The notes beneath the pieces were generated by a model. It had not been told where the DNA came from, ran no database searches, and was given only the letters and a program-made list of their open reading frames with translations. This document shows positions 1 to 64,000 of a DNA stretch of 64,000 bases, piece after piece. Positions within the stretch are counted from its first letter, which is position 1; the number at the start of each line of letters is the position of its first letter. The translations under genes and the position numbers were made by a program. Origin of the DNA: Hyalangium gracile (GTDB lineage: Bacteria; Myxococcota; Myxococcia; Myxococcales; Myxococcaceae); contig NZ_JAHXBG010000012.1 of the NCBI RefSeq assembly GCF_020103725.1, forward strand, positions 186,001 to 250,000, read 5' to 3'.

Positions 1-2644
1 GCCGCTGGCGCTCGTGGGCAATCGCCGCGGCGGAGGCCTCGGGGCCCTCGGGCAGCTCGATGCCCAGCTCTCGCAGCGCCAGCCGCGCGGGCTGGATGGC
101 CTGGAGGTACTGGCCCCGGCTCACGTACGTGTCCAGCATGAGGACGTGGATCTCCGTCTTCTCCTCGACGGAGCGGGCCTGGCGGAGGATGAGCTGGAAC
201 TCCTGCTCCGCGTCGTCGTAGCGGCCCAGCTGGTTGAGGCACTCCGAGCCGTGGCGATGGAGCTCGAGGGCCAGCTCGTACTGGCGCTCCCAGCAGTCCT
301 CGCGGAGCAGCGAGGTGCCCACCTGCAGGTAGCGCAGCGCTTCCTTATATGCGGAGGAGCGCTTGGCACGCAGGCCCGCCACCAGGTTGAGCCGCGCCAG
401 CCGCTCGCGCTCCTCGGGGCTGTCGATCAGCTCGGTGGCCAGATCGAGCTGGTGGACGATCTCGAAGATGTGCGCGTCGCGCTGGGCCTCCGGAGTCTGC
501 TCCAGCAGCAGCCGGCCAATGCGCAGGTGGAGGCGCTTGCGCGCGTCCTCGGAGCTCAGCGAGTAGGCGGCCTCCTGGACGCGGTCGTGCAGGAACTCGT
601 AGCGGACCTGCGAGGGCTCCACCGCGGCCGCCTCCGTGCCCTGGCTCTGGACGTACTTGTACGCATCTCCGATGGGCAGCAGCAGCCCCAGCTGGATGGC
701 CTCCCAGAGGTCGGCCGCGGCTTCCCGGGGGCTGCGCCCGTTGATGATGGAGATGACCTCCAGGTTGAAGGTGCTGCCCACGCACGCGGCGTGCTTGAGC
801 GCCTCCTGGGTGGCGGGGGGCAGCGCGGCGAGGCGCTCGGCCATGAGGACCGCCACGTTGTCGGTGATGCCCATGCCGCGGATGCGCTCCAGCTCCCAGC
901 GCCAGCGGCCCAGCTCCGGATCGAAGGTGATGTAGCCGCGCTCGTGCAGCGTGGTGACGAACTGGCTCACGAAGAAGGGGTTGCCCTGCGTCTTCTGGAA
1001 GACCAGCGCGGCCAGCTCCGCCACGGCGGGGTCTCCCGCCCGGTCGAGGGTGTCCTCCAGCAGCTGCGTCACGCTCTCAAGCCCCAGGGGGCGCAGGGAG
1101 ATCTCGGAGACAGGTGAGGACTGCCGCAGCTCCTTCAAGGTGGCCAGCAGCGGGTGTCCGGCGCGGACCTCGTTGTCCCGGTAGGCGCCGATCACCAGCA
1201 GGTGCCGATAGCTGGGATCCGACAGGATGCGCTGGAGCAGGCCGAGCGAGGCCGCGTCCGCCCACTGCAGATCATCCAGGAAGAGGACCAGCGGGTGCTG
1301 CGGCAGCGCGAAGGCGCCCACGAGCCGCTGGAACACGAGGTTGAACCGGTTCTGGGACTCGATGGCGCCCAGCGCGGGGACGGGCGGCCGCGGGCCGATG
1401 ATGAGCTCGATCTGGGGTACGACGTCCGTCACCACGCGGCCGTTCGGCCCGAGCGCGGCCTGCAGCTCCGCCTTCCAGGTGGCGATGCGCTGCTCGTCCT
1501 CGGAGAGGATCTGCCGGACGAGGCCATCGAAGGCCTGGATCCAGGCGGCGTACGGAGAGGTGAGGAACTGCTCGAACTTGCCGGACCCGAAGTAGCCGCG
1601 CTGGCGCACCAGCGGCCGGTGGACCTCGTTCACCAGCGAGGACTTTCCGATGCCGGAGTAGCCGGTCACCAGCAGCAGCTCGGCCTGACCGCCCTGGCTG
1701 ACGCGGTTGAAGGCCGCCGCGAGCTGGGCGGCATCCTGCTCCCGGCCATAGAGCTTCTGGGAGAGGTGGAAGGAGGCGGAGACATCCCGCTGGCCCGGCA
1801 GGATGCTCGGGGTGAGCGGATCGGGCACGCCGAGCTGATCGCGGCAGAGCCGGAGGTCCGCCGACAGGCCGTAGGCGCTCTGGTAGCGCTCCTCGGCGTT
1901 CTTGGCGAGCAGCTTGAGCACCACGGCCGAGAGCGCCTGCGGCACCTCCGGGCGGAGCTGGTGGGGGGCAGGCGGCTCGACGGCGAGGTGGCTGTACACC
2001 AGCGCGGTGGCGTCGGTGCCGCTGAAGGGGGGACGGCCCGTCAGCAGCTCGTACAGGGTGATGCCGAGCGAATAGAAGTCGGTGCGGTAGTCCACCGCCC
2101 GGTTCATCCGTCCCGTCTGCTCGGGGGAGATGTACGCCAGGTCTCCATGGAGGATGGCCTGGGAGGTGTAGCTGGGGGCCTCGGAGCTCAGCCGCGAGGC
2201 CAGGTCGAAGTTCGCGAGCCGCACCTCTCCCGTCTCCGGGTGGAGCAGGATGTTGGAGGGGGTGATGTGCTTGTGGATGATGCGGCGCTGGTGCAGCTCG
2301 CCCACCACGCGGGCCAGCCTCAGGGCGATGTCCATCACCTGGCGCGGCGGCAGGCCTCCCGCCTGGAGCAGGGTGCGCAGCGGCTGGCCTCCGAAGTCCT
2401 CCATCACCAGGCACAGCTTGCTTCCGCTCCGGAGCAGCTCGACGACCCTGGCGACTCCCGGCAGGTCCAGGCTGGCGCTGAGCTCGTAGCCGTAGCGCAG
2501 GCGGGCATGCTCCTCGGGAGTGGGGCTCCCCTCTCGAGGCATCCGGAGCAGGAAGGAGCGCTCCCCCCGACAGGCTCTCAGGAGGACATGGTTGCGCTCC
2601 TCGAGCAGGGGCTGGAGGTTCGTGAAGCCGGGAGTGGAGTCCAT
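1..2644 (-). CDS. PknK-like kinase/AAA ATPase signalling protein, 3' end outside window
   Basis: The 881 visible residues hold an N-terminal protein-kinase-like domain (about 15-265), a linker, and an AAA/NACHT-like ATPase from about 300. The ATPase has Walker A GYSGIGKSS near residue 330 and Walker B LVLFLDDLQWAD. An alpha-helical TPR-like region follows towards the cut end. This is the PknK/HstK-type architecture, which usually continues into GAF and histidine-kinase domains; those would lie outside the window. The kinase motifs are degenerate: the catalytic loop reads HKHITPSN instead of HRDxKxxN, the DFG position reads NFD, and no clear VAIK lysine or glycine loop is seen. The ATG at 2644 follows a GAGG-like site. 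The gene lies 54 bases behind the PKS on the same strand, so co-transcription is possible. The start and family are well supported; kinase activity is doubtful. Confidence 0.88.
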   Translation of the reverse strand, partial: MDSTPGFTNLQPLLEERNHVLLRACRGERSFLLRMPREGSPTPEEHARLRYGYELSASLDLPGVARVVELLRSGSKLCLVMEDFGGQPLRTLLQAGGLPPRQVMDIALRLARVVGELHQRRIIHKHITPSNILLHPETGEVRLANFDLASRLSSEAPSYTSQAILHGDLAYISPEQTGRMNRAVDYRTDFYSLGITLYELLTGRPPFSGTDATALVYSHLAVEPPAPHQLRPEVPQALSAVVLKLLAKNAEERYQSAYGLSADLRLCRDQLGVPDPLTPSILPGQRDVSASFHLSQKLYGREQDAAQLAAAFNRVSQGGQAELLLVTGYSGIGKSSLVNEVHRPLVRQRGYFGSGKFEQFLTSPYAAWIQAFDGLVRQILSEDEQRIATWKAELQAALGPNGRVVTDVVPQIELIIGPRPPVPALGAIESQNRFNLVFQRLVGAFALPQHPLVLFLDDLQWADAASLGLLQRILSDPSYRHLLVIGAYRDNEVRAGHPLLATLKELRQSSPVSEISLRPLGLESVTQLLEDTLDRAGDPAVAELAALVFQKTQGNPFFVSQFVTTLHERGYITFDPELGRWRWELERIRGMGITDNVAVLMAERLAALPPATQEALKHAACVGSTFNLEVISIINGRSPREAAADLWEAIQLGLLLPIGDAYKYVQSQGTEAAAVEPSQVRYEFLHDRVQEAAYSLSSEDARKRLHLRIGRLLLEQTPEAQRDAHIFEIVHQLDLATELIDSPEERERLARLNLVAGLRAKRSSAYKEALRYLQVGTSLLREDCWERQYELALELHRHGSECLNQLGRYDDAEQEFQLILRQARSVEEKTEIHVLMLDTYVSRGQYLQAIQPARLALRELGIELPEGPEASAAAIAHERQR

Positions 2645-2698
2645 GCGCCCTCGGAGATTAGCAGCCCGGGGCGCGGTGCCGAATTGGACGGCAGGCGC

Positions 2699-5600
2699 TC
2701 AGTCCCGGGCCTCCCGGGCGCGCTCGACACAGGCGGCCAGCCTGGCGGCGAGGACCTCCACATAGGGTGGCTTGAGCAGGGACAGGTGATCGCCGGGGAT
2801 CTCGTGGACATCCACGCCTCCGGCGGCGAGCTTGCCCCAGCCCATGGTCTGCTCTCGGCCCCCCCGGCGTTGGCGCACCTCTTCGGAGGAGAAGAGCGTC
2901 ACCTTGTGCGGGTAGGCGCGAGGCTCGTAGGCGAACGTCTCCCGGACGTGGATGAGGAAGAGCCGGAACAAGGCCCGCATGGCGGGCTGGCGCAGGGCCA
3001 TCCTGAGCGCCTCGTCCGGGACGAAGTTCGCCAGCGCGGACCGGGCCAGGAACGTCTCCAGCGGTCGCCGCTCGCGCAGCAGTCGTCCCAGCAAGCCGGG
3101 CGCTGGGGCCCGTCGCTCAGCGCTCCCGTGCACCAGGTAGAGGTAGTCGAGCAGGTGGGGCCAGATCGACCGCGAGACGCCCGAGGCGAAGAAGTACGCC
3201 ATCTGCGAGGGTGAGGGGCGGTGGCCAGGCAGCGGCGCCGGCTCGTCCACGAGGGCCAGCAGTCGTACCTCCTGTCCTGAGGCGGTGAGCTGCTGGGCCA
3301 TCTCGAAGGAGACGAGGCAGCCGAAGGAGTGGCCTCCGAGGTAGTAGGGCCCTCGCGGCTGGACGCGGCGGATGGCCTCGATGTAGCGCCGGGCCATGTC
3401 CTCGACGCGCTCGTCCGGCGCGGACTCTCCGTCCAGCCCGTGCGCCTGGAGCCCGTAGAAGGGCTGATCGGCTCCGAGCCGTCGGGCCAGCTCGACGTAC
3501 GGGAAGACCGCTCCCGCGGCGGGGTGGACGAAGTAGAGCGGAGGCTTGGAGCCGTGGGGCTGGAGGGCGATGAGGGGGGAGGTCGTCTCCGGCTCGGGAG
3601 GGCCCTGGAGGGCCTGGGCCATCCGCTCGACGGTGGTGCCCCGGAAGGCGAGGCCCGGGGGGACCTGGAGGCCCAGCTCCCGCTGGAGCCGATCCGTGAG
3701 GCGCAGCATCACCAGGGAGTCTCCGCCCAGCGCGAAGAAGTCGTCCTGGACGCCAATGGGCTCCGTTCCGAAGAGCTCCTCGCAGACCGAGGCGATGCGG
3801 CGCTCCAGCTCGTTTCGAGGCGCGACGTACGCACTGCTCAGCGGAGGGCGGGGAGCACGGCGGCCGGTGACGCGAGGGTTCGGGTGGGCGCCAGGGCTGG
3901 AGAGAGGCAGAGGGGAGGTGACCGCGATGCGAGGCGCGACGGAGGCGACCGTGGGCCGCCGGGCGAGGATGAGCCCGTGGTCCGACTCCTCATGGGCGCT
4001 CCCGGCTCGGGGGAAGAGCTCGATGGTGTCGAAGCCGGCCTCGGCCAGGGCCTGCTTCCACACGGGGAGCGGGAGCAGGGGCGAGTCCTTCCGGAAGGCG
4101 TCATCGTAGTACCACCAGCCCTCCGCCAGCCCCCAGGAGAGGACCTCCCAGCGGGGCGTGCGGAGCGCCTCCACCAGCCCGAGTGTTCCTCCCGGAGCGA
4201 GCAGCCTCTGGAGGTGGCGCAGCGTGCGTGACACGTCCTTCGTGGCGTGGACGACGTTGCAGGCGACGATGAGGTCGAAGCCCTGCTCGGCGTAGCCCTG
4301 CGGGCCCGGCTCCTGGGCGATGTCGAAGACGCCGAAGCGCATCCGCGCGTCCAGGCCGCGCCGGGCAGCCTCTGTCCGGGCGTCGTCGACGAAGACCTTG
4401 CCGAGATCCGTGAAGCAGTACTCGAAGTCGTGCGCCTGGAGCGCGGTGACGAGCGGCCAGGTCAGCAGCCCCTGGCCTCCGCCCACCTCGAGGACGCGCA
4501 AGCGGCGGCCTCGGGCGGTGGCGGCGATGCGGCGCGTGGCCTCTCCCAGGAGCAGGTTGTAGAGGCGCATCTGCCCGTGCTCGGCCGTTCGCGCGTTGCA
4601 GTCCTGCACGAACGCGGGGCTCCCATTCGGGAACAGCAGGCTGATGGCCTCCACCTGTCCGTTCAGCGCCTGGGGATAGCCGCGCAGGCAGTGCTCCACG
4701 AAGTCGAACAGGCCGCGGAACTGGGGGTGTGCCGTGTCCAGCCGCTGGCGCAGCGTGCTCGAGGGCTCGAGCCCCGCGGCGTCGCGCTGGAAGACGAGCT
4801 GCTCTCCCGAGATACGCACGAGGCCGTCCTCGGCCAGGCTTGCCAGCAGGGCGTCGAAGAGCCGCTCGAAGCGAGGCTGGACGCCGAGCTGTCGCACCAA
4901 GGCACTTCGCGTGTGGGTCGCGCCACGCCGAGTCTCCACGCCCGCCGTCCGGAGGTACTCGCAGACGAGACTGGAGCAGAAGGCTTCGAGGCCCTCCTTC
5001 AGTCCCGGGTAGCTCCGCACGGGGCGGATGGCCAGCGTGCGGTGCAGCTCCTGCTCCACGTCTTCGAGGGGGCGCTCGGATGCGGAAGCCTCGGTGCGGA
5101 GCGGCGCGGGCGTGCGTCCGAGCCAGTGGGAGTGTCGCTCGAACGGGTAGGTGGGCAGCGTGACGCGCAGGCGTCTGCGCTCGGAGTGGTGGGCTGCCCA
5201 GTCCACCGGCGCGCCCTGGGCCCAGAGCTGCCCCAGCGCCGCGAGCCACGCCTCCAGATCCGAGCGCTCGTCCTCGGCGGAGGAGCGCAGGCTGGGAATC
5301 GCGCGCGCGCCAGGGGAGGGCTGCTGCGAGGCGAGCGCGCTCAGCACGCGCCCCGGTCCTACCTCGAGGAGCAGATGGTCCCGAGAGGAGAGCTCCGCCA
5401 GTCCGGAGGCGAAGCGCACGGGCTGGCGCAGGTGCTGGGCCCAGTAGTCGGGATCGGTGGCCTGCGCCTCCGTCACCCAGGTGCCGGTGACGTTGGAGAG
5501 GTACGGCAGGCGAGGCGCATTCCGGCGCACCCGGCGAACCTCCTGGGCGAAGGTGTCGAGGATGGGCTCCATCATCCCCGAGTGGAACGCATGCGAGGTG

Positions 5601-7765
5601 TGCAGCCTGCGCGAGACCTTGCCGAGGGAGGTGAGTCGGGCTTCGAGCGTCGCCACGGCCTCCACGGGCCCGGACGCGACGCACGCCGCGGGGCCGTTCA
5701 CCGCGGCCAGGGCCAGCTCCGGCCCCAGCAGTGGCACCAGCTCGGTCTCCGCCATGGGCACTGCCAGCATCGCTCCGGGGGGAAGCTGCTGCATCAGCCG
5801 GCCTCGGAGCGCCACCAGCCTCAGAGCGTCCTCCAGCGAGAAGACCTCGGCCAGACAGGCCGCGACATATTCCCCGAGGCTGTGGCCCAGCATCGCCGCG
5901 GGCCGGACACCGTGAGAGAGCCACAGGCGGGCGAGCGCGTACTCCACGGTGAAGAGCGCCGGCTGGGCCAGCGCCGTCTGCTCCAGGCGCAGCTGCTCCT
6001 CGGGCCCGCGACGGCCGGGATGGAGCACGCCGCGCAGGTCCAGACCGAGGTGGGGCTCGAGGAGCCGCGCGCATCGGTCCACCTCCTGCCGGAAGAGGGG
6101 CTCTTCCCGGTACAGCGCCTCCGCCATTCCCAGGTGCTGGGTGCCCTGGCCCGGGAAGAGGAAGGCGACGCTCCTTCCGCCATCGGGAGCCGTGCCCTCG
6201 TACCGCCGCGCGGGCGTCTCCAGGGCTCGAGTGGCGTCCGCCAGGTTCCGGGCCACCACGGCGCGGCGGTGGGCGAAGGCGCGGCGCCCCTCCTGGAGCG
6301 TGGAGGCCACGTCCGAGAGGTTCTCCTCCGGATGGGCCTCCAGGTGGGCCCGGAGCCGGGCCGTCATGCTGTCGAGCGCCTCGGGCGTGCGCGCGGAGAG
6401 CACCAGCAGCTCCGCGGAGCGGCCGGGAGCACCGGACTCCCGGGGCGGGGCTTCCTCGAGGATGACGTGGGCGTTGGTTCCGCCCATGGCAAATGAGCTG
6501 ACGCCCGCGCGCCGAGGAGTGGGCCCTTCCCGCCAGGGAGTCAGGGTGGCGTTGACGAAGAAGGGGCTCTCCTCCAGGCTCAGCTTCGGGTGGGGCTGGG
6601 TGAAGTGGAGGCTGGGAGGAAGGAGCCTGCTCTCCAGCGCTCGGGTGGCCTTGATGAGGCCTGCCACGCCCGCGGCGTTGTTGAGGTGGCCGATGTTCGT
6701 CTTCACCGAGCCGATGGCGCAGAAGCCGTGCTCCCGCGTCGAGCGCCGGAAGGCCTGCGTCAGCGCCGCCACCTCGATGGCATCACCGAGCGCCGTCCCC
6801 GTCCCGTGGGCCTCCACGTACGAGATGGAGCGAGCGTCCACTCCCGCCAGGGCGAGCGCGGTCTGGATGACCTCGGCCTGCCCGTCGATGCTGGGAGCGG
6901 TGTAGCCCACCTTCTTGGAGCCGTCGTTGTTGACGGCGGCGGCGAGGATGACCGCGCGGATGGAGTCGCCCGCGGCCAGTGCGTCCTCCAGTCGCTTGAG
7001 CACGACCACACCCAGGCCATCCGCCGGGACGGTGCCCCGAGCCGCCGCGTCAAAGGCCCGGCAGTGTCCATCGGGCGAGAGGATGTGCCCCTCTTGCGGC
7101 TGGTAGCCCGTGCCGACGGGGAAGGCGACGGAGACGCCTCCGGCCAGGGCCATGTCGCACTGGAAGTCGAGCAGCGACTGGCAAGCGAGCTGGACCGCCA
7201 CGAGCGACGTGGAGCACGCCGTCTGCACGGTGATGGCGGGGCCGCGCAGGTTCAGCTTGTAGGCGACGCGGGTCGTCAGGTGGTCCTTGTCATTGCCGAG
7301 GATGGTGGCCAGCCCGTCGAGCAGCTCCCGCGTGTCCATCGTGGGCGCCACGTGGTGCAGCAGGTAGCCGGGGGCTCCTGCTCCCGCGAAGAGGCCGATC
7401 GGGCCCGGGAAGCGGTCCGGATCGTAGCCCGCGCTCTCCAGCGCCTCCCAGGCACACTCGAGGAACAGGCGCTGCTGGGGATCGATGAGCTCGGCTTCCC
7501 TCGGGCTGTAGCCGAAGAAGGACGCATCGAAGAGGTCCACGCCCTCGATGAGTCCACGGGCGGGGACGTAGCCTGGCCGCTGTCTCGCCGCCGCGTCGAC
7601 TCCAGCGTCCTCCAGACTGGCGTCCGGGAGACGGGTGATCAGCTCCACGCCATCGCACAGGCTCCGCCACAGGGACTCCACGTCACGTGCGCCCGGGAAG
7701 CGCCCGGCCATCCCGATGATGGCAATGGCGTCCGCGGCCCCATCCATTCCCCTCTCACTGCTCAT
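2699..7765 (-). CDS. Type I PKS module KS-AT-MT-ACP-TE
   Basis: This 1688-residue terminal module has, in order: KS with active Cys184 in TACSTS, plus HGTGT and the NIGH motif; AT with Ser629 in GHSLGE and an HAFH motif, which usually means malonyl-CoA; a SAM-dependent C-methyltransferase with motif EVGGGQG near 1092; ACP with Ser1350 in LGGDSL; and a thioesterase with Ser1480 in GHSFG. There is no KR, DH or ER, so the beta-keto group should remain. The ATG at 7765 is preferred over in-frame codons further upstream because AAAGGA precedes it. It overlaps the NRPS stop by 11 bases, so the two subunits are probably translationally coupled. The inferred role is to accept the NRPS-bound chain, add one malonyl unit that may be methylated, and release the product by hydrolysis or cyclisation. 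Confidence 0.95.
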
Positions 7766-10700
7766 CGGAGTCCTTTCTGTTCTCGCTCGTGTGTCGGAGC
7801 CGGTGGCGTCCGCGAGCCGCGCGCTGCTTCTGGGCACGCTCGTCGATGGCGTTGCCTTCAGCTGACGGTGCGCTGCTCCCGGACAGGTACGTGGCCAGGG
7901 CGCGCACCGTCGGATACCGGAAGAGCTCCAGCCCGGTCAGCCGTCGCTCGAAGAGCTGCTCGAGCCTGTGGTGCACCTGGGCCAGCAGAATCGAGTGGCC
8001 GCCGAGCTCGAAGAAGTTGTCGAGCACGCCGACCTCCTCCAGCCCCAGGTACTGCTTCCAGACGGCGGCGACCTTTCGCTCCACTTCGTCCCGGGGTGGA
8101 ACCCGCTCCGTGCTGGCCCCGCTCCTTCCCGGCTCCAGCGAGGCGAGCGCTTCCAGGTCCACCCTTCCGCCATCTCTCGGGAGCTGCTCGACCCGACGGA
8201 GCACTCGGGGGATCGGGGTTCCGAAGCGGTCCCGCACCTCGGGGAGAGTCTCGAGTGGTGGCTCTCTCCCTGGCGGGCAGGTGTGGAAGGCGGTGAGCTG
8301 GAGCCCTCGGGGGAGGGCGGGCTCGGTGCGCGCGCGGACCTGGGGGGCATCGGGGTCGAGCCCGATGAGGAGCTCTCCCGTCGGCTGTCCCAGGGCCGCG
8401 AGCAGCGAGAGCCATCCTCGGGTGGGGGAGATGGCCTGGTAGCCGCGGGCGCTCGCCAGCCGCTCCTGCTCCTCGCTACGTGCGGGGCCGAGCCCCTTCC
8501 AGCGGCTCCAGGCGAAGCAGTCGCGCCGAGCTGCCGTGACGCCGCGTCGGGTGTGGAGGAAGTGCTCGAGGAAGCGGTTCGCGGCGGAGTACGCGCCCAC
8601 GGAGAAGCCTCCGAAGGCGCTGTTCAGCGAGGAGAAGCCGATGAGGAAGGCGTCGGGTCGCTCCTCGAGCATGCGCTCCAAGGCAAGCGTCCCCTCCACC
8701 TTGGGACGGAGCACCGAGGCGAAGTGCTCCAGGGACTCCTCCGCGAGCACCTGCTCGACGATGGCCCCCGCGAGGTGGAGGACTCCCTCGAGGGGTTGGT
8801 TCCACCGAGCCTCGGCGTGCGCCACCACCTGTCGCAGGGCTTCCGCGTCGGAGACCTCCACCGCCTCGTAGTGCACCTGGCCACCAGTGCGCGCGGCCAG
8901 CCGCTCGAGCTCCGCGAAAGCCTGGCGGCGTTCGAGCGCCTCGGGCGAGGACAGGGCGGTCCGACCGATGAGGAGCAGTCGTGCGCGATAGGTCTCCAGC
9001 AGCCGGCTCGAGAGCTCCACGCCCAGGGCGCCGAGCCCGCCGGTGAGCAGGTAGGTGCCACCGTCCCGGAAGGGAAGATGCCGTCGCTCTCCGACTCCCG
9101 GATCCACCTGCTCCAGTCGAGGCACGAGCCGCTGGCCACCGCGGTAGGCCACCTCGCGCTCGCGCCGCACCGCCCGCAGCTCGCTCAGTACGTGAGGGAG
9201 GTGCTCCTCCGGTGGACCGCCCGCGAGGTCCAGATGGCGGACATCGAGCCAGGGCATCTCCTGGGGCAGCGTCTGCGCCAGCCCGAGCAGCAGCGCCTTG
9301 TCGCAGTGGATCGCCTCTCCGGGAGCGGTGGGCTGGGCGTGACGGGAGATGACGTGCAGTCGCAGAGGCGCTCCGCCGTGCGGACTTCGAGCCAGCGCCT
9401 GTGCCAGGAGCAGCAGGCTCCACGCGCCCTGTCGGCGGGGCTCGGCGGAGGTCTCATGTGGCTCCCCGTCGACGGTCCACAGATGCAACACCTGCGCGAG
9501 GGGGCCGCTCTCCGAGGCCAATGCGGCCAGCAGCCAGCCATGGGCCTCCGGGTCGTCCGGACGGATGCGGAAGGCATCGGGCCCGAGCCGCTGCGAGCCG
9601 GTGCCTGGCTCCACCAGGACGCACCGCCCGCTGGAGGAGCGCAGGGCCTCGGCAAGCAGTGCCCCAAGTCCGTGCGGGTCCGCGAAGAGCAGGGTGGTCC
9701 CGCGTCGAGGAGAGGCCAGGGGCCCCAGCGCTCGGGGGCGCCACACGCGTCGATGGAACCAGGCCGGCAGGGTGTTGTCATTGCCCTGATGCATGTCCAG
9801 CGCTTCGAGGACCGCTGAGAAGCGGCCCGCCGCCAGCGCCTCCTTCAGCGCCACTCGCTGGATCTTCCCGCTCGTGGTGCGAGGGAACTGCTCGCGGGTG
9901 AGGGGAATGACGTGGGTCGGTGCGGCTCCGAAGCTCGAGGTCACTCGCGTCCGGATCTCCGTGGCGAGGCGGACGTGCGTCTCGATGTCTCCCTCACGAG
10001 GGACGAAGAAGACGGCGAACCCCTCCGTCCCCTGGGCGGGGGCGTCCACACTGCACGTCGCGGCGAGCTCCACGCCCTCCACGCCGCACACGCGATCCTC
10101 GATGTCGTGGCAGTACAGGTGGGTGCCACGGACGATGATCATCTCCTTCTGGCGTCCGGTGATGGAGAGGTGGCCGCCCAGGAGGAAGCCGGAGTCCCCG
10201 GTGTCGAACCAGCCATCGCCGACGAAGGCCTGCGCGTGGAGGCCTCGGACGTAGCCGGGGGTGACGACGGCGCCTCGGGCCTGCACTCGGCCGATCACGG
10301 CCTCGGGGAGGAGCTGGTTCTGCGCGTCCACGATGCGCAGCTGCACGCCCGGCGACGGCGTCCCGACGTCGATGAAGGTGACCGTGGAGGGGCTCTCGGA
10401 GTCCTGCAGCTCCAGCGCGCCGCCGATGCTGGAGCTCAGCACGTGGTGGCCGCCACTCTCGACGTCGAAGCCCTCGCGGTGAGTGACGACGGTGCACAGC
10501 TCGGCCATGCCATAGCCGGGCTGCATCACGGAGGGCTGGATGCCGAAGGGCCTCACGTCCTCGAGGAACGCGCGGATGACGGACAGGGTGACCTGCTCGC
10601 CCGCGTTGAAGAGGCGGCGCAGGCGGTCCAGCCGCCAGGTGCGCCCGGGGGCCCGCCGCAGCGCATCGCTGACGAGCTTGTAGCCAAAGTTCGGGGACCA

Positions 10701-13700
10701 GCTGAACGTCACGTCGTGGGCCTCGATCAGGTCCAACCAGCGCAGCGGGTCGGCGAGGAGCCACTCGGTGGCGACCTGAACCTGCTCCTGGCCCAGGTAG
10801 GTGCAGCGCGCGTGGTACATCAACAGCGGGCCCACGTGATCGAACGGGAGCCAGTTGAGGCAGACGTCCTGCGGCACGTAGCCGTTGACCCGAGCCACCG
10901 CGTGGGTGTGGTGGGCGACGCCCGTGTGGGTGATCTGGACGCACTTGGGCACGCCGGTGCTGCCCGAGCTGAGCTGGAGGAAGGCGACGTCCTCGGGCTT
11001 CGCCGGGTGGAGGTGCTCCGCCGGAGGAGCGTGTCGCAGCGCCTCGAGCGGCACGAGCACGGGCTCCGGCATGGACAGGAGCCTGGGCAGCCCCTGGAGC
11101 GGAGCGAGCAGGCGGGTGCTGGCGATGATGCGGGGACGGTCGAGCAGCTCCCACGCCCCATGCAGCTTGTCGATCACCGCGTTGCGCGTCTCATAGGTGG
11201 GGGCCACGGCGACCACGACGGGCGTGATGCCGCCCAGCAGGCAGGCCCAGAAGGTGGTGCACAGGTCGCGCAGGGAGTCGAGCTGCAGGATGGCCCGATC
11301 TCCCGCGCTCAGCCCATGGGCACGCAGTCCGCCCAGCACGCACCGGGCCTCCTGAAGGAGCTCGGAGTAGCGCTGCCGTTGGACCGAGCCATCCGCGCCG
11401 ACGTAGGTGACGCCCCTCGGGCCGGACGAGGCGGCAACGTGCAGAAGGGCCGCGACGAGCGTCCGGGGTGCCTCGTCGGGGAGCACCAGCGGCCCGCCGT
11501 CGCTGAAGGCCATGGCTCCTGAGTGCGAGTTCGCCGGAGCAGCGCGAGTGGGTTGAGCCGCTGCCTGGGCCTCCTGGGCCCTGCCGGGTCGGAAGCCCGG
11601 CACCAGCCGCGAGAGGTGCAGATGCTCGCGGCGCCTCGAGGGAGGGGTGAGGTGCACCTCCACCGTGTCGAACGCGTGTCTCTGTCGGAGCTGCTCCTCC
11701 CACTGCCGAGCGAGAGGCTCCTCCAGGACTGGCAGGCGCTGCAGCGCGTCCTCATCCACCCGGCCCTGCGAGGTGAGGGGCAGGGTGTCCACGGGCACGA
11801 ACACGTCGGGCGTCAGGTGAGCCGGGAGCGGTGGTGCTCGGAACCCACCGGTCGGGCGATGACCCGAGGGGACGACATACGCGACGCTCAGCGGGCGTGC
11901 GTCAGGCAGGCGCCGGAAGCGCACCGCGCAGTCTTCCACGGAAGCATCCGCCAGCAGCGCGGCCTCTACCTCGGAGGGGCGAAGCTCCTTGGGGAGTCCC
12001 CAGCGCCCTGGGCGCTCCAACCGAGAGAGTGGACGATCAGGGACCGCGGTGACCTCTTCCAGCAGCGCCTGGAAGTCCGAGATCAACCGCTCGACGGTCT
12101 CCGCCTCGAACAGGTCCGTGTTGTAGAGGAGCGTGCCCTCGAGCCCGCCTGCGTCCTCCCAGAAGTTCCAGGTGAGCTCGAACGGAGCCACCCCGATGTC
12201 CGTCTCCGAGATGCGCACGTGAAGGCCGCCTCGGGTCGCAACCTCGGGAGGCGGGCGCTGGAGCGCGAGCATGACCTGGAACAGGGGCTGGTGGCCCGCG
12301 GCACGGTCTGGACGCAGTTCCTCCACGAGCTTCTCGAAAGGAACGTCCTGGTGGGCGTAGCACTCCAGGGTGTGGGCGCGGACGCGCGTGAGGAGCTCAC
12401 GGAAGCCGGGATCGCCATGGAGCTGGATCCGGAGCGCGAGCGTGTTCACGAAGAAGCCGATGAGCCCCTCCAGCTCGCGCCGGTTGCGGCCGGCGACAGG
12501 GGCCCCCACGACCAGATCCTCGCTGCCCGTGCAGCGGTGAAGGAGCGCGCCCAGCGCCGCCTGAAGGGCCATGAAGAGGGTGGAGCCCTCCGCGCGTGCC
12601 AGCGCATCGAGGGCCCGTGTGGTGGAGGGCGCGATGCGAAGGCCGCGCATCGCCCCGCGTGACGTCGGCGAGGAGGGCCTCGGTCTGTCGACGGGCAGCT
12701 CCAGCCAGCGAGGAGCCCCCTCCAGCGCTCGTCTCCAGAAGGAGAGGCCCTGCGCGAGCCGCTCCCCCTCCAGCCACTGCTGCTGCCACAGCGTGTAGTC
12801 GGCGTACTGGACGGGCAGGGCGGGCAGGGGAGCGGAGTCCCCCGCGAGCAGCCCCTCGTAGAGGGCGGTCAGATCCCGAGCCAGCACATCCAGCGAGGCG
12901 CCGTCGCAGACGGTGTGGTGGATGGCCAGGAGCAGTGCGTGCTCGGTCGCGCCCATCGATACCAGGTGGGCTCGGAGCAGCGGACCCTCGGCCAGCTGGA
13001 AGGGGCGCGCGAGCACCTCTCGCGCCAGAGCGGCGAGCTGCTCGGCTCGCTGGGATTCGGGCACGCTCCCAAGCTCGGTCACGGGCAGCGGAACGGGGGC
13101 GGGAGGGAGGATGCGCTGAACCGGTCCGGAGTCGCCGAGTGGGAACGTGGTCCGCAAGCCCTCGTGCCGCTCCAGCAGCGCGCCAAGGGCCCGCGCCAGC
13201 GTGGGGACATCGAGCGGCCCCGTCAGCCGCGCGGTGAGCGGGATGTTGTAGGGGTCAGCACCGGGATCGAGCCGGTGAAGGAACCAGAGCCGCTGCTGGG
13301 CGAAGGACAGCGGAACCGCCTCGGGGCGCGCAGCTGGGACGAGCGGAGGGAGCTCCGGCCCGTGCTCTCGGGAAGCCTCGATGCGCTCGGCGAGCCGACC
13401 CAGCGTCTGGGCCTGGAGCACCTCCAGGGGCGGCACCTCCAGCCCGAGGGCTTCACGGATCCGCAGCGCCACGGAGGTGGCCCGCAGCGAGTCTCCACCC
13501 AGCTCGAGGAAGCCGTCATCCAGGCCCACCGGAGCGACGCCCAGCACCTGACTCCAGAGGCTCTCCAGGGCGCGCTGGAGAGGCGTCTCCGGAGGCCGGA
13601 AGGGCGCCGCGAGCACGGGGCGCTCCCTCCCCGGAGGAGGCAGGGCGCGGCGATCCACCTTCCCGTTCGGCGACACCGGCAGCGCCGACAGCTCCACGAA

Positions 13701-15161
13701 GGCCGCCGGGACCATGTACTCGGGCAGCTCCCGCTGAGCGAACTGCCGCCACCCCGAGGGTCCGGGGGACCGCCCCGGAGGAACGACGAGGTAGGCCACC
13801 AGCCGCTTCTCGCCCGCCGTGTCCTCGCGACCCACCACCGTGACGGCCTGCACCACCGGGTGTCGCGCCAGCACGGCCTCCACCTCGCCAGGCTCCACGC
13901 GGTAGCCGCGGATCTTGAGCTGGTCGTCCTTGCGGCCCAGGAACTCGATGTCCCCATCTGGCTGGACGCGCACCAGGTCCCCGGTCCGATAGAGCCGCTC
14001 GCCCGTGGCGGGGTGGGGGACGAACCGCTGGGCCGTCAGCTCGGGGCGGCCGAGATAGCCGCGGGCCACACCCTTCCCGCCGATGAACAGCTCCCCCACC
14101 GTGCCATCCGGCACTGGGCGCAGGACCTCATCCAGGACATGGATCGTCGCTCCGTCGAGCGGCCGGCCAATGGGAGGAGGGCGATCGGACGGCGTCGCCG
14201 CGGAGCACTCGTAGACGGTGGCGTAGACGGTGGCCTCGGTGGGCCCATACGCGTTCACCAGCCGTCGACCCGGGCTCCAGCGCGAGACGACAGGCGCCGT
14301 GCAGGCCTCTCCTCCGGACAGCAGCATCCGCAGGTGGGACAGCCCCTCCGTGGGAAGGACGGCCAGCAGCGACGGAGGCAGCACCGCGTGGGTGATGGCC
14401 CGAGCCCGCAGCAGCCCCAGGAGCGCCGGCCCGGGAACGAGCGCGTTCTGCGGCACCAGGTGGAGCGAGCCCCCGGTCTCCCACGCCATGAGCATCTCGG
14501 ACACCGAGAGATCGAAGTTGAGCGAGGTGTACTGGAGGACGCGAGCCGGTGGTCCCAGGCCCAGCGCACGCGCGAGCGCCGCGGAGAGCTGGACGATGCC
14601 GCGGTGCGCGATCAGCACCCCCTTGGGCCTGCCCGTGGAGCCCGAGGTGAACAGCAGGTAGGCCAGGGAGTCCGGCCCGGCGCGGCACGGGGGACGCGAG
14701 GTCGGCTGCGTGAGCAGCGAGGGGTTCGAGTCCAGGCGCAAGCGCCGGGCGGGGCTGTCGGGCAACGCGGGCTCCACCGCGCTGTGGGTGAGCACCACCG
14801 GGACGGCGGCGTCCTCGAGGATGTAGCCGAGCCGCTGTCGAGGGTAGGCCGGGTCGAGTGGGACGTAGGCCCCACCGGCCTTGAGGATGCCCAGCAGCCC
14901 CACGAAGCTCTCCAGCGAGCGACCCGTGCACAGCCCGACGGGGACCTCTGGCCCCACGCCCAGCCCCTGCAGCGCATGGGCGACCTGATTGGCTCGGGCC
15001 TCCAGCTCCCGGTAGGTGAGCTGCCCCTCCTCGGACACGAGCGCGACCGCGTCAGGGTGCTGCCGGACGCACGCCTCGAACAGCCCGTGCAGGTGCGGGG
15101 GCGATTCTTCAGCGAGGGGGGGAATGGACGGTGACAGTGGGCCGGAAAGCACGGAGTCCAT
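7755..15161 (-). CDS. NRPS: A-PCP-C-(A remnant)-acyl ligase-KR-PCP
   Basis: The 2468 residues hold two modules. Module 1 has an adenylation domain (about 25-520; [20 protein letters not shown]) and a PCP (Ser558 in LGGDSL). My Stachelhaus reading is D-L-S-V-L-G-A-V-Y-K, with no confident substrate. A condensation domain follows (about 600-1030, HHTVCDG near 746). Next is an isolated C-terminal adenylation subdomain (about 1055-1135). A second AMP-forming domain (about 1200-1780, [10 protein letters not shown]) resembles acyl/hydroxy-acid ligases more than amino-acid A domains. Then comes a ketoreductase (TGGLGALG near 2044; catalytic Ser and Tyr in the SSLNS...GAYSAANRF region near 2190) with a pseudo-Rossmann half in front, and a PCP (Ser2390 in LGGHSI). 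The tail is highly basic and may dock to the PKS. No strong ribosome-binding site precedes ATG 15161, so the exact start is less certain. Confidence 0.95.
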
Positions 15162-15330
15162 GAGTAGGGGGCGGGAGCCTAGGACAGACTACTCTAGGAG
15201 TCACATGGTCCCACGTGGCCTGGTGGGTTCGGGGTGGCGCACCGGCCCTTCCCCAGGCGAGCATGCCTGCCTGGCTCGAGCCTGGCCGTTACACTGTCCG
15301 AGACGCCCGGGATCTCATAGAAGGGACGAG
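15162..15330. promoter_or_regulatory. Divergent promoter region between NRPS and activator
   Basis: These 169 bases must hold the promoters of both the NRPS-PKS genes (leftward) and the enhancer-binding protein (rightward). A TACACT hexamer at 15290-15295 is a possible -10 for the rightward gene. A GGCTCGAGCC palindrome lies at 15273-15282, and CTAGGA occurs twice near 15179 and 15194. I found no convincing -24/-12 GG-N10-GC pair for sigma54. Confidence 0.4.
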
Positions 15331-16932
15331 ATGCAGGAACAGAAGCTCGCAGACGCCTCGACGGTGGTCCCGTCCCCCCGTCCTCGTGAGCGGACGCAGC
15401 GGGTCGTGCCGGCCTTGACGGTCATCTCCCACCCCGACCTCCAGCGTGCGGGGGAGCGGCTGGTGCTCGCGGCCCTGGCCACCCAGGAGAGCGTGGCGGT
15501 GTCGCGCACGGCCCCGGAATTCAAGTTCCCGGGAGCGCTCCAGGGGATGGCGCTGGCGGACCCCTTCCTCAGCCGCAAGCCCCTGGTCTTCGAGCCTGGC
15601 CCCGATGGCGGCGTGAGGCTGCGGGTGGAGGAGGGCGGCACCTCGGTGCGCGTGGGGGAGTCCCCGCTGGTCGGGGCGCAGGAGTTCACCCCGAAGGCGC
15701 TGGCCGAGGGCGTGCCGCTGGTGCTCGCCGATCGCATCGTGCTGTGGCTCCACCAGGTCCCCGATGACACGCCCACCGCGACGGAGGGGCTCGGGATGGT
15801 GGGTTACAGCACGGGCGTGCGCCGGGTGCGCGAGGGCATCTCCCAGGTGGCGGACCTCAAGGTGCCCGTGCTCATCCGGGGCGAGACGGGCTCGGGCAAG
15901 GAGCTCGTCGCCCAGGCGATCCACCGCATCAGCCCGCGCAAGGCCGGCCCCTTCGTCAGCGTCAACCTGGGAGCGCTCTCCAAGGAACTGGCCGCCGCCG
16001 AGCTCTTCGGCGCGCGCAAGGGTGCCTACACGGGCTCCGTGCAGGATCGCGACGGCTACTTCCGCGCCGCCCACGGCGGCACACTGTTCCTCGACGAGGT
16101 GGGCGAGGCACCGCCCGAGGTGCAGGCGCTGCTGCTGCGCGTGCTGGAGACGGGCGAGGTGTATCCGGTGGGTGGGCACTCCTCCGTGGCGGTGGACGTC
16201 CGGCTGATCGCCGCCACGGACGCGGATCTCGAGGAGCGCATCCGCGATGAGCTCTTCAAGGCACCGCTGCTGCACCGGCTGGCGGGCTACGAGATCCGGG
16301 TGCCACCGCTGCGCGAGCGCCGCGAGGACATCGGGGTGCTCTTCCACCACTTCGCCCGTCAGGAACTGGAGGCGCTGGGAGAGACACACCGCCTGGAGGT
16401 CAAGGACGCACGAGCCGAGCCCTGGTTGCCGGCCGCGGTGGCGCTCCAGCTGCTGCGCTACTCCTGGCCGGGGAACATCCGGCAGCTGCGCAACCTCTCG
16501 AGGCAGATCGTCATCGGCAGCCGCAGCCAGCCCGTGCTCCAGCTGAGCCCGCACATCGAGCAGGAGCTGAACAGCACGCCTCCGGCGGTGTCCGAGCCCG
16601 TTCCCGAGCGGCGCACGCGGCAGAAGCCGGAGGGGGCAAGCTCCCGGCGCAGACCCTCGGAGGTGAGCGATGAGGAGATGCGGGAGGCGCTGAGCGCCAC
16701 GGGATGGGACATGAAGGCCGCGGCGGAGCGGCTGGGCATCACCCGTCCCTCGCTCTACATGCTGATCGACAAGAGCCCCAGCCTGAGGACGGCGGTGGAG
16801 CTGAGCCCCGAGGAGATCACCCGCTGCTTCCATGAGTGCAACGGAGACCTGGACGCCATGGTGCAGCGCCTCCAGGTCTCCAAGCGCGGGCTCCAGCGCC
16901 GGGTCAAGGATCTGGGACTGGTCACCTCGTGA
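15331..16932 (+). CDS. Sigma54-type enhancer-binding transcriptional activator (FHA-like, AAA+, Fis HTH)
   Basis: This 533-residue activator has an N-terminal beta-rich FHA-like domain (about 60-140, degenerate). A sigma54-interaction AAA+ domain follows, with Walker A GETGSGKE near 184, the sigma54 loop as GAYTGS near 231 (consensus GAFTGA) and Walker [10 protein letters not shown] near 252. A Fis-type helix-turn-helix lies at about 449-479, and a second short HTH-like segment at the C-terminus contains [14 protein letters not shown]-containing members of this family are typical of myxobacteria and are usually controlled by Ser/Thr kinases. ATG 15331 is chosen over earlier in-frame starts because it follows AAGGGACGAG and avoids overlap with the NRPS. 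Its position points to control of the adjacent cluster; this is inference. The Y in place of F in the loop is tolerated in some relatives. Confidence 0.93.
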
Positions 16933-16956
16933 GCAGGGCCGGCCGGTGAGCCGTAC

Positions 16957-17665
16957 CTACCAGGCCGGCGCACAGACCCAAGGTTGCCCTTCCAGAAGCT
17001 GTCTGCACTGGAAGTTCGGTCCGCATCCGTCAGGGAGCTTTGGATCGCACGGGCGCAGGCAGACAACGACGGAGCAGATCTGCGGCTCGGGGCAGGGTGG
17101 CTTGCCCGGGCCGCACTCATGGGTGCAGTCCATCCACACGTTTCCCGGGGAGGTACTGTCCCCGAGGAGCCGGCACGCCTGAGCCTCGGGACAGCCCGTG
17201 TCCTGACAGTTTCGCCCGAAGACCGCGGCGCAGGAGGAGACTCCTTCCTTGTAGCGGATGCACTCCTGGCCAGAAGGACACCCACGCCCTTCGCACGTGG
17301 GCAGGCAGATGGGCTCCGGCGCTACGTCCGCGCAGAAGAAGCCCTCGGAGCAGCTGGTGGCGTCGCTGGGTTGGCAGGGTCGCCCGCACCACCCCTCGGC
17401 TCCTCCACACATCAGTCCTGGCCCACATGCGGAGGTCTGGCGGAGCGGAATCTCATCGCACCGCTCTCCTTCTCGACGCGTGCCCAGCGGAATGCAGAAG
17501 CGCACCAGCGGTCCAGCTCCCTTGGTGGCGATGGGGCGGCAGACGAGCCCTTCCGGGCACTGCGCATCCGTCGTGCACAGGATGCAGCGCGTCGCTCAGT
17601 AGCAGGATCAGGGGGATGGGTAGCAGAAGCGCCGCGCAAACACCGAGCGCTACCTTCCATCTCAT
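16957..17665 (-). pseudogene. Cys-rich secreted protein with leader and body in different frames
   Basis: ATG 17665 opens a convincing signal peptide (MRWKVALGVCAALLLPIP and onward). That frame then becomes Arg/His-rich and ends near 17453. A different frame, open from 17595 (just after a TGA at 17596-17598) to 16957, encodes a coherent Cys-rich body with repeated C-P-x-G-x-x-C-type motifs (CPEGLVC, CPSGQEC, CPEAQAC). One indel near 17600 would join leader and body into a protein of about 235 residues. ATG 17665 overlaps the stop of the upstream small gene (ATGA), which supports it as the true start. Either this is a real frameshift mutation or a sequence error. The body could also start at the in-frame GTG at 17505 without a leader, which is less likely. 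Function unknown; the body resembles myxobacterial Cys-rich surface proteins. Confidence 0.6.
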
Positions 17666-17895
17666 CTGCCACCCTGCGCAGGGGAACTCGTGCGGCCTCC
17701 GCAGTGCTTGAGGCACTCCTCGCTCGTCGGGTCGGCGCAGAAGTCCTCGATCTCCTCGTCCGTGCAGTTCGCCCGCAGGCGCTCGAGCACATCCTTGTGC
17801 ACGGCCCGATCGAGAGTGCCATCACGACCGAATGCGTGGGACAGCCCAGGCTGGTGCATGCAAGGACGCATATCCAGGCTCTCCAACTCATCCAC
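17662..17895 (-). CDS. Small Cys-containing protein of unknown function
   Basis: This 77-residue frame starts at GTG 17895 (GAGGGA upstream) and ends by overlapping the next start (ATGA at 17662-17665). The C-terminal half looks genuinely coding: acidic, with four Cys in the segment from residue 43 to 65 (NCTDEEIEDFC, EECLKHC). The N-terminal half is less convincing. ATG 17891 in another frame gives a lipoprotein-like leader, MSWRAWICVLACTSLGC. The true gene may therefore be a small lipoprotein whose leader is one indel out of frame with its body, as in the neighbour downstream. I do not recognise a family. Confidence 0.5.
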   Translation of the reverse strand: MDELESLDMRPCMHQPGLSHAFGRDGTLDRAVHKDVLERLRANCTDEEIEDFCADPTSEECLKHCGGRTSSPAQGGR

Positions 17896-17967
17896 CCGAT
17901 CCCTCGTTCAGGAGTGTCCCCCTCCCACGCTAACACGCGAGAGGGGCGGGGGAGCCGCGTCCAGCCC

Positions 17968-18924
17968 TCACAGGTACCTGGCGGCGCGCAGGTTCTTCTC
18001 GATGCGAGCGTGCACGTCTCCCGGCTCCAGCTTCAGCTCCGTGCCAGTGATGCGCTCGTAGGCCGTGATGTACTTCTCCGCCAGGTCCACGCGCACCTCG
18101 TCCGGGATCGGCGGCGGCGTCCCGTGGCCCTGGAAGTTGCGCTCGCGGATCAGCCACTGGCGGATGTTCTCCTTGTCCAGCATCCGCTGATCCTCGCCCT
18201 TGGCGAACCGCGCCTCGTACTCGTCCGCCACCCAGTACCGGCTGGAGTCCGGCGTGTGGATCTCGTCGATGACGTACAGGTCATCGCCCACCTTGCCGAA
18301 CTCGTACTTGGTATCCACGAGAATGAGCCCGCGCGTCCTTGCCCACTTCTGCCCCTCGGCGAACAGCGCCCGCGCCGCTTCCGTCAGCCGCGCCCAGTCC
18401 CTCGGGCTCGCCAGTCCGCGAGCGAGGATCTCCGCCTCGGAGATGGGCTCGTCGTGCTTGCCGTACTGCGCCTTCGTGGACGGGGTGATGATGGGCGTCG
18501 GGAAGGGCTCGTCCTTGCGCAGCCCGGCCGGGAAGGGCAGCCCGTAGGCCGTGTGCGTGCCCTTCTGATAGTCCCGCCACAGGCTCCCCGTCAGGTAGCC
18601 GCGCACCACCATCTCGATCGCGAACGGCTCGCAGGCCCGCGCCACCGTGACGTTCGGATCCGGCACGTCCAGCACGTGGTTGGGCACCACGTGCCTGGTG
18701 CGCTCGAACCAGAACGTCGCCAGCCGGTTGAGCACCTCTCCCTTGAAGGGAATCGTCGTCAGCACGTGATCGAAGGCGGAGAGCCGATCCGTGGTGACCA
18801 GGATCAGCCGATCCCCCTGCCGGTACGTGTCGCGGACCTTGCCGTGGTAGTGCGTGCCCAGCTCGGACAGGTTCACCTGCCGGAGGGTGTGCGGAAGCTG
18901 CGCGTGGAGAGCGGACGTGTTCAC
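17968..18924 (-). CDS. purC: Phosphoribosylaminoimidazole-succinocarboxamide synthase
   Basis: This 318-residue SAICAR synthetase catalyses the ATP-dependent ligation of CAIR and aspartate in cytoplasmic purine synthesis. Diagnostic segments are GKVRDTY near the N-terminus, RLSAFD, the EMVVRGYLTGS motif and ILVDTKYEFG near residue 215. The length matches the long, yeast ADE1-like form of the enzyme rather than the 240-residue Bacillus form. The GTG at 18924 is chosen because GAGG lies about ten bases upstream and conserved sequence begins shortly after it; upstream in-frame codons encode Arg/Pro-rich sequence overlapping the preceding lipoprotein gene. It lies 43 bases behind that lipoprotein gene, and no other purine genes are nearby. 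Confidence 0.96.
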   Translation of the reverse strand: MNTSALHAQLPHTLRQVNLSELGTHYHGKVRDTYRQGDRLILVTTDRLSAFDHVLTTIPFKGEVLNRLATFWFERTRHVVPNHVLDVPDPNVTVARACEPFAIEMVVRGYLTGSLWRDYQKGTHTAYGLPFPAGLRKDEPFPTPIITPSTKAQYGKHDEPISEAEILARGLASPRDWARLTEAARALFAEGQKWARTRGLILVDTKYEFGKVGDDLYVIDEIHTPDSSRYWVADEYEARFAKGEDQRMLDKENIRQWLIRERNFQGHGTPPPIPDEVRVDLAEKYITAYERITGTELKLEPGDVHARIEKNLRAARYL

Positions 18925-18967
18925 GAGGCGCCTCGAACCCCGCGGGCTTGCGGGGCGGGCGCGGACT

Positions 18968-19555
18968 CTACTGGACGTTCGCCGGGGTGGAAGCGGGACC
19001 TGAGGCCGCTGCCAGATACAGGAAAGCCGGATTGATGCGGAGGATTCCATCCACGTACGCCACCGCGTACGGAGCGCCAGACACCCGGTCCACCTGCACC
19101 GGCCCCGTCTGCTCGATTCCCCAGTGCATCAGCAGCGTGCGAGCCACCAGCTCCGCCGCCTCGCGCTCCGAGAGCCCCTGGAGGCTGTCGCGGCGATCCT
19201 CGGGCCAGCGCTCACCGGTGCGCCCGTCGAACGTGAGCTGGAGCACACCGCCCGCATCCGGCGCCTGCAGCAGATCCATCCGCGCACCGAAGCCCGGGGC
19301 CGCCACCAGCTCGCCGCGGTGACTGATGGGGAACAGCACCAGCGCCTGCGCGTCCTGGCCTTCCTCCTGCTCGGACAGCCGCGCCAGCTCGCGGAACAGC
19401 TCCAGCCGCGTGGTGGCAGACTCGAACTCGAGCGCCTCCGGAGAGCTGGTGAGCGCCTGTCGCGCGCTGAGCGACGAGCGCGCGGGAGCGCCCGTGCCGC
19501 CACAGGCGGTCAGGACGACGACGGAGAGCAGCAGGCCAGGGACCCAGCGACGCAT
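18968..19555 (-). CDS. Putative lipoprotein, unknown function
   Basis: This 195-residue protein has a lipoprotein signal peptide, MRRWVPGLLLSVVVLTAC, with lipobox LTAC, so it should be exported and lipidated. The mature part has no motif I recognise. It is moderately acidic and well structured, with segments such as GVLQLTFDGRTGERWPEDRR and a C-terminal region that could be beta-rich. Codon usage matches its neighbours. It is divergent from the RNA methyltransferase gene at 19608 and lies 43 bases upstream of purC on the same strand, probably without functional linkage. Confidence 0.8.
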   Translation of the reverse strand: MRRWVPGLLLSVVVLTACGGTGAPARSSLSARQALTSSPEALEFESATTRLELFRELARLSEQEEGQDAQALVLFPISHRGELVAAPGFGARMDLLQAPDAGGVLQLTFDGRTGERWPEDRRDSLQGLSEREAAELVARTLLMHWGIEQTGPVQVDRVSGAPYAVAYVDGILRINPAFLYLAAASGPASTPANVQ

Positions 19556-19607
19556 CGGCCTGGAATATACCGATCACGGCCCGGGGCAGCCAGATAAACT
19601 CGGAGGC

Positions 19608-20342
19608 ATGGGCCTGGGTGAACAGCTCACAGTCGTTCTCCACCAGACGCGCTCTCCGGACAACCTGGGCGCCGTGGCCCGGGTCATGGCCAACTTCGGC
19701 TTCTCACGTCTCATCTTGTCCGACCCCGCCACCTATGCGTTCCGGGGCGCCGAGCGGCTCGCCGTCAAAGGGGAGTCCGTCCTCGACAGGATGGCGGTGG
19801 CACGGGATCTGCCCGAGGCGCTCACCGACTGCGTGTACGCAATTGGCACCACTTCTCGTACCCAGCTGAAGGGGAGAGTGGCACTCACCCCGGAGGAGGC
19901 GGTGCGACGTCTGGCGCAGGAGAGCGCGCGGGGCAGGGTGGCGCTGGTGCTCGGAGGGGAGCAGCGGGGGCTGTCGGATGAGGAACTGGCCCACTGCGCG
20001 GAGGTGCTCGTCATCCCGACCAGCGAGGTGCAGCCCTCGATGAACCTGGCCCAGGCGGCGGCGGTGCTCCTCTACCTGTGTGGCCGCGAGGGAGCGCAGG
20101 CGCCGGTGGCCGTGGCCGCCGAGCCGGGCGCGCGCATGGGTACGCTGAGCGCACTGAGCGCGCGGATGAACGAGGTGCTGCTGACGGCGGAGTTCCTCAA
20201 CCCGCAGGCGCCGGAGCACGTGCTGCACGAGCTGGAGCGGACGTTGCTGCGAGCGAAGCTGACCCAGCGCGAGGCGGAGCTGTGGCTCACGGCCTTCAAG
20301 CACCTGGGACGGGCGGTGAAGCGGGGCGCCCCCACTCCGTGA
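19608..20342 (+). CDS. TrmH/SpoU-family RNA 2'-O-methyltransferase (TrmJ-like)
   Basis: This 244-residue protein has the three SPOUT knot motifs of the TrmH family: N-terminal VVLHQTRSPDNLGAVAR, central VLGGEQRGLSDEEL, and C-terminal IPTSEVQPSMNLAQA. These form the SAM pocket and catalytic arginine region. The order and spacing are closest to the TrmJ group, which methylates tRNA position 32, and the C-terminal helical extension fits that group. Substrate is inferred only from family resemblance. ATG 19608 has GGAGG immediately upstream, with unusually short spacing. The gene is monocistronic and divergent from the lipoprotein gene at 19555. Confidence 0.88.
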   Translation: MGLGEQLTVVLHQTRSPDNLGAVARVMANFGFSRLILSDPATYAFRGAERLAVKGESVLDRMAVARDLPEALTDCVYAIGTTSRTQLKGRVALTPEEAVRRLAQESARGRVALVLGGEQRGLSDEELAHCAEVLVIPTSEVQPSMNLAQAAAVLLYLCGREGAQAPVAVAAEPGARMGTLSALSARMNEVLLTAEFLNPQAPEHVLHELERTLLRAKLTQREAELWLTAFKHLGRAVKRGAPTP

Positions 20343-20381
20343 GGGGAAGAGGCGCCCGGAAGAAGCAGCCTGCGGACGGAA

Positions 20382-20660
20382 CTACGCCGCCGCGGCAGCT
20401 TCCTTCTTGTAGGTCTCGTTGTAGTGCTTCTCGCACATGCCGCCCTTGAAGGTCTTCGCGCGGCACTCCGCCTTGGAGCAGGTGCGGTAGCGCGAGTGGG
20501 GCAGCTCGCCCTGGCGCCACTTCTTGAAGTGGAAGAAGCAGTAGCTCTTGGCGCGGTAGGGGCGCTTGCAGCCCTCGACGGAGCACGCCTTCTTGCCGCC
20601 GCCCTTGGCAATGCGCGGCCACTTCTTGTGCGGATTGGTCTTCTTGGCTGCCTCAGCCAT
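20382..20660 (-). CDS. Small protein with two identical C-x4-C-x9-C-x2-H zinc knuckles
   Basis: This 92-residue, strongly basic protein contains two tandem copies of the same metal-binding spacing, C-x4-C-x9-C-x2-H. The first runs from CSVEGC to FFH and the second from CSKAEC to EKH. The N-terminus is Lys-rich and the C-terminus ends in KKEAAAAA. ATG 20660 is preceded by AGAGGA with good spacing; an upstream in-frame start is not needed. The composition suggests nucleic-acid binding, an inference from charge and putative zinc knuckles. It is convergent with the RNA methyltransferase gene. I do not recognise a named family. Confidence 0.85.
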   Translation of the reverse strand: MAEAAKKTNPHKKWPRIAKGGGKKACSVEGCKRPYRAKSYCFFHFKKWRQGELPHSRYRTCSKAECRAKTFKGGMCEKHYNETYKKEAAAAA

Positions 20661-20804
20661 GGGGTTTCCTCTCTGTTGCGTTGCGATCCCGAGCGCCACG
20701 CGAGGTGGCCCGCCCGGAGACGAAAAAGGCGCACTGTGTAGCGCCCGCGCGAGGGGAACGCAAGCTGGGCGACGAGCAAGGGGGCAACCCCTGGCCCCCG
20801 GCCG

Positions 20805-22040
20805 TCAGGGAGACGGCGTGGCGCCGGGCTCGGCGTGGGGCTCCTCCAGCCCCGGAGCCGCTGGCAAGGCTGCCCGTTCCTGCTCCGTGAGCGCCCGTCC
20901 CAGGCGTGAGCTGGTGGGCTTGCGAGGGGGCGTGCCCCGGGCGGCCACGGCGGGGAGGGCGGGCTCCTCGAGGGGCGGCTCCACCAGTCGCACCTTCAGC
21001 TTGAGCGGCTGCTGTCCCCGGCGCACCTGGAGCACCACCGTCTTGCCCACGCCCCGCGCCGCCACCTGCCAGCGCAGCTTGTGGGCCCGGTCCACCCGCT
21101 GGGAGTCCAGCCCCACGATGACGTCCCCCTGGCGCAGGCCCGCCTGCTCACCGGGCGAGTCCGCCTCCACCTTGGAGACGACGACGCCTCGCGTGGGACG
21201 GGAGACGCCCAGCCGTCCGGCCACCTCTGGCGAGTAGTCCTCCACGGAGATGCCCATCCACCCCCGGCGCACCTGGCCATAGGCCTTGAGGTGGGGGAGC
21301 ACCGCCTTGGCGATGTCGATGGGGACGGCGAAGCCGATGCCCTGGCCCGCCACGTTCACCGCGTTGGCGATGGCCACCACGTCCCCGTGCAGATCCAGCA
21401 CGGGCCCACCCGAGTTGCCCGGGTTGATGGAGGCGTCCATCTGCAGATAGTCGTAGTCGCCGTCGCGCCCGTTGGGCGTCACGTCCGTGCGGCCCTTGTA
21501 GCTGATCACCCCCACCGTGACGGAGTGCTCCAGCCCGAAGGGGTTGCCGATGACGACGATCCAGTCGGCCACCTCCACATGCGAGGCGGACGACAACTTC
21601 AGCGCCGGCAGCTTGTGGCCCGCATCGATCTTGAGAAGCGCGCAGTCCGTGCGCTCGTCCTGGCCGATGACGCGGGCCGGGAAGCTCTCGCGGTAGCCGC
21701 GCGAGGAGTTCACGGAGACCGTCACCTCCGAGGCGCCCTCCACCACATGGGTGCTCGTGAGGATGTAGCCGTCCGGGTGGATGATGAAGCCGGAGCCGAT
21801 GCCCTTCTGCTCTTCAGCGGGAGCGTCGGTGCTCACCTGCCGGGTGGTGATGGAGACCACCGAGGGCATCGCCGCGCGCGCCACCTGGCTCAGCGTGGAG
21901 CGCTGCTGGTGCACCTCCTGGCCGCGCGCCTCCAGCCATACCCGTCCGGCTCCGCCACCCGCCGCCCGCGCGGAGCCCGCCGCCATCAGGGCGCACGCCA
22001 CCGCCGCCAGCACCACGCCCCTGCCCTGCGACCTTGCCAT
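20805..22040 (-). CDS. HtrA/DegP-like periplasmic serine protease with one PDZ domain
   Basis: This 411-residue exported trypsin-like protease handles damaged envelope proteins. The catalytic triad is visible as His98 in STHVVEG, Asp132 in ERTDCALLKI and Ser210 in GNSGGP. A signal peptide, ending near ARA, precedes the domain. A single PDZ domain (about 270-355) follows, with GVVVSKVEADSPGEQAGL and GDVIVGLDSQRV. The C-terminal tail of about 55 residues is Pro/Ala-rich. The DegQ and DegP enzymes have two PDZ domains; one PDZ is the DegS/HhoA arrangement, though no membrane anchor is retained beyond the signal sequence. ATG 22040 is preceded by GGAGG. It lies downstream of the small membrane protein gene at 22437, on the same strand. 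Confidence 0.95.
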   Translation of the reverse strand: MARSQGRGVVLAAVACALMAAGSARAAGGGAGRVWLEARGQEVHQQRSTLSQVARAAMPSVVSITTRQVSTDAPAEEQKGIGSGFIIHPDGYILTSTHVVEGASEVTVSVNSSRGYRESFPARVIGQDERTDCALLKIDAGHKLPALKLSSASHVEVADWIVVIGNPFGLEHSVTVGVISYKGRTDVTPNGRDGDYDYLQMDASINPGNSGGPVLDLHGDVVAIANAVNVAGQGIGFAVPIDIAKAVLPHLKAYGQVRRGWMGISVEDYSPEVAGRLGVSRPTRGVVVSKVEADSPGEQAGLRQGDVIVGLDSQRVDRAHKLRWQVAARGVGKTVVLQVRRGQQPLKLKVRLVEPPLEEPALPAVAARGTPPRKPTSSRLGRALTEQERAALPAAPGLEEPHAEPGATPSP

Positions 22041-22134
22041 GGACCGCCTCCACACCACCCCTCCACCTTCGACTCGAAGCTAAGGAGAGGGGGGTGGAAC
22101 AGGAAGCGGCAGGCGATCAGGCCCGAACGGTTCC

Positions 22135-22437
22135 TTACCTCTTCTGGGCAATGAGGCGGTTGACTGCCTCACGGTCCTCGGCGGTGATGCGCTCGCGCGG
22201 GGCGGACTCCGTCTTCTTGCCAACGGCGTCCTTGGCCTCGTCCAGCGCGTCCTCCAGCCCGTCCTTCATCCGGTCCACCCCGTTCCTCATCCGGTCCATC
22301 TGGGAGGGGTTGACGTTGCGCTTCCACGCTCGCTCCATGTGGTCCAGAGGCGTGCGGCCGTCGATCTGTCCCTTGGCGAGGAAGATGCCCAGCCCCACCG
22401 CGCACGCCGTCCACACCACGAACTTCAGCAATGCCAT
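22135..22437 (-). CDS. Small single-pass membrane protein, unknown function
   Basis: This 100-residue protein has one N-terminal transmembrane helix, ALLKFVVWTACAVGLGIFLA, followed by a charged, probably helical region with Met/Asp/Lys-rich heptads (RMRNGVDRMKDGLEDALDEAKDAV) that could form a coiled coil. ATG 22437 has a perfect GGAGG about ten bases upstream. It stands 95 bases upstream of the HtrA-like protease on the same strand. The pairing suggests an envelope role, but nothing in the sequence shows one. Confidence 0.82.
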   Translation of the reverse strand: MALLKFVVWTACAVGLGIFLAKGQIDGRTPLDHMERAWKRNVNPSQMDRMRNGVDRMKDGLEDALDEAKDAVGKKTESAPRERITAEDREAVNRLIAQKR

Positions 22438-22551
22438 GTGTTTACATCCTCCTACCCTCTCTTACATCAAAAGGGAGAAGGGAGCCAGTTTCCAACGCGG
22501 GTTGGAAAGGTCGCTGACAGGGGAGGTGGGGGCCTCTAATGTGCGCGGGCC

Positions 22552-23622
22552 TTGCAGCCCGAAGAATTCTTCCAGGCCGCCCAGTCGCGTGCGGCGCAGA
22601 TGGACGTGCGGCGCAACGGGATGCCGGCGGCGCTGGAGCGCCTGAGGACGGACGCCTCGGCGCTGTTCGCCCGCATCCCCGAGCCCCCGCTCTACCGGCG
22701 CGCGGAGGATCCGGCGCGCAAGGCGGCCGAGGCGCTGCTGCCCGAGGTGGAGAGCGTGCTGGCGCAGGCCATCGCGGTGACGTGGGTGCCGGACGCTCCC
22801 GCGGCGGCGCACGGCATCCTGGCGGCGCTGCAGGCGCACGCCGAGGCGCTCTGCCACACGGTGGACGGGCGGCTGGGGCAGGCGGAGACGGCGTGGCGGC
22901 GGGCGCTGGAGCTGGAGCGGGCGGCGCACCCCACGCGCAACCTGGTGACGCAGGCGCCGGCGCCGCCGCCGGTGTTCGACAAGATGACGGGGGCCTCGCG
23001 GTTCGATCCGCGGGAGGCGCCGCACGCGAAGGTGAAGCTGGTGTGCCCCAACACGGGGTGCAAGCGCATCGGGGACTACGAGTTCACGGCGAGCCACGCC
23101 TACCACCGCTACGTGTGCCCGGCGTGCAACACACCCTTCCTGGCGTACTTCGGCGAGCTGCGCACGCTGGAGGTGCACTCGCAGGGCCCCTCCAACCGCT
23201 ATGTCTTCACGGTGGACGAGCTGGGGAGCAGCAGCAGCGCGCGCATCGACTTCGAGGAGGCCAGCGGCGCCGACTTCCCCGCGGCGCGCCGTGACTTGCT
23301 GTGCTTCCTTTATACGGAGGCGCGAGAGCTGAAGGTGGTGGTGAACGTCACCAACGGCCGGCTGATGTGGATCAGCCCGGCGGCCTCGTGCTTCCTGGCA
23401 ACGGCGGCCTTCGGGGAAGGGGCCCCTGAGCTGGTCGCCTTCCGAGCGTTCCGGGACGAGGTGCTGCGGCACCATGGGCTCGGACGCGCCTTCATTCGTG
23501 GCTACTATCGGTATGGCCCGGGGATGGCGCGGTGGGTGGTGCGCCACCCGCGGGTGAAGACGGGCGTGCGCGGGGTGTTGACGCTGGTGCACCGTGGGCT
23601 GAAGAGGAGCGGACACACGTGA
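22552..23622 (+). CDS. CFI-box-CTERM domain protein with zinc ribbon
   Basis: This 356-residue protein has an N-terminal helical region, a zinc-ribbon-like segment (CPNTGC and CPAC, about 164-190) and a C-terminal block starting CFLATAAFG near residue 280. That block continues through FRAFRDEVL, GRAFIRGYYR and a helical end. It matches the CFI-box-CTERM domain (cysteine, aromatic, I/L, then ATAAxG) found at the C-terminus of diverse bacterial proteins; its function is unknown. The start is uncertain: TTG 22552 is the first codon giving the full frame, because the nearby ATG 22539 is in another frame. The gene ends in a GTGA overlap with the thioredoxin-like gene, so it is the first gene of a tight operon. 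Confidence 0.82.
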   Translation: MQPEEFFQAAQSRAAQMDVRRNGMPAALERLRTDASALFARIPEPPLYRRAEDPARKAAEALLPEVESVLAQAIAVTWVPDAPAAAHGILAALQAHAEALCHTVDGRLGQAETAWRRALELERAAHPTRNLVTQAPAPPPVFDKMTGASRFDPREAPHAKVKLVCPNTGCKRIGDYEFTASHAYHRYVCPACNTPFLAYFGELRTLEVHSQGPSNRYVFTVDELGSSSSARIDFEEASGADFPAARRDLLCFLYTEARELKVVVNVTNGRLMWISPAASCFLATAAFGEGAPELVAFRAFRDEVLRHHGLGRAFIRGYYRYGPGMARWVVRHPRVKTGVRGVLTLVHRGLKRSGHT

Positions 23623-24215
23623 CGGAGCCGGTGACGACGCCACCCCCCGAGGGAGCCCCTCCGCCGCCCGCGCGGCGCAGCGGGGAGTTCGCGTCCAAGG
23701 CGCTGCTGGTCCTCACCGCGGGGTTCGGCATCGCCGGGCTGGTGTACCTGGGCGTGATGGAGGCCCAGCGCTCGCGGCTGGTGCCGGATGGGGCCTCGGC
23801 GCCCTCGTTCCAGATGGAGCGCTACGGCGGCGGCAAGCTGGCGCTGAGTGACCTGCGGGGCAAGGTGGTGATGCTGGACTTCTGGGCCACGTGGTGTCCG
23901 CCGTGCCAGGAGGAGATGCCCTCGCTGGTGCGGCTGGCCAAGGAGTACGAGAGCCAGGGGCTGGTGTTCGTCGCGGCCAGCAGGGATGACGACGACGTGA
24001 AGGAAGAGCTGGTGGATCAGTTCGTCAAGCGCAACCTGCCGGACCTGGCGCCCTACGTGGTGTACGCCAACGACGAGATGGCGCGGGCCTTCCAGGTGGA
24101 GGCGCTGCCCACGCTCTACTTCCTGGACCGCGACGGCAAGGTGACGGACGCGGTGCGCGGGATGATGTCCGAGGCCTCCATCCGCCGGCGCATCGAGAAC
24201 GCGCTGAAGCAGTGA
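23619..24215 (+). CDS. Membrane-anchored TlpA-like thioredoxin
   Basis: This 198-residue protein has one N-terminal membrane helix (about 24-43) and an AhpC-TSA/TlpA thioredoxin fold. The redox motif WCPPC (Cys93, Cys96) and the cis-Pro segment ALPTLYFLDRDGKV place it with extracytoplasmic thiol-disulfide reductases that reduce apocytochromes or other periplasmic proteins. GTG 23619 overlaps the preceding stop (GTGA) and has GAGGAG upstream, so the gene is translationally coupled. It is followed four bases later by the next gene. Confidence 0.93.
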   Translation: MTEPVTTPPPEGAPPPPARRSGEFASKALLVLTAGFGIAGLVYLGVMEAQRSRLVPDGASAPSFQMERYGGGKLALSDLRGKVVMLDFWATWCPPCQEEMPSLVRLAKEYESQGLVFVAASRDDDDVKEELVDQFVKRNLPDLAPYVVYANDEMARAFQVEALPTLYFLDRDGKVTDAVRGMMSEASIRRRIENALKQ

Positions 24216-24219
24216 CGCG

Positions 24220-25062
24220 ATGAGTGGCGCGCGCGAAGGCCTGGTGGGCATCTGGGGGCGTGACTTCCTGAGCCTGGAGCCGTACCTGGATCTGGCGAAG
24301 CTGGAGTCGCTGGACGACGAGATCTGCTACGCGCTCTCCCAGGTGCAGACCACCTACACGGGCGGCAGCCACAAGGCGATGGGCATCGTCCCGCCGTCGC
24401 TCGCGGAGGACCCGTACATCGACTACGGGCAGGTGATCCGCGGCTTCAGCGAGGCGGAGTTCACCACCTTCGTGTCCCTGGGCCGCGAGCCCGAGGCGTT
24501 CGACGCCAGGCGCAGGCACACGTACGAGTTCGGCGAGGAGCGGGACCACCCGCTCACGCGCGAGCAGCTGCTCTTCCTGAAGTTCAAGCACGGGGTGTAC
24601 TTCCCGTGGAAGGTCTTCTACGAGCTGGTGCCCGGCGGGTACTGGAGCGAGAAGAGCACGGGGAAGGGGAAGGACTTCACGCGCGAGGCCCGGCTGTACT
24701 TCCCGCGCACGGTGGCGTTCATTCAGTCGCTGCCGTTCCGGGAGATCGGCCGCTGCACGCTGCTGGGGCTCGAGGCCAACGATCACGGCACCGTCCACCG
24801 GGACGGCGAGCCCGAGGAGCAGACGGCCCCGGACCAGTTCATCACCCTGTGCCCCCGGGGTAACAAGCGCCTGTTCCTCTGGGACGAGGAGGCGCGGCGG
24901 AAGACGCCGGTGACGGGCCGGGCCTACTGGTTCAACGACTTCGACTACCACGGCGTGGAGGCGGATCCCTTCTTCCGCTACTCGCTGCGGGTGGACGGCG
25001 TCTTCGAGCCGGAGTTCCTGGAGCGGCTGCGGAGGGACCACGCGGTTCCCGCCGCGAGTTGA
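24220..25062 (+). CDS. Putative 2OG-Fe(II)-type or related beta-helix oxygenase-like protein
   Basis: This 280-residue protein has in its last third a pattern like the double-stranded beta-helix dioxygenases: an H-x-D pair in TVHRDGE, a distal His in DYHGVE, and a basic residue in FRYSLRVDG. The N-terminal half has no recognised motif. The iron site and 2-oxoglutarate use are therefore inferred, and a non-enzymatic cupin-like fold remains possible. It begins four bases after the thioredoxin gene stop, so it is co-transcribed with the operon that includes the DUF350 and ATP-grasp genes. Confidence 0.7.
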   Translation: MSGAREGLVGIWGRDFLSLEPYLDLAKLESLDDEICYALSQVQTTYTGGSHKAMGIVPPSLAEDPYIDYGQVIRGFSEAEFTTFVSLGREPEAFDARRRHTYEFGEERDHPLTREQLLFLKFKHGVYFPWKVFYELVPGGYWSEKSTGKGKDFTREARLYFPRTVAFIQSLPFREIGRCTLLGLEANDHGTVHRDGEPEEQTAPDQFITLCPRGNKRLFLWDEEARRKTPVTGRAYWFNDFDYHGVEADPFFRYSLRVDGVFEPEFLERLRRDHAVPAAS

Positions 25063-25077
25063 GCTAGCATCGGGGCC

Positions 25078-25935
25078 ATGGAGCTTCGCCCCCTCTACCT
25101 GCTCACCTTCAGTGGGCTCACCACGGTCGTCCTGCTGATCATCTTCCGGGCCGGGCAGCGGCTCCTGTCGCCGACGCACACGGTGCGCGAGGACCTGGAG
25201 CACGACAACACGGCGCGGGCCCTGCTCCAGGTGGGGCAGGTGCTCAGCATCTTCCTCATCTCCGGCTCGGTGGTGCTGGGCTGCGCGCAGGGGGAGAGCG
25301 TGGGCCAGGACGCGCTCTGGGTGGGCGCGTACGGCCTGCTGGCGCTGGGGCTGCTCGCCGTGTTCGGACACCTCGGTGTGAAGGTGCTGCTGCGCGCGAG
25401 GCTGCCGGCGGAGATCGATCGCGGCAACACCGCGGCGGGACTGGCGGCCGGCTCGCACTACCTGGCCACCGGCATCATCCTCGCGCGCTCCATCGCTGGA
25501 ACGGACCTGACGATGCTGGGCATCTCGCTTGTCTTCTTCGTCCTGTCGCAGTTCACCCTGCACGTCTTCGTGATGCTCTTCCGCACCCTCACCAAATATG
25601 ACGACGCGGAGGAGGTGCTGGGCGAGAACGTGGCCGCGGCGCTGAGCTACGCGGGTGTCACCATCTCCGTCTCCCTCATCGTCGGCCACGCGGTGGAGGG
25701 CACCTTCGTGGGTTGGATGGCCTCGCTGCGCGGCTATGCCCAGGCGCTCGTCTTCATCCTCACGCTCTACCCGGTGCGCCAGCTGCTGGTGCAGACGCTG
25801 CTGCTGGGAGCGCCCCTCAAGCTGCGCGGGGGACGGCTGGATCAGGGCATCGCCGCCGAGCGCAACCTGGGCATGGCGGTGATGGAGGCGGTGAGCTACC
25901 TGGCGGCGGCCTTCGTGGTGACGCGCCTCGGATGA
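25078..25935 (+). CDS. DUF350 (YjfL-like) multipass membrane protein
   Basis: This 285-residue integral membrane protein has about eight hydrophobic helices in two similar halves. Each half carries the DUF350 signature (EIDRGNTAAGLAAGSHYLATGI in the first half, and a similar NVAAALSYAGVTISVSLI later). DUF350 proteins such as E. coli YjfL often sit next to YjfC-type ATP-grasp ligases, exactly as here. The biochemical role is unknown. The stop overlaps the next start (ATGA at 25932-25935), showing tight coupling. Confidence 0.92.
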   Translation: MELRPLYLLTFSGLTTVVLLIIFRAGQRLLSPTHTVREDLEHDNTARALLQVGQVLSIFLISGSVVLGCAQGESVGQDALWVGAYGLLALGLLAVFGHLGVKVLLRARLPAEIDRGNTAAGLAAGSHYLATGIILARSIAGTDLTMLGISLVFFVLSQFTLHVFVMLFRTLTKYDDAEEVLGENVAAALSYAGVTISVSLIVGHAVEGTFVGWMASLRGYAQALVFILTLYPVRQLLVQTLLLGAPLKLRGGRLDQGIAAERNLGMAVMEAVSYLAAAFVVTRLG

Positions 25936-27191
25936 GCACTCCTGCTCTCACCTACGCGGCGCTCGCGGAGCGGCTGCTCGCGACGGGCATCGTCACGGAC
26001 CCCTGGCTGTCCGGGACGCCGCGCTTTCGCGTCGAGCCGCTGCTGCTGCCGCGCGAGCGCCAGGTGAGGCTCTACCGCGCGGCCGAGGACGTGGCGGCGG
26101 CCTACCACGAGCTGAGCCTGGCGTGCACCGAGTCCCCGGAGCTGCTGGAGTCCTTCTTCGGGCTCACGCCCTTCCAGCGGCTCATGTGGCAGGCCTCGCA
26201 GCCCTTCTGGCACGGCATCGCGCGGGCGGACGTGTTCGCCACGAAGGACGGCGGGCTGGCGGTGTGCGAGCTCAACAGCGACACACCCACGGGCGAGGCG
26301 GAGGCGGTGCTCCTCAACCCGCTGGTGCAGCCCTCGTGGCCGGAGACGGAGGATCCCAACGGGCAGCTGGGCGAGCGGCTGTGCGACATGGTGGAGTCGC
26401 TCGCGGCGCGGCTGCTGCTGCCCGTGCCGGAGTCGCTCTCGGTGGGCATCATCTACCCCACGGAGATGCCCGAGGACCTGGCCCTGGTGCGGCTGTACAG
26501 CACCTGGTTCCAGGCGCGAGGGTGGGCGGTGAGGATCGGCTCGCCCTTCAACCTCTCGGCGGGGCCGGACGGCCGGGTGCGCCTCTTCGACGAGCCGTGT
26601 GACGTGCTGCTGCGCCACTACAAGACGGACTGGTGGAGCGAGCGGTTCCCCGTCTGGAACGACGAGGATCCGGCGGAGGATGCGGCGCCGCTGGCCGGGC
26701 CCCTGTCGCTGGTGATGCAGGCGTGTCTGGAGGGGCGGTGCGTGGTGGTGAACCCGTTCGGCGCGGTGCTCACGCAGAACAAGCGGGCCATGGCCTTCAT
26801 GTGGGAGCACCACGCGCGCTTCTCGCCCCGGGCTCGGGCCACCATCCGCGCCTTCATCCCGTACACGGTGCGCATGGAGGCGGTGCCGGTGGAGGAGCTG
26901 GCGCGGGACAAGGCGGACTGGGTGCTCAAGTCGGACTACGGCGCGGAGGGGGACGAGGTGCTGGTGGGGCGCCATACGCCCCAGCACGACTGGAACGCCG
27001 CGCTGGTGCACGCGGTGCCGGGCCGCTGGGTGGCCCAGCGCTACTTCGCGGCGGAGGAGGGGGCGGGCGGCGAGTCGATCAACCACGGTGTCTACGTCAT
27101 CGCGGGAGAGGCGGCAGGCCTCTACGCCCGGGTGCAGCGTGGGGCCACGGACACCGGCGCCCTGAGCGTTCCGGTGCTCGTGACGCCCTGA
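25932..27191 (+). CDS. Glutathionylspermidine-synthase-like ATP-grasp ligase (YjfC/YgiC type)
   Basis: This 419-residue protein matches the C-terminal synthetase domain of glutathionylspermidine synthase. It has CELNSDTPTGEAEA (acidic/Asn motif), NPFGAVLTQNK, a lysine in WVLKSDYGAEGDEV that fits ATP binding, and GRWVAQRYF. The amidase domain of E. coli Gsp is absent, as in YjfC and YgiC, whose true substrates are not well defined. It should ligate a carboxylate to an amine using ATP in the cytoplasm. ATG 25932 overlaps the DUF350 stop. The association with the DUF350 gene is the same as in the E. coli yjf locus; the thioredoxin and the oxygenase-like gene are additions here. Confidence 0.92.
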   Translation: MSTPALTYAALAERLLATGIVTDPWLSGTPRFRVEPLLLPRERQVRLYRAAEDVAAAYHELSLACTESPELLESFFGLTPFQRLMWQASQPFWHGIARADVFATKDGGLAVCELNSDTPTGEAEAVLLNPLVQPSWPETEDPNGQLGERLCDMVESLAARLLLPVPESLSVGIIYPTEMPEDLALVRLYSTWFQARGWAVRIGSPFNLSAGPDGRVRLFDEPCDVLLRHYKTDWWSERFPVWNDEDPAEDAAPLAGPLSLVMQACLEGRCVVVNPFGAVLTQNKRAMAFMWEHHARFSPRARATIRAFIPYTVRMEAVPVEELARDKADWVLKSDYGAEGDEVLVGRHTPQHDWNAALVHAVPGRWVAQRYFAAEEGAGGESINHGVYVIAGEAAGLYARVQRGATDTGALSVPVLVTP

Positions 27192-27204
27192 GGGAGGGCT
27201 GGCG

Positions 27205-28632
27205 GTGGAGTCGGACCAGAAGAAGAGAGAGATCGAAGAGCTCCCCATCCGGCGCAAGTCGACCACCCGTCAGAGGGGGATCGTCGGCGCGCAGTGGTGG
27301 AACGACGGCCTGACGGACATGCAGGATCCGATGAGCCGGCGCTCGGCGCTCAAGGCGCTCGTGGCCGTGGGTGGCACCGTGGCGGTGGGCGGTCTGCTCG
27401 TCGCCGTCGCCACGAGCGACTCGGGGTCTTCCTCCTCCTACGAGCGGTTCGAGAACTGGGACACGCTGGAGGCCCAGCGCGCGCAGGGCTGGAACTTCGG
27501 CGCTCCGGACGAGACGCTCACCTTCAAGGACCAGACGCCGGTCACCCCCGACGCGGCCGTGCTCGACAAGCTCGTCACGGACATGACGCCCCGGCAGGAG
27601 TCGCTCAAGCCCTTCTACCAGGCGACGCTCTTCCAGGCGCTCACGCCGACGGCGGGCATGGCCCGGGAGGTCAATGATCTGCGGGCCGCGCTGAAGCCCA
27701 TCTTCACCCCGGCCATGGACACGGCGTTCCGGCAGGGCCGGGCCATGGAGAGCCTCTTCCCGCTGGGGGAGGAGGTGTCGCGCACCACGGCGGTGTTCGT
27801 GGATCTGCCGGGCCCCGAGTCGGTGGCCTTCTCCACGGGGCTGGCCCGGCGCTTCGAGCCCATCTACACCTTCGACAACTGGCCCCACCCTCGCGGCGTG
27901 GTGCCGGCGCACCTCACCCTCGGAGCGGTGCTGTACTACCGCTCGCTCCTGACGCGGCTCGCCCCCGAGCGTGTCACGCCCGCGCCGCCGGTGTTCGTGC
28001 TCGATCGCAACCGCCTGCTTCCCTACAAGCAGGTGAAGACGCAGTTCGACAACCGCTACCTGGCGAAGCTCCCTCCGGCCCAGCGCCTGTCCGAGCTGGG
28101 CGTCAAGAACGTGCTGTACGTCGTCCCGGGAGACGGGCCCCTGGAGGAGCTGGACGACATCAACGAGGACTTCGTGAGCTACCGCGAGGCGGGCCTGTCC
28201 GTGAAGCTCGTCACGGCGAGCGAGTTCAAGCCCGTCGAGCAGATGGCGGAGACCACGCCCTCGCAGCCGGCCACCGCCGAGGCCCTCGCCGAGCTCTCGC
28301 GGCAGCCCTTCTACTTCGGAGGCTCGCCGGCCTCCCACGCCGCCTTCTGGTCGCTCTACGCCTTGGGGAGCCGCAACACGGGAACCCAGGCAGCAGCCCC
28401 CGTGGTGCCGCCCCCGCGCGGGTTGCTCTACGAGCCGACGCGCCGGGCGACGATGTTCTCACCGCCCCCCAACTCGGCGTCCGGGGCGCCACGCCACCGG
28501 CCCAACGGCTTCGCCAAGGTCCAGGTGAGGGTTGCCAGCGGGACGCGGCAGCTGCTGGGGTTCGCGCACGGCTCCTACAGCTCGTGGAACCGCGCGCCAT
28601 CGTCGAGCAGCTACTCGAGCTCTGGAGGCTGA
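27205..28632 (+). CDS. Tat-like exported protein of unknown function
   Basis: This 475-residue protein carries a twin-arginine-like signal, SRRSALKALVAVGGTVAVGG (residues about 44-63), after an unusually long charged N-terminal extension. The mature body (about 75-410) has no recognised motif. It contains alpha/beta-like segments such as RTTAVFVDLPGPESVAF and KNVLYVVPGDGPLEEL. The last 60 residues are Pro/Ser-rich low complexity ending in SSSYSSSGG. GTG 27205 follows GAGGGAGGG. It lies 13 bases behind the ligase gene and ten bases before the last operon gene, so it likely works with the DUF350/ATP-grasp module. Confidence 0.8.
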   Translation: MESDQKKREIEELPIRRKSTTRQRGIVGAQWWNDGLTDMQDPMSRRSALKALVAVGGTVAVGGLLVAVATSDSGSSSSYERFENWDTLEAQRAQGWNFGAPDETLTFKDQTPVTPDAAVLDKLVTDMTPRQESLKPFYQATLFQALTPTAGMAREVNDLRAALKPIFTPAMDTAFRQGRAMESLFPLGEEVSRTTAVFVDLPGPESVAFSTGLARRFEPIYTFDNWPHPRGVVPAHLTLGAVLYYRSLLTRLAPERVTPAPPVFVLDRNRLLPYKQVKTQFDNRYLAKLPPAQRLSELGVKNVLYVVPGDGPLEELDDINEDFVSYREAGLSVKLVTASEFKPVEQMAETTPSQPATAEALAELSRQPFYFGGSPASHAAFWSLYALGSRNTGTQAAAPVVPPPRGLLYEPTRRATMFSPPPNSASGAPRHRPNGFAKVQVRVASGTRQLLGFAHGSYSSWNRAPSSSSYSSSGG

Positions 28633-28641
28633 GAGGAAGCC

Positions 28642-29205
28642 ATGAACTACTCCATCTTCGCGATGCAGGTGGTCCGGCCGCTCCAGGTGCCTCGGGATCC
28701 AGTCCACGAGCGGCTCCACTCGATCATCACCTCCGGCCCCCCGCGGAGCACGCATGGGCAGCGCCATGGCTTCTACCGGAAGCTGACGGACGCGCTGCTC
28801 CCCGTGGTGTCCGAGTTCAAGTGGGGCGTGTGGGACTACTGGGATGTTCCCTCCCGCGCGCCGGGGGACTTCCAGGACTGGGTGGACGGGCTGGATGGCA
28901 AGGAGGCGCGCACCTCTCCGGCGCCGGAGGACGGACAGCCGCGCTACACCGTGCTCACGGTGTCCCTGCTGTTGCAGCACGGCAGCACGAGTGACCAGCG
29001 CCTGGGGGCGCACTGCAACATCCCCGAGAGCCACCTGTGGCAGGTGGACACGTTCCGGCACCTCCTGAAGGGGCTGACGCTGCTCAACTTCCTGCACGTC
29101 CAATCCGAGGTGGTGTACCTGCTGCCCGGGGACGATCCGGAATACGGGCTCGTGCAGACGGACGTGAAGAGCAAGAACTACCACTACCTGCGCAACCTCA
29201 CCTGA
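28642..29205 (+). CDS. Protein of unknown function, last gene of DUF350 operon
   Basis: This 187-residue soluble protein has no signal peptide or membrane helix. It is rich in aromatic and His residues (FKWGVWDYWDVP, NIPESHLWQVDTFRHLL). I see no known motif. ATG 28642 has a GAGAGGAAGCC site upstream. Its position at the end of a seven-gene rightward run, ten bases behind the Tat-like gene, suggests it belongs to that module. It converges on the oxygenase gene with 15 bases between the stops. Confidence 0.78.
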   Translation: MNYSIFAMQVVRPLQVPRDPVHERLHSIITSGPPRSTHGQRHGFYRKLTDALLPVVSEFKWGVWDYWDVPSRAPGDFQDWVDGLDGKEARTSPAPEDGQPRYTVLTVSLLLQHGSTSDQRLGAHCNIPESHLWQVDTFRHLLKGLTLLNFLHVQSEVVYLLPGDDPEYGLVQTDVKSKNYHYLRNLT

Positions 29206-29220
29206 GCGCTCGGGGCAGGC

Positions 29221-29982
29221 TCAGAACCACACCTCCCAGACGGCGCGGGACTCTTCGAGCGCGGCGTGGGCGGTGGCGGAGATGCGATCCCTCGAGCCGA
29301 GGAAGGGCTGGATCTGGTGGAGGCGGTAGCTGTCGAGGAGGACCAGGTCTCCCGTGGCGTAGTTCACGTCCACGGAGGGGATGCTCGGGAGCTCCTCCGG
29401 CACCTCGTCGCTGCCCTCGTAGGTGACGTCCCACAGACGCAGGGCGCCGCCGGACTCGGGGGGCTGGAGCATGAGGACCAGGGTGATGGCGCGCGATCGC
29501 CGCTGGCACTGGGTCTCGGAGAGCCCCTCGGTGTCGAAGTGGATGTCTCCGCCGTGATGGGACAGCCACTGGCCAGCGGGGAAGATGTGCACACCCGGGC
29601 CGCACCATCCCGGGCGGGAGACCGTGGGCGCCCCCACGAGCGCTGAGAGGGCGTCGCGCAGTCGCGCCTGGAGGCCCGGGAGGAAGCGCTCGACCTGGGC
29701 ATCGGAGGTGCGAGCCTGGGCGAAGTACTCGTCCTCGCGGTCCTGCTCGAGGTGCGTGTACCAGGCTCGCCCCAGGGAGAACTGGACGCCGCCGAAGTCG
29801 GAGATCCAGAAGGGCCTGCCGTCATAGACGCGGCGTGAGAGCCGGGCGCAGGTGTCGGGATCGAGGAAGCCGGGCACGCGCACGCCGAGGTGGGTGTCGA
29901 GCAGCCGGAAGAAACCGGAGCTGTCCGAGCGGAGCGCATCCCACGGGCGCTCGGCGAGGGTGGCGTGAGTGGGCACGGCCAT
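29221..29982 (-). CDS. 2OG-Fe(II) oxygenase-like protein
   Basis: This 253-residue protein has the HxD...H metal triad of prolyl-4-hydroxylase-type dioxygenases. The HFD is in GGDIHFDTEG, the distal His is in SYRLHQIQPF, and an Arg that could bind 2-oxoglutarate is in SRDRISATAH. The length and order fit stand-alone 2OG oxygenases. Substrate is unknown. It lies 23 bases downstream of the OmpA-family gene on the same strand and may be co-transcribed with it. ATG 29982 has only a weak ribosome-binding site. Confidence 0.82.
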   Translation of the reverse strand: MAVPTHATLAERPWDALRSDSSGFFRLLDTHLGVRVPGFLDPDTCARLSRRVYDGRPFWISDFGGVQFSLGRAWYTHLEQDREDEYFAQARTSDAQVERFLPGLQARLRDALSALVGAPTVSRPGWCGPGVHIFPAGQWLSHHGGDIHFDTEGLSETQCQRRSRAITLVLMLQPPESGGALRLWDVTYEGSDEVPEELPSIPSVDVNYATGDLVLLDSYRLHQIQPFLGSRDRISATAHAALEESRAVWEVWF

Positions 29983-30005
29983 GGCGGTGGGCTCGAGCAG
30001 GGACT

Positions 30006-31874
30006 TCAGCGAGGCTTCTCGGGAGGGGGAGTGGCGCCCTTGGCAGGAGCCGGAGCCGCCTCCTTCCTGGCGTCCGGCGCGGCCCCGTTGGGAGCCGCGG
30101 GCGGAGCCGTGGGTGGAGTCACCTCCCGCTCCGGCGTCTCCACCTCGTCCTTCACGAGGCGGAAGTCGACGCGCCGGTTCTTGGCGCGGCCGAGCGGCGT
30201 GGTGTTGGGCGCGATGGGCCGATCGAAGCCGAAGCCCTGCGAGCGCAGGCGCTTGCGTTCGATGCCCTTGCCGACGAGGTACTCCAACACGGCCTTGGCG
30301 CGGCGGTTGGACAGGTCGAGGTTGAGCGCACGCGCGCCGACGTTGTCGGTATGTCCTTCGATGAGGACGGGGCCGAGCCCGGGGTTGCGCGCGAGCACGG
30401 AGGCCACCTCATCGAGCAGCTTGAACGACTGCTTGCGAATCTTCGCCTGGCCGGTCTCGAAGAGGATGTTGCCCTTGATGCGGATGCGGTCGGACTCGAC
30501 GACGACGAAGGGCGGGGCGTCGTAGGGGCAGCCGTTGTTCTCCGGCGGGCCGAACAGGTCCGGACACTCGTCCTCGTTGTCGGGCACCTCGTCGCCGTCG
30601 GTGTCCGGGCAGCCCTCGTACTCCTTGGGGCCGGGCTTCTGCGGGCAGGCGTCCAGGTGGTCGGGGATGCCGTCACCATCGGTGTCGGTGTCCTCCGGGC
30701 AGCCCTTGAGCTCCTTGGGCCCGGCCTTGTCGGGGCAGCGGTCCTCGCCGTCGACGACGCCGTCATCGTCGTTGTCCGGATCCGGGCAGCCATCGTCATC
30801 CTTGAAGCCGTCGCGGTCCTCCTTCTCCAGGGGGCACTTGTCGCGGGCATCGGGGACGCCGTCGCTGTCGGAGTCGATGAAGCTCTCCTCGTAGCGGAGG
30901 GCGACCATGACGCGGAAGGCCTCGCGCCCGTAGCCGCCCTGCAGGCCGATGCCGCGGCCCAGGTTCAGCTCCAGGCCCCAGGGACCGGAGATGCGGGCGC
31001 GAGCGCCCACGAGCACCTCCCACGGCGTCTTGAGGGAGTCGGCCTGGCTGAAGTTGAAGGGAGCCGAGGATGGGGTGGACAGGTGCATCTCGCCCAGCGC
31101 TTGGACGTGGGTGAAGCGCCCCAGGTCCGGCAGATCCAGCACCGCGCCCGCGCCCACGGTGAGCTCGTCATCCACGAAGAGGTTGAGGTACTGGGCATGG
31201 CGGCGGAAGCGCCAGCCCAGGTTGCCCAGCAGCCGCAGCGGACCGAAGGAGCGCTCCACGGCGAGCCTCGGTGCCACGAGCACCCGACGCTCTCCAAGGA
31301 AGCTGTAGCCATCGCCGGTGGGCAGCCGCACCTCGCCGACGAGGGCGAGCCCCACGGGGAACTGTGAGGGATCCAACAAGTGGACGCGCGGCAGCAGGCG
31401 CAGATCGCCCAGTCCGTAGCGGTTCACGCTGGCGGCGCCTGGGAAGTCCGGGGCGGCGAGGGCGTCTCGCAGCAGCTCGAAGCGATCGCCCTGGATCACG
31501 GTGAATGGCAGATCCACGCCCAGCTCGAAGCGCGGGTGGAGCTGGTAGGCGAAAAGGGCGTGGGCATCGAGCCGGTAGGGGATCAGGTCCCCCAGCCGCT
31601 CATCTCCGAGCTTGAGCGCGAGGATGCTCAGGTTGAGGTCCAGCAGCAGGGAGGCACGAAGGCTGCCCACGGGAGAGGGCCGAGCGCCCTCGAGCGCGAT
31701 GCCGCTGTCCTGGGCCGCGGTGGCCTTGACGGGGACGGCGTCGAAGCTTCGCTGGAACGGATCGTGATCGGCACGGGCCGTGAGGCCTGCGATCAGCGTA
31801 CAGAGGAGCACCACGCGAATCGCGGCATGGCGCAGGAGCCCTCGGACGGAGTGCTCGCGGAGCGGGCTTCGCAT
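30006..31874 (-). CDS. OmpA-family outer-membrane protein with TSP3 calcium repeats
   Basis: This 622-residue protein has a signal peptide (VVLLCTLIAGLTARA), an N-terminal beta-rich domain likely to form a barrel (about 40-340), and a chain of thrombospondin type-3 repeats (about 350-470). The repeats read SDSDGVPDARDKCP, DNDDDGVVDGEDRCP, DTDGDGIPDHLDACP and DTDGDEVPDNEDECP. An OmpA domain follows (about 480-590), with LIEGHTDNVGARALNLDLS for peptidoglycan binding. The tail is Pro/Ala-rich. This is a common myxobacterial design that links the outer membrane to the cell wall; the Asp-rich repeats should bind calcium. ATG 31874 is preferred because the signal peptide follows, although its ribosome-binding site is weak. 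Confidence 0.95.
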   Translation of the reverse strand: MRSPLREHSVRGLLRHAAIRVVLLCTLIAGLTARADHDPFQRSFDAVPVKATAAQDSGIALEGARPSPVGSLRASLLLDLNLSILALKLGDERLGDLIPYRLDAHALFAYQLHPRFELGVDLPFTVIQGDRFELLRDALAAPDFPGAASVNRYGLGDLRLLPRVHLLDPSQFPVGLALVGEVRLPTGDGYSFLGERRVLVAPRLAVERSFGPLRLLGNLGWRFRRHAQYLNLFVDDELTVGAGAVLDLPDLGRFTHVQALGEMHLSTPSSAPFNFSQADSLKTPWEVLVGARARISGPWGLELNLGRGIGLQGGYGREAFRVMVALRYEESFIDSDSDGVPDARDKCPLEKEDRDGFKDDDGCPDPDNDDDGVVDGEDRCPDKAGPKELKGCPEDTDTDGDGIPDHLDACPQKPGPKEYEGCPDTDGDEVPDNEDECPDLFGPPENNGCPYDAPPFVVVESDRIRIKGNILFETGQAKIRKQSFKLLDEVASVLARNPGLGPVLIEGHTDNVGARALNLDLSNRRAKAVLEYLVGKGIERKRLRSQGFGFDRPIAPNTTPLGRAKNRRVDFRLVKDEVETPEREVTPPTAPPAAPNGAAPDARKEAAPAPAKGATPPPEKPR

Positions 31875-31991
31875 GGGTCCGCTTATACCCTGGATCCAGC
31901 GAGCAAAAAGAAATACGCGAGGCAGAAGGGGGCAGCGGCGCCCCACTTGTTGCCTCGCGAGCGAAACGGACGGATCCGGTGTGAGAAACCG

Positions 31992-33605
31992 TCACTGCTC
32001 CATGAAGGCGCTCGCGGGGATCACCTCGATGGACTCGGGCTGGAGCGGGAGTGGCTGCTGGAGGATGGCCTTGTCCAGCTCGAGCAGCTCCGGAGGCTTG
32101 GCGGACGCGTAGCTGAGCGGCTTGACGGTCCGGGCCTTCAGCGCGTTGACGAGGGCGGGAGCGTCTTGCGTGACGAAGGCGAAGCTGAGCGCCTCCGGGT
32201 GCAGGCGTCGGCGCACGGCCTCCTGGACGGACTCGGGCGTCATGTCGCTCAGGGCCTTGCGGTACTGCTCGAGGAAGTCGGGGGTGCCATGGAAGATCGA
32301 GTCGATGGCGAAGCCCAGGCGCCGCTGAGCCGTCTGCTCCCACAGCCGGGTGTAGTTCAGGAGGAAGCCGCGAACGATCTCGAACCGGTCGCGTGGCATG
32401 CCCTCGCGCACGAGGCGGTCGAGGAAGTAGACGGCGCCGTGGGTGGCGAAGACGGCGTTGGCCGGCACCACGGGGCGGATCCACAGGGAGACGTCCTGCT
32501 GGGTCCGGGCGATGTTGGTCCGGTTGTAGGTGGTGCCCCACTGCTCGATGAAGTGCTCGGCGTAGGCATAGTCGCCGTAGTTGAGGCCGCGCTGCTCGCG
32601 CAGCTCCTGGAAGAGCACGCCGTGGAACTGGCGGTGCTCGCCGAGGTACGAGAGCGCGAAGGCCACCGGGAAGAAGTCCGGATCGCCCCGGCGCATGGGA
32701 GTGACGTAGCCCATGGAGATGGCGGTGGAGAGCGTGGGCTTCTGGACGACGACGGCGCGGCCGGGCACAACGGGCACGGCAGGCAGCTCCACGCGCGTGG
32801 CGCCGGTGGCGGGCAGCGCGGACAGGCGCGAGGTGACGGTCTTCTTCAGCGCGTCGTCCACGGGGCCGGCCAGCCCGATGACGAGCCTATCCTGGGTGAA
32901 GACGCGACGGGCGTGGGCCTTCACATCGTCGAGCGTCAGGGCCTGGAGCCCCTGGGCGGTGCCGCCCACGAAGTGCGCGTAGGGGTGGCCACGATAGAGG
33001 AGCGCGTCGAGCGCGACCTTGCCGAGCTGCTCGTCGTTCTCGTTGCGCAGCTGGTTGCGGACGGTGTTGAGCGCGTCGGTGCGCAGGCGCTCGAACTCGC
33101 TGGGCTCGTAGCGGGGCTCGAGCAGCACGTCGGTGAAGATCTCCAGGAAGCGCGGGAGGAAGTCCTTGTGGACGCGGCCGGAGAAGGTGGTGAACTCCTT
33201 GTCCGGGAAGACGTCCAGCTCGGCGGCCATGGGGAAGAGGACCTCCAGGAGCTGAGCGGAGGTGAGCTTCCGGGTGCCGCCCTCGGCGAGCAGGCGGGCG
33301 GTGAGCGCGGTGAGGCCCTCCTTGCCCTTCGGGTCATCCACGGAGCCGCTGTGGAAGACGAGCCGGAAGCTGACGATGGGGTTCTCGGCGGAGGCCTGGA
33401 CGACGAGCTGCATGGGCGCGGGGCGCTTCAGCGGCACGGCCGGGACAGGCGGGAGGGGCGCGGCGGGAGCCTGGGCCTTCGGAGCCGCCGGAGCCTGGGC
33501 GGCGGGAGGCGGCTCGGGAGTGGGGGCGGGCTGGGGAGTGCTGGCGCAGGCACCGAGCCACAGCGCGGAGGCGACGACGAGGACGGTTCGGCGGAAGGGA
33601 GTCAT
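31992..33605 (-). CDS. M16 peptidase-family lipoprotein, probable non-catalytic partner
   Basis: This 537-residue protein has a lipoprotein signal (lipobox LGAC), a Pro/Ala-rich linker, and two M16 (pitrilysin/insulinase) domains. The zinc motif HxxEH is absent: the aligned region reads LTALTARLLAEGG. The C-terminal domain keeps substrate-channel features (LFQELREQRGLNY). Such non-catalytic M16 proteins usually pair with a catalytic subunit, which is the gene directly upstream. ATG 33605 overlaps that gene's stop by one base (TGATG), giving coupled, stoichiometric translation. The pair should act outside the inner membrane as a heterodimeric oligopeptidase. Confidence 0.93.
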   Translation of the reverse strand: MTPFRRTVLVVASALWLGACASTPQPAPTPEPPPAAQAPAAPKAQAPAAPLPPVPAVPLKRPAPMQLVVQASAENPIVSFRLVFHSGSVDDPKGKEGLTALTARLLAEGGTRKLTSAQLLEVLFPMAAELDVFPDKEFTTFSGRVHKDFLPRFLEIFTDVLLEPRYEPSEFERLRTDALNTVRNQLRNENDEQLGKVALDALLYRGHPYAHFVGGTAQGLQALTLDDVKAHARRVFTQDRLVIGLAGPVDDALKKTVTSRLSALPATGATRVELPAVPVVPGRAVVVQKPTLSTAISMGYVTPMRRGDPDFFPVAFALSYLGEHRQFHGVLFQELREQRGLNYGDYAYAEHFIEQWGTTYNRTNIARTQQDVSLWIRPVVPANAVFATHGAVYFLDRLVREGMPRDRFEIVRGFLLNYTRLWEQTAQRRLGFAIDSIFHGTPDFLEQYRKALSDMTPESVQEAVRRRLHPEALSFAFVTQDAPALVNALKARTVKPLSYASAKPPELLELDKAILQQPLPLQPESIEVIPASAFMEQ

Positions 33606-34951
33606 CACGGCTTGCCTCCGGCGGCCGGCGTGAGGGTGAGGACGGTGAGGTTGGTGTCGACGAAGTACCGCTTCGCGAAGGAGACGAGCTGCTCGGGCTG
33701 CACCTTGGCGACGTTCTGGAGGTGGCGGGAGAGCGCGTCCGGCGTGCCGAAGATGCCGGCGTACCAGGCGAGCTGGCCGGCGACGTCGTCGGGAGACTCC
33801 AGGTTCATGAGCAGGCTGTAGCGGATGTTGCTCTGGATGGCCTTCACGCGGGCGGAGTCCACCTTGCCGGAGGCCAGCTCCTTCACGGCGCGGGCGAGCG
33901 CGGAGTCGACGGTGGCGCGGTGCTGCTCGGCCTTGAGGGTGGCGTTGAGGGTGAAGAGGGAGGGGTCCCGGTGTGGATAGGTGTCACTGCCCAGGGACTC
34001 GACGAGCTGCTTCTCGAGGACGAGCTCCTTGTAGAGCGGGCTGGTGGGGCCCACGAGGTAGGCGGTGAGCACGGACTGGATGGCGGCGCTCGGAGTGGCG
34101 AGCGCGGCGGCGGGCGTGTGCCAGGCGAGCACGTGGCGGGGCAGGGTGCTCGACGGCCACTCGACGTGGGTGGTGCGCTTCTCCTTCTGGAGCGGCTCGG
34201 TGGGGATGGGGACATTGGCCAGCTTGCGGTCCCATGGGCCGTAGTGCTCGCGGATGAGCTTCATGACGGCCGCGTCATCGAAGTCACCGACGATGAAGAT
34301 GAGCGTGTTGTCCGGGGTGTACCAGCGCTCGAAGAAGGAGCGGCTGTAAGCGTAGGCCTCGGGCATGGCCTTGATGTCCTCGTAGAAGCCGAGCGTGGTG
34401 TGCCGGTAGGTGTGCTCCTTGAAGGCGGTGCCCAGCAGCTGCTCCTCCATCTTCAGCTCGGGGCGGGCCTCGTTCTTGTGGTACTCGCCGAGCACCGCGA
34501 GCGCCTCCGTGCGGAACACAGGCTCCGAGTACTCGAGGTTGCGGAAGCGGTCGGCCTCCACCTCGATGAGCGCGTCCAGCCCGGAGGACGGGCCGTAGGA
34601 GTGGTAGGCGGTGAAGTCGTCGGTGGTGAAGGCGTTGTCGTCGTAGCCGTAGCTGGCGACGATGCGGTCGCGCTCTCCCTCGGGGTGCTTCTTCGTGCCC
34701 TTGAACATCATGTGCTCGAAGAAGTGGGCGAAGCCCGTCTTGCCGGGCTCCACCTCGTTGCGAGAGCCCACGCGCACCACGGTGTAGTAGGCCACGAGGC
34801 CCGGGGAGTTGAACGGCACGCGCACGACGGTGAGGCCGTTGGGCAGCCGGTCGACCTTGAGCGGGTAGGGGAAGGGCTCACTGCTCGGCTGGGCACTGGC
34901 GGGCAGGGCTGCGGCCAGTAGGAGCAGGAGGAGGGGCAGGAGTCTGCGCAT
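33605..34951 (-). CDS. M16 zinc metallopeptidase, catalytic subunit, exported
   Basis: This 448-residue protein has a signal peptide (MRRLLPLLLLLLAAALPASA) and two M16 domains. The first holds the inverted zinc motif HFFEH near residue 80, and a downstream glutamate in VLGEYHKNEARPE could be the third ligand. It should cleave oligopeptides in the periplasm together with the non-catalytic lipoprotein that follows with a one-base overlap. ATG 34951 is preferred over upstream codons because the signal peptide starts there and GAGGT lies nine bases before it. Confidence 0.94.
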   Translation of the reverse strand: MRRLLPLLLLLLAAALPASAQPSSEPFPYPLKVDRLPNGLTVVRVPFNSPGLVAYYTVVRVGSRNEVEPGKTGFAHFFEHMMFKGTKKHPEGERDRIVASYGYDDNAFTTDDFTAYHSYGPSSGLDALIEVEADRFRNLEYSEPVFRTEALAVLGEYHKNEARPELKMEEQLLGTAFKEHTYRHTTLGFYEDIKAMPEAYAYSRSFFERWYTPDNTLIFIVGDFDDAAVMKLIREHYGPWDRKLANVPIPTEPLQKEKRTTHVEWPSSTLPRHVLAWHTPAAALATPSAAIQSVLTAYLVGPTSPLYKELVLEKQLVESLGSDTYPHRDPSLFTLNATLKAEQHRATVDSALARAVKELASGKVDSARVKAIQSNIRYSLLMNLESPDDVAGQLAWYAGIFGTPDALSRHLQNVAKVQPEQLVSFAKRYFVDTNLTVLTLTPAAGGKP

Positions 34952-35095
34952 GCGGTGGACCTCGCGAGCCAGGGGTGGGTAGGCAACCCCGGCGGTAGGG
35001 CACCCTACGGCGTCAGGCACCCTGGTGGGGAGGCAGGCATGAGGGAATGTGTTGGAGAACGTGTGGGAGACGGGGGGAACAGGTGGTCAGGAGGA

Positions 35096-35123
35096 TTGAC
35101 GACCCCCCGTCAGCGGTTACTGT
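35096..35123 (+). promoter_or_regulatory. Likely sigma70-type promoter of ssrA
   Basis: TTGACG at 35096-35101 and TACTGT at 35118-35123 are separated by 16 bases and lie just upstream of the mature tmRNA start at 35141. The -35 is close to consensus; the -10 keeps only the first two and the last consensus bases. Confidence 0.6.
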
Positions 35124-35140
35124 AGAAGCGTCGAACGAAA

Positions 35141-35499
35141 GGGGGCGACCTGGTTTCGACGGGGGCATGGAAGCCCGAGACGCGTGCCGAGCCGTCAGTG
35201 ACTCGTTAAACCGCTGGCAAAAGACACAAAAGCCAACGACAACGTTGAGCTCGCGCTGGCTGCCTAACAACAGTTCTTAGCGCGCGGTCCTCCTGCTCTC
35301 GGCCCGTGGGGTGGGGTAGGACCGTCATAATGCGGGCTGGCTGCCGAGGGTGCCTGGGCCCGAGGTGGCGAGATCTTCCAGGACCGGCTCGGAGTATCCC
35401 GTCCGTGGGAGCCTTCGGGACGTAGCAAAGCGCGGACTACGCACGTAGGGTCGAAGGGCCGAAGGCTTTCGGACGCGGGTTCGATTCCCGCCGCCTCCA
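35141..35499 (+). ncRNA. ssrA: Transfer-messenger RNA (tmRNA)
   Basis: This one-piece tmRNA of about 359 bases rescues stalled ribosomes and tags the nascent peptide for degradation. The 5' end starts GGGGGCGACC and TGGTTTCGACGGGGGC, the hallmark of ssrA. The 3' end contains GCGGGTTCGATTCCCGC (T arm) and CGCCTCC, which pairs with 5' GGGGGCG to close the acceptor stem. After the discriminator A the sequence is CAG, so CCA is not encoded and must be added. The tag reading frame is 35232-35267 and encodes ANDNVELALAA followed by TAA. A promoter precedes it and an intrinsic terminator follows. Confidence 0.97.
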
Positions 35500-35524
35500 C
35501 AGAGCAGCAAGGGACGTAGCAAGG

Positions 35525-35562
35525 CCCCGGCCGCCATCTGGCGAGCCGGGGTTTTCTTTTTC
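35525..35562 (+). terminator. Intrinsic terminator of ssrA
   Basis: The outer stem CCCCGGC/GCCGGGG encloses an inner CGCC-ATCT-GGCG hairpin, with one unpaired A, and is followed by TTTTCTTTTT. It ends transcription about 25 bases after the mature tmRNA. Confidence 0.92.
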
Positions 35563-35608
35563 CCCAGTGCCTCCGCGATGAGGCGTGCTCCCTCACCAGA
35601 AGTCGCGG

Positions 35609-38600
35609 TCACCGCCCCTGCGCGTCTCCCCCTGCGCGCAGTGCGAGCTCCTCGGCGCGCTTCACCGCCTCCACGTTGTCCTCCGGATTCACGTCGATGA
35701 GGAGGTGGCGTGGGTCGATGCCGGCGCGGGCGGGTTCACTCTTCACCCTCACGCGCAGGCTCTGCGCGCCGGAGCGGAGGCGGTGGCGCTCGAGGTAGAG
35801 CGGCTCGCCCTGCGCTCCGTCCTTCCCGGCTGCGTAGACGCCCACCTCGACGAATTCGTCCAGGGCGACCTCGGTCGCGTGGCCCTCGGGGTCCACCGTC
35901 TCCTTGCGCGCCTGCACGTCGAGCGTCACCCACCAGGTGCCATCCCCCACGGGCTCCGCCGTGGCACGTCTCGCCTGCAGTGCCCAGAAGGTGTTCGCCT
36001 CGAAGAGGTCGTGCAGCAGGCCGCGCTGCTCCTCGGGGGTGACGGCTTGCAACTCCCGGTAGAGGTCGAGCGAGGTGGGCAGCGGGGGCACTCCCGCGCC
36101 GTAGCGCTCGATCATCCGCCGCAGCGCGGTGTTCACGCGCGCCTCGCCCACGTACTCGCGCAGCGCATACATGGCGAAGGGTCCCTTGCGGTACGCGAGG
36201 AACCAGTCGGTGGCCCTCAGCAGCGGCACGCCGGCGCGGTTGCGCGGGGTGAGGTACGCCTCGCGCATCCTGTCCATCAGCCGCCCCAGGTGCGCGGCCC
36301 CATGGGCCTTCTCCACGACCGAGAGCGCGCTGTACCAGGCCATGCTCTCGCTGAGCACCGGCGCGCCCTCCATCCAGGCGGGGGTGACCTGGTTGCCCCA
36401 CCACTGGTGCGCCACCTCGTGGGCCACCACCGCGAAGGGGAAGTCGATGTCGCGAGGGTCCTCCTCCGGATGCAGCAGCGAGAAGCCCTCCCTGAACGAG
36501 ACGTTCACCGGTGCCGCGTGCAGCCCGACGCCTGAGCCCGGGTGCTCGACGAAGCGCAGCTGGCGGTGCGGGTAGGGACCGAACTGTCCCGAGAGGTAGT
36601 CGAGCGAGGCCTGCACGCTCTTCACCATGCGCGCCACGTTGTGGCCGTGGCCCGGATGATGGAAGACCTGGATGGTGACGTCCTTCCAGCGCCCCTCGTG
36701 CACCGCGTAGTCCGCCGAGTAGAAGGCGTAGTCGTTGTCGATGGGGACGTCCGTCACGTAGTGGAAGTAGCGCCGGCCCCTTTCCGCCCACGTGCTGAGC
36801 AGGGCGCCGGGAGCGAGCGCCACCTGGCCCTCATCCGTGCCCACCACCGCCTCGAAGGCGATGCGCGGGCCGCTTCCCTCGCGGGCCACATCGTCGCCCT
36901 CGTCCAGCGCGCGGACGGCAGGGCGCGGGGCGAGGCCGTGCTTGCGGCGCTCGCCTGCGTTGCTGAGCTCGCGGCGCTGCTGGTAGCCGAGCGCGGGCAG
37001 GAGCGTGCGGTGCACGAAGTAGGTGCCGTTCGCGGTGACGGACGCATCCGGCCCGTCGTTCGGAAATCCCCGCGGGGCGTAGCGCACCTCGAAGTGTAGC
37101 TGCAGTGAGTCGCCGGGCTGCAGCGGCTGCGCCAGCGCGTAGATGCGGTGTCCGAGCGCCTCGTCCGAGAGCTGCACCGTGGCGGGCGGATCGAAGCGCA
37201 CCTCGGCCGTCTCTACGTCCGGCGCGGGGGCCAGGTGGATGGTCTCGATGGGCGCCGTGCCACTGTTGACGAGCTGGTAGGTGCCGCGCAGCGCAGCCTC
37301 CCGCCGCCGCGGATACAGCTCGACGTGCAGCCGCGTGCCGGTGAGCTGCGGCTGCGGCACGTCCGCGTAACGCCCGTAGCGCCGCTCGTACTCCGCGCTC
37401 TGCGCCCGCGCGTCCGCGGCTGTGCGGAAGGTGTTCAGCACGTTCGTGTTGTAGAGGATGAAGCCGCCCACACCGAGGATGAGCCCTGTGGCCAGCGCGG
37501 CCGTCGCGAGGACAGGACGGCCCAGGCGCGTGCGCGCCAGCCGCAGCCGCGCACGGAAGCCCCCCTCCCGGCCGCGCACCCACAGCAGCCGCGCCGCCAC
37601 CGCGAGCAGCAGTGCCCACGCCGCCCAGTAGAGCGTGAACCACAGCCACGGCCCCAGGGAGGGCCCGAAGCCGCGCATGTCGGAGTACGACCAGCCAGGG
37701 CTCGCCCCATAGACGAGCAGGTGGTGCTCGAGCCCGAGCGACGCGGCGAAGGCCCGCAGCCCGTGCGCGAGCACCAGGACGAGGTGGCCCACGTACTTGT
37801 GGTCCACCAGCACGTGCACGGTGAGCGCCAGCAGGGCGAAGAGGAGGCGCTCGGCGAGCTGCAGCCCGAAGAGGATGCGCAGGTACAGCCCGGGCTCGAA
37901 GTGCGTGTAGCCGCTGCTCACCTGGATGGCGAGGGCCGCGGCGAGCAGCAGTGCGTGCAGCGCGACGAGCACGAGCGCGAGCCCTCCGAGCTTGCCCAGG
38001 AAGGGAACCCAGTCGGGCACCGGCGCCGCGTCCGCCATCTCGCTCAGGCCCGCCTCCCGCTCGCGCCACACCAGCTCTCCGGCGCACCAGACGGTGAACA
38101 GCGGAATGAGCAGCGAGAGGAGATCTCCCGAGGCGCCGATGAAGCCGAGGAGTTGCTCCGTGGTGGGCATCATCGGAACGCCCACGTGACTTATCACCTC
38201 CGGCGCGATGAGCAGCAGCAGCGCCGGCATCGTGACGAGGGCGAGCGCGCCCCCGCCCTTCACCAGCGCGCGGAACGAGTGCCATGCCACCGCCCCCACC
38301 TGGCGCGCGCGGGCCGCAGGGCCGAAACCGCGCAGCACTCGCGGGACGGCGATGGGAGCGGGACGCTCCGCCGCGGTCTGCCGAGCCGCGGCGCGCGAGC
38401 GGCGCCCCCAACGGTGGGTCTCGGTGTGTGGGTGCGCGAAGCGGAAGCGCAGGTGGGTGAGCGCGAGCAGGCCGAGCGCGATGCCCATCCACAGGAGGCG
38501 GTTGGTGAGCAGCGCGCCCTCAAGTGCGACCGGGCGCGTGCTCTTCTCGGTGTCCGTCCACGAGCGTGACAGCTCGTTCACCACCGTGAAGCCGAGCGGG

Positions 38601-39229
38601 TCCAGCAGCTTGCCCAGCCCCCAGTGCCCGAGCGTGTGGGCCACGTACGCGTAGCTCACCATCATCACGATGAAGACGAGCACGCTGCCCAGGTAGCTCG
38701 CCATCGGGCGCCGGCTCAGCGCCGCCAGGGTGAAGCCGAGCGCCGTGGCGAGGAAGGCGTTGGGCAGCGCAAGGAAGACGTAGGCGCCGAGGTAGGCCTC
38801 CGGCCGAAAGGGCCCGAGCAGCTGCGGCTCCAGGCCGGGAGAGAGCGTGGCGAGCTGCAGGCCCAGCGGCACGGCGAGCAGGATGAGCGCCTGAAGGACG
38901 AAGGCGGCGAGGAAGCGGCCCCCCAGATAGGCCCCCTTGCCCACCGGGGTGGTGTAGACGAGCGGGTGCATGCGCAGCTGCACGTCCCTCGCGGCCGCAT
39001 CGCCCGCGAGCTGGGCGCTCACCAGCAGCCCCATCAGGCTGCCCATGAGGGTGACGATGGCAATGACGATGGGCGCGTTGAAGAAGTAGCCGCCGTCGCG
39101 TGCTTGCTCGAACTGCGCCTCCGTCGCCACCTGGTAGGTGAACCCCGTCATCGCCACGAAGCACAGCCAGGGGAAGACGCGCCGCGCCTGCTGCGCGAGC
39201 TCGTAGCGCAGCACCTCGCGCAGGCTCAT
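35609..39229 (-). CDS. ABC-2-type permease fused to M1 aminopeptidase
   Basis: This 1206-residue protein has an N-terminal half made of two ABC-2-like membrane blocks (about 15-250 and 310-580, some twelve hydrophobic helices). The extracytoplasmic C-terminal half is of the gluzincin M1 type. The zinc motif HEVAHQWWGN has His937, Glu938 and His941, and WGN and FSLLHPEED fit M1 structure. The GAMEN substrate motif is replaced by HPGSGVGLHA. Such fusions occur with a cognate ATPase in Bacteroidetes and myxobacteria. ATG 39229 overlaps the ATPase stop (ATGA), so the ATPase partner is clear. It should act in the inner membrane with the peptidase outside. Whether it exports a substrate or processes peptides is unknown. 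Confidence 0.94.
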   Translation of the reverse strand: MSLREVLRYELAQQARRVFPWLCFVAMTGFTYQVATEAQFEQARDGGYFFNAPIVIAIVTLMGSLMGLLVSAQLAGDAAARDVQLRMHPLVYTTPVGKGAYLGGRFLAAFVLQALILLAVPLGLQLATLSPGLEPQLLGPFRPEAYLGAYVFLALPNAFLATALGFTLAALSRRPMASYLGSVLVFIVMMVSYAYVAHTLGHWGLGKLLDPLGFTVVNELSRSWTDTEKSTRPVALEGALLTNRLLWMGIALGLLALTHLRFRFAHPHTETHRWGRRSRAAARQTAAERPAPIAVPRVLRGFGPAARARQVGAVAWHSFRALVKGGGALALVTMPALLLLIAPEVISHVGVPMMPTTEQLLGFIGASGDLLSLLIPLFTVWCAGELVWREREAGLSEMADAAPVPDWVPFLGKLGGLALVLVALHALLLAAALAIQVSSGYTHFEPGLYLRILFGLQLAERLLFALLALTVHVLVDHKYVGHLVLVLAHGLRAFAASLGLEHHLLVYGASPGWSYSDMRGFGPSLGPWLWFTLYWAAWALLLAVAARLLWVRGREGGFRARLRLARTRLGRPVLATAALATGLILGVGGFILYNTNVLNTFRTAADARAQSAEYERRYGRYADVPQPQLTGTRLHVELYPRRREAALRGTYQLVNSGTAPIETIHLAPAPDVETAEVRFDPPATVQLSDEALGHRIYALAQPLQPGDSLQLHFEVRYAPRGFPNDGPDASVTANGTYFVHRTLLPALGYQQRRELSNAGERRKHGLAPRPAVRALDEGDDVAREGSGPRIAFEAVVGTDEGQVALAPGALLSTWAERGRRYFHYVTDVPIDNDYAFYSADYAVHEGRWKDVTIQVFHHPGHGHNVARMVKSVQASLDYLSGQFGPYPHRQLRFVEHPGSGVGLHAAPVNVSFREGFSLLHPEEDPRDIDFPFAVVAHEVAHQWWGNQVTPAWMEGAPVLSESMAWYSALSVVEKAHGAAHLGRLMDRMREAYLTPRNRAGVPLLRATDWFLAYRKGPFAMYALREYVGEARVNTALRRMIERYGAGVPPLPTSLDLYRELQAVTPEEQRGLLHDLFEANTFWALQARRATAEPVGDGTWWVTLDVQARKETVDPEGHATEVALDEFVEVGVYAAGKDGAQGEPLYLERHRLRSGAQSLRVRVKSEPARAGIDPRHLLIDVNPEDNVEAVKRAEELALRAGGDAQGR

Positions 39230-40137
39230 GACGCCACCTCGAGCGTGGGCCGCGCGGCGCGCGCTCCGGAGTGCCCCGCCATGATGCTGAAGTAGACGTC
39301 CTCGAGTCCCGGCTCCACGGGCTCGAACCCGGGCGCCGGTGCGCTCTCGGCGTAGACGCGCACCACCGTGCGTCCCGCCAGCAGCTTCGTGGAGATGACG
39401 GCGTGCGCGCGCTCGAGCGCCTCCAGCTCCGCGCGTGCGACGGTGCGGCGCCAGATGCGCCCGCGCAGCGCCTCCACCGCGCGCGGGGGCTCTGCCTCCA
39501 GGAGGATCTCCCCCCGGTTGATGATCGCCATCCGGCTGCAAAGCTCCGCCACGTCCTCCACGATGTGCGTGGAGAGGATGACCACGCTGCGCTCGCCGAG
39601 CCCGCTGAGCAGGTTGAGGAAGCGCACCCGCTCGGCCGGGTCCAGGCCCGCCGTGGGCTCGTCCACGATGATGAGGCGCGGATCGCCGAGCAGCGCCACC
39701 GCCACGCCGAAGCGCTGCCGCATCCCGCCCGAGTAGCCGCCCAGCCGCTCCTTGCGCACCGCGTACAGGTTCGTCTGGTGCAGCAGCGCGTCCACTGTCT
39801 CCCGGCGCACGCGCTTGTCCGTGATCCCCTTGAGGATGGCGAAGTGCTCGAGCAGCCGCTCCGCGCTCTCCTTCGGGTACACGCCGAACTCCTGCGGCAG
39901 GTAGCCGAGCGAGGCGCGCACCCGCTCCTTCTCGCGCAGCACGTCCACGTCCCCCAGCCGGATGCTGCCCGCATCCGGCTCCTGCAGCGTGGCGAGCGTG
40001 CGCATCAGCGTGCTCTTGCCCGCGCCGTTGGGGCCCAGCAGCCCGTACATCCCCGCCAGGATGGTGAGCGTGACGTCGCGCAGGGCATGCACTCCGTTCG
40101 CGTAGGTCTTCGAGAGGTTGCGAATCTGCAGTTCCAT
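39226..40137 (-). CDS. ABC transporter ATP-binding protein
   Basis: This 303-residue ATPase has Walker A GPNGAGKST, Q-loop YLPQE, signature YSGGMRQR, Walker B RLIIVDEPTAGLDP and switch His in STHIVED. It energises the permease-peptidase fusion, whose start overlaps its stop (ATGA). The ATG at 40137 is chosen because the nucleotide-binding domain begins immediately after it; upstream in-frame sequence is Pro-rich. Its C-terminal 80 residues form a regulatory tail typical of ABC-2 exporters. It lies 117 bases behind the membrane-protein gene at 40255. Confidence 0.95.
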   Translation of the reverse strand: MELQIRNLSKTYANGVHALRDVTLTILAGMYGLLGPNGAGKSTLMRTLATLQEPDAGSIRLGDVDVLREKERVRASLGYLPQEFGVYPKESAERLLEHFAILKGITDKRVRRETVDALLHQTNLYAVRKERLGGYSGGMRQRFGVAVALLGDPRLIIVDEPTAGLDPAERVRFLNLLSGLGERSVVILSTHIVEDVAELCSRMAIINRGEILLEAEPPRAVEALRGRIWRRTVARAELEALERAHAVISTKLLAGRTVVRVYAESAPAPGFEPVEPGLEDVYFSIMAGHSGARAARPTLEVAS

Positions 40138-40254
40138 CGGACACCCGGGGGGGAGAGGAGCTTCGGCGTGAGGCAAGGCGGTGGCGTCGCCGTCCCCCAT
40201 GGCGGAAGACGGCGGGGTGAAGGGGCGGGCGGTGAGACGCGCGGGAGGGGCCGC

Positions 40255-41184
40255 TCAGCCCCGGCGCTGCTCCCGGTGTCGGGACGCCGCGGCCCAGAGG
40301 GCGACGATGCCCGTTCCCATCCACAGCAGCGTGGCCAGGGCCCACTGGCCCAGGTGCGGCAGCGCCCGCCACACGCCCACCGTCTCGCCGGTGGTGAGGG
40401 TCACCTCGGTATGGAGGGTCTCGGCCTTCGCGGTGAGCAGCGCGTCGACGCCGTAGCGGCCGGTGAAGAACGTCTGCAGCAGGCCCTCCAGCCGGTCCAC
40501 GAGCCACCCGGCGCTCATCGCCTGGCTGACGGAGAGCACGAGGAAGACGGCGAGCACTCCTCCGGCGAGCCAGCGCAGCGGGCGGCGCAGTCCCAGCATC
40601 AGCGCGCTGGCGAGCACGTAGGCGCCGCTCGCCGCGGTGAAGGGGACGAGCCACAGCAGCGGCTGCGGCGCCCGGCGCAGGGGCTGCAACGCCGCCGGGT
40701 CCACGTCCTTCGCCCCCGCGACGGCGCCCGGCAGCAGCCGCAGTGTCTCCTCCGCGAGCGGGTTGCCGCCGGAGAGCAGCGTGAGCGCGAGCAGCCAGAG
40801 GAAGAGGAGCGCCACGGCCGCCATCAGCCACACCCACCCGGCGAGGACCTTGGCCAGCGCGTGCTGGCGCCGGTCCACCGGGAGCGTCCAGAAGAAGCCT
40901 GGCCCGAAGCGCTGCTCTCCCCGCCAGACGAAGAGGGGAAGCAGCAGCCCCGCCAGGCCCGGCACCATCGAGAGCTCGGGGTGGAAGCTGAAGGGCCCGG
41001 CGCCCGCGAGCAGCTGCTTCACGCTGAGCACCGTCGCCAGCGTGAGCAGCGCCGCAGCCCCGAGCGCGGGCGCCCGGAGGACGAGGCCCACCGCCCGCAC
41101 CTGCTCGCGTAGCACGGCCCCCGCGCGCGGCGGGACGTGCGGCGCGGCGGGCAGAGACGGGGTGGTGGGTGTGGGGGACATCAT
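40255..41184 (-). CDS. ABC-2-like membrane permease subunit
   Basis: This 309-residue protein has about six hydrophobic helices and no known catalytic motif. The order of genes (GntR, ATPase, this protein) shows it is the membrane partner of the ATPase at 41181-42149. The start overlaps that gene's stop (ATGA at 41181-41184), with GAGGAG upstream, so the two are translationally coupled. Substrate is unknown; systems of this kind, with a YtrA-type regulator, often export antibiotics or respond to envelope stress. Confidence 0.85.
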   Translation of the reverse strand: MMSPTPTTPSLPAAPHVPPRAGAVLREQVRAVGLVLRAPALGAAALLTLATVLSVKQLLAGAGPFSFHPELSMVPGLAGLLLPLFVWRGEQRFGPGFFWTLPVDRRQHALAKVLAGWVWLMAAVALLFLWLLALTLLSGGNPLAEETLRLLPGAVAGAKDVDPAALQPLRRAPQPLLWLVPFTAASGAYVLASALMLGLRRPLRWLAGGVLAVFLVLSVSQAMSAGWLVDRLEGLLQTFFTGRYGVDALLTAKAETLHTEVTLTTGETVGVWRALPHLGQWALATLLWMGTGIVALWAAASRHREQRRG

Positions 41185-42149
41185 CGCGAGAGCTCCTCGG
41201 GGAAGAAGGCGAGCGCCGCGTCCTCGAGCGGCAGGGACGTCACCTCGCGCACCCGCGCTCCGGAGTGCGTGAGCCGCTCCGTCACCTCATGCTCCTCGCC
41301 CACCAGCGTCCACTGCAGCTCGCGGCCTGCGCTCGAGCGCCGTAGCCCCGCGCCCTGAAGCCCCGCCGGCGGCTCCCAGCGCTCCGGCACCGCCACCCGG
41401 TAGCTCCGCACCGTGCGCTGCAACTCCTCGCGCGAAAGCTGTGCGACGAGCTTCCCGTCGCGCAGCACCCCCACGTGGTCCGCGAGGCTCTCCACCTCGT
41501 GGAGGTGGTGCGTGGAGATGAGCACGGTGGTCGGCGTGTCGGCGAGGTGCTCGGCCAGCAGGGTCAGCGTGCGCTTGCGCACCACCGGGTCCAGCCCGTC
41601 CGTGGGCTCGTCCAGGAGCAGCAGGGGAGGGCGATGCGCCATCGCCAGCACCAGCTGCAGCCGCCGCGTCTCACCCTTGGAGAGCGCGCTCACCTTGCGC
41701 TGCAAGCGCAGGCTGAAGGCGTTCGCCAGGTGCTCGGCGTAGGCGCGCTCCCAGGCGGGGTAGTAGGCCGCCGCGTGCCGCAGCAGCCGGCCACACGTCA
41801 TCCAGCCGTAGTCCTGCGCATGGTGCTCCGGCACGTATCCCACCCGCGCCCGCACCTCGGGGCCGCGCAGCGCCGTGTCCAGCCCCAGCACCTGCGCGCT
41901 GCCCGCGTCCGGGCGCTCCAGGTTCATCAGCACCTTGAGCGCCGTACTCTTTCCCGCGCCGTTCGCCCCCACCAGCACGTAGACCGCGCCGGCGGGGACG
42001 CGCAGGTCCACGCGCTCGAGCGCCGTCTCGCCGCCGTAGCGCTTGGACAGCCCGTGCGTGGCCACCGCCCAGGTAGCCGTCCCCGGCTCGGTGTGGTTCA
42101 GGCCGCTCATCTCTCGACTCCCTTGCTCGGCGTGGATCAGGCGCATCAT
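41181..42149 (-). CDS. ABC transporter ATP-binding protein
   Basis: This 322-residue ATPase has Walker A GANGAGKST, signature LSKGETRR (a K at the second position of the usual LSGGQ), Walker B PLLLLDEPTDGLDP and switch His in STHHLHE. ATG 42149 overlaps the GntR stop (ATGA) and has GGGAG at ideal spacing. MSGLNH at 42110, also with a good site, is a possible alternative start. It pairs with the membrane protein at 40255-41184 and forms the first half of the GntR-controlled operon. Confidence 0.94.
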   Translation of the reverse strand: MMRLIHAEQGSREMSGLNHTEPGTATWAVATHGLSKRYGGETALERVDLRVPAGAVYVLVGANGAGKSTALKVLMNLERPDAGSAQVLGLDTALRGPEVRARVGYVPEHHAQDYGWMTCGRLLRHAAAYYPAWERAYAEHLANAFSLRLQRKVSALSKGETRRLQLVLAMAHRPPLLLLDEPTDGLDPVVRKRTLTLLAEHLADTPTTVLISTHHLHEVESLADHVGVLRDGKLVAQLSREELQRTVRSYRVAVPERWEPPAGLQGAGLRRSSAGRELQWTLVGEEHEVTERLTHSGARVREVTSLPLEDAALAFFPEELSR

Positions 42150-42565
42150 TCGTCGTCTCCCTGGCCCGCGGCGGAGGCCGGACCGGAGCCCTGTCCCTCC
42201 TCTGCCGCTACCTCGCGCAGGCTCTTCACCAGCTCCTCCAGGTCGAGCCCGCTGCGCCACGCCTCGCGCAGGGCGCGCCGGGCCACCTCGCGCGCCAGGG
42301 CGCGGCGCTCCCGGGCCTTGGGGTGCACGTCGGGCGAGACGAAGGTCCCTTGCCCCCGCCGCACGTAGACGACGCCCTGGCGCTCCAGCTCCCCGTAGGC
42401 CTGCGACACGGTGCGCGGGTTCACCGCCAGCTGCGAGGCGAGCTCCCGCACCGAGGGCATCGGGTCCTCGGGGCGGAGGGTTCCGAGCACGAGCGCACGC
42501 CGCACCTCGTCCACGATCTGGAGGTAGAGGGGCCGCGCGTCGCGCGGGTCGATGTTCACCAACAT
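42146..42565 (-). CDS. GntR-family regulator, YtrA-like
   Basis: This 139-residue regulator has an N-terminal winged HTH (about 10-75) with the GntR signature PSVRELASQLAVNPRTVSQAY and a short helical C-terminus (about 40 residues) rather than a large ligand domain. That is the YtrA subgroup, which represses its own ABC-transporter operon. ATG 42565 is supported by the conserved start ARPLYLQIVDEVRRAL just after it. A 6-base inverted repeat lies 19-40 bases upstream. Its overlap with the ATPase gene supports a single operon. Confidence 0.94.
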   Translation of the reverse strand: MLVNIDPRDARPLYLQIVDEVRRALVLGTLRPEDPMPSVRELASQLAVNPRTVSQAYGELERQGVVYVRRGQGTFVSPDVHPKARERRALAREVARRALREAWRSGLDLEELVKSLREVAAEEGQGSGPASAAGQGDDE

Positions 42566-42583
42566 CGGCGTCCCCGTGTGGCG

Positions 42584-42605
42584 GTGTTGCACATGACTAC
42601 AACAC
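42584..42605. promoter_or_regulatory. Candidate GntR/YtrA operator
   Basis: A perfect inverted repeat, GTGTTG-N10-CAACAC, sits 19-40 bases upstream of the GntR start, where a YtrA-type autorepressor would bind. The inference rests on position and symmetry alone. Confidence 0.45.
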
Positions 42606-42872
42606 TGCACCAGTGCACGGCTGTGCGCAAGAGGGGGCGACTGCGCGGTCGAAGGGAACGGGCGAGAGCAGAGGGGCAGCGAGGCACTCCACCGAGCAGC
42701 CGCCGCTCCACCTCGGAGCCCACTGGAGCCATCCCGCCTGGGCGGTGGGCCTGGGCCGAGCGAGCCCCATCGATCCTTCCCCGTCTCTGCCGGCTTGATT
42801 CAGAATGCCGGCCATGCCCGCCGTCGCGTTCGCGGCCCTCGGTGCACGCCATGCCCAGGGAAGAGAAGAACC
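42606..42872. other. Intergenic region between GntR operon and small membrane protein gene
   Basis: The 267 bases hold no gene I can support. TGCAC occurs twice near the operator end (TGCAC-CAG-TGCAC). The right end must contain the promoter of the gene at 42873. Confidence 0.5.
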
Positions 42873-43256
42873 ATGGAGAACAGCAAGTCACTCGCCGGAT
42901 TGCTTGGGCCCACGCTGCTCGCGCTGGGCCCAACTGAAGCCTTCAACATGGACATCTTCGCCGCGCAGACAGCACCGGTCGTCTACCTGAACGGCACGCT
43001 GCTCTTTGTAGCTGGCCTTGCCATTGTGCGAGCTCACAACGTGTGGAGCTTCAGCTGGCGCTGCCTCGTGACGGTGCTCGGGTGGCTCTCACTGGCCTTG
43101 GGGCTCTATCGCATGGTGGCTCCCACGGCACACCAGGCTGGGAAAGATCTTTTCACGTATTTGCTGCTCGCTGTCCTCACATGCATTGGCGGTCTGCTGA
43201 CCTACATGGCCTACCGTCCAGAGCGAACCGCGGCGGCGCCGCGAGCGCGCCATTGA
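42873..43256 (+). CDS. Small multipass membrane protein, unknown function
   Basis: This 127-residue protein has about four hydrophobic helices and a conserved-looking segment VAGLAIVRAHNVWSFSWR, shared by a family of small bacterial membrane proteins of unknown function. ATG 42873 follows AGGGAAGAGAAG. It is transcribed away from the GntR operon and towards a hairpin at 43385-43414 that resembles the ssrA terminator. Function cannot be deduced. Confidence 0.8.
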   Translation: MENSKSLAGLLGPTLLALGPTEAFNMDIFAAQTAPVVYLNGTLLFVAGLAIVRAHNVWSFSWRCLVTVLGWLSLALGLYRMVAPTAHQAGKDLFTYLLLAVLTCIGGLLTYMAYRPERTAAAPRARH

Positions 43257-43370
43257 CCCGAGGTGTCTCCCATCAGGGGCGCGGCGAGAGCCTGGGCTGG
43301 GCCTGTGGTTTGTCTCGAGCGCCTCAACACCCCGCTGCCTGGGGCTGTGGCCAGTTCCAGGTGCTTCACT

Positions 43371-43420
43371 GTAGCAACGCTCTGGCCGCCATCTGGCGGG
43401 TCGGGGTTTTCTTCTCCCCC
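43371..43420 (+). repeat. Diverged copy of the ssrA downstream/terminator sequence
   Basis: This 50-base stretch matches 35516-35565 without gaps at 43 positions (7 mismatches), from GTAGCAA through the hairpin and the T-rich tail. Most changes in the stem are compensated by G-U pairing, so it still folds and ends in TTTTCTTCTC, and it could terminate the gene at 42873-43256. The sequence before GTAGCAA is not tmRNA-like. Confidence 0.75.
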
Positions 43421-43452
43421 TGAAATGGGGCCCACGTACGACTTCGGGGGGC

Positions 43453-43986
43453 TCAGAACGGGTGGCCCTCGGTTTCGACGATGAGCTCGCCTCGGTTGAT
43501 GTGGACGATGAGCGTACGGGTCAGCTGCTCCCTCTGCGGCCCGGTCAGCTCCGGGTAGAGCCTCCTCAGCTCCTCGGCCTGTTCGTCTCCCCAGCGCCTC
43601 GTGCGCAGGGCCTCGTCCAGCAGCCGCTGTCCATGCTCTGGGAGCGCCAGGGCACCGGAGGAGGGCTCGGGCGGGGCCGGTGCGCGCTCGGCGACCTCCG
43701 AGGCAGCAGGGGCCTCCGTCGAGGCGCAGCGCTCCTCATGCAGTGCTTGGAGCAGCTCCGCTCGCAGGGCCGAGAGGTCCGGCGCGCTCACGACACAGCT
43801 CGTCCGCGGCTGGGCCATGGCCAGCCGTGACGGGAGCTCGTCGAGCTGGACACGGAGCGCTTCGAGCGCCTCCGGTGCCGGGGAAGGAGCGGGGGCGGGT
43901 GGGGCCATGAGCCACGACGTGCCGTGGCCCAGCGCCCACCCGACCAGCAGCGCGACCAGGAGCCATGCTCTGGGCATCGAAGCCAT
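43453..43986 (-). CDS. Single-pass exported or membrane-anchored protein, unknown function
   Basis: This 177-residue protein starts with a hydrophobic segment (AWLLVALLVGWALGHG), followed by a Pro/Ala-rich linker and an alpha-helical C-terminus with many acidic and Leu residues. The start at 43986 has a GAGGCGG site. It lies ten bases behind the secreted-protein gene on the same strand, and the two are likely one operon. No known domain is recognised. Confidence 0.72.
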   Translation of the reverse strand: MASMPRAWLLVALLVGWALGHGTSWLMAPPAPAPSPAPEALEALRVQLDELPSRLAMAQPRTSCVVSAPDLSALRAELLQALHEERCASTEAPAASEVAERAPAPPEPSSGALALPEHGQRLLDEALRTRRWGDEQAEELRRLYPELTGPQREQLTRTLIVHINRGELIVETEGHPF

Positions 43987-43996
43987 GGGCGCCGCC

Positions 43997-44425
43997 TCAG
44001 GGCTCCTTGGGCTCGTATTGCGAGTACGTGGCCACGGTCAGCCCGGTGCAGTTGCCCGTTCCATCCCAGGAGAAGCTGACGTACGAGTCCGAGTTGAGCG
44101 TACGCAGCGTCTCGATGAAGTCTGGATTCGACGAGCCGCACGAGACGGTGACGTTCTGCGCGTTGCGTGCCGAGCAGCTCATATAGGAGATGGTGGTGCC
44201 AGTGCCGGGGGTACCGCTGGTGGAGGCCGTGCACCCGATGTACTGGACGGTGTCCGAGCTGTTCCGGGCGCTTCCAAGGCGTCCAGAGGCAGTGCCGTTG
44301 CCGCCCGAGAACGTGATCGCCACCGAGCCACGAACCTTGGCGCCTGCCCAGGCGCTGGTGCTCAGTACGAGCGCCGCGAGCGTGACCAGCACTCCACCCG
44401 GTGAACTCCGCAGTTGCTTCATCAT
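43997..44425 (-). CDS. Secreted small protein with conserved cysteines, unknown function
   Basis: This 142-residue protein has a signal peptide (LVTLAALVLSTSAWA) and a Gly/Ser/Thr-rich mature part with four Cys (GC, SC, SC, NC segments) that could form two disulfides. Segments such as VAITFSGGNGTASG suggest beta structure, perhaps an outer-surface or spore-coat-type protein; this is only an impression. The ATG at 44425 follows GAGGAGGT at ideal spacing, but that site is embedded in a 12-base palindrome. The downstream gene at 43986 follows after ten bases. Confidence 0.75.
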   Translation of the reverse strand: MMKQLRSSPGGVLVTLAALVLSTSAWAGAKVRGSVAITFSGGNGTASGRLGSARNSSDTVQYIGCTASTSGTPGTGTTISYMSCSARNAQNVTVSCGSSNPDFIETLRTLNSDSYVSFSWDGTGNCTGLTVATYSQYEPKEP

Positions 44426-44437
44426 GGAGGTACCTCC
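44426..44437. promoter_or_regulatory. Ribosome-binding site inside a perfect palindrome
   Basis: GGAGGTACCTCC is a self-complementary 12-mer directly upstream of the start of the secreted-protein gene (44425). The Shine-Dalgarno sequence sits in one arm, so the arms could occlude it or bind a dimeric regulator. Confidence 0.4.
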
Positions 44438-44742
44438 TCGAGAACGCTGTCCTGGATGGACAAGGCTCCAAGGAGCAACTGCGATGCCAGGGAGGAGCCG
44501 AGGGGGCGGAGTGAAGCGGCTCACCAGCATTGTGGTGATTCACCATGGGAGCCCCGCCGCGAGGTGCACGCATGATGCAGAACACGGCGGAGGGGGTGGG
44601 GAGGCGTCGGACGAGAAATCCACGAGGACCTCGGGAGCGACGGGGCTTCCTGCTGCTCCCGGGCTGCCTCCTGAAAGGCCAGCCCTTGCTGCGCCTGCTG
44701 GAGCCGCTCAACGAGCAGACCAGGGCTGGCAACGTCCGGGAC
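44438..44742. other. Intergenic region
   Basis: These 305 bases separate the secreted-protein gene from the trigger-factor-like gene on the same strand. I see no gene, terminator or repeat in it. The promoter of the leftward secreted-protein operon should lie near its left end, upstream of 44437. Confidence 0.4.
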
Positions 44743-45825
44743 TCAGGCGCCCTCGAACTCGATCTTCGCCTGCTTCATGACGTGGTCCACCGCCAGGAGG
44801 TGCCAGGCCACCTGCTCGATACGGGCATGTTGCTGGGGCTCGGCCTTCAGGGAGGCAACGACCGCGGCCGGTGACAGCCCCTGGGATGCAGCCTCGTCGA
44901 ACAGCAGCTTCTCCACGCGCTCGGGGGTGAGCGTCAGGTGGTCACGCTGGATGATCGCGCCCAGCGCCAGGGCGATGCGCAACCGGAACTGCATCTCCTG
45001 GCGCATCGACTCGTCCTGGAGCCATGTGTTGAGTGACTCCTCCTGCTCCTCGTCGGAGAAGTTCAGCTCGGCCACCGCGGCGCCCTCGGTGGCGCCCCAG
45101 CGCCGGCGGATCTCCTCGTCCACCACCTCGCGGGGAAGCTCCACCGCCGTACGCCGGGCCACCTCGGCCAGCACCAACTGTTGCGCCTGCAGCAGCAGCA
45201 GCTGGGTATGCTCCTCCTTCATCTGCGCGACGACGCTCTGGGTGGCCTCTTCGATGGTCTTGCCGCGGCCGAAGGCCTGGAGGAACCCGGGGCTGTCCAG
45301 CACCGGGTACGTCACCTCGCGCGCCGCCAGGATCTGAATCGGGAAGCGCGCGGAGGCGCCCCGGAGCGAAGCGACCGGGTAGTCGTCCGGCAGGGTGACG
45401 TCCGCCACGAGCCCCTTGACGGGCGCCTGACCCACGATGGCCTCGTACAGCCCGGGCAGCAGCGGCTCGGGCTCCATCAGCAGCCACTCCCTCGTCTTCA
45501 CGCTGAAGGGGATGAGGCGCCCCTGGCAGTAGCCCGCCAGGTTGAGCAGCACCTCGTCTCCCCAGGCGAGCTTCTCGGTGGGCAGGCGCGCACGCTCGGT
45601 GGCCCAGGGGCGCGCCAGCTCGAGGAAGCGCTTGCGAACCTGGGCCGCCGTGAAGCCCTTGGGGGCAGGGACCTTGACGGCCAGTCCCTCCAACGAGGGG
45701 GCTTGCACCTGCGGCAGCTGCACCTGTCTGCCCTGCGCCGCCTTCTTCGCGGGGGAGACGTAGAGTGGAATATCGGAGGACTTCCAGCCGGAGAGGATTC
45801 TCGATGCGTTCTTCTTGGATTCCAT
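44743..45825 (-). CDS. Trigger-factor-like chaperone lacking the ribosome-binding domain
   Basis: This 360-residue protein aligns with the FKBP-type middle domain and the C-terminal arm domain of trigger factor. The segments LLPGLYEAIVG and ADVTLPDDYP match the FKBP core, and the long helical region TIEEATQSVVAQMKEEHTQLL matches the arms. Trigger factors are usually about 430 residues. Here the N-terminal ribosome-docking domain is missing and replaced by about 90 residues of Pro/Lys-rich linker. It should therefore act as a free holdase/peptidyl-prolyl isomerase. ATG 45825 follows GGGAG. It is the same-strand neighbour, 24 bases downstream, of the Ala-rich repeat protein gene. A dedicated client is possible but inferred. 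Confidence 0.82.
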   Translation of the reverse strand: MESKKNASRILSGWKSSDIPLYVSPAKKAAQGRQVQLPQVQAPSLEGLAVKVPAPKGFTAAQVRKRFLELARPWATERARLPTEKLAWGDEVLLNLAGYCQGRLIPFSVKTREWLLMEPEPLLPGLYEAIVGQAPVKGLVADVTLPDDYPVASLRGASARFPIQILAAREVTYPVLDSPGFLQAFGRGKTIEEATQSVVAQMKEEHTQLLLLQAQQLVLAEVARRTAVELPREVVDEEIRRRWGATEGAAVAELNFSDEEQEESLNTWLQDESMRQEMQFRLRIALALGAIIQRDHLTLTPERVEKLLFDEAASQGLSPAAVVASLKAEPQQHARIEQVAWHLLAVDHVMKQAKIEFEGA

Positions 45826-45849
45826 TCCGTGCGCTCCCTGGCGTCGAGA

Positions 45850-47064
45850 TTACCAGCCGCTGAAGAAGTTCTTGAAGCCTTCGGCGATGTCCTTCCCGAT
45901 CTTCTCGAGAGCCGCGCCAGCTTGCTCGATGACGATCCCCACGACCGAGGAGACGGCGGAGATGACCGCCCCCACCTGGGACACGACGGGGATGTTGGTG
46001 GCGGCCAACACCGAGCCCGCGGCGGTGATGCCCGAGGTGACCTTCGCGGCGATGCTCGCGTTGGGGTCCGCGATGGTCTTGGCGGCGATCCCCACGTCCA
46101 GCGCGGCGGCGGCCACGTTGAGGCCCGGGGTGAAGCGGCCCACGGCCTTGGTGAGGGTGCCCACGCCCGTGGCGGCGGCGTCGGCGACCTTGGCGGCGGT
46201 ACTCACGCCCGTGGTGGCGGCGTCGGCGGCCTTGGCGGCGGTGCTCGCGACCGTGGAGGCGGCGTCGGCGGCCTTGGTGGCGGTGCTCGCGACCGTGGTG
46301 GCGGCGTCGGCGGCCTTGGTGGCGGTGCTCGCGACCGTGGAGGCGGCGTCGGCGGCCTTGGCGGCCGTCTCGACCGTCTCGGCCGTCTTGAGCGCCGTGG
46401 TGCTCACATCACTCACGACGTCCGCGGACTTGGCCGCCTGGCTCAGCACGTCCACCTTGGTCAGGTCCGTGCCCGCGTCCACGGCGTCCGCGGCCTTGGT
46501 GGCGATGTCGCCGCTCAGCTTGCTGCTGTCGCCGATGGCCGTGGTGGCCGCCTTCTCGATGTTCACCAGGTTCGACTCGACGGCGGCGGCCATGGACACG
46601 GTACCCTTGGCGATGTCCAGCGCGCCCTTGGTGGTGTTCATCACCCCGCCAGCGATCTTGGACGCGTCACCCTCCCGGATGCCCTCGGCGGCTTCATTCA
46701 CGCCGGAGTACATGCCGTAGACGCCGGTCCCCACGCCGACGCTGTTCAGCTTGAGGTTGTGCGTGCCCTTGGTGCCCGCGGCCAGCTCCTGGGTGGCCGT
46801 GTCCACCGCGCCCTTGTGCCAGTTCTTCGCCGCATCCTTGAGCCCGCTGAACGATTTGCCCGAGGAGGCAGCGGCGGAGAGCTTCGGGTCGGCCGCCGGG
46901 GCCTTGTCGAAACCGTCCTTCACCTGGGGGGGCTTGGACTCGATCCGCGGTGGCGCGGTGTTCGCGCGCTGGAGCTGCCGGGTGGACTCACGAGTCCTCA
47001 CAGGGGAGGAATCGGCGCGGTGGAGGTTGGGACGGTGGCGGTAGTTGTTATCGACCTTGCTCAT
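45850..47064 (-). CDS. Ala-rich repeat protein, unknown function, possible secreted effector
   Basis: This 404-residue protein has a basic, Pro-rich N-terminus, then a helical Ala/Thr/Ser-rich core with a 14-residue repeat (TKAADAASTVASTA and variants, five copies near residues 230-305). The C-terminus is hydrophobic and Gly-rich (VSQVGAVISAVSSVVGIVI) and could insert into membranes. There is no signal peptide. The pattern resembles translocators and N-terminal parts of secreted effectors, and the chaperone-like gene directly downstream fits that idea, but no secretion genes are in the window. ATG 47064 follows AGGACC. Composition is markedly repetitive but codon use is normal for the region. 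Confidence 0.72.
   Translation of the reverse strand: MSKVDNNYRHRPNLHRADSSPVRTRESTRQLQRANTAPPRIESKPPQVKDGFDKAPAADPKLSAAASSGKSFSGLKDAAKNWHKGAVDTATQELAAGTKGTHNLKLNSVGVGTGVYGMYSGVNEAAEGIREGDASKIAGGVMNTTKGALDIAKGTVSMAAAVESNLVNIEKAATTAIGDSSKLSGDIATKAADAVDAGTDLTKVDVLSQAAKSADVVSDVSTTALKTAETVETAAKAADAASTVASTATKAADAATTVASTATKAADAASTVASTAAKAADAATTGVSTAAKVADAAATGVGTLTKAVGRFTPGLNVAAAALDVGIAAKTIADPNASIAAKVTSGITAAGSVLAATNIPVVSQVGAVISAVSSVVGIVIEQAGAALEKIGKDIAEGFKNFFSGW
46157..46366. repeat. Five tandem 42-base repeats inside coding sequence
   Basis: Units start at 46157, 46199, 46241, 46283 and 46325. The last three are nearly identical and the first two more diverged. They encode the 14-residue repeat of the Ala-rich protein. 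The periodicity preserves frame, so expansion by slippage is possible without breaking the gene. Confidence 0.9.
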
Positions 47065-47162
47065 GGGAGGGTCCTGTGGGGTTGCGCGCGAGAGGGTGGA
47101 GGGGTTGCAGAAGTATCCGGGTAACCCTGGCGAGAGTTGTTTTCCAGGTACATTACGTCTGG

Positions 47163-47177
47163 CTATGGCTGTCATAG
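47163..47177. promoter_or_regulatory. Candidate LysR-type operator (T-N11-A)
   Basis: The sequence CTATG-GCTGT-CATAG is a perfect inverted repeat containing TATGGCTGTCATA (T-N11-A), the classic LysR binding pattern. It ends ten bases upstream of the LysR start at 47187 and faces the divergent Ala-rich repeat gene. Confidence 0.5.
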
Positions 47178-47186
47178 TGGAGGCCT

Positions 47187-48095
47187 ATGGACCTGACGCA
47201 CCTGCGCTACTTCCAGCTCACCGCCACCTGCCAAAGCATGTCCGCGGCCGCCAGGAAGCTCGGCATCAGCCAGCCCACGCTCACCGTGGCCATCCGCCAG
47301 CTCGAGAAGCATCTGGGCACCACGCTGTTCCTCCGCGAGCGCAAAGGCGTGCGCCTGACGAGCACGGGCGAGGTCCTCCTGCGCCACGCCACTCAGATCA
47401 CCTCCCTGGTCGAGCACGCCGAGCAAGACGTCCGCGATCTGGAGTCCGACGAGGTGGGCAGCTTCGTCCTCGGCTGTCATGAAGCGCTCGGCGCGTACTT
47501 CCTCCCCGGCTTCATGCCCGCCTTCCTCCGGCACGCCCCCCGCATCGAGCTCAACCTGTGGAACGGCACGTCCCCCGCTGTCACGGAGGCCATCCTCGAC
47601 CGGCGCGTGGACTTCGGGCTCGTGGTCAACACCCGCCCCCATCCCGAGCTGATCATCCTCCCGCTCTTCGAGGATGCCGTGGACTTCTTCGTCGCAGCTC
47701 CCCAGCCGGGTGAGCCCGAGGTGACGGAGGAGGAGGCGCACCGGCGCCTGCGCGTGGGCCCCCTCATCTTCGCGGCCCACATGGCCCAGTCCCAGAAGCT
47801 GCGCGATCAGCTCGCGGCGGAGAAGTTGCTCCCAGGCCGCATGCTGCCGTGTGGAGACCTCGAGCTGGTCAAGAGCCTCACCCTCGGCGGGCTAGGCGTT
47901 GGCATGCTGCCCCGGCGCGTGGCCGCCTATGGCCAGGAGGGCCGGCTGCGCAGGCTCCACCCCTCCCTGCCCTTCTTCCACGACGCCATCTCCCTCGTGT
48001 ACCGCGCCGATGGCCACCGCACCCTGGCCGCGAAGCGACTCAAGGACGCCTTGGTCCGCTATGGCCGAGGCCTGGGTTTCTCCACGAGCTCTTAG
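47187..48095 (+). CDS. LysR-family transcriptional regulator
   Basis: This 302-residue regulator has an N-terminal winged HTH (about 1-60, with SMSAAARKLGISQPTLT and IRQLEKHLGTTLF) and a substrate-binding domain (about 90-290) of the periplasmic-binding-protein fold. The second domain contains DRRVDFGLVV and GGLGVGMLP. Such proteins bind small effectors. It is divergent from the Ala-rich repeat/chaperone pair with 122 bases between them and a T-N11-A site near its own start, so it may regulate that pair. Its stop overlaps the convergent GFA gene by four bases. Confidence 0.94.
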   Translation: MDLTHLRYFQLTATCQSMSAAARKLGISQPTLTVAIRQLEKHLGTTLFLRERKGVRLTSTGEVLLRHATQITSLVEHAEQDVRDLESDEVGSFVLGCHEALGAYFLPGFMPAFLRHAPRIELNLWNGTSPAVTEAILDRRVDFGLVVNTRPHPELIILPLFEDAVDFFVAAPQPGEPEVTEEEAHRRLRVGPLIFAAHMAQSQKLRDQLAAEKLLPGRMLPCGDLELVKSLTLGGLGVGMLPRRVAAYGQEGRLRRLHPSLPFFHDAISLVYRADGHRTLAAKRLKDALVRYGRGLGFSTSS

Positions 48096-48613
48096 GTCGG
48101 GTTCTTGAGCGAGGCCTGATACGCCTCGATCCTCGGTAGCAGGAGCTGCCGTCGCGACAGGCTCTCCGCGGGCCAGTGCTTCTCGCGCTCGTAGTACTCG
48201 GGCACGGCGGGGACGCCGGGCGGGAGCACCACCCAAGGCTGCTTGGACGCCGTGAAGATGTGGATGTCGGGCGGCAGCCTGTCCGGCTCATCGAGCGTCC
48301 CGACTCGCACGAACTTCACGAGCGGCCCGGCGCCCGCGTAGTGGCTCCAGACGGCGATGCGGCACTCGGGGCACCGGGCGATCCACTGCCCCTGGCCACT
48401 CTCCGAAGGAGTGCGGACGAGCGCGGGCTCGGCACTCAGGTTCGTCACCCGATCCGACTCGATCATGGCATTGAGAGCGAAGGAAGCGCCCGTCTCGCGC
48501 TGGCACCAGCGGCAATGGCAGCAATGCACGAAGAGCGGTCGGGTCTCCATGCGGTAGCGGATGAGGCGGCAATCACAGCCGCCTTCGAGCGGAAAGGGCG
48601 AGGTGTCGGTCAT
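48092..48613 (-). CDS. GFA-family zinc-binding protein
   Basis: This 173-residue protein has the glutathione-dependent formaldehyde-activating (GFA/CENP-V) fold. The metal-binding pattern GGCDCRLIRYR, HCCHCRWCQRETGA and CPEC is complete. Members add glutathione to aldehydes or have unknown carbon-sulfur-lyase-like roles. The C-terminus is longer than usual by about 40 residues. No strong ribosome-binding site precedes ATG 48613, so its exact start is uncertain. It converges with the LysR gene. Confidence 0.88.
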   Translation of the reverse strand: MTDTSPFPLEGGCDCRLIRYRMETRPLFVHCCHCRWCQRETGASFALNAMIESDRVTNLSAEPALVRTPSESGQGQWIARCPECRIAVWSHYAGAGPLVKFVRVGTLDEPDRLPPDIHIFTASKQPWVVLPPGVPAVPEYYEREKHWPAESLSRRQLLLPRIEAYQASLKNPT

Positions 48614-49106
48614 CGGTCGCGCATGGTACCCGGCGCGCTCTGGGCGGCAAGCCGGAGTCAGGCTCCGCCGCCCAGTGCGCGGTCCACCCGCAATCGGAGC
48701 GGCTGCGCGCCTGCGGCCGCTCGTGCGAGGCCCTGCAGTCGTCAGGCCCTGGTTTCGCGGCTCAGGGCGCGGGCGTGTGCGCGAGCTGCGCCTCGCGGAG
48801 GGCACGCGTGGGCGCCCCTGGCTCGTGGAGCGGGCCGCTGCCTGTCGGCCGGACAGGTTGCGAACTGGTATGACAAGCATACCAGTAGGCGGCGCTCTGG
48901 CCCGACACGGGCACCTCCCCGGCAGGCGGTGGGAGTTCGTAGGTGGTGTGTGCCTCGCGCACCGGGGCCCGAGGGTCGAGCAGCGGCTCATCGGCGGCCT
49001 TCCGCAGCGCCGCGAATCCTTTTCCGTGTGCCCTGGCTCTCAGACTCAGAGAGCATGATTTCTTCCCTCCTCTTTTCTCTCCAGGGGATGGCAAGGAGAC
49101 TCATTC
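48614..49106. other. Gene-free region with a strong inverted repeat
   Basis: The 493 bases between the GFA start and the haem lipoprotein start hold no coding sequence I can support: the frames are Arg/Pro-rich shadows. It contains one notable inverted repeat at 48864-48886 (listed separately) and, at the right end, AAGGAG upstream of the lipoprotein start. Confidence 0.5.
48864..48886. promoter_or_regulatory. Perfect 9-base inverted repeat, likely operator
   Basis: ACTGGTATG and CATACCAGT flank ACAAG, with perfect 9-base arms. No T-run follows, so it is more like a dimeric repressor site (GntR or TetR type) than a terminator. It lies about 220 bases upstream of the lipoprotein start and 250 upstream of the GFA start. 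Confidence 0.45.
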
Positions 49107-49694
49107 ATGAAGATGGAAGCCTGGATGACGGGTGCGCTGCTGTTCCTCGGTGGATGCACGAAGCCGCCGACCGCGTCTGGCACCCCGAAGGTGGTGGACT
49201 CGCTGCCTCCCGAGCTCGTGGGGAAGGCCCAGGCCGCGGAAGGGGCGATGCAGGCGCTCCAGGTTCGCCTTTTCCAGCGCCTGACCCAGGAACTTGAGCG
49301 CGGGGGGCCTGCAGGCGCCGTCACCGTCTGCCGTGACGAGGCACAGGCCCTCACGGCCGAGGTGGCCAAGGAGCAGGGGATCGAGGTGGGGCGCACGAGC
49401 TACCGGCTGCGCAACCCGAAGAACGCGCCAAGGCCCTGGGCCGAGCCGTTCGTCACCGCCGCCGCCACCCGGAAGAGCTCGGAGGTGAAGCCGCTCTACG
49501 TAGACCTGGGGGACCGCCTGGGTCTCCTGAGGCCCATCCCCATGGGTGGGGTGTGCATGACGTGCCACGGTGCTCCGGACTCCCTCCCGCCGGAAGTCGT
49601 CCGCGTGTTGAAGGAGGGCTATCCCGAGGATCGCGCCGTGGGTTTCGCGCCAGGAGATGTGCGCGGCTTCTTCTGGGCCGAAGTGCGCAAATGA
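49107..49694 (+). CDS. DUF3365/Tll0287-like haem lipoprotein
   Basis: This 195-residue lipoprotein (lipobox LGGC) contains one c-type haem-binding CMTCH motif near residue 150. The segment TVCRDEAQALTAEVAKEQG, PMGGVCMTCHG and AVGFAPGDVRGFF are typical of the DUF3365 (Tll0287-like) sensor family. It should be exported and haem-loaded by the cytochrome c machinery, and may sense redox or gas state. ATG 49107 has AAGGAG. It is monocistronic and converges with queE. Confidence 0.87.
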   Translation: MKMEAWMTGALLFLGGCTKPPTASGTPKVVDSLPPELVGKAQAAEGAMQALQVRLFQRLTQELERGGPAGAVTVCRDEAQALTAEVAKEQGIEVGRTSYRLRNPKNAPRPWAEPFVTAAATRKSSEVKPLYVDLGDRLGLLRPIPMGGVCMTCHGAPDSLPPEVVRVLKEGYPEDRAVGFAPGDVRGFFWAEVRK

Positions 49695-49723
49695 GCCCTG
49701 GCGCCTTCAAGCTGAGCGGTGTC

Positions 49724-50371
49724 CTAGGGGATGCCCAGCACCTTGTGGGTCTGGATGCCCAGCCGCCACTGAGGGTGCTTCAAGCAGTAGTCCAGCGCGA
49801 GCTCGGTGTTGCGGGCCCGGTCCGGTCCATCCCGGGGCTGGAGGAAGAAGTGGGAGAACTCCAGCTCGGCGAACTGGGCGGGCTCCAGCCCTGCTTGAGG
49901 AAAGACGAACTTCAGCTCGTTGCCCTTCTTCTGGACCAGCTGGCTCCCGGCCTTGGGGCTGACGCAGATCCAGTCCACGCCAGGGGGCACGGGCAGGGTT
50001 CCATTCGTCTCGACGGCGATGAAGAAGCCGCGGGCATGGAGCGCGTCACAAAGGGCAGTATCCAGCTGGAGGAGCGGCTCTCCGCCCGTGCAGACGACCA
50101 GGCGCACGGCGCGCCCTGGAGCCTGAGGCCAGGCCGCGGCCACGGCGTCCGCCAGGGCATCCGCATCCTGGAAGCGCCCACCGCCCGAGCCGTTCATTCC
50201 CACGAAGTCGGTGTCACACCACTGCGAGCAGCCGCCCGGCCCACGGGCGCGGTCCCGCTCGAGTCCACTCCAGAGGTTGCACCCGGAGAACCGCAGGAAG
50301 ACGGCCGCCTTGCCCGCCTGAGCTCCCTCTCCCTGAAGCGTGTAGAAGATCTCCTTGACCGCGTAGCTCAT
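49724..50371 (-). CDS. queE: 7-carboxy-7-deazaguanine synthase
   Basis: This 215-residue radical SAM enzyme makes CDG from carboxytetrahydropterin in queuosine/7-deazaguanine synthesis. The cluster motif is of the long QueE type: Cys in SGCNLWSGL, then CSQWCDTDF (the first Cys separated from the CxxC by an insert of about 20 residues, longer than the three residues in the classical motif). The GGEP motif is VCTGGEPLL. AVETNGTLPVP and WICVSPKAG are conserved. ATG 50371 is chosen because YTLQGEG follows directly. No other queuosine genes are in the window. Confidence 0.94.
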   Translation of the reverse strand: MSYAVKEIFYTLQGEGAQAGKAAVFLRFSGCNLWSGLERDRARGPGGCSQWCDTDFVGMNGSGGGRFQDADALADAVAAAWPQAPGRAVRLVVCTGGEPLLQLDTALCDALHARGFFIAVETNGTLPVPPGVDWICVSPKAGSQLVQKKGNELKFVFPQAGLEPAQFAELEFSHFFLQPRDGPDRARNTELALDYCLKHPQWRLGIQTHKVLGIP

Positions 50372-50695
50372 GGCTGCTGCTCGTACTCCTCTACCTGAGG
50401 TGTCCCTATCTACCACCCGGTAGAGCCCCATGCTTCCATCACCAGCAGCCGCTGGCCTGCTCCCCCAGTGGGCCAGGGGCCTCGTCCATGCCATGGCTGG
50501 CGCGAGTGCGCTCCGCTGGCCGTGAGAGGGGACGGACAGCCGAAGAGTCCGCCAGCGGAAACGGCCCGGAGAACCTCCTGTTGCCGTGCGAGGCATGCTC
50601 TATCTTCCCGCCCGACGGTGGGGCCTGGTCGTCCGTGAGTGGATACCCGGGCCGCTGCCTGCTGCATCCTTCGCATGAGCCAGGGAGCCGACGCC
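50372..50695. other. Divergent intergenic region between queE and cyclase
   Basis: The 324 bases hold promoters for both genes but no consensus I can name. I looked for a preQ1 riboswitch because of queE and saw no clear hairpin-plus-A-rich tail. No gene is supported here. Confidence 0.4.
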
Positions 50696-51343
50696 ATGAG
50701 CGCGGATTGGATTGACGTGTCCGTCCCCTTGCGCACCGGCATGGTGCACTGGCCGGACAACCCGCCGGTGAAGATCGATCGGGTGATGGACCTGGAGAGG
50801 GGCGATGTCGCCTCGGTCTCATCCATGTCGATGGGGGTTCATACCGGCACGCACATGGATGCGCCCGCGCACTTCCAGCGGGGAGGTGTGGGCATCGATC
50901 AGATGCCGCTGGATGCGACCCTGGGGCTCGCCCGAGTGATCGAGATTCGGGATCCGGTGTCCATCAAACGCGCGGAGCTGGAGTCCGCGAACCTCCAGGC
51001 AGGGGAGCGGGTGCTGTTTCGCACCCGCAACTCGGAGCGCTGCTGGCAGACCGATGCGTTCGTCGAGGACTTCGTCTTCATCTCCCGGGACGCGGCGGCC
51101 TACCTCGCGGAGCGGCGTGTGCGCACCGTGGGCGTGGACTATCTCTCCGTCGGCGGGTTCCGCGAGGACGCCGAGGAGACACATCTCGCCCTGCTCCAGG
51201 CAGGTATCTGGGTGGTCGAGGGGCTCAACCTCTCGTCCGTCCGGGCAGGGACGTACGAGCTCATCTGCCTGCCGCTGCGCATCGCGGGGGGCGATGGAGC
51301 GCCCGCCCGCGCGGTGCTGCGGCCATACCCCCAGGGGGGGTGA
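50696..51343 (+). CDS. Cyclase-family metal-dependent hydrolase (KynB-like)
   Basis: This 215-residue protein has the signature of the cyclase/kynurenine formamidase family, HTGTHMDAPAHF near residue 48, which provides the zinc or manganese ligands. GVDYLSVGGF and GIWVVEGLNL match the fold. KynB hydrolyses N-formylkynurenine; other members act on related amides, so substrate is open. ATG 50696 follows AGGGAG. No kynurenine genes are adjacent. Confidence 0.88.
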   Translation: MSADWIDVSVPLRTGMVHWPDNPPVKIDRVMDLERGDVASVSSMSMGVHTGTHMDAPAHFQRGGVGIDQMPLDATLGLARVIEIRDPVSIKRAELESANLQAGERVLFRTRNSERCWQTDAFVEDFVFISRDAAAYLAERRVRTVGVDYLSVGGFREDAEETHLALLQAGIWVVEGLNLSSVRAGTYELICLPLRIAGGDGAPARAVLRPYPQGG

Positions 51344-51409
51344 CCGGCTCCGGGGGCGGCTCTGCAGGGTGGGCCCCTTGTCGGGACCACCGTCGGAGGC
51401 ACGAGCGTG

Positions 51410-51724
51410 TTACCGGCACGTTGGGCATGGGCCGCCACAGTCGATGCCCGTCTCGGTGCCGTTTCTCACCGCATCCGTGCAGCTCGGAGCCGCGCACTTG
51501 CCGCCTGTGCACACTCCACTGGCGCAGTCCGCGGGGCTGGAGCAGCTCTTATCGGTGCCGCAGGGCGCGCAGGTGCCGCCGCAGTCCACATCGGCTTCCG
51601 TCCCATTCTTCAACCCGTCCACGCAGGTCGGCGGCTCTTCGGGGCTGGTACCGGTTCCACAAGCGCCGAGCACGGACGCGATGCACGACAACCACAAGAG
51701 TCGTCTCATGTGAAGAGGGCTCAT
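51410..51724 (-). CDS. Cys-rich lipoprotein with two DCGG repeats
   Basis: This 104-residue lipoprotein has lipobox LGAC and two copies of the motif C-x-D-(G/A)-x-(K/R)-NGTE-x3-DCGG-x-C-x2-C, separated by a Cys-rich spacer (CSSPADCASGVCTGGKC). This motif is common in myxobacterial surface lipoproteins. The start at 51724 overlaps the aspartokinase stop (ATGA), suggesting coupling; MRRLLWL at 51709 is a possible alternative. Why a surface lipoprotein should be coupled to lysC is unknown, and the arrangement may just be economical. Confidence 0.8.
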   Translation of the reverse strand: MSPLHMRRLLWLSCIASVLGACGTGTSPEEPPTCVDGLKNGTEADVDCGGTCAPCGTDKSCSSPADCASGVCTGGKCAAPSCTDAVRNGTETGIDCGGPCPTCR

Positions 51725-53106
51725 GCCGCGGTGAAGAAGGCATCGTGCACGGCGTTCAGCCCGGCCACGGCCTGCTCCTCCTTGACCACGCAGCTGATGT
51801 TTATCTCCGAGGCTCCCTGGGAGATCATCTCGATGTTCACCCCGGCGGCGCCCAGCGTGGAGAACATCTTGCCCGCGGTGCCGGTGGCCAGCTTCATGCC
51901 CTCGCCCACGATGGCGAGGATCGCGTGTCCCGGCGTCAGCTCGACGGTGCCGAACTCCCCGAGCGCCGTGCGGACCCTCTCCGGCTCGCTGAGCCGCTCG
52001 ATGGTGCAGGAGATGCTGACCTCACTCGTCGAGACGAGATCGACCACCACGCCGTGCTCCGCCAGGGCGCTGAAGACGCGCGAGAGGAAGCCATAGGCGT
52101 TGTACATGCGGTTCGAGGTGATGGTGAGCACGGTGACGCCCCGCTTCACCGTCACCGCCGTGATGCGGCCCGCCTTCTCGGCCGGCGTCGCGGCGATCAC
52201 CGTGCCCTCGGCCTCGGGCCGGAAGCTGTTCTTGATCCGGATCGGAACGTTGGCCGAGACGACGCGCTCCATGGTGAACGGGTGGAGCACCTCGGAGCCG
52301 AAGTAGGTCAGCTCGGCGGCCTCGGCGGGCGAGATGCTCGAGAGCACGCGTGCGCTCGGCACCTTGCGTGGATCGGCGGTGTAGATGCCGTCGACCTCCT
52401 TCCACACCTGCAGCTCATCGACCTGCTCGCGGCCCAGGCCGGCGGCGATCATCGCCGTGGTGAAGTCGGTGTAGCCGCGGCCGACCGCGGCGAGCAGCCC
52501 TCCGGGCACCATGCCGAAGAAGCCCGTGACGACCGGCACCTCCCCCGCGCGCGGCCGGCACTTCTCGCCGAGCTGGCCCTGCAGCCGGCGGAAGAAGGCG
52601 GGGTTCACGGTCGTCTCATCGTTGGAGATGACGTGCGCCAGGTCGGTGAACACGGCCTTCACGCCGCGGTCGTTCAGCACCGCGGTGAGGATGCGCGCCG
52701 AGAGCTTCTCGCCCACCGCGAGCACGTTGTCCTGCGAGCGCGGCGACAGCTCGCGGATGACCGAGATCGCGTCGAGGAAGCTCTTCAGCCGGGTGAGCTC
52801 GTCGGTGACGAACTGCTTCGCCTCGTCGCGGATGGCTCCGTCGCGGACGCTGTCGCCCAGCGCCTTGAAGTGGTTCTGCTCGAGCAGCTCCAGCTCGCGC
52901 GCGAACGGAGCGCCCTGGCGCGCGGCGTCGGCTGCGGCGAGCAACAGGCTCGTGGTGCCTTCGCTCTTGGTGGTGCCGCTCATCGCCGAGACCACGGCGA
53001 TCACCGGTTGCCTGGCCAGCGTGCGCTCGATGATGCCGGCGACGTTCCGCATCCGCTCGCCGTTGCCGACGCTGGTCCCTCCGAACTTCTGAACGATGAT
53101 GCCCAT
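51721..53106 (-). CDS. lysC: Aspartate kinase
   Basis: This 461-residue monofunctional aspartokinase phosphorylates aspartate at the start of the lysine, threonine and methionine pathways. It begins with KFGGTSVGNGERM, has the catalytic segment VGRGYTDFTTAMIA, and ends with two ACT domains (about 320-460, including GVNIEMISQGASEINISCVV) that sense lysine or threonine. Length is typical of the E. coli LysC type. ATG 53106 has no strong ribosome-binding site. Its stop overlaps the lipoprotein start. I saw no lysine riboswitch in the upstream region. Confidence 0.95.
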   Translation of the reverse strand: MGIIVQKFGGTSVGNGERMRNVAGIIERTLARQPVIAVVSAMSGTTKSEGTTSLLLAAADAARQGAPFARELELLEQNHFKALGDSVRDGAIRDEAKQFVTDELTRLKSFLDAISVIRELSPRSQDNVLAVGEKLSARILTAVLNDRGVKAVFTDLAHVISNDETTVNPAFFRRLQGQLGEKCRPRAGEVPVVTGFFGMVPGGLLAAVGRGYTDFTTAMIAAGLGREQVDELQVWKEVDGIYTADPRKVPSARVLSSISPAEAAELTYFGSEVLHPFTMERVVSANVPIRIKNSFRPEAEGTVIAATPAEKAGRITAVTVKRGVTVLTITSNRMYNAYGFLSRVFSALAEHGVVVDLVSTSEVSISCTIERLSEPERVRTALGEFGTVELTPGHAILAIVGEGMKLATGTAGKMFSTLGAAGVNIEMISQGASEINISCVVKEEQAVAGLNAVHDAFFTAA

Positions 53107-53424
53107 GCTCGAACCGAGATCTCCCTTTCGGGTCTACTTCTACACGATCAATCGGCCGGGGCTACTGCCATCCGCCAGGAGCGAGTCAGTGGGTGACGTC
53201 CGCTGGCCGCATGCCAATGAGTTCCGCGACACACCGGCGGGTACGCTGCGCATCACCGCGTCAGAGGGCGCCGCGCGGCAGGTGTTCGCGCCGGGCCGCT
53301 GAGGCGAGCCCCCCAGGCCGGGTGTGGGGCCGTGAGTACCCGGTTGCGCGAGCGATGCCGCGACGGGGTAGCATGGGCCGTGCGGCCCAGGCTCTGGGGC
53401 CGTCGAGGAGACAGAGGGGACAGC
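53107..53424. other. Intergenic region, possibly with a gene remnant
   Basis: The 318 bases between lysC and the STAS-like gene hold divergent promoters. On the + strand 53193-53302 has high third-position GC and reads VGDVRWPHANEFRDTP and onward to a stop. This could be a decayed C-terminal fragment of a gene, but there is no matching upstream part. Evidence is weak. Confidence 0.3.
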
Positions 53425-53838
53425 ATGGCCGTCCGACGCGAGTGGACGATCGGTTCGCACCGGGCTCACTTCGAGGAGCCGGATCTGCTGGTCATGAAGT
53501 ACAACGGGAAGTTCAACCTGGAGGAGGCCCGGCTCGTGGTCGAGCTGTACCGCGAAGTGGGCACTCAGCGTCCGTTCTTCCTGCTCGCCGACATCACGGG
53601 TGCGGAGATCGCCTCGGATGCGCGCAAGCACCTCACCGATCAGATCAAACCGGAGTGGTTCCGAGGCATCGTCTACGCGGGCGCCAGCCCGGTGATGCGC
53701 GCGGTCGGCAAGGCCATGGCGGTGACGTTCTATTTCACGGGCAAATGGAGCACCCCGTTCGAGTTCACCGCCACGGCGGAGGAAGCGCGGGCACTCATTG
53801 CTCGCCTGAGAGAGAAGCAGCAGGCGAACCCCACGTGA
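53425..53838 (+). CDS. STAS/SpoIIAA-like small protein
   Basis: This 137-residue soluble protein looks like the SpoIIAA-like STAS fold: alternating strands and helices with a central FFLLADITGAEIASDARK and a C-terminal helix (ARALIARLREKQ). Such proteins usually act in protein-protein switching rather than catalysis. ATG 53425 follows AGAGGGGAC. A kinase gene lies downstream with 140 bases between. Family assignment is from secondary-structure impression and motif layout, not from a signature. Confidence 0.65.
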   Translation: MAVRREWTIGSHRAHFEEPDLLVMKYNGKFNLEEARLVVELYREVGTQRPFFLLADITGAEIASDARKHLTDQIKPEWFRGIVYAGASPVMRAVGKAMAVTFYFTGKWSTPFEFTATAEEARALIARLREKQQANPT

Positions 53839-53978
53839 GCTGAGCGGGCGCGCCGCCCCGGCCATCCGAAGCCGGCCGGCGGAGCATACGTGGTGCGGCG
53901 GCATGACGGCGCACGACTCCTTGGGTAGTCTGCGAGCGGGCGGAGCTGTCCGCCCCTGCTTGCACCCCGAGGTACGCG

Positions 53979-55463
53979 ATGACGGACACGCCCACCCCAG
54001 ACTCGCTTCGACCAGGAAGCCTGGTAGGTCCCTGGCGTGTGGAGGGCTATGGCGGTCGTGGCACCTACGGCGTGGTGTATCGCGCCCGCCGCGCGGGACA
54101 TCCCGGCTCCTTGCCCGTGGCGCTCAAGGTCGCCGTGTTCCCTCATGACCCACGCTTCGGGCGCGAGGTGGAGCTGCTCTCGCGCGTCCGTCACCCAGGA
54201 GTGCCGCGGTTGGTGGACCGTGGCTGGTGGCATGCCGGCGAGGGGGAGGTGCATCCCTATCTCGTGATGGAGTGGATCCGGGGGCTGCCGCTGTACGAGT
54301 GGGCCCGTGTCCACTCCGCCACCCAGCGCCAGGTGCTGCGGGTGGTGGCGCAGGTCGCGTGGGGATTGGAGGTGCTGCACCGGGCGGGGGGGCTCCATCG
54401 GGACGTCAAGGGTGACAACATCCTGGTCGAGCCCGAAGGGCGTGCCCTGCTGACGGACTTCGGCCTGGGCACATGGGCAGGAGCACATCCCATCACCGAC
54501 CGCACCATCCCTCCGGGCACTCCCGAGTACCGCAGCCCCGAGGCCTTGCGCTTCCAGTGGGAGCACTGGCGCGAGAAGGGCGCTCGTTACGAGGCTCGCC
54601 CGTCGGATGACATCTATGGGCTGGGCGTCAGCCTGTATCGGCTCGTGACGGGGGGATACCCCCCACCGGGGACGGATCCGGAGGCGCGCGAGTCTCCCGA
54701 GCGGACGCCGCTTCCGACGAGGGTGCCGGTGCGGGAGCGCGACGCGCGGTTGATTCCAGGGCTGGCGGAGCTCATCGAGCGGATGCTGACGCGGCAGCCG
54801 GAGGCGCGAGGAATGGCTCGCGAGCTGGCGGCGGCCGCTGAGTCAGTGGCGGAGCACGCAGGGCCCGAGGCGGATGTTCCAATCTTCGGTCCGGAGCGGC
54901 TGCCGTCCGAGACGGAGAGCGCTCACGTTCGATGGGAGCGTCACGCCCCTGTCTTGGAGCAGCCCGCGTCCGAGGGCAGTCGAGAGCCATCTCGAGAAAG
55001 CCCGCCGTGCTCCACGCCTCCGGCCCCCTCCTGGGATGCGTGGCCGTTGCTGGCCATCGCTGCCCTGGTCCTGGTGGCAGTGGCGATAGGGTGGGGGAGT
55101 CGCGAGCCTCAGGACGATGCGTCCGAGCTTGCGCGGGCTGAGCCTGTGCGTGATGAAGCGGCGCCCGACGCGGGAACACGAGGGCTCGGAGACGCCACTC
55201 CCACCGCTCGTGTGGCAGCCGAGGGGCTCCCAGCGGGACTGGAAGTGCGAGTCATCGCCATGGATTTGCCAGAGAAACCCATCCCTGGTCAGCGGCGCGC
55301 TCCCTGCCGAGGTCATGAACAGGTCGAGATCAACGGAGGGTGTTGGCACCTGCTGACGAATACTTTTCCGCCCTGTGGAGAGGACGCCTATGAGTGGAAG
55401 CGCGCCTGTTACTACCCCATTCTCGAGCGAGCGAAGCCGCGCACCTCGAAGAAGCCGAGGTAG
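53979..55463 (+). CDS. Membrane-anchored Ser/Thr protein kinase
   Basis: This 494-residue eukaryote-type kinase has a complete catalytic domain (about 18-290): glycine loop GGRGTYGVV, ATP-binding VALKVA, catalytic loop HRDVKGDN near 139, and DFG in LTDFGLG. The APE-like segment is TPEYRSPEALRF. A single transmembrane helix (about 350-372) separates it from an extracytoplasmic C-terminal domain. That domain's motif ending (PCRGHEQVEINGGCWHLL, ACYY) recurs in myxobacterial kinases. It should phosphorylate cytoplasmic targets in response to an external signal. ATG 53979 follows GAGG. It converges with the hydrolase gene. Confidence 0.95.
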   Translation: MTDTPTPDSLRPGSLVGPWRVEGYGGRGTYGVVYRARRAGHPGSLPVALKVAVFPHDPRFGREVELLSRVRHPGVPRLVDRGWWHAGEGEVHPYLVMEWIRGLPLYEWARVHSATQRQVLRVVAQVAWGLEVLHRAGGLHRDVKGDNILVEPEGRALLTDFGLGTWAGAHPITDRTIPPGTPEYRSPEALRFQWEHWREKGARYEARPSDDIYGLGVSLYRLVTGGYPPPGTDPEARESPERTPLPTRVPVRERDARLIPGLAELIERMLTRQPEARGMARELAAAAESVAEHAGPEADVPIFGPERLPSETESAHVRWERHAPVLEQPASEGSREPSRESPPCSTPPAPSWDAWPLLAIAALVLVAVAIGWGSREPQDDASELARAEPVRDEAAPDAGTRGLGDATPTARVAAEGLPAGLEVRVIAMDLPEKPIPGQRRAPCRGHEQVEINGGCWHLLTNTFPPCGEDAYEWKRACYYPILERAKPRTSKKPR

Positions 55464-55476
55464 TGCCGTCGTTACG

Positions 55477-55507
55477 GGAGCGCCCGCTGTCCCAGGGCGG
55501 GCGCTCC
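55477..55507. terminator. Bidirectional hairpin between convergent genes
   Basis: Perfect 11-base arms GGAGCGCCCGC and GCGGGCGCTCC enclose a nine-base loop between the kinase and hydrolase stops. There is no T-run, so it may terminate weakly, or be an mRNA end-stabilising hairpin. Confidence 0.5.
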
Positions 55508-55520
55508 GCGGACGCCTGGA

Positions 55521-56399
55521 CTACTTGCCTTCCTGCAGGAAAGGCAGCGCCACGCTCACCATGAGCGGGTCGGCGAAGATGTTGTAGTGCGTCAGCCCCG
55601 GCAGGATGGCCAGCCGCGACTTCGGGCGCCCCGAGCCGTCCCAGCCAGCGTCCTTCTTGCCGCCGCCGAGCAGGCCGTAGAACTCCACCGCGTGCGAGGG
55701 GGGGAACAGGTCCGCGTCCGCGGCCATGACCAGCGTGGGCGCCTGAAGCGCGGAGATCTGCTTGGAGAAGTCGAAGTCCTGCTTCATGGCCGCGCCGATC
55801 TTCGTCAGGAGCTTGGGGAAGTCCTGGGGGCGGGGCGCCACGGCGACGTAGCCCTGGTACATGGGCGTCTGCTTCATCATCTCGGCGGCCCCCTCGTTGA
55901 CCTGCGCCTGCTGGGCGAGGATCTCCGGGTAGAAGGCGTTGCGGCGGAAGGCCGTGGAGACGATGACCAGCTTGTTCACGACCTCCGGGTGGCGAATGCC
56001 TACCAGCAGCGCGACGCCACCGCCCAGGGAGTAGCCGAACACGTCGGCCCGCCCCAGCTTGAGGTGCTGGATGAGGGCCGCGACGTCATCCGCCATCAGC
56101 TCGACACTGAGCGGCCGGTCGATGTCGGCCGTTCGCCCGTGCCCCTGCAGGTCCACCGCGATGACCTGGTAGTGCTTCGCCAGGGCCTTGAGGTTGTCGC
56201 CGAACATCGAGCTCGACCCGAGCCCACCGTGCAGGAGGACCAGGGGTCGGCCCTTGCCATGAATCTCATAGTAGAGCTCGATCCCGTTGACCTTCGCGTA
56301 GCTGCCGGGCGCCTTCTGCTTGGGTTGCGCGAAGGCGGAGGCTCCCAGGGCAACGAGTGAGAGGACGACGAACGAGAGGTTCTGGCTCAGCAGGGTCAT
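55521..56399 (-). CDS. Exported alpha/beta hydrolase
   Basis: This 292-residue hydrolase has an N-terminal signal peptide (MTLLSQNLSFVVLSLVALGA) and the alpha/beta-hydrolase fold. The oxyanion segment is LVLLHGGLGSSS, the nucleophile elbow GYSLGGG, the acid residue lies in AADADLF and the His in LTHYNIF. Substrate is unknown; esterases and lactonases share this design. The start at 56399 has GGAG at good spacing. It is leftward and converges with the kinase gene. Confidence 0.92.
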   Translation of the reverse strand: MTLLSQNLSFVVLSLVALGASAFAQPKQKAPGSYAKVNGIELYYEIHGKGRPLVLLHGGLGSSSMFGDNLKALAKHYQVIAVDLQGHGRTADIDRPLSVELMADDVAALIQHLKLGRADVFGYSLGGGVALLVGIRHPEVVNKLVIVSTAFRRNAFYPEILAQQAQVNEGAAEMMKQTPMYQGYVAVAPRPQDFPKLLTKIGAAMKQDFDFSKQISALQAPTLVMAADADLFPPSHAVEFYGLLGGGKKDAGWDGSGRPKSRLAILPGLTHYNIFADPLMVSVALPFLQEGK

Positions 56400-56572
56400 G
56401 GTGGCTCCGAATGAGAGGTGGAACACCCCATGGACGCCCCAGGCCTTCGAAAATCATCGGTCCGTCGATCTCGAGGAACCGCCGCCCCTGGCGCCCGTGC
56501 GTCGATGACGCTCAGTGTCTTCTTCCTGATAATCCAGAATTCACTTGATTGGCTGGGTATCCTTGTTGTAGC

Positions 56573-56584
56573 GAAAGCGCTTTC
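56573..56584. promoter_or_regulatory. LacI-type operator upstream of GH16 gene
   Basis: GAAAGCGCTTTC is a perfect 12-base palindrome with a central CG, the classic half-site arrangement of LacI/CcpA-family operators. It lies 50 bases upstream of the GH16 start and just downstream of a TTGATT hexamer (56545-56550) that could be part of its promoter. Confidence 0.55.
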
Positions 56585-56634
56585 AACTCGCCCGCCCGAC
56601 GGGTGGCGGAGCGAGCAAACCCTGGGAGCGCCAC

Positions 56635-57963
56635 GTGAGCCTGGACTTCATGAGAGCGATGCAGAGCAGCCGTTGGTTTCTAGCGCTGGGCCTGGGAGGG
56701 CTCTTGCTGGGCGCTCCCGGCTGCGCGCCCGAGAGCGATGGCGCCCTCGACGTGGCTCCCGAGGAGACGGAGTCCGCGAAGCAGCCTCTCGCGGCCCCCA
56801 TCGGGCAGACGATCTGGCTGAAGTCCTGTCAGACGCAGAAGTTCGTCTCGGCGGATGGAAACCTGGGCGCGACGGCGCCGCTGGTGGCCGACCGGGCCTC
56901 GACGCTGGGCTGGGAGCAGTTCCAGATCCAGGACGCGGGCAGCGGCACCATCGCCCTGCGCGTCGCCGAGACAGGCAAGTACATCTCCGCCGACACGAAC
57001 CTGGGCGGCCAGCTCGTCGGCAACCGGACGACGATCGGCGACTGGGAGCGCTTCACCTGGGTGGACTTCAACAACGGCACCATCGGCCTGATCGCCAAGA
57101 GCACCGGCAAGTACGTGTCCACCGACCTGAACCGCGGAGCGAACGCGCCGCTGTACGCGGACCGCGCGACGGCCGGGTGCTGGGAGGCGTTCTCCTGGGG
57201 CGCGGTGGGCGCCACCGGCGGCTGGAGGCAGATCTGGAGTGACGAGTTCAACGGCACCAGCCTGGACACCTCCAACTGGAGCATCATCACCGACATCCAT
57301 GTGAACAACGAGCAGCAGCAGTACACGACGTCGGCCAACAACATCCAGGTGAACAACGGCACGCTGAAGCTCATCGCCCGCCGCGAGTGGAACAACAACT
57401 ACCCGTTCACCTCGGGCCGCGTGGAGAGCGCGGGCAAGCGCGAGTTCCGTCACGGCGCCATCGAGGCGCGGCTCAAGATGCCCGTGGGGCCGGGCCTGTG
57501 GCCGGCGTTCTGGCTGCTGGGCAATGACATCAACTCGGTGGGCTGGCCCGCCTGCGGCGAGCTCGACATCATGGAGAACGTCGGTTACGCCAACTGGACG
57601 TCCGGCGCGCTCCATGGCCCGGGCTACTCGGGCAACACGCCCATCAACGGCCAGTTCTCGGTGGACTCCGTCGCCAACTGGCACGTGTACCGCACCGAGT
57701 ACTCCCCCAACGACATCAAGTGGTTCGTCGATGGGCAGCTGGTGAAGACGACCCTCAAGTCGGACGTCACCCGCTACGGCAACTGGGTGTACGACAAGCC
57801 GTACTTCATCATCCTGAACCTGGCCGTGGGCGGTGGCTATCCGTTCGGCATCAACGGCGCGACCACGCCGTACTACGGCGTGCCGCAGTCGACGGCGGAC
57901 CTCATCGGCCGGACGCCGCAGGTGTTCGAGATCGACTGGGTGCGCGCCTATCAGTGGCAGTAG
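56635..57963 (+). CDS. Secreted GH16 beta-glucanase with fascin-like domain
   Basis: This 442-residue secreted protein has a signal peptide, possibly lipoprotein-like (GAPGC, not canonical), a beta-trefoil fascin-like domain (about 57-190) with repeats of the type QKFVSADGNLG and GKYVSTDLNRG, and a C-terminal GH16 domain (about 195-442). The catalytic signature is ELDIME: nucleophile Glu309, Asp311 and acid/base Glu314. The enzyme should cleave beta-1,3 or beta-1,3/1,4 glucans such as laminarin. GTG 56635 has GGGAG. The LacI-type operator upstream suggests sugar-dependent regulation; no LacI regulator is in the window. Confidence 0.95.
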   Translation: MSLDFMRAMQSSRWFLALGLGGLLLGAPGCAPESDGALDVAPEETESAKQPLAAPIGQTIWLKSCQTQKFVSADGNLGATAPLVADRASTLGWEQFQIQDAGSGTIALRVAETGKYISADTNLGGQLVGNRTTIGDWERFTWVDFNNGTIGLIAKSTGKYVSTDLNRGANAPLYADRATAGCWEAFSWGAVGATGGWRQIWSDEFNGTSLDTSNWSIITDIHVNNEQQQYTTSANNIQVNNGTLKLIARREWNNNYPFTSGRVESAGKREFRHGAIEARLKMPVGPGLWPAFWLLGNDINSVGWPACGELDIMENVGYANWTSGALHGPGYSGNTPINGQFSVDSVANWHVYRTEYSPNDIKWFVDGQLVKTTLKSDVTRYGNWVYDKPYFIILNLAVGGGYPFGINGATTPYYGVPQSTADLIGRTPQVFEIDWVRAYQWQ

Positions 57964-58006
57964 GAGGGTGGCGCGTCAGCGCCATGGGACGCGGCCTCGG
58001 ACCGAG

Positions 58007-59320
58007 TCAGGGCTTCGGAGCCGGGGCCGCCGCATCCTGGCGGTAGATGCGCCCGTCCTTCATCACGAAGAACACCCGCTGCACGGCGGTGATGTCGCGC
58101 AGCGGGTCCCCCGGCACGGCGATCACGTCCGCGCGGCGGCCCGCCTCGAGCACGCCCACCTCCGAGCCCAGGCCCAGCAGCTCCGCGTCCACGGTGGTGG
58201 CCGTGCGCAGGGCGTCCGCTGGAGACATGCCCAGCTCGACGAAGAGGGCCAGCTGCTCGGCGTTGCGCCCGTGCTTGAAGACGCCTGCATCCGTGCCGAA
58301 GCCGATCTTCACCCCGCGCTGGATGGCACGCCGGAACATGTCTCGCCCGGTCTGACCCACCTGCTTCATCTTCTGCAGCACCTTCGGGGGGAACTGGGCC
58401 CCGCGCTGGAGCTGCTCCTGCCGGACGCGATCCAGGAAGATCGTGGGCACCAGCACCACGCCCTTCTGCCGCATCAGCGTGAGGGCCTCGTCATCCAGGA
58501 AAGTGCCGTGCTCGATGGAGTCCGCGCCGGCGCGGATGGCTCTCTTGGCCCCGGTGTTCCCGTGGGCATGCACCGCCACCTTCCGGCGCAGCGCATGGGC
58601 CTCTTCCACCACCGCGTCGAGCTCGGCCTGGGTCAGCTGTGAGGTGTCCACGTCATCGCCGGCGGACAGCACTCCCCCGGTGGCGCACACCTTGATGACG
58701 TCCGCCCCGTTCTTCACCACCCAGCGCACGCGCTCGCGCAGCGCATCCGGACCGTCCGCCACGCCCTCGCCTCGGTCCTGCACCAGGACGCCCTCGCGGA
58801 AGCCCATGATGTCGCAGTGCCCGCCCGTGGCGCCCAGCTGGGGGCCCGAGGCGATGACGCGTGGGCCCTCGGCGACACCCTTCTGGATGGCTCGGCGCAG
58901 GCCGACGTTGATGAAGTACTCGCGCTCATTGCCCACGTCGCGCACGGTGGTGAAGCCGGCACGCAGCGTCCGCCGGGCGCGCTCGGCCGCCTCCAGCGCC
59001 AGCTCCGGCACGGTCTTCTGGAGGGCCTCCAGATCGTAGTCCTGGTAGTTGTCCGTGAGCTCGAGCCGCAAGTGCACGTGCGCGTCGATGAGGCCGGGCA
59101 GCAGCGTCGCGTCGCCGAGGTCCACCACCTGGGCGTCGGCGGGCGCCGCCGTCTTGGGGCCCACCGCCTCGATGCGCTCGCCGCGCACCAGCACGCGTCC
59201 CGGGGTGACGAGGGTGCCGCCGCGGCTGTCGAACATGCGCGCGGCGGTGAGAAGGACCGGGCGTTCAGCGGGAGCAGCAGCGGAGACGACCAGCAGCAGG
59301 AGAGCGGACGGAGCGAGCAT
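58007..59320 (-). CDS. Exported amidohydrolase (imidazolonepropionase-like)
   Basis: This 437-residue protein has a signal-peptide-like N-terminus (LLLLVVSAAAPA) and the metal-dependent amidohydrolase fold. HVH in LIDAHVHLRL, the lysine in VIKVCATGG, His in AVHAHGNTG and EHGT, and Asp in GFGTDAG complete a two-metal site. Family members include imidazolonepropionase, dipeptidases and unknown exported hydrolases. Substrate is open. ATG 59320 has a weak ribosome-binding site. It converges with the GH16 gene. Confidence 0.92.
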   Translation of the reverse strand: MLAPSALLLLVVSAAAPAERPVLLTAARMFDSRGGTLVTPGRVLVRGERIEAVGPKTAAPADAQVVDLGDATLLPGLIDAHVHLRLELTDNYQDYDLEALQKTVPELALEAAERARRTLRAGFTTVRDVGNEREYFINVGLRRAIQKGVAEGPRVIASGPQLGATGGHCDIMGFREGVLVQDRGEGVADGPDALRERVRWVVKNGADVIKVCATGGVLSAGDDVDTSQLTQAELDAVVEEAHALRRKVAVHAHGNTGAKRAIRAGADSIEHGTFLDDEALTLMRQKGVVLVPTIFLDRVRQEQLQRGAQFPPKVLQKMKQVGQTGRDMFRRAIQRGVKIGFGTDAGVFKHGRNAEQLALFVELGMSPADALRTATTVDAELLGLGSEVGVLEAGRRADVIAVPGDPLRDITAVQRVFFVMKDGRIYRQDAAAPAPKP

Positions 59321-59387
59321 GGAGGCGGCGCAGTATATGTGATGCTCGAGCCGGCGGAGGGGCGGCCACCGGCACCGGGCGGCGCGC

Positions 59388-60521
59388 TCACGCCGCCGAG
59401 AGCTTCAGGTCCTTGTTGAGCCCGGCGTCGCGGCTCACGCGCCAGATCTTCTGATCCAGGTAGTAGTGGTGCAGGGCGAAGCCCCAGATGAAGCCCGAGG
59501 TGAGCTCCCTCAGCGAGAGGTTCGGGCCGAGCATCACCTTCGCGTCGAAGGCGCCGCAGCCGGGGTGGACGCCGAAGCCGCAGCCGAGCGCGCGGTAGAG
59601 CAGGGTGAAGGCGATGCCGCAGGCGGCGTAGATGAGGAAGCGCTGGCTGATGCGCGGCGCCAGCCCGAACGCGGCGCGGTCCACGTTGGGGCCGTGGTAG
59701 CGGTTGCGGTGATAGAACCAGACGATGCCGTGGTACTGGACGTTGTGGAACGCCGTCACCACCACGGCGACCATGAGGAAGTCCACCCGGCGCGACACGG
59801 GAGGGTAGAAGAGGAGCGCCGTCAGCCCGAGCGCCGCCGCCAGCAGCAGCACCTTGGGGGTGTTCACGCCCAGGCCCGCGCGCCACCGCTGGAGCTGCCG
59901 CGCGGCGAAGAGCGCCACCACGGCGAGCGTCACGGCCCAGGCGGCGCGGGCCAGGAGCTGCTCCGGCCCCGGGTCCGCGGGCATCCCCAGCATGCGTCGC
60001 GCCACCGGGTGGGTGAGCGCGAAGGCGATGAAGGGCGCCAGCAGCCCCACGTACAGCGTGAGGCTGTCCACCCGCCGGTCCACCGGGTGCGTGTCCCCGT
60101 TCTTGCGCTGGTAGAGCGTCATCACGCCGTAGTGCTGGCGCACCACGTGCCAGTACGCCCAGAGGCTCGTGAGGGTCAGGAAGAGGTCGAACGGCAGCCG
60201 TCGGCCCAGCAGCACGGACACGCCGAAGAAGAGGGGCCCGGCGGCGAACCAGCCGAGGCTGCCCACCAGCAGCCGCGCCCGTGCCGAGCGCTCCCGCCGG
60301 TCCAGGTAGGTCCTCGAGAGCGTGGCGAAGATGTGCGGCCCGTCCAGCGCCAGCACCCAGGCCCACCACAGCACGAGCCCGCTCACCCCCACCCAGGCAT
60401 GCAGGCCCAGCAGCGCCAGGCTCGCGCTCAGCCCTCCCACCGTGGAGAGCAGATCATGCCGGCGATCGACCAACCAGCCGGCACGCACCGGCACTGCGGC
60501 ACTCAGGGAAGCGGCGTTCAT
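59388..60521 (-). CDS. His-rich multipass membrane protein, unknown function
   Basis: This 377-residue integral membrane protein has about ten hydrophobic helices and clusters of histidines in or near them: WHVVRQHYGV, HNVQYHGIVWFYHRNRYH and HHYYLDQKIWR. Such His pairs resemble di-iron membrane hydroxylases, desaturases or carotenoid enzymes, but the exact spacing of a known family is not seen. ATG 60521 follows AGGAG. It lies 67 bases downstream of nothing obvious on its own strand and is flanked by the amidohydrolase and methyltransferase genes, both leftward. Confidence 0.85.
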   Translation of the reverse strand: MNAASLSAAVPVRAGWLVDRRHDLLSTVGGLSASLALLGLHAWVGVSGLVLWWAWVLALDGPHIFATLSRTYLDRRERSARARLLVGSLGWFAAGPLFFGVSVLLGRRLPFDLFLTLTSLWAYWHVVRQHYGVMTLYQRKNGDTHPVDRRVDSLTLYVGLLAPFIAFALTHPVARRMLGMPADPGPEQLLARAAWAVTLAVVALFAARQLQRWRAGLGVNTPKVLLLAAALGLTALLFYPPVSRRVDFLMVAVVVTAFHNVQYHGIVWFYHRNRYHGPNVDRAAFGLAPRISQRFLIYAACGIAFTLLYRALGCGFGVHPGCGAFDAKVMLGPNLSLRELTSGFIWGFALHHYYLDQKIWRVSRDAGLNKDLKLSAA

Positions 60522-60639
60522 TCCAGGCTCCTGCCTTGCGAGAAGGCGGGGCCAGGATGCCACGGGGGGCGTGGAGCCGCTGGGTGAGGGATGGGCCTAC
60601 ACACTCCCGGCCGAGGTGCGGCCGGGCAGGCAATCGAGC

Positions 60640-61371
60640 TCAGCCCGCGGCTCCGGGCTCGAAGCGCGCGAGGAAGACCTTGAACTGCAGCGAGACGAAG
60701 ATCGGCCGCGGCGCCACCAGTCCGACCCGGGCGAACATCGCGAACAGTGCGGCATCGGACTCGATGGGCCGCATCTGCGCGAAGCGCTGACGCAGGTTCT
60801 CCAGCTGTTCCTGGGTGACTCCGTACGCCCGCAGCCGCCGGAACTCCACGTTCGTCAGCTCGGGGTCCTTGCCGACACGGCAGCCCAGGACGAGCGGGGC
60901 TCCAGGCTTGAGCCGCCGGGTCACCTCTCGCAGCAGCTCGAGGCGGGCCTCCTCGCCCTCCACATGGTGCAGGACGCCCATCATCTGCGCGCCGTCGAAC
61001 GGAGGGCCAGCAGGCAGGGTGCGCAGCTCGCCCACGTGCAGGTGCGTGCGCGAGAGCATTCCCTCGGCTTCCAGGCGCTGGCGGGCGACGGCGAGCATGG
61101 GCTCGGAGGGATCCACGCCCGTGAAGCGCCAGCCTGGCACGTTGAAGCGAGCGTAGGGCATCAGCTCGGCACCCGTGCCCAGTCCCACGTAGAGCAGCGA
61201 CGCCGAGTCCTGGCCGTCGAGCTGGGCAGTCAGCGCGCTGACGCCGAGCTCATACATCGCCTGGACGCCAGCGAGGTTGATGGACGCCTGGGCGTCGTAG
61301 TGGACGGCGCGGTCGGCGCCAAAGCCCTGCACGACGTGGTGGACGGCGTGGGCGGGGTGTTCGTGAGTCAT
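60640..61371 (-). CDS. SAM-dependent methyltransferase
   Basis: This 243-residue class I methyltransferase has motif I as LLYVGLGTGAELMPYA, an acidic residue ending strand 2 in FTGVDPSEPML, and the motif MMGVLHHVEGEE. The C-terminal part is short and helical. Substrate is unknown. ATG 61371 follows GAGGATGCG. It lies 118 bases upstream of the His-rich membrane protein gene on the same strand, so both could be transcribed together. Confidence 0.9.
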   Translation of the reverse strand: MTHEHPAHAVHHVVQGFGADRAVHYDAQASINLAGVQAMYELGVSALTAQLDGQDSASLLYVGLGTGAELMPYARFNVPGWRFTGVDPSEPMLAVARQRLEAEGMLSRTHLHVGELRTLPAGPPFDGAQMMGVLHHVEGEEARLELLREVTRRLKPGAPLVLGCRVGKDPELTNVEFRRLRAYGVTQEQLENLRQRFAQMRPIESDAALFAMFARVGLVAPRPIFVSLQFKVFLARFEPGAAG

Positions 61372-61622
61372 GACGCATCCTCGGGAAGCCCGCGAGAGGC
61401 GGGAAGTTCGATTGGAGGATGCGTCGGGCCCTCGATGAATGGCAGAGCGGGGATTCGGGCCGGATCGGCGCAAATTTCGGTCCCGCCCGTCGCCCGAGCC
61501 ACCCGGCACGAGCGGCCGCGTACCCTTGGAGTGGTATCGATGGGCCTCGGGGGGAGGCCTAGCCTGCCGTCGCATCCAGCCATCGCGTGATTCACACGCC
61601 GGGAACTGGAGGCGGGGCACCT

Positions 61623-62681
61623 ATGTCCTCTTCAGAGAGCCGGCTCCTGGACAGACTCCAGATGCCCATGGGCTTCCAGGCCGGACAGCCCTTCGCTCGA
61701 GCCGTCTCGGGGCACGGAGCCGGTGCGGACCCGGTCGCTCGGATGAGCGCCACGGAGAAGCTGCGCAAGGTGGTCTGGTACGCCCTCTCCTCGCCGGAGC
61801 TCCCCAATGAGGTCAAGCGGGCCCTGGCGGAGCTCTTCAGCCCCCAGAACCTGGCGATTGCCGCGGCAGTGCTGGGCGTCTGGGGCGCCTCGCACTTCTT
61901 CGGGGTCGGAGAGGTGGTCGATGTCATCCTGGTCGGGACGGCCTACGCCACGCTGGGCGTCCAGGCCGTGCAGGGGCTCGTGGAGCTCTCGGAGTTTGGC
62001 CTCGCGGTCGTCAACGCGAAGTCCGATGCGGACCTGCGCAGGGCGGCGTCCAGCCTGACACGGGCCATCGCCCTGCTGGGCGCGGAGGCGGCACTGGCGC
62101 TGTTGACCCGCAAGGCCCGGATCGAGCTGCGCGGCCGCAAGAACGCTCCTTCCTCGCGAGGCCAGGCCCCGACCTCCACCTCGACCCAGCCTCCGCGCTC
62201 CTCGAGCGGAGCGGCCCCACGGCCCGTCTCTTCCACGGCCCTGAGAGACAGGGTGATGCCCGTCCACAGGGCGAAGGTCCAGCAGACGCAGCAGGAACTC
62301 CAGAGGATCGTCCAGCAGGCCGTTCAGCGGGTCGACTCAGGGCAGGGGCAAGGCAAGTGGGCAAGAAACCTCAGTCGCCTTCCCACGACCGATCCGAAGT
62401 ACCCGATGTGGAGGGGCAATGCCATCGATCAGGAAGTTCGCACCCTGATCGAACAGGCAAAGCGAGGGCCCAACCCCACCTTGCCGGCGAACCTCAAGAC
62501 CAACGTCGGTGGACCGTTCGCTCCCGGGCGCCCGGACATCCAGCTCCCGCTCGGTAATGGCCACTACGCGATCTGGGACGTCACGTCCCAGCGGCAGCTC
62601 GGGCACGCCGTGAAGTACGTGGACAAGGCGAACAAGACACCGGCAATTTCCTTGGACTACCTTGCAGAGATTACCTACTAG
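61623..62681 (+). CDS. Probable polymorphic toxin or contact-dependent effector
   Basis: This 352-residue protein has a hydrophobic, Gly-rich N-terminal region (about 75-130, NLAIAAAVLGVWGASHFFGV), a Ser/Pro-rich linker near 180-215, and a C-terminal domain from about 215. The C-terminal domain reads YPMWRGNAIDQEVRTLIEQ, then GRPDIQLPLGNG, IWDVTSQRQLGHAVKYVDK. The PD...D-V-T-x-Q...K layout is like restriction-endonuclease-fold toxin tips; catalysis is inferred. There is no signal peptide. ATG 61623 follows a weak GGAGG-like site. A pentapeptide-repeat gene follows after ten bases, in the place of an immunity gene. Confidence 0.68.
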   Translation: MSSSESRLLDRLQMPMGFQAGQPFARAVSGHGAGADPVARMSATEKLRKVVWYALSSPELPNEVKRALAELFSPQNLAIAAAVLGVWGASHFFGVGEVVDVILVGTAYATLGVQAVQGLVELSEFGLAVVNAKSDADLRRAASSLTRAIALLGAEAALALLTRKARIELRGRKNAPSSRGQAPTSTSTQPPRSSSGAAPRPVSSTALRDRVMPVHRAKVQQTQQELQRIVQQAVQRVDSGQGQGKWARNLSRLPTTDPKYPMWRGNAIDQEVRTLIEQAKRGPNPTLPANLKTNVGGPFAPGRPDIQLPLGNGHYAIWDVTSQRQLGHAVKYVDKANKTPAISLDYLAEITY

Positions 62682-62691
62682 CCAGGCGCGT

Positions 62692-63633
62692 ATGGCATCC
62701 ACCCGCAAGCAACTCAAGAAGCGATGGGAAGAGCCGCCAGGCCGAGCCATCCTGGAGCGGCTTCACCAGCGGATTCTGGCGCTGGACTCCCCTGACTCTC
62801 GCGAGCCCCGTGAGCTCTTCTCCCTGCTCGAGGGACTGCCTTTCCGGGATGAAGTGGCCGGAGGGCGAGACCTGCGCGGCGTCCCGCTCGAGGGCGGCGT
62901 GCGCGGAGTGGACTTCTCGGGGTGGGACTTCTCGTACGCGAAGCTGGAGTTCAGCCTGGTGGACTGCGACCTGCGCGGGGCTCGCTTCGATGAGGCCGTG
63001 GTCAATGGCTCGATCACGAACGACCTGCGGGGCGCCAGCTTCCGCAAGGCCAACCTCCGGGGCGGCTTCTTCCAGGGCGTGGATGCTCGCAACTGCTGCT
63101 TCGATGGGGCGAAGCTCATGAGCGCCGGGTTCCAGGGAGCCAACCTCGAGGGCTCCTCATTCCAGGGAGCCAACTGCAATGGGGCGATCTTCGTCGGCGC
63201 CAACCTGGTTGGCTGCAACTTCCAGGGCGCCATCCTCGATGAGGCCTCGCTTCAGGAGGTCCGGCTCGACAAGACGACGGATCTGCGAGGGGCCTCCCTC
63301 ATCAACCTGTTCAACGAGGACCACCGGGACAACGCCGGCCGGCTCCTCCACGCGGGGACGGACTGGCGCTTGGCGACCTATGACGAGACCACCCGGTCCG
63401 GAGAGGACTCCTCGGCTCAGGCGATCGAGGTGCTGGGTGCGCTCGTGAAGCGCTTGGAAGGGGAGCGTGAGCCCCGGGGACAGCGCTTGCTGGAGCTCAC
63501 GAACCAGCTGCGGGGAGAGCTCCGTCAGCACTACCAGGACAGCTGGTATGAGCAGCTGCTCGCGCGAGTGCCGGCGGACGAGCGCGGCTGGGCGGAGGAG
63601 CGAGTGGCCGAGGCTGTTCGCAGCCTCGTGTAG
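62692..63633 (+). CDS. Pentapeptide-repeat protein, likely immunity partner
   Basis: This 313-residue protein has about 20 pentapeptide repeats of the A(D/N)LxG/F type between residues 75 and 200 (VDFSGWDFSYAKLEFS, ANLRGGFFQGV, GANLEGSSFQGANCNG), forming a right-handed beta-helix. Flanking helical segments lie at both ends. Some pentapeptide proteins shield DNA-binding enzymes, and several serve as immunity proteins for toxins. It starts ten bases after the toxin-like gene, so the two are almost certainly co-transcribed. The immunity role is an inference from position. Confidence 0.75.
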   Translation: MASTRKQLKKRWEEPPGRAILERLHQRILALDSPDSREPRELFSLLEGLPFRDEVAGGRDLRGVPLEGGVRGVDFSGWDFSYAKLEFSLVDCDLRGARFDEAVVNGSITNDLRGASFRKANLRGGFFQGVDARNCCFDGAKLMSAGFQGANLEGSSFQGANCNGAIFVGANLVGCNFQGAILDEASLQEVRLDKTTDLRGASLINLFNEDHRDNAGRLLHAGTDWRLATYDETTRSGEDSSAQAIEVLGALVKRLEGEREPRGQRLLELTNQLRGELRQHYQDSWYEQLLARVPADERGWAEERVAEAVRSLV

Positions 63634-63637
63634 TCCT

Positions 63638-63667
63638 GCCTGACGGAACGAGGCGGTTCCGCCAGGC
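63638..63667. terminator. Hairpin between convergent genes
   Basis: GCCTGACGGAAC and GTTCCGCCAGGC form 11 of 12 base pairs around a six-base loop, just after the pentapeptide gene stop. No T-run follows, so it may act as a weak bidirectional terminator. Confidence 0.5.
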
Positions 63668-63696
63668 AGCCACAGGCTTCGTCGTGGCTGGGGCCC

Positions 63697-64000
63697 TCAG
63701 GGCGCCGCGACGAGAGCCCCTGGGGCGCAGGTCCTGCCTTGCATGCCCCAGAACTCCCGCCCGCCGTCGCGGTTGTTGAGCTGGTCCAGCCAGCCGTCGC
63801 CGTTGGTGTCCACGAACCACTCGGAGTTCCCGTTGTAGCCCACGCCCCAGTTGCGCACGCCCCACGGCATGTCCCCCTCGAAGGCACTCCCCGTGGAGCG
63901 CATCATCCAGTACTCCCGGGTGCCGTCGGAGTTGTAGAGGTGGTCCACCTTGCCATCTCCATCCACGTCGACGAGCCACTCACCCCGGCCGTCGAAGCCG
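63697..64000 (-). CDS. VCBS/FG-GAP-repeat protein, 5' end outside window
   Basis: About 100 C-terminal residues are visible, consisting of tandem FG-GAP/VCBS-type repeats with calcium-binding loops (DVDGDGKVDHLYNSDGTREYW and DTNGDGWLDQLNNRDGGREFW). This type of repeat is common in secreted myxobacterial proteins and makes a beta-propeller-like surface. The start is off the right edge, so size and N-terminal domains are unknown. The end at 63697 is convergent with the pentapeptide gene. Confidence 0.82.
   Translation of the reverse strand, partial: GFDGRGEWLVDVDGDGKVDHLYNSDGTREYWMMRSTGSAFEGDMPWGVRNWGVGYNGNSEWFVDTNGDGWLDQLNNRDGGREFWGMQGRTCAPGALVAAP

Follow-up and report, generated by a model that had tools for sequence, protein, structure and literature searches.

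A two-gene NRPS-PKS line of Hyalangium that probably assembles a small depsipeptide-polyketide

RESULTS

A compact assembly line and its gene calls

The window analyzed here is a stretch of 64,000 nt from Hyalangium gracile (GCF_020103725.1, contig NZ_JAHXBG010000012.1, positions 186,001 to 250,000 of the forward strand). It carries a two-gene NRPS-PKS line on the minus strand, with both ORFs present where an earlier note on this DNA had placed them, and the domain order read there (A-PCP-C-AL-KR-PCP, then KS-AT-MT-ACP-TE) is borne out by Pfam matches and motifs. The features of the locus are given below in window coordinates, with motif positions numbered from the 2,468-aa protein for gene 1 and from the 1,682-aa start for gene 2.

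7755..15161, minus: gene 1, NRPS, 2,468 aa, A-PCP-C-(vestigial Asub)-AL-KR-PCP (Pfam, motifs, orthologues in six other genomes)
13659..15080, minus: A1 domain, specificity residues DLSVLGAVYK (PF00501/PF13193; PDB match to LgrA; alignment; core motifs at 172/303/391/499)
13380..13571, minus: PCP1 (PF00550, residues 531-594; LGGDS at 554)
12015..13319, minus: condensation domain, HHTVCDG intact at 748 (PF00668, residues 615-1049; motif)
11742..11978, minus: vestigial A-subdomain (pseudo-Asub, N-terminal part), between C and AL (Asub HMM, 39.3 bits)
9792..11468, minus: AL, predicted StsA-type alpha-keto acid adenylation domain, borders approximate (PDB matches, StsA-type residues; SSGSTG 1398, YGMAE 1550, SGKIQR 1764)
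8499..9059, minus: ketoreductase, catalytic motifs intact (PF08659, residues 2035-2221; GGLGALG 2041, FSSLN 2176, AYSAAN 2190)
7872..8129, minus: PCP2, borders approximate (second PF00550 stretch; LGGHS at 2386)
2699..7765, minus: gene 2, PKS, KS-AT-MT-ACP-TE (Pfam, motifs)
6602..7732, minus: KS domain (PF00109+PF02801; TACSTS 176, His motifs 312/353)
5327..6163, minus: AT domain, intact in the window (PF00698; GHSLGE 621, HAFHS 719)
4181..4492, minus: C-methyltransferase core with SAM motif (PF08242; EVGGGQG 1087)
3608..3796, minus: ACP (PF00550; motif at 1340)
2771..3541, minus: thioesterase with Ser-Asp-His motifs (PF00975; GHSFG 1472, VDEPAP 1500, GDHLSL 1652)
2..2644, minus: N-terminal part of a Ser/Thr kinase-AAA_16-GAF-HisKA-HATPase protein that continues beyond the window (Pfam on the window part and on the full H. 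versicolor protein)
15331..16932, plus: divergent sigma-54-type activator, AAA+ with Fis HTH (PF00158, PF02954)

By Pfam, gene 1 contains AMP-binding (twice), Condensation, KR, and PP-binding (twice), and gene 2 contains KS, AT, methyltransferase, PP-binding, and thioesterase; every catalytic motif sought in the two genes was found. Both are the top-scoring ORFs of the window in a codon-usage gene call, which serves only as a consistency check since both belong to its small training set. The longest ORF of gene 2 (2699-7837, minus strand, 1,712 aa) begins at a GTG at 7837, but the probable start is an ATG near 7765, where gene 2 would overlap the last bases of gene 1, because clade-2 proteins start at about that point.

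The line is present in six of seven Hyalangium genomes and in one genome of another genus, or 7 of the 147 genomes searched in the class. Its full-length conservation in six other genomes rules out both a chance ORF and an assembly artifact.

Amino acid selection and condensation

A1 retains the Asp of amino-acid type in the alignment. Gene 1 opens directly with this domain (residue 28), with no C domain matched by Pfam ahead of it, and with no such starter C domain the amine is expected to stay free. The ten specificity positions were read by motif anchoring with a position list from PMC11355689 (in part), and they vary among the three lineages of the line. Neither the code of the window nor that of clade 2 was found in the literature searched, nor did any paper there give two of three reference codes tried as a bridge, and no substrate was assigned to A1.

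A predicted alpha-keto acid module

The best PDB match of the module is StsA of the cereulide-like synthetases (6ULW, A-KR-T), at an E value of 1e-196 over 1,246 query residues, KR and PCP included; for AL itself, the best matches are again 6ULW (E = 2.5e-129), then McyG (4R0M; E = 4.4e-112), with the best FAAL at 8.4e-42. The amine-contacting Asp (Asp235) is replaced in AL by an aliphatic residue, a Val that aligns with I306 of StsA, and Gly-Pro, with its conserved Pro, is replaced by Gly-Met (the GM of GMAE), which aligns with G414-M415 of StsA and recurs in the relatives and in the copy of genome G112. Gly-Met at this site is also common in FAALs and is not exclusive to keto-acid domains. 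The significance of both substitutions, Asp to aliphatic and Pro to Met, as keto-acid selectivity traits of StsA is described in PMC11253843 (in part), where StsA is an initiation module, whereas the module here is internal and follows a C domain. The pocket also departs from that of StsA, with 7 of 10 motif-anchored positions differing (VGLWFAGTVK in AL versus IGVWIGASAK).

In StsA, pieces of a pseudo-Asub reportedly flank the A-KR unit. Between C and AL, an HMM of Asub sequences taken from elsewhere in this genome recognizes the N-terminal part of such a remnant (39.3 bits, E = 1.9e-13, against 2.1 bits for the reversed segment), and the C-terminal half scores just 2.0 bits. The ketoreductase motifs are intact in the window; in the G112 copy, the last residue of the final motif is changed from Asn to Ser.

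StsA-type modules load a keto acid that is then reduced by the KR, after which the ester is formed, according to a review (PMC11355689, in part). Given the closeness to StsA, the selectivity traits, and the Asub remnant, this line probably converts an alpha-keto acid by reduction into a hydroxy acid, which it then esterifies.

The PKS module and the erosion of its AT

The HAFHS motif of the AT is as in malonyl-type ATs. Only the window and H. versicolor have an intact AT; in the other five of the seven copies the domain is eroded or dead in alignments, with the other PKS domains kept, and these five cases probably reflect two separate losses. With the AT dead in five relatives, the family as a whole does not depend on malonyl loading by a cis-acting AT. 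Between the window and H. versicolor, the PKS domains have an omega of 0.08 to 0.25 and the AT one of 0.155, values that indicate purifying selection, and each of the six Hyalangium copies has intact KS active-site motifs.

Neighboring genes

The earlier note had described the line as self-contained and as having its own activator. The divergent sigma-54-type gene is real, but it adjoins only two of the seven copies, and none was found in the examined stretches around the other five. No -24/-12 site (at most 2 mismatches) lies between gene 1 and the activator, and matches to sigma-54-type sites across the window number 24, versus 24.2 expected; the link of this gene to the line is weak. The self-containment is itself weakened by two other neighbors. 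A giant Ser/Thr-His kinase is encoded within about 4 kb of all seven copies (the full H. versicolor kinase matches the other six loci by tblastn at 48 to 89% identity), although kinases of this type may be common in myxobacteria generally. Likewise, each of the seven copies has a patatin-like (lipase-like) gene no more than about 15 kb away, and such patatins recur at assembly lines.

Among weaker relatives of this patatin, 16 of 20 loci, drawn from several genera and covering 21 of the 34 weaker matches, are situated in NRPS/PKS clusters, against 0 of 20 control patatins hand-picked from three Hyalangium genomes; the same cluster layout is found at 13 of the 16. From this difference, it is unlikely that the patatin is a chance neighbor of assembly lines. 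A tree of 12 assembly-line and 3 control patatins places the controls inside the assembly-line group, with low supports, which speaks against a clean subfamily and lends no support to common descent of the assembly-line patatins.

DISCUSSION

Proposed biosynthesis

We consider it likely that the two proteins form a line of three building blocks, in which an amino acid is esterified to a KR-made hydroxy acid and extended by one methylated C2 unit. A1 would load an amino acid onto PCP1, AL would adenylate an alpha-keto acid and load it onto PCP2, and the KR would reduce the PCP2-bound keto acid to the alpha-hydroxy acid, whose hydroxyl the C domain would couple to the aminoacyl group as an ester. 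The KS would then elongate the carboxyl end with malonyl supplied by the AT, the MT would add one or two methyl groups at the alpha carbon, and the TE would free the product, with the mode of release and any ring being a guess. In one of the two simplest outcomes, decarboxylation of a beta-keto acid would leave the aminoacyl ester of an alpha-hydroxy ketone, possibly followed by self-closure to a 1,4-oxazin-2-one; in the other, the TE would close the ring directly. The sequence shows the domains, motifs, StsA-type residues, and conservation, and predicts alpha-keto acid use, ester formation, and methylation. These predictions agree with the earlier note, whose reading of an alpha-keto acid reduced by the KR gains from the StsA match and the selectivity traits, and whose proposals of an ester bond made by the C domain and of one C-methylated malonyl unit are likewise favored by the sequence.

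Relation to characterized systems

The earlier note recognized no characterized cluster of this form. The logic is in fact close to that of AntC/AntD of antimycin and SmlB/SmlC of JBIR-06, which share with the window an amino-acid module, a KR module for a keto or hydroxy acid, and a one-module PKS with a TE, yet those clusters are not identical to it as far as PMC6117356 (in part) describes them. The order in that source, a KR-bearing NRPS module followed by KS-AT-(MT)-ACP-TE, is matched by Pfam in the window, and SmlC and NatC also have an MT, like gene 2. In antimycin, a 3-formamidosalicylate starter is loaded through a C domain before module 1, whereas the line in the window has no N-terminal C domain, and inspection of the flanking genes examined revealed no recognizable aryl-acid starter gene. 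A further probable difference is that AntC uses a conventional A domain.

A CAL and a KR also share one ester-forming module in HcaB of hectoramide B, to which formation of an alpha-hydroxy acid ester is attributed, and the cryptophycin and hectochlorin clusters are mentioned as containing CAL domains (PMC10949194, in part). HcaB differs in that it is described as having an A domain in addition to the CAL and in belonging to a multimodule peptide line rather than to two genes with a single PKS module; its authors assign the choice of keto acid to that A domain and suspect the CAL to be inactive (PMC10949194, in part). The AL module of gene 1 has no second A core, just the Asub remnant. Two cyanobacterial loci match its AL-KR segment at 39%. 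Within the genus, the hyalanones of Hyalangium ruber, which are 2(1H)-pyrazinones, are likewise small rings of few building blocks, but they have two ring nitrogens where an ester oxygen is predicted here, and PMC10959286 (in part) presents no demonstrated gene cluster for them.

Alternative readings

The shared module logic of AntC/AntD and, with the MT, of SmlC/NatC (PMC6117356, in part) would also suit an antimycin-like core, in which A1 takes a hydroxylated amino acid of the Thr or Ser type, through whose side chain the TE forms a nine-membered dilactone, the amine being free or later N-acylated. We regard this as improbable: the A1 residues DLSVLGAVYK are unlike the usual Thr or Ser sets, and both the N-terminal C domain and a recognizable aryl-acid starter gene among the flanking genes examined are missing. 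There is similarly little chance that AL activates a fatty or aryl acid in the manner of a FAAL, with the KR idle or acting elsewhere and a product that is not a simple ester. AL does belong to the wider acyl-AMP ligase group, with matches to McyG and FAAL structures, and for the comparable hectoramide module the authors suspect that the CAL does nothing (PMC10949194, in part), but StsA is far closer than the best FAAL (2.5e-129 versus 8.4e-42), the KR motifs are intact, and the Asub remnant is present.

The eroded AT of five of the seven orthologues, with the remaining PKS domains kept, could instead mean that the PKS adds no malonyl in vivo, such that the aminoacyl-hydroxy acid is the end product and KS-MT-ACP-TE only passes it on, methylates it, or releases it. 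For the window this is very improbable, as its AT is intact, with an omega (0.155) that indicates purifying selection, and the KS motifs are intact in 6 of 6 Hyalangium copies. The three-building-block line with one malonyl-derived unit is the preferred reading.

Patatins share a FabD/lysophospholipase-like fold. That the neighboring patatin replaces the dead AT is weakened as an explanation, since patatins also adjoin lines with an intact AT (on contig C2 of the same genome and at locus L103). A broader proposal, speculative and rather unlikely, is that the patatin is a general partner of myxobacterial lines to which no role has been assigned, either a trans-acting acyltransferase or an editing or offloading hydrolase on carrier-bound chains, which may load malonyl in trans where the AT has died, in the five relatives. 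Patatins beside NRPS clusters are already known as such and are not new: the puwainaphycin cluster paper lists one (orf2) with a role not linkable to the pathway (PMC4219810, in part), and another was noted next to NRPS genes of activated-sludge and culture-collection strains (PMC10681181, in part). The literature searched contained nothing linking a patatin with DKxanthene, and the part examined on patatins and PKS/NRPS clusters contained no test of their step at assembly lines. New here are the distribution of the line, its lineage-specific A1 residues, the erosion of its AT, and the patatin neighbor at all copies.

Significance

If the preferred reading is right, this is a very small ester-building hybrid line, of two proteins and three building blocks, that is conserved through most of the genus and would offer a small system in which to study keto-acid modules and the transfer from NRPS to PKS. 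Its relatives would allow a natural comparison between versions of the line whose AT is alive and versions whose AT is dead, and the variation of specificity residues by lineage would mean that the line is changing substrates among relatives. The recurrence of a patatin beside myxobacterial lines (16 of 20 loci of the weaker relatives, 13 of them of one cluster type, versus 0 of 20 control patatins) hints at a shared step; were the general-partner proposal true, the window would represent the AT-bearing state of a line whose loading has elsewhere been handed to a lipase-fold enzyme.

A short assembly line with an StsA-like module

The earlier note described a two-gene assembly line, and this description is borne out: the 11.7-Mb genome (genus Hyalangium) carries two long minus-strand genes at the positions it gave, with the same domain order (Pfam) and with all of the catalytic motifs for which we searched, as follows.

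7755-15161, minus strand: NRPS gene (gene 1), A-PCP-C-AL-KR-PCP, in which AL is an acyl-ligase-like adenylation domain
2699 to ~7765, minus strand: PKS gene (gene 2), KS-AT-MT-ACP-TE, most likely starting at an ATG near 7765 and overlapping the end of gene 1

Two further features lie elsewhere in the window.

35141-35500: tmRNA gene with the tag ANDNVELALAA
35609-42260: protein of 1742 aa, adjoining an ABC ATPase, with a peptidase M1 domain and, under the Pfam cutoff, a weak ABC-2 membrane match

The solved structure nearest to the AL segment is StsA (PDB 6ULW; E = 2.5e-129), an A-KR-T module that selects alpha-ketoisocaproate, followed by McyG (4.4e-112), with the best fatty-acyl AMP ligase structure matching much more weakly (8.4e-42). 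The likeness to StsA extends across the whole AL-KR-PCP unit (E = 1e-196, query residues 127 to 1372 of 1382), and the window AL shares both traits described for the A domain of StsA: Asp235 is replaced by an aliphatic residue and Gly-Pro by Gly-Met (PMC11253843). In modules of this type, the keto acid is loaded, reduced by the KR, and then joined as an ester by the C domain (PMC11355689). The hectoramide B module, which contains CAL and KR, has a separate A domain credited with the choice of keto acid, its CAL being suspected to be idle (PMC10949194), whereas the window module has no second A core. An A-subdomain remnant is present between C and AL: scored with an Asub profile derived from other loci in this genome, it gives 39.3 bits (2.1 bits for the reversed segment), and the segment behind the KR, where a second piece would be expected, gives 2.0 bits. 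StsA reportedly has Asub pieces placed around its A-KR unit, a layout that the remnant between C and AL may reflect.

Predicted product

From the domains, the predicted building blocks are an amino acid, an alpha-hydroxy acid, and a malonyl unit with C-methylation, one of each, and the proposal of a small, possibly ester-linked product is probably right in its core chemistry. Because there is no starter C domain, the amine should stay free. On chemical grounds, a beta-keto acid would easily lose CO2, and the free amine could close on the ketone to give a six-membered 1,4-oxazin-2-one. The specificity residues of the first A domain, read by motif from alignments, are DLSVLGAVYK in the window, DVWAVTAVHK in clade 2 (the four Hyalangium copies other than those of the window and H. 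versicolor), and DAFAVGTVSK in G112, a genome of another genus of the family (the final Lys is from the A10 motif and, for G112, assumed); none of these three codes could be assigned to a substrate. Separately, the substituents reported for hyalanones B and C (PMC10959286) would also fit an NRPS-PKS origin from Val, Thr, and a decarboxylated malonyl unit, as opposed to two amino acids only.

Distribution and erosion of the AT domain

An AL-KR alignment search of 147 genomes of the class recovered the orthologous line (>2000 bits, open frames of 2477 to 2552 aa) in seven, namely, six of the seven Hyalangium genomes and G112, whose counterpart of gene 1 is 49% identical across 2450 residues. Sixteen more genomes matched at 467 to 750 bits, and the window genome (935 bits) and G112 (535 bits) each have a second matching locus; on score and open-frame length, all of these are probably other architectures or fragments. 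AL-KR proteins with open frames of ~1320 to 1470 aa occur at five loci in three myxobacterial genera (L016, L017, L018, L020, and L021; 33 to 35% identity to the window AL-KR), and AL-KR modules are present in two cyanobacterial records (L035 and L036; 39%).

The AT is whole in clade 1, the copies of the window and H. versicolor (321 of 321 aligned columns), and the other five copies retain 178 to 223 columns, with the GHSLG serine motif replaced by GQGPG or GRGVG and the HAFHS block deleted. In KS and MT-ACP-TE trees with three other PKSs as the outgroup, G112 falls outside both Hyalangium clades (bootstrap values of 100 and 85), and the simplest reading is therefore that the AT was lost twice independently; a single loss followed by repair in clade 1 is a less simple alternative. 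Between the window and H. versicolor, dN/dS is 0.155 for the AT and similar for the TE (0.161). For three clade 2 pairs, the AT remnant gives 0.38, 0.26, and 0.47, above the KS (0.14 to 0.19) but only modestly above the TE (0.24, 0.26, and 0.37) and equal to it in one pair, so that the remnant is probably, though not clearly, under relaxed selection.

Neighboring genes and a recurrent patatin

A divergent sigma-54-type activator adjoins both clade 1 copies, with no match (E ≤ 1e-20, >100 bits) in the stretches fetched around the other five and no sigma-54 site between the activator and the line genes. All four clade 2 copies are flanked by P450 and SAM-methyltransferase genes, neither of which turned up in the window genome or H. 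versicolor at the thresholds applied; genome G002 yielded just a distant P450 (36%). No more than ~4 kb from each of the seven copies is a gene for a Ser/Thr kinase-AAA-GAF-histidine kinase (for three, only its C-terminal part is inside the fetched stretch), and a 664-aa kinase is near the line at the three loci with long enough stretches.

A patatin-like gene is also close to all seven copies. By script-called gene starts, three clade 2 copies have it 31 bp downstream of the PKS gene, and in the fourth the two genes overlap by 8 bp; for G112, the window genome, and H. versicolor, the respective distances are ~1.2, 10.9, and 14.5 kb. A search of 96 family genomes with the window-genome patatin (E ≤ 1e-20, query counted) gave five matches, every one at an NRPS or NRPS-PKS locus: four are at copies of this line (window genome, H. 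versicolor, G003, and G112), and the fifth is at a line on contig C5 of the window genome. An alignment built from seven such patatins, searched against the 147 genomes, gave eight strong matches (the seven copies and C5) and 34 weaker ones. Of the latter, 21 are covered by 20 loci that we retrieved; in 16 of these, the retrieved stretch contains KS, C, or AT domains, versus 0 of 20 control loci that surround other patatins in three Hyalangium genomes. A single layout, with the patatin directly behind C, A, and TE domains, is common to 13 of the 16. In a tree, the assembly-line patatins were not separated from three control patatins. The association of patatins with assembly lines is real but is based on about seven cluster types.

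Several further loci were observed. On C5, a large NRPS gene (L028:12270-20000, contig position from 108270) starts with an Asub-like segment and then AL-KR, by eye a keto-acid starter module. A patatin gene precedes it by 78 bp, and an ATPase resembling ArsA (by eye) and a sigma-54 activator relative are also present. Contig C2 of the same genome carries a second short NRPS-PKS line (L038:7866-15926; C2 573866-581926), a single protein of 2686 aa (A-MT-PCP-KS-AT-MT-ACP-TE); a patatin gene follows 105 bp downstream, adjoined by a protein that combines WD40 repeats with a patatin match. Two giant proteins rich in WD40 repeats and also matching patatin (L033:7935-13298, 1787 aa; L038:1342-6600, 1752 aa) are each encoded beside a patatin gene and close to an NRPS-PKS line. 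The Myxococcus xanthus patatin MXAN_4295 presumably lies within the DKxanthene cluster. It is listed in a proteomics paper (PMC6627406). Patatins beside NRPS genes were noted earlier, with no role assigned (PMC4219810, PMC10681181).

Because lines whose AT is intact have neighboring patatins too, their acting as a substitute for the lost AT is only a bold possibility. Two unexpected features, both lying outside the coordinates of the earlier note, are that relatives have lost the AT and that an assembly-line patatin recurs.
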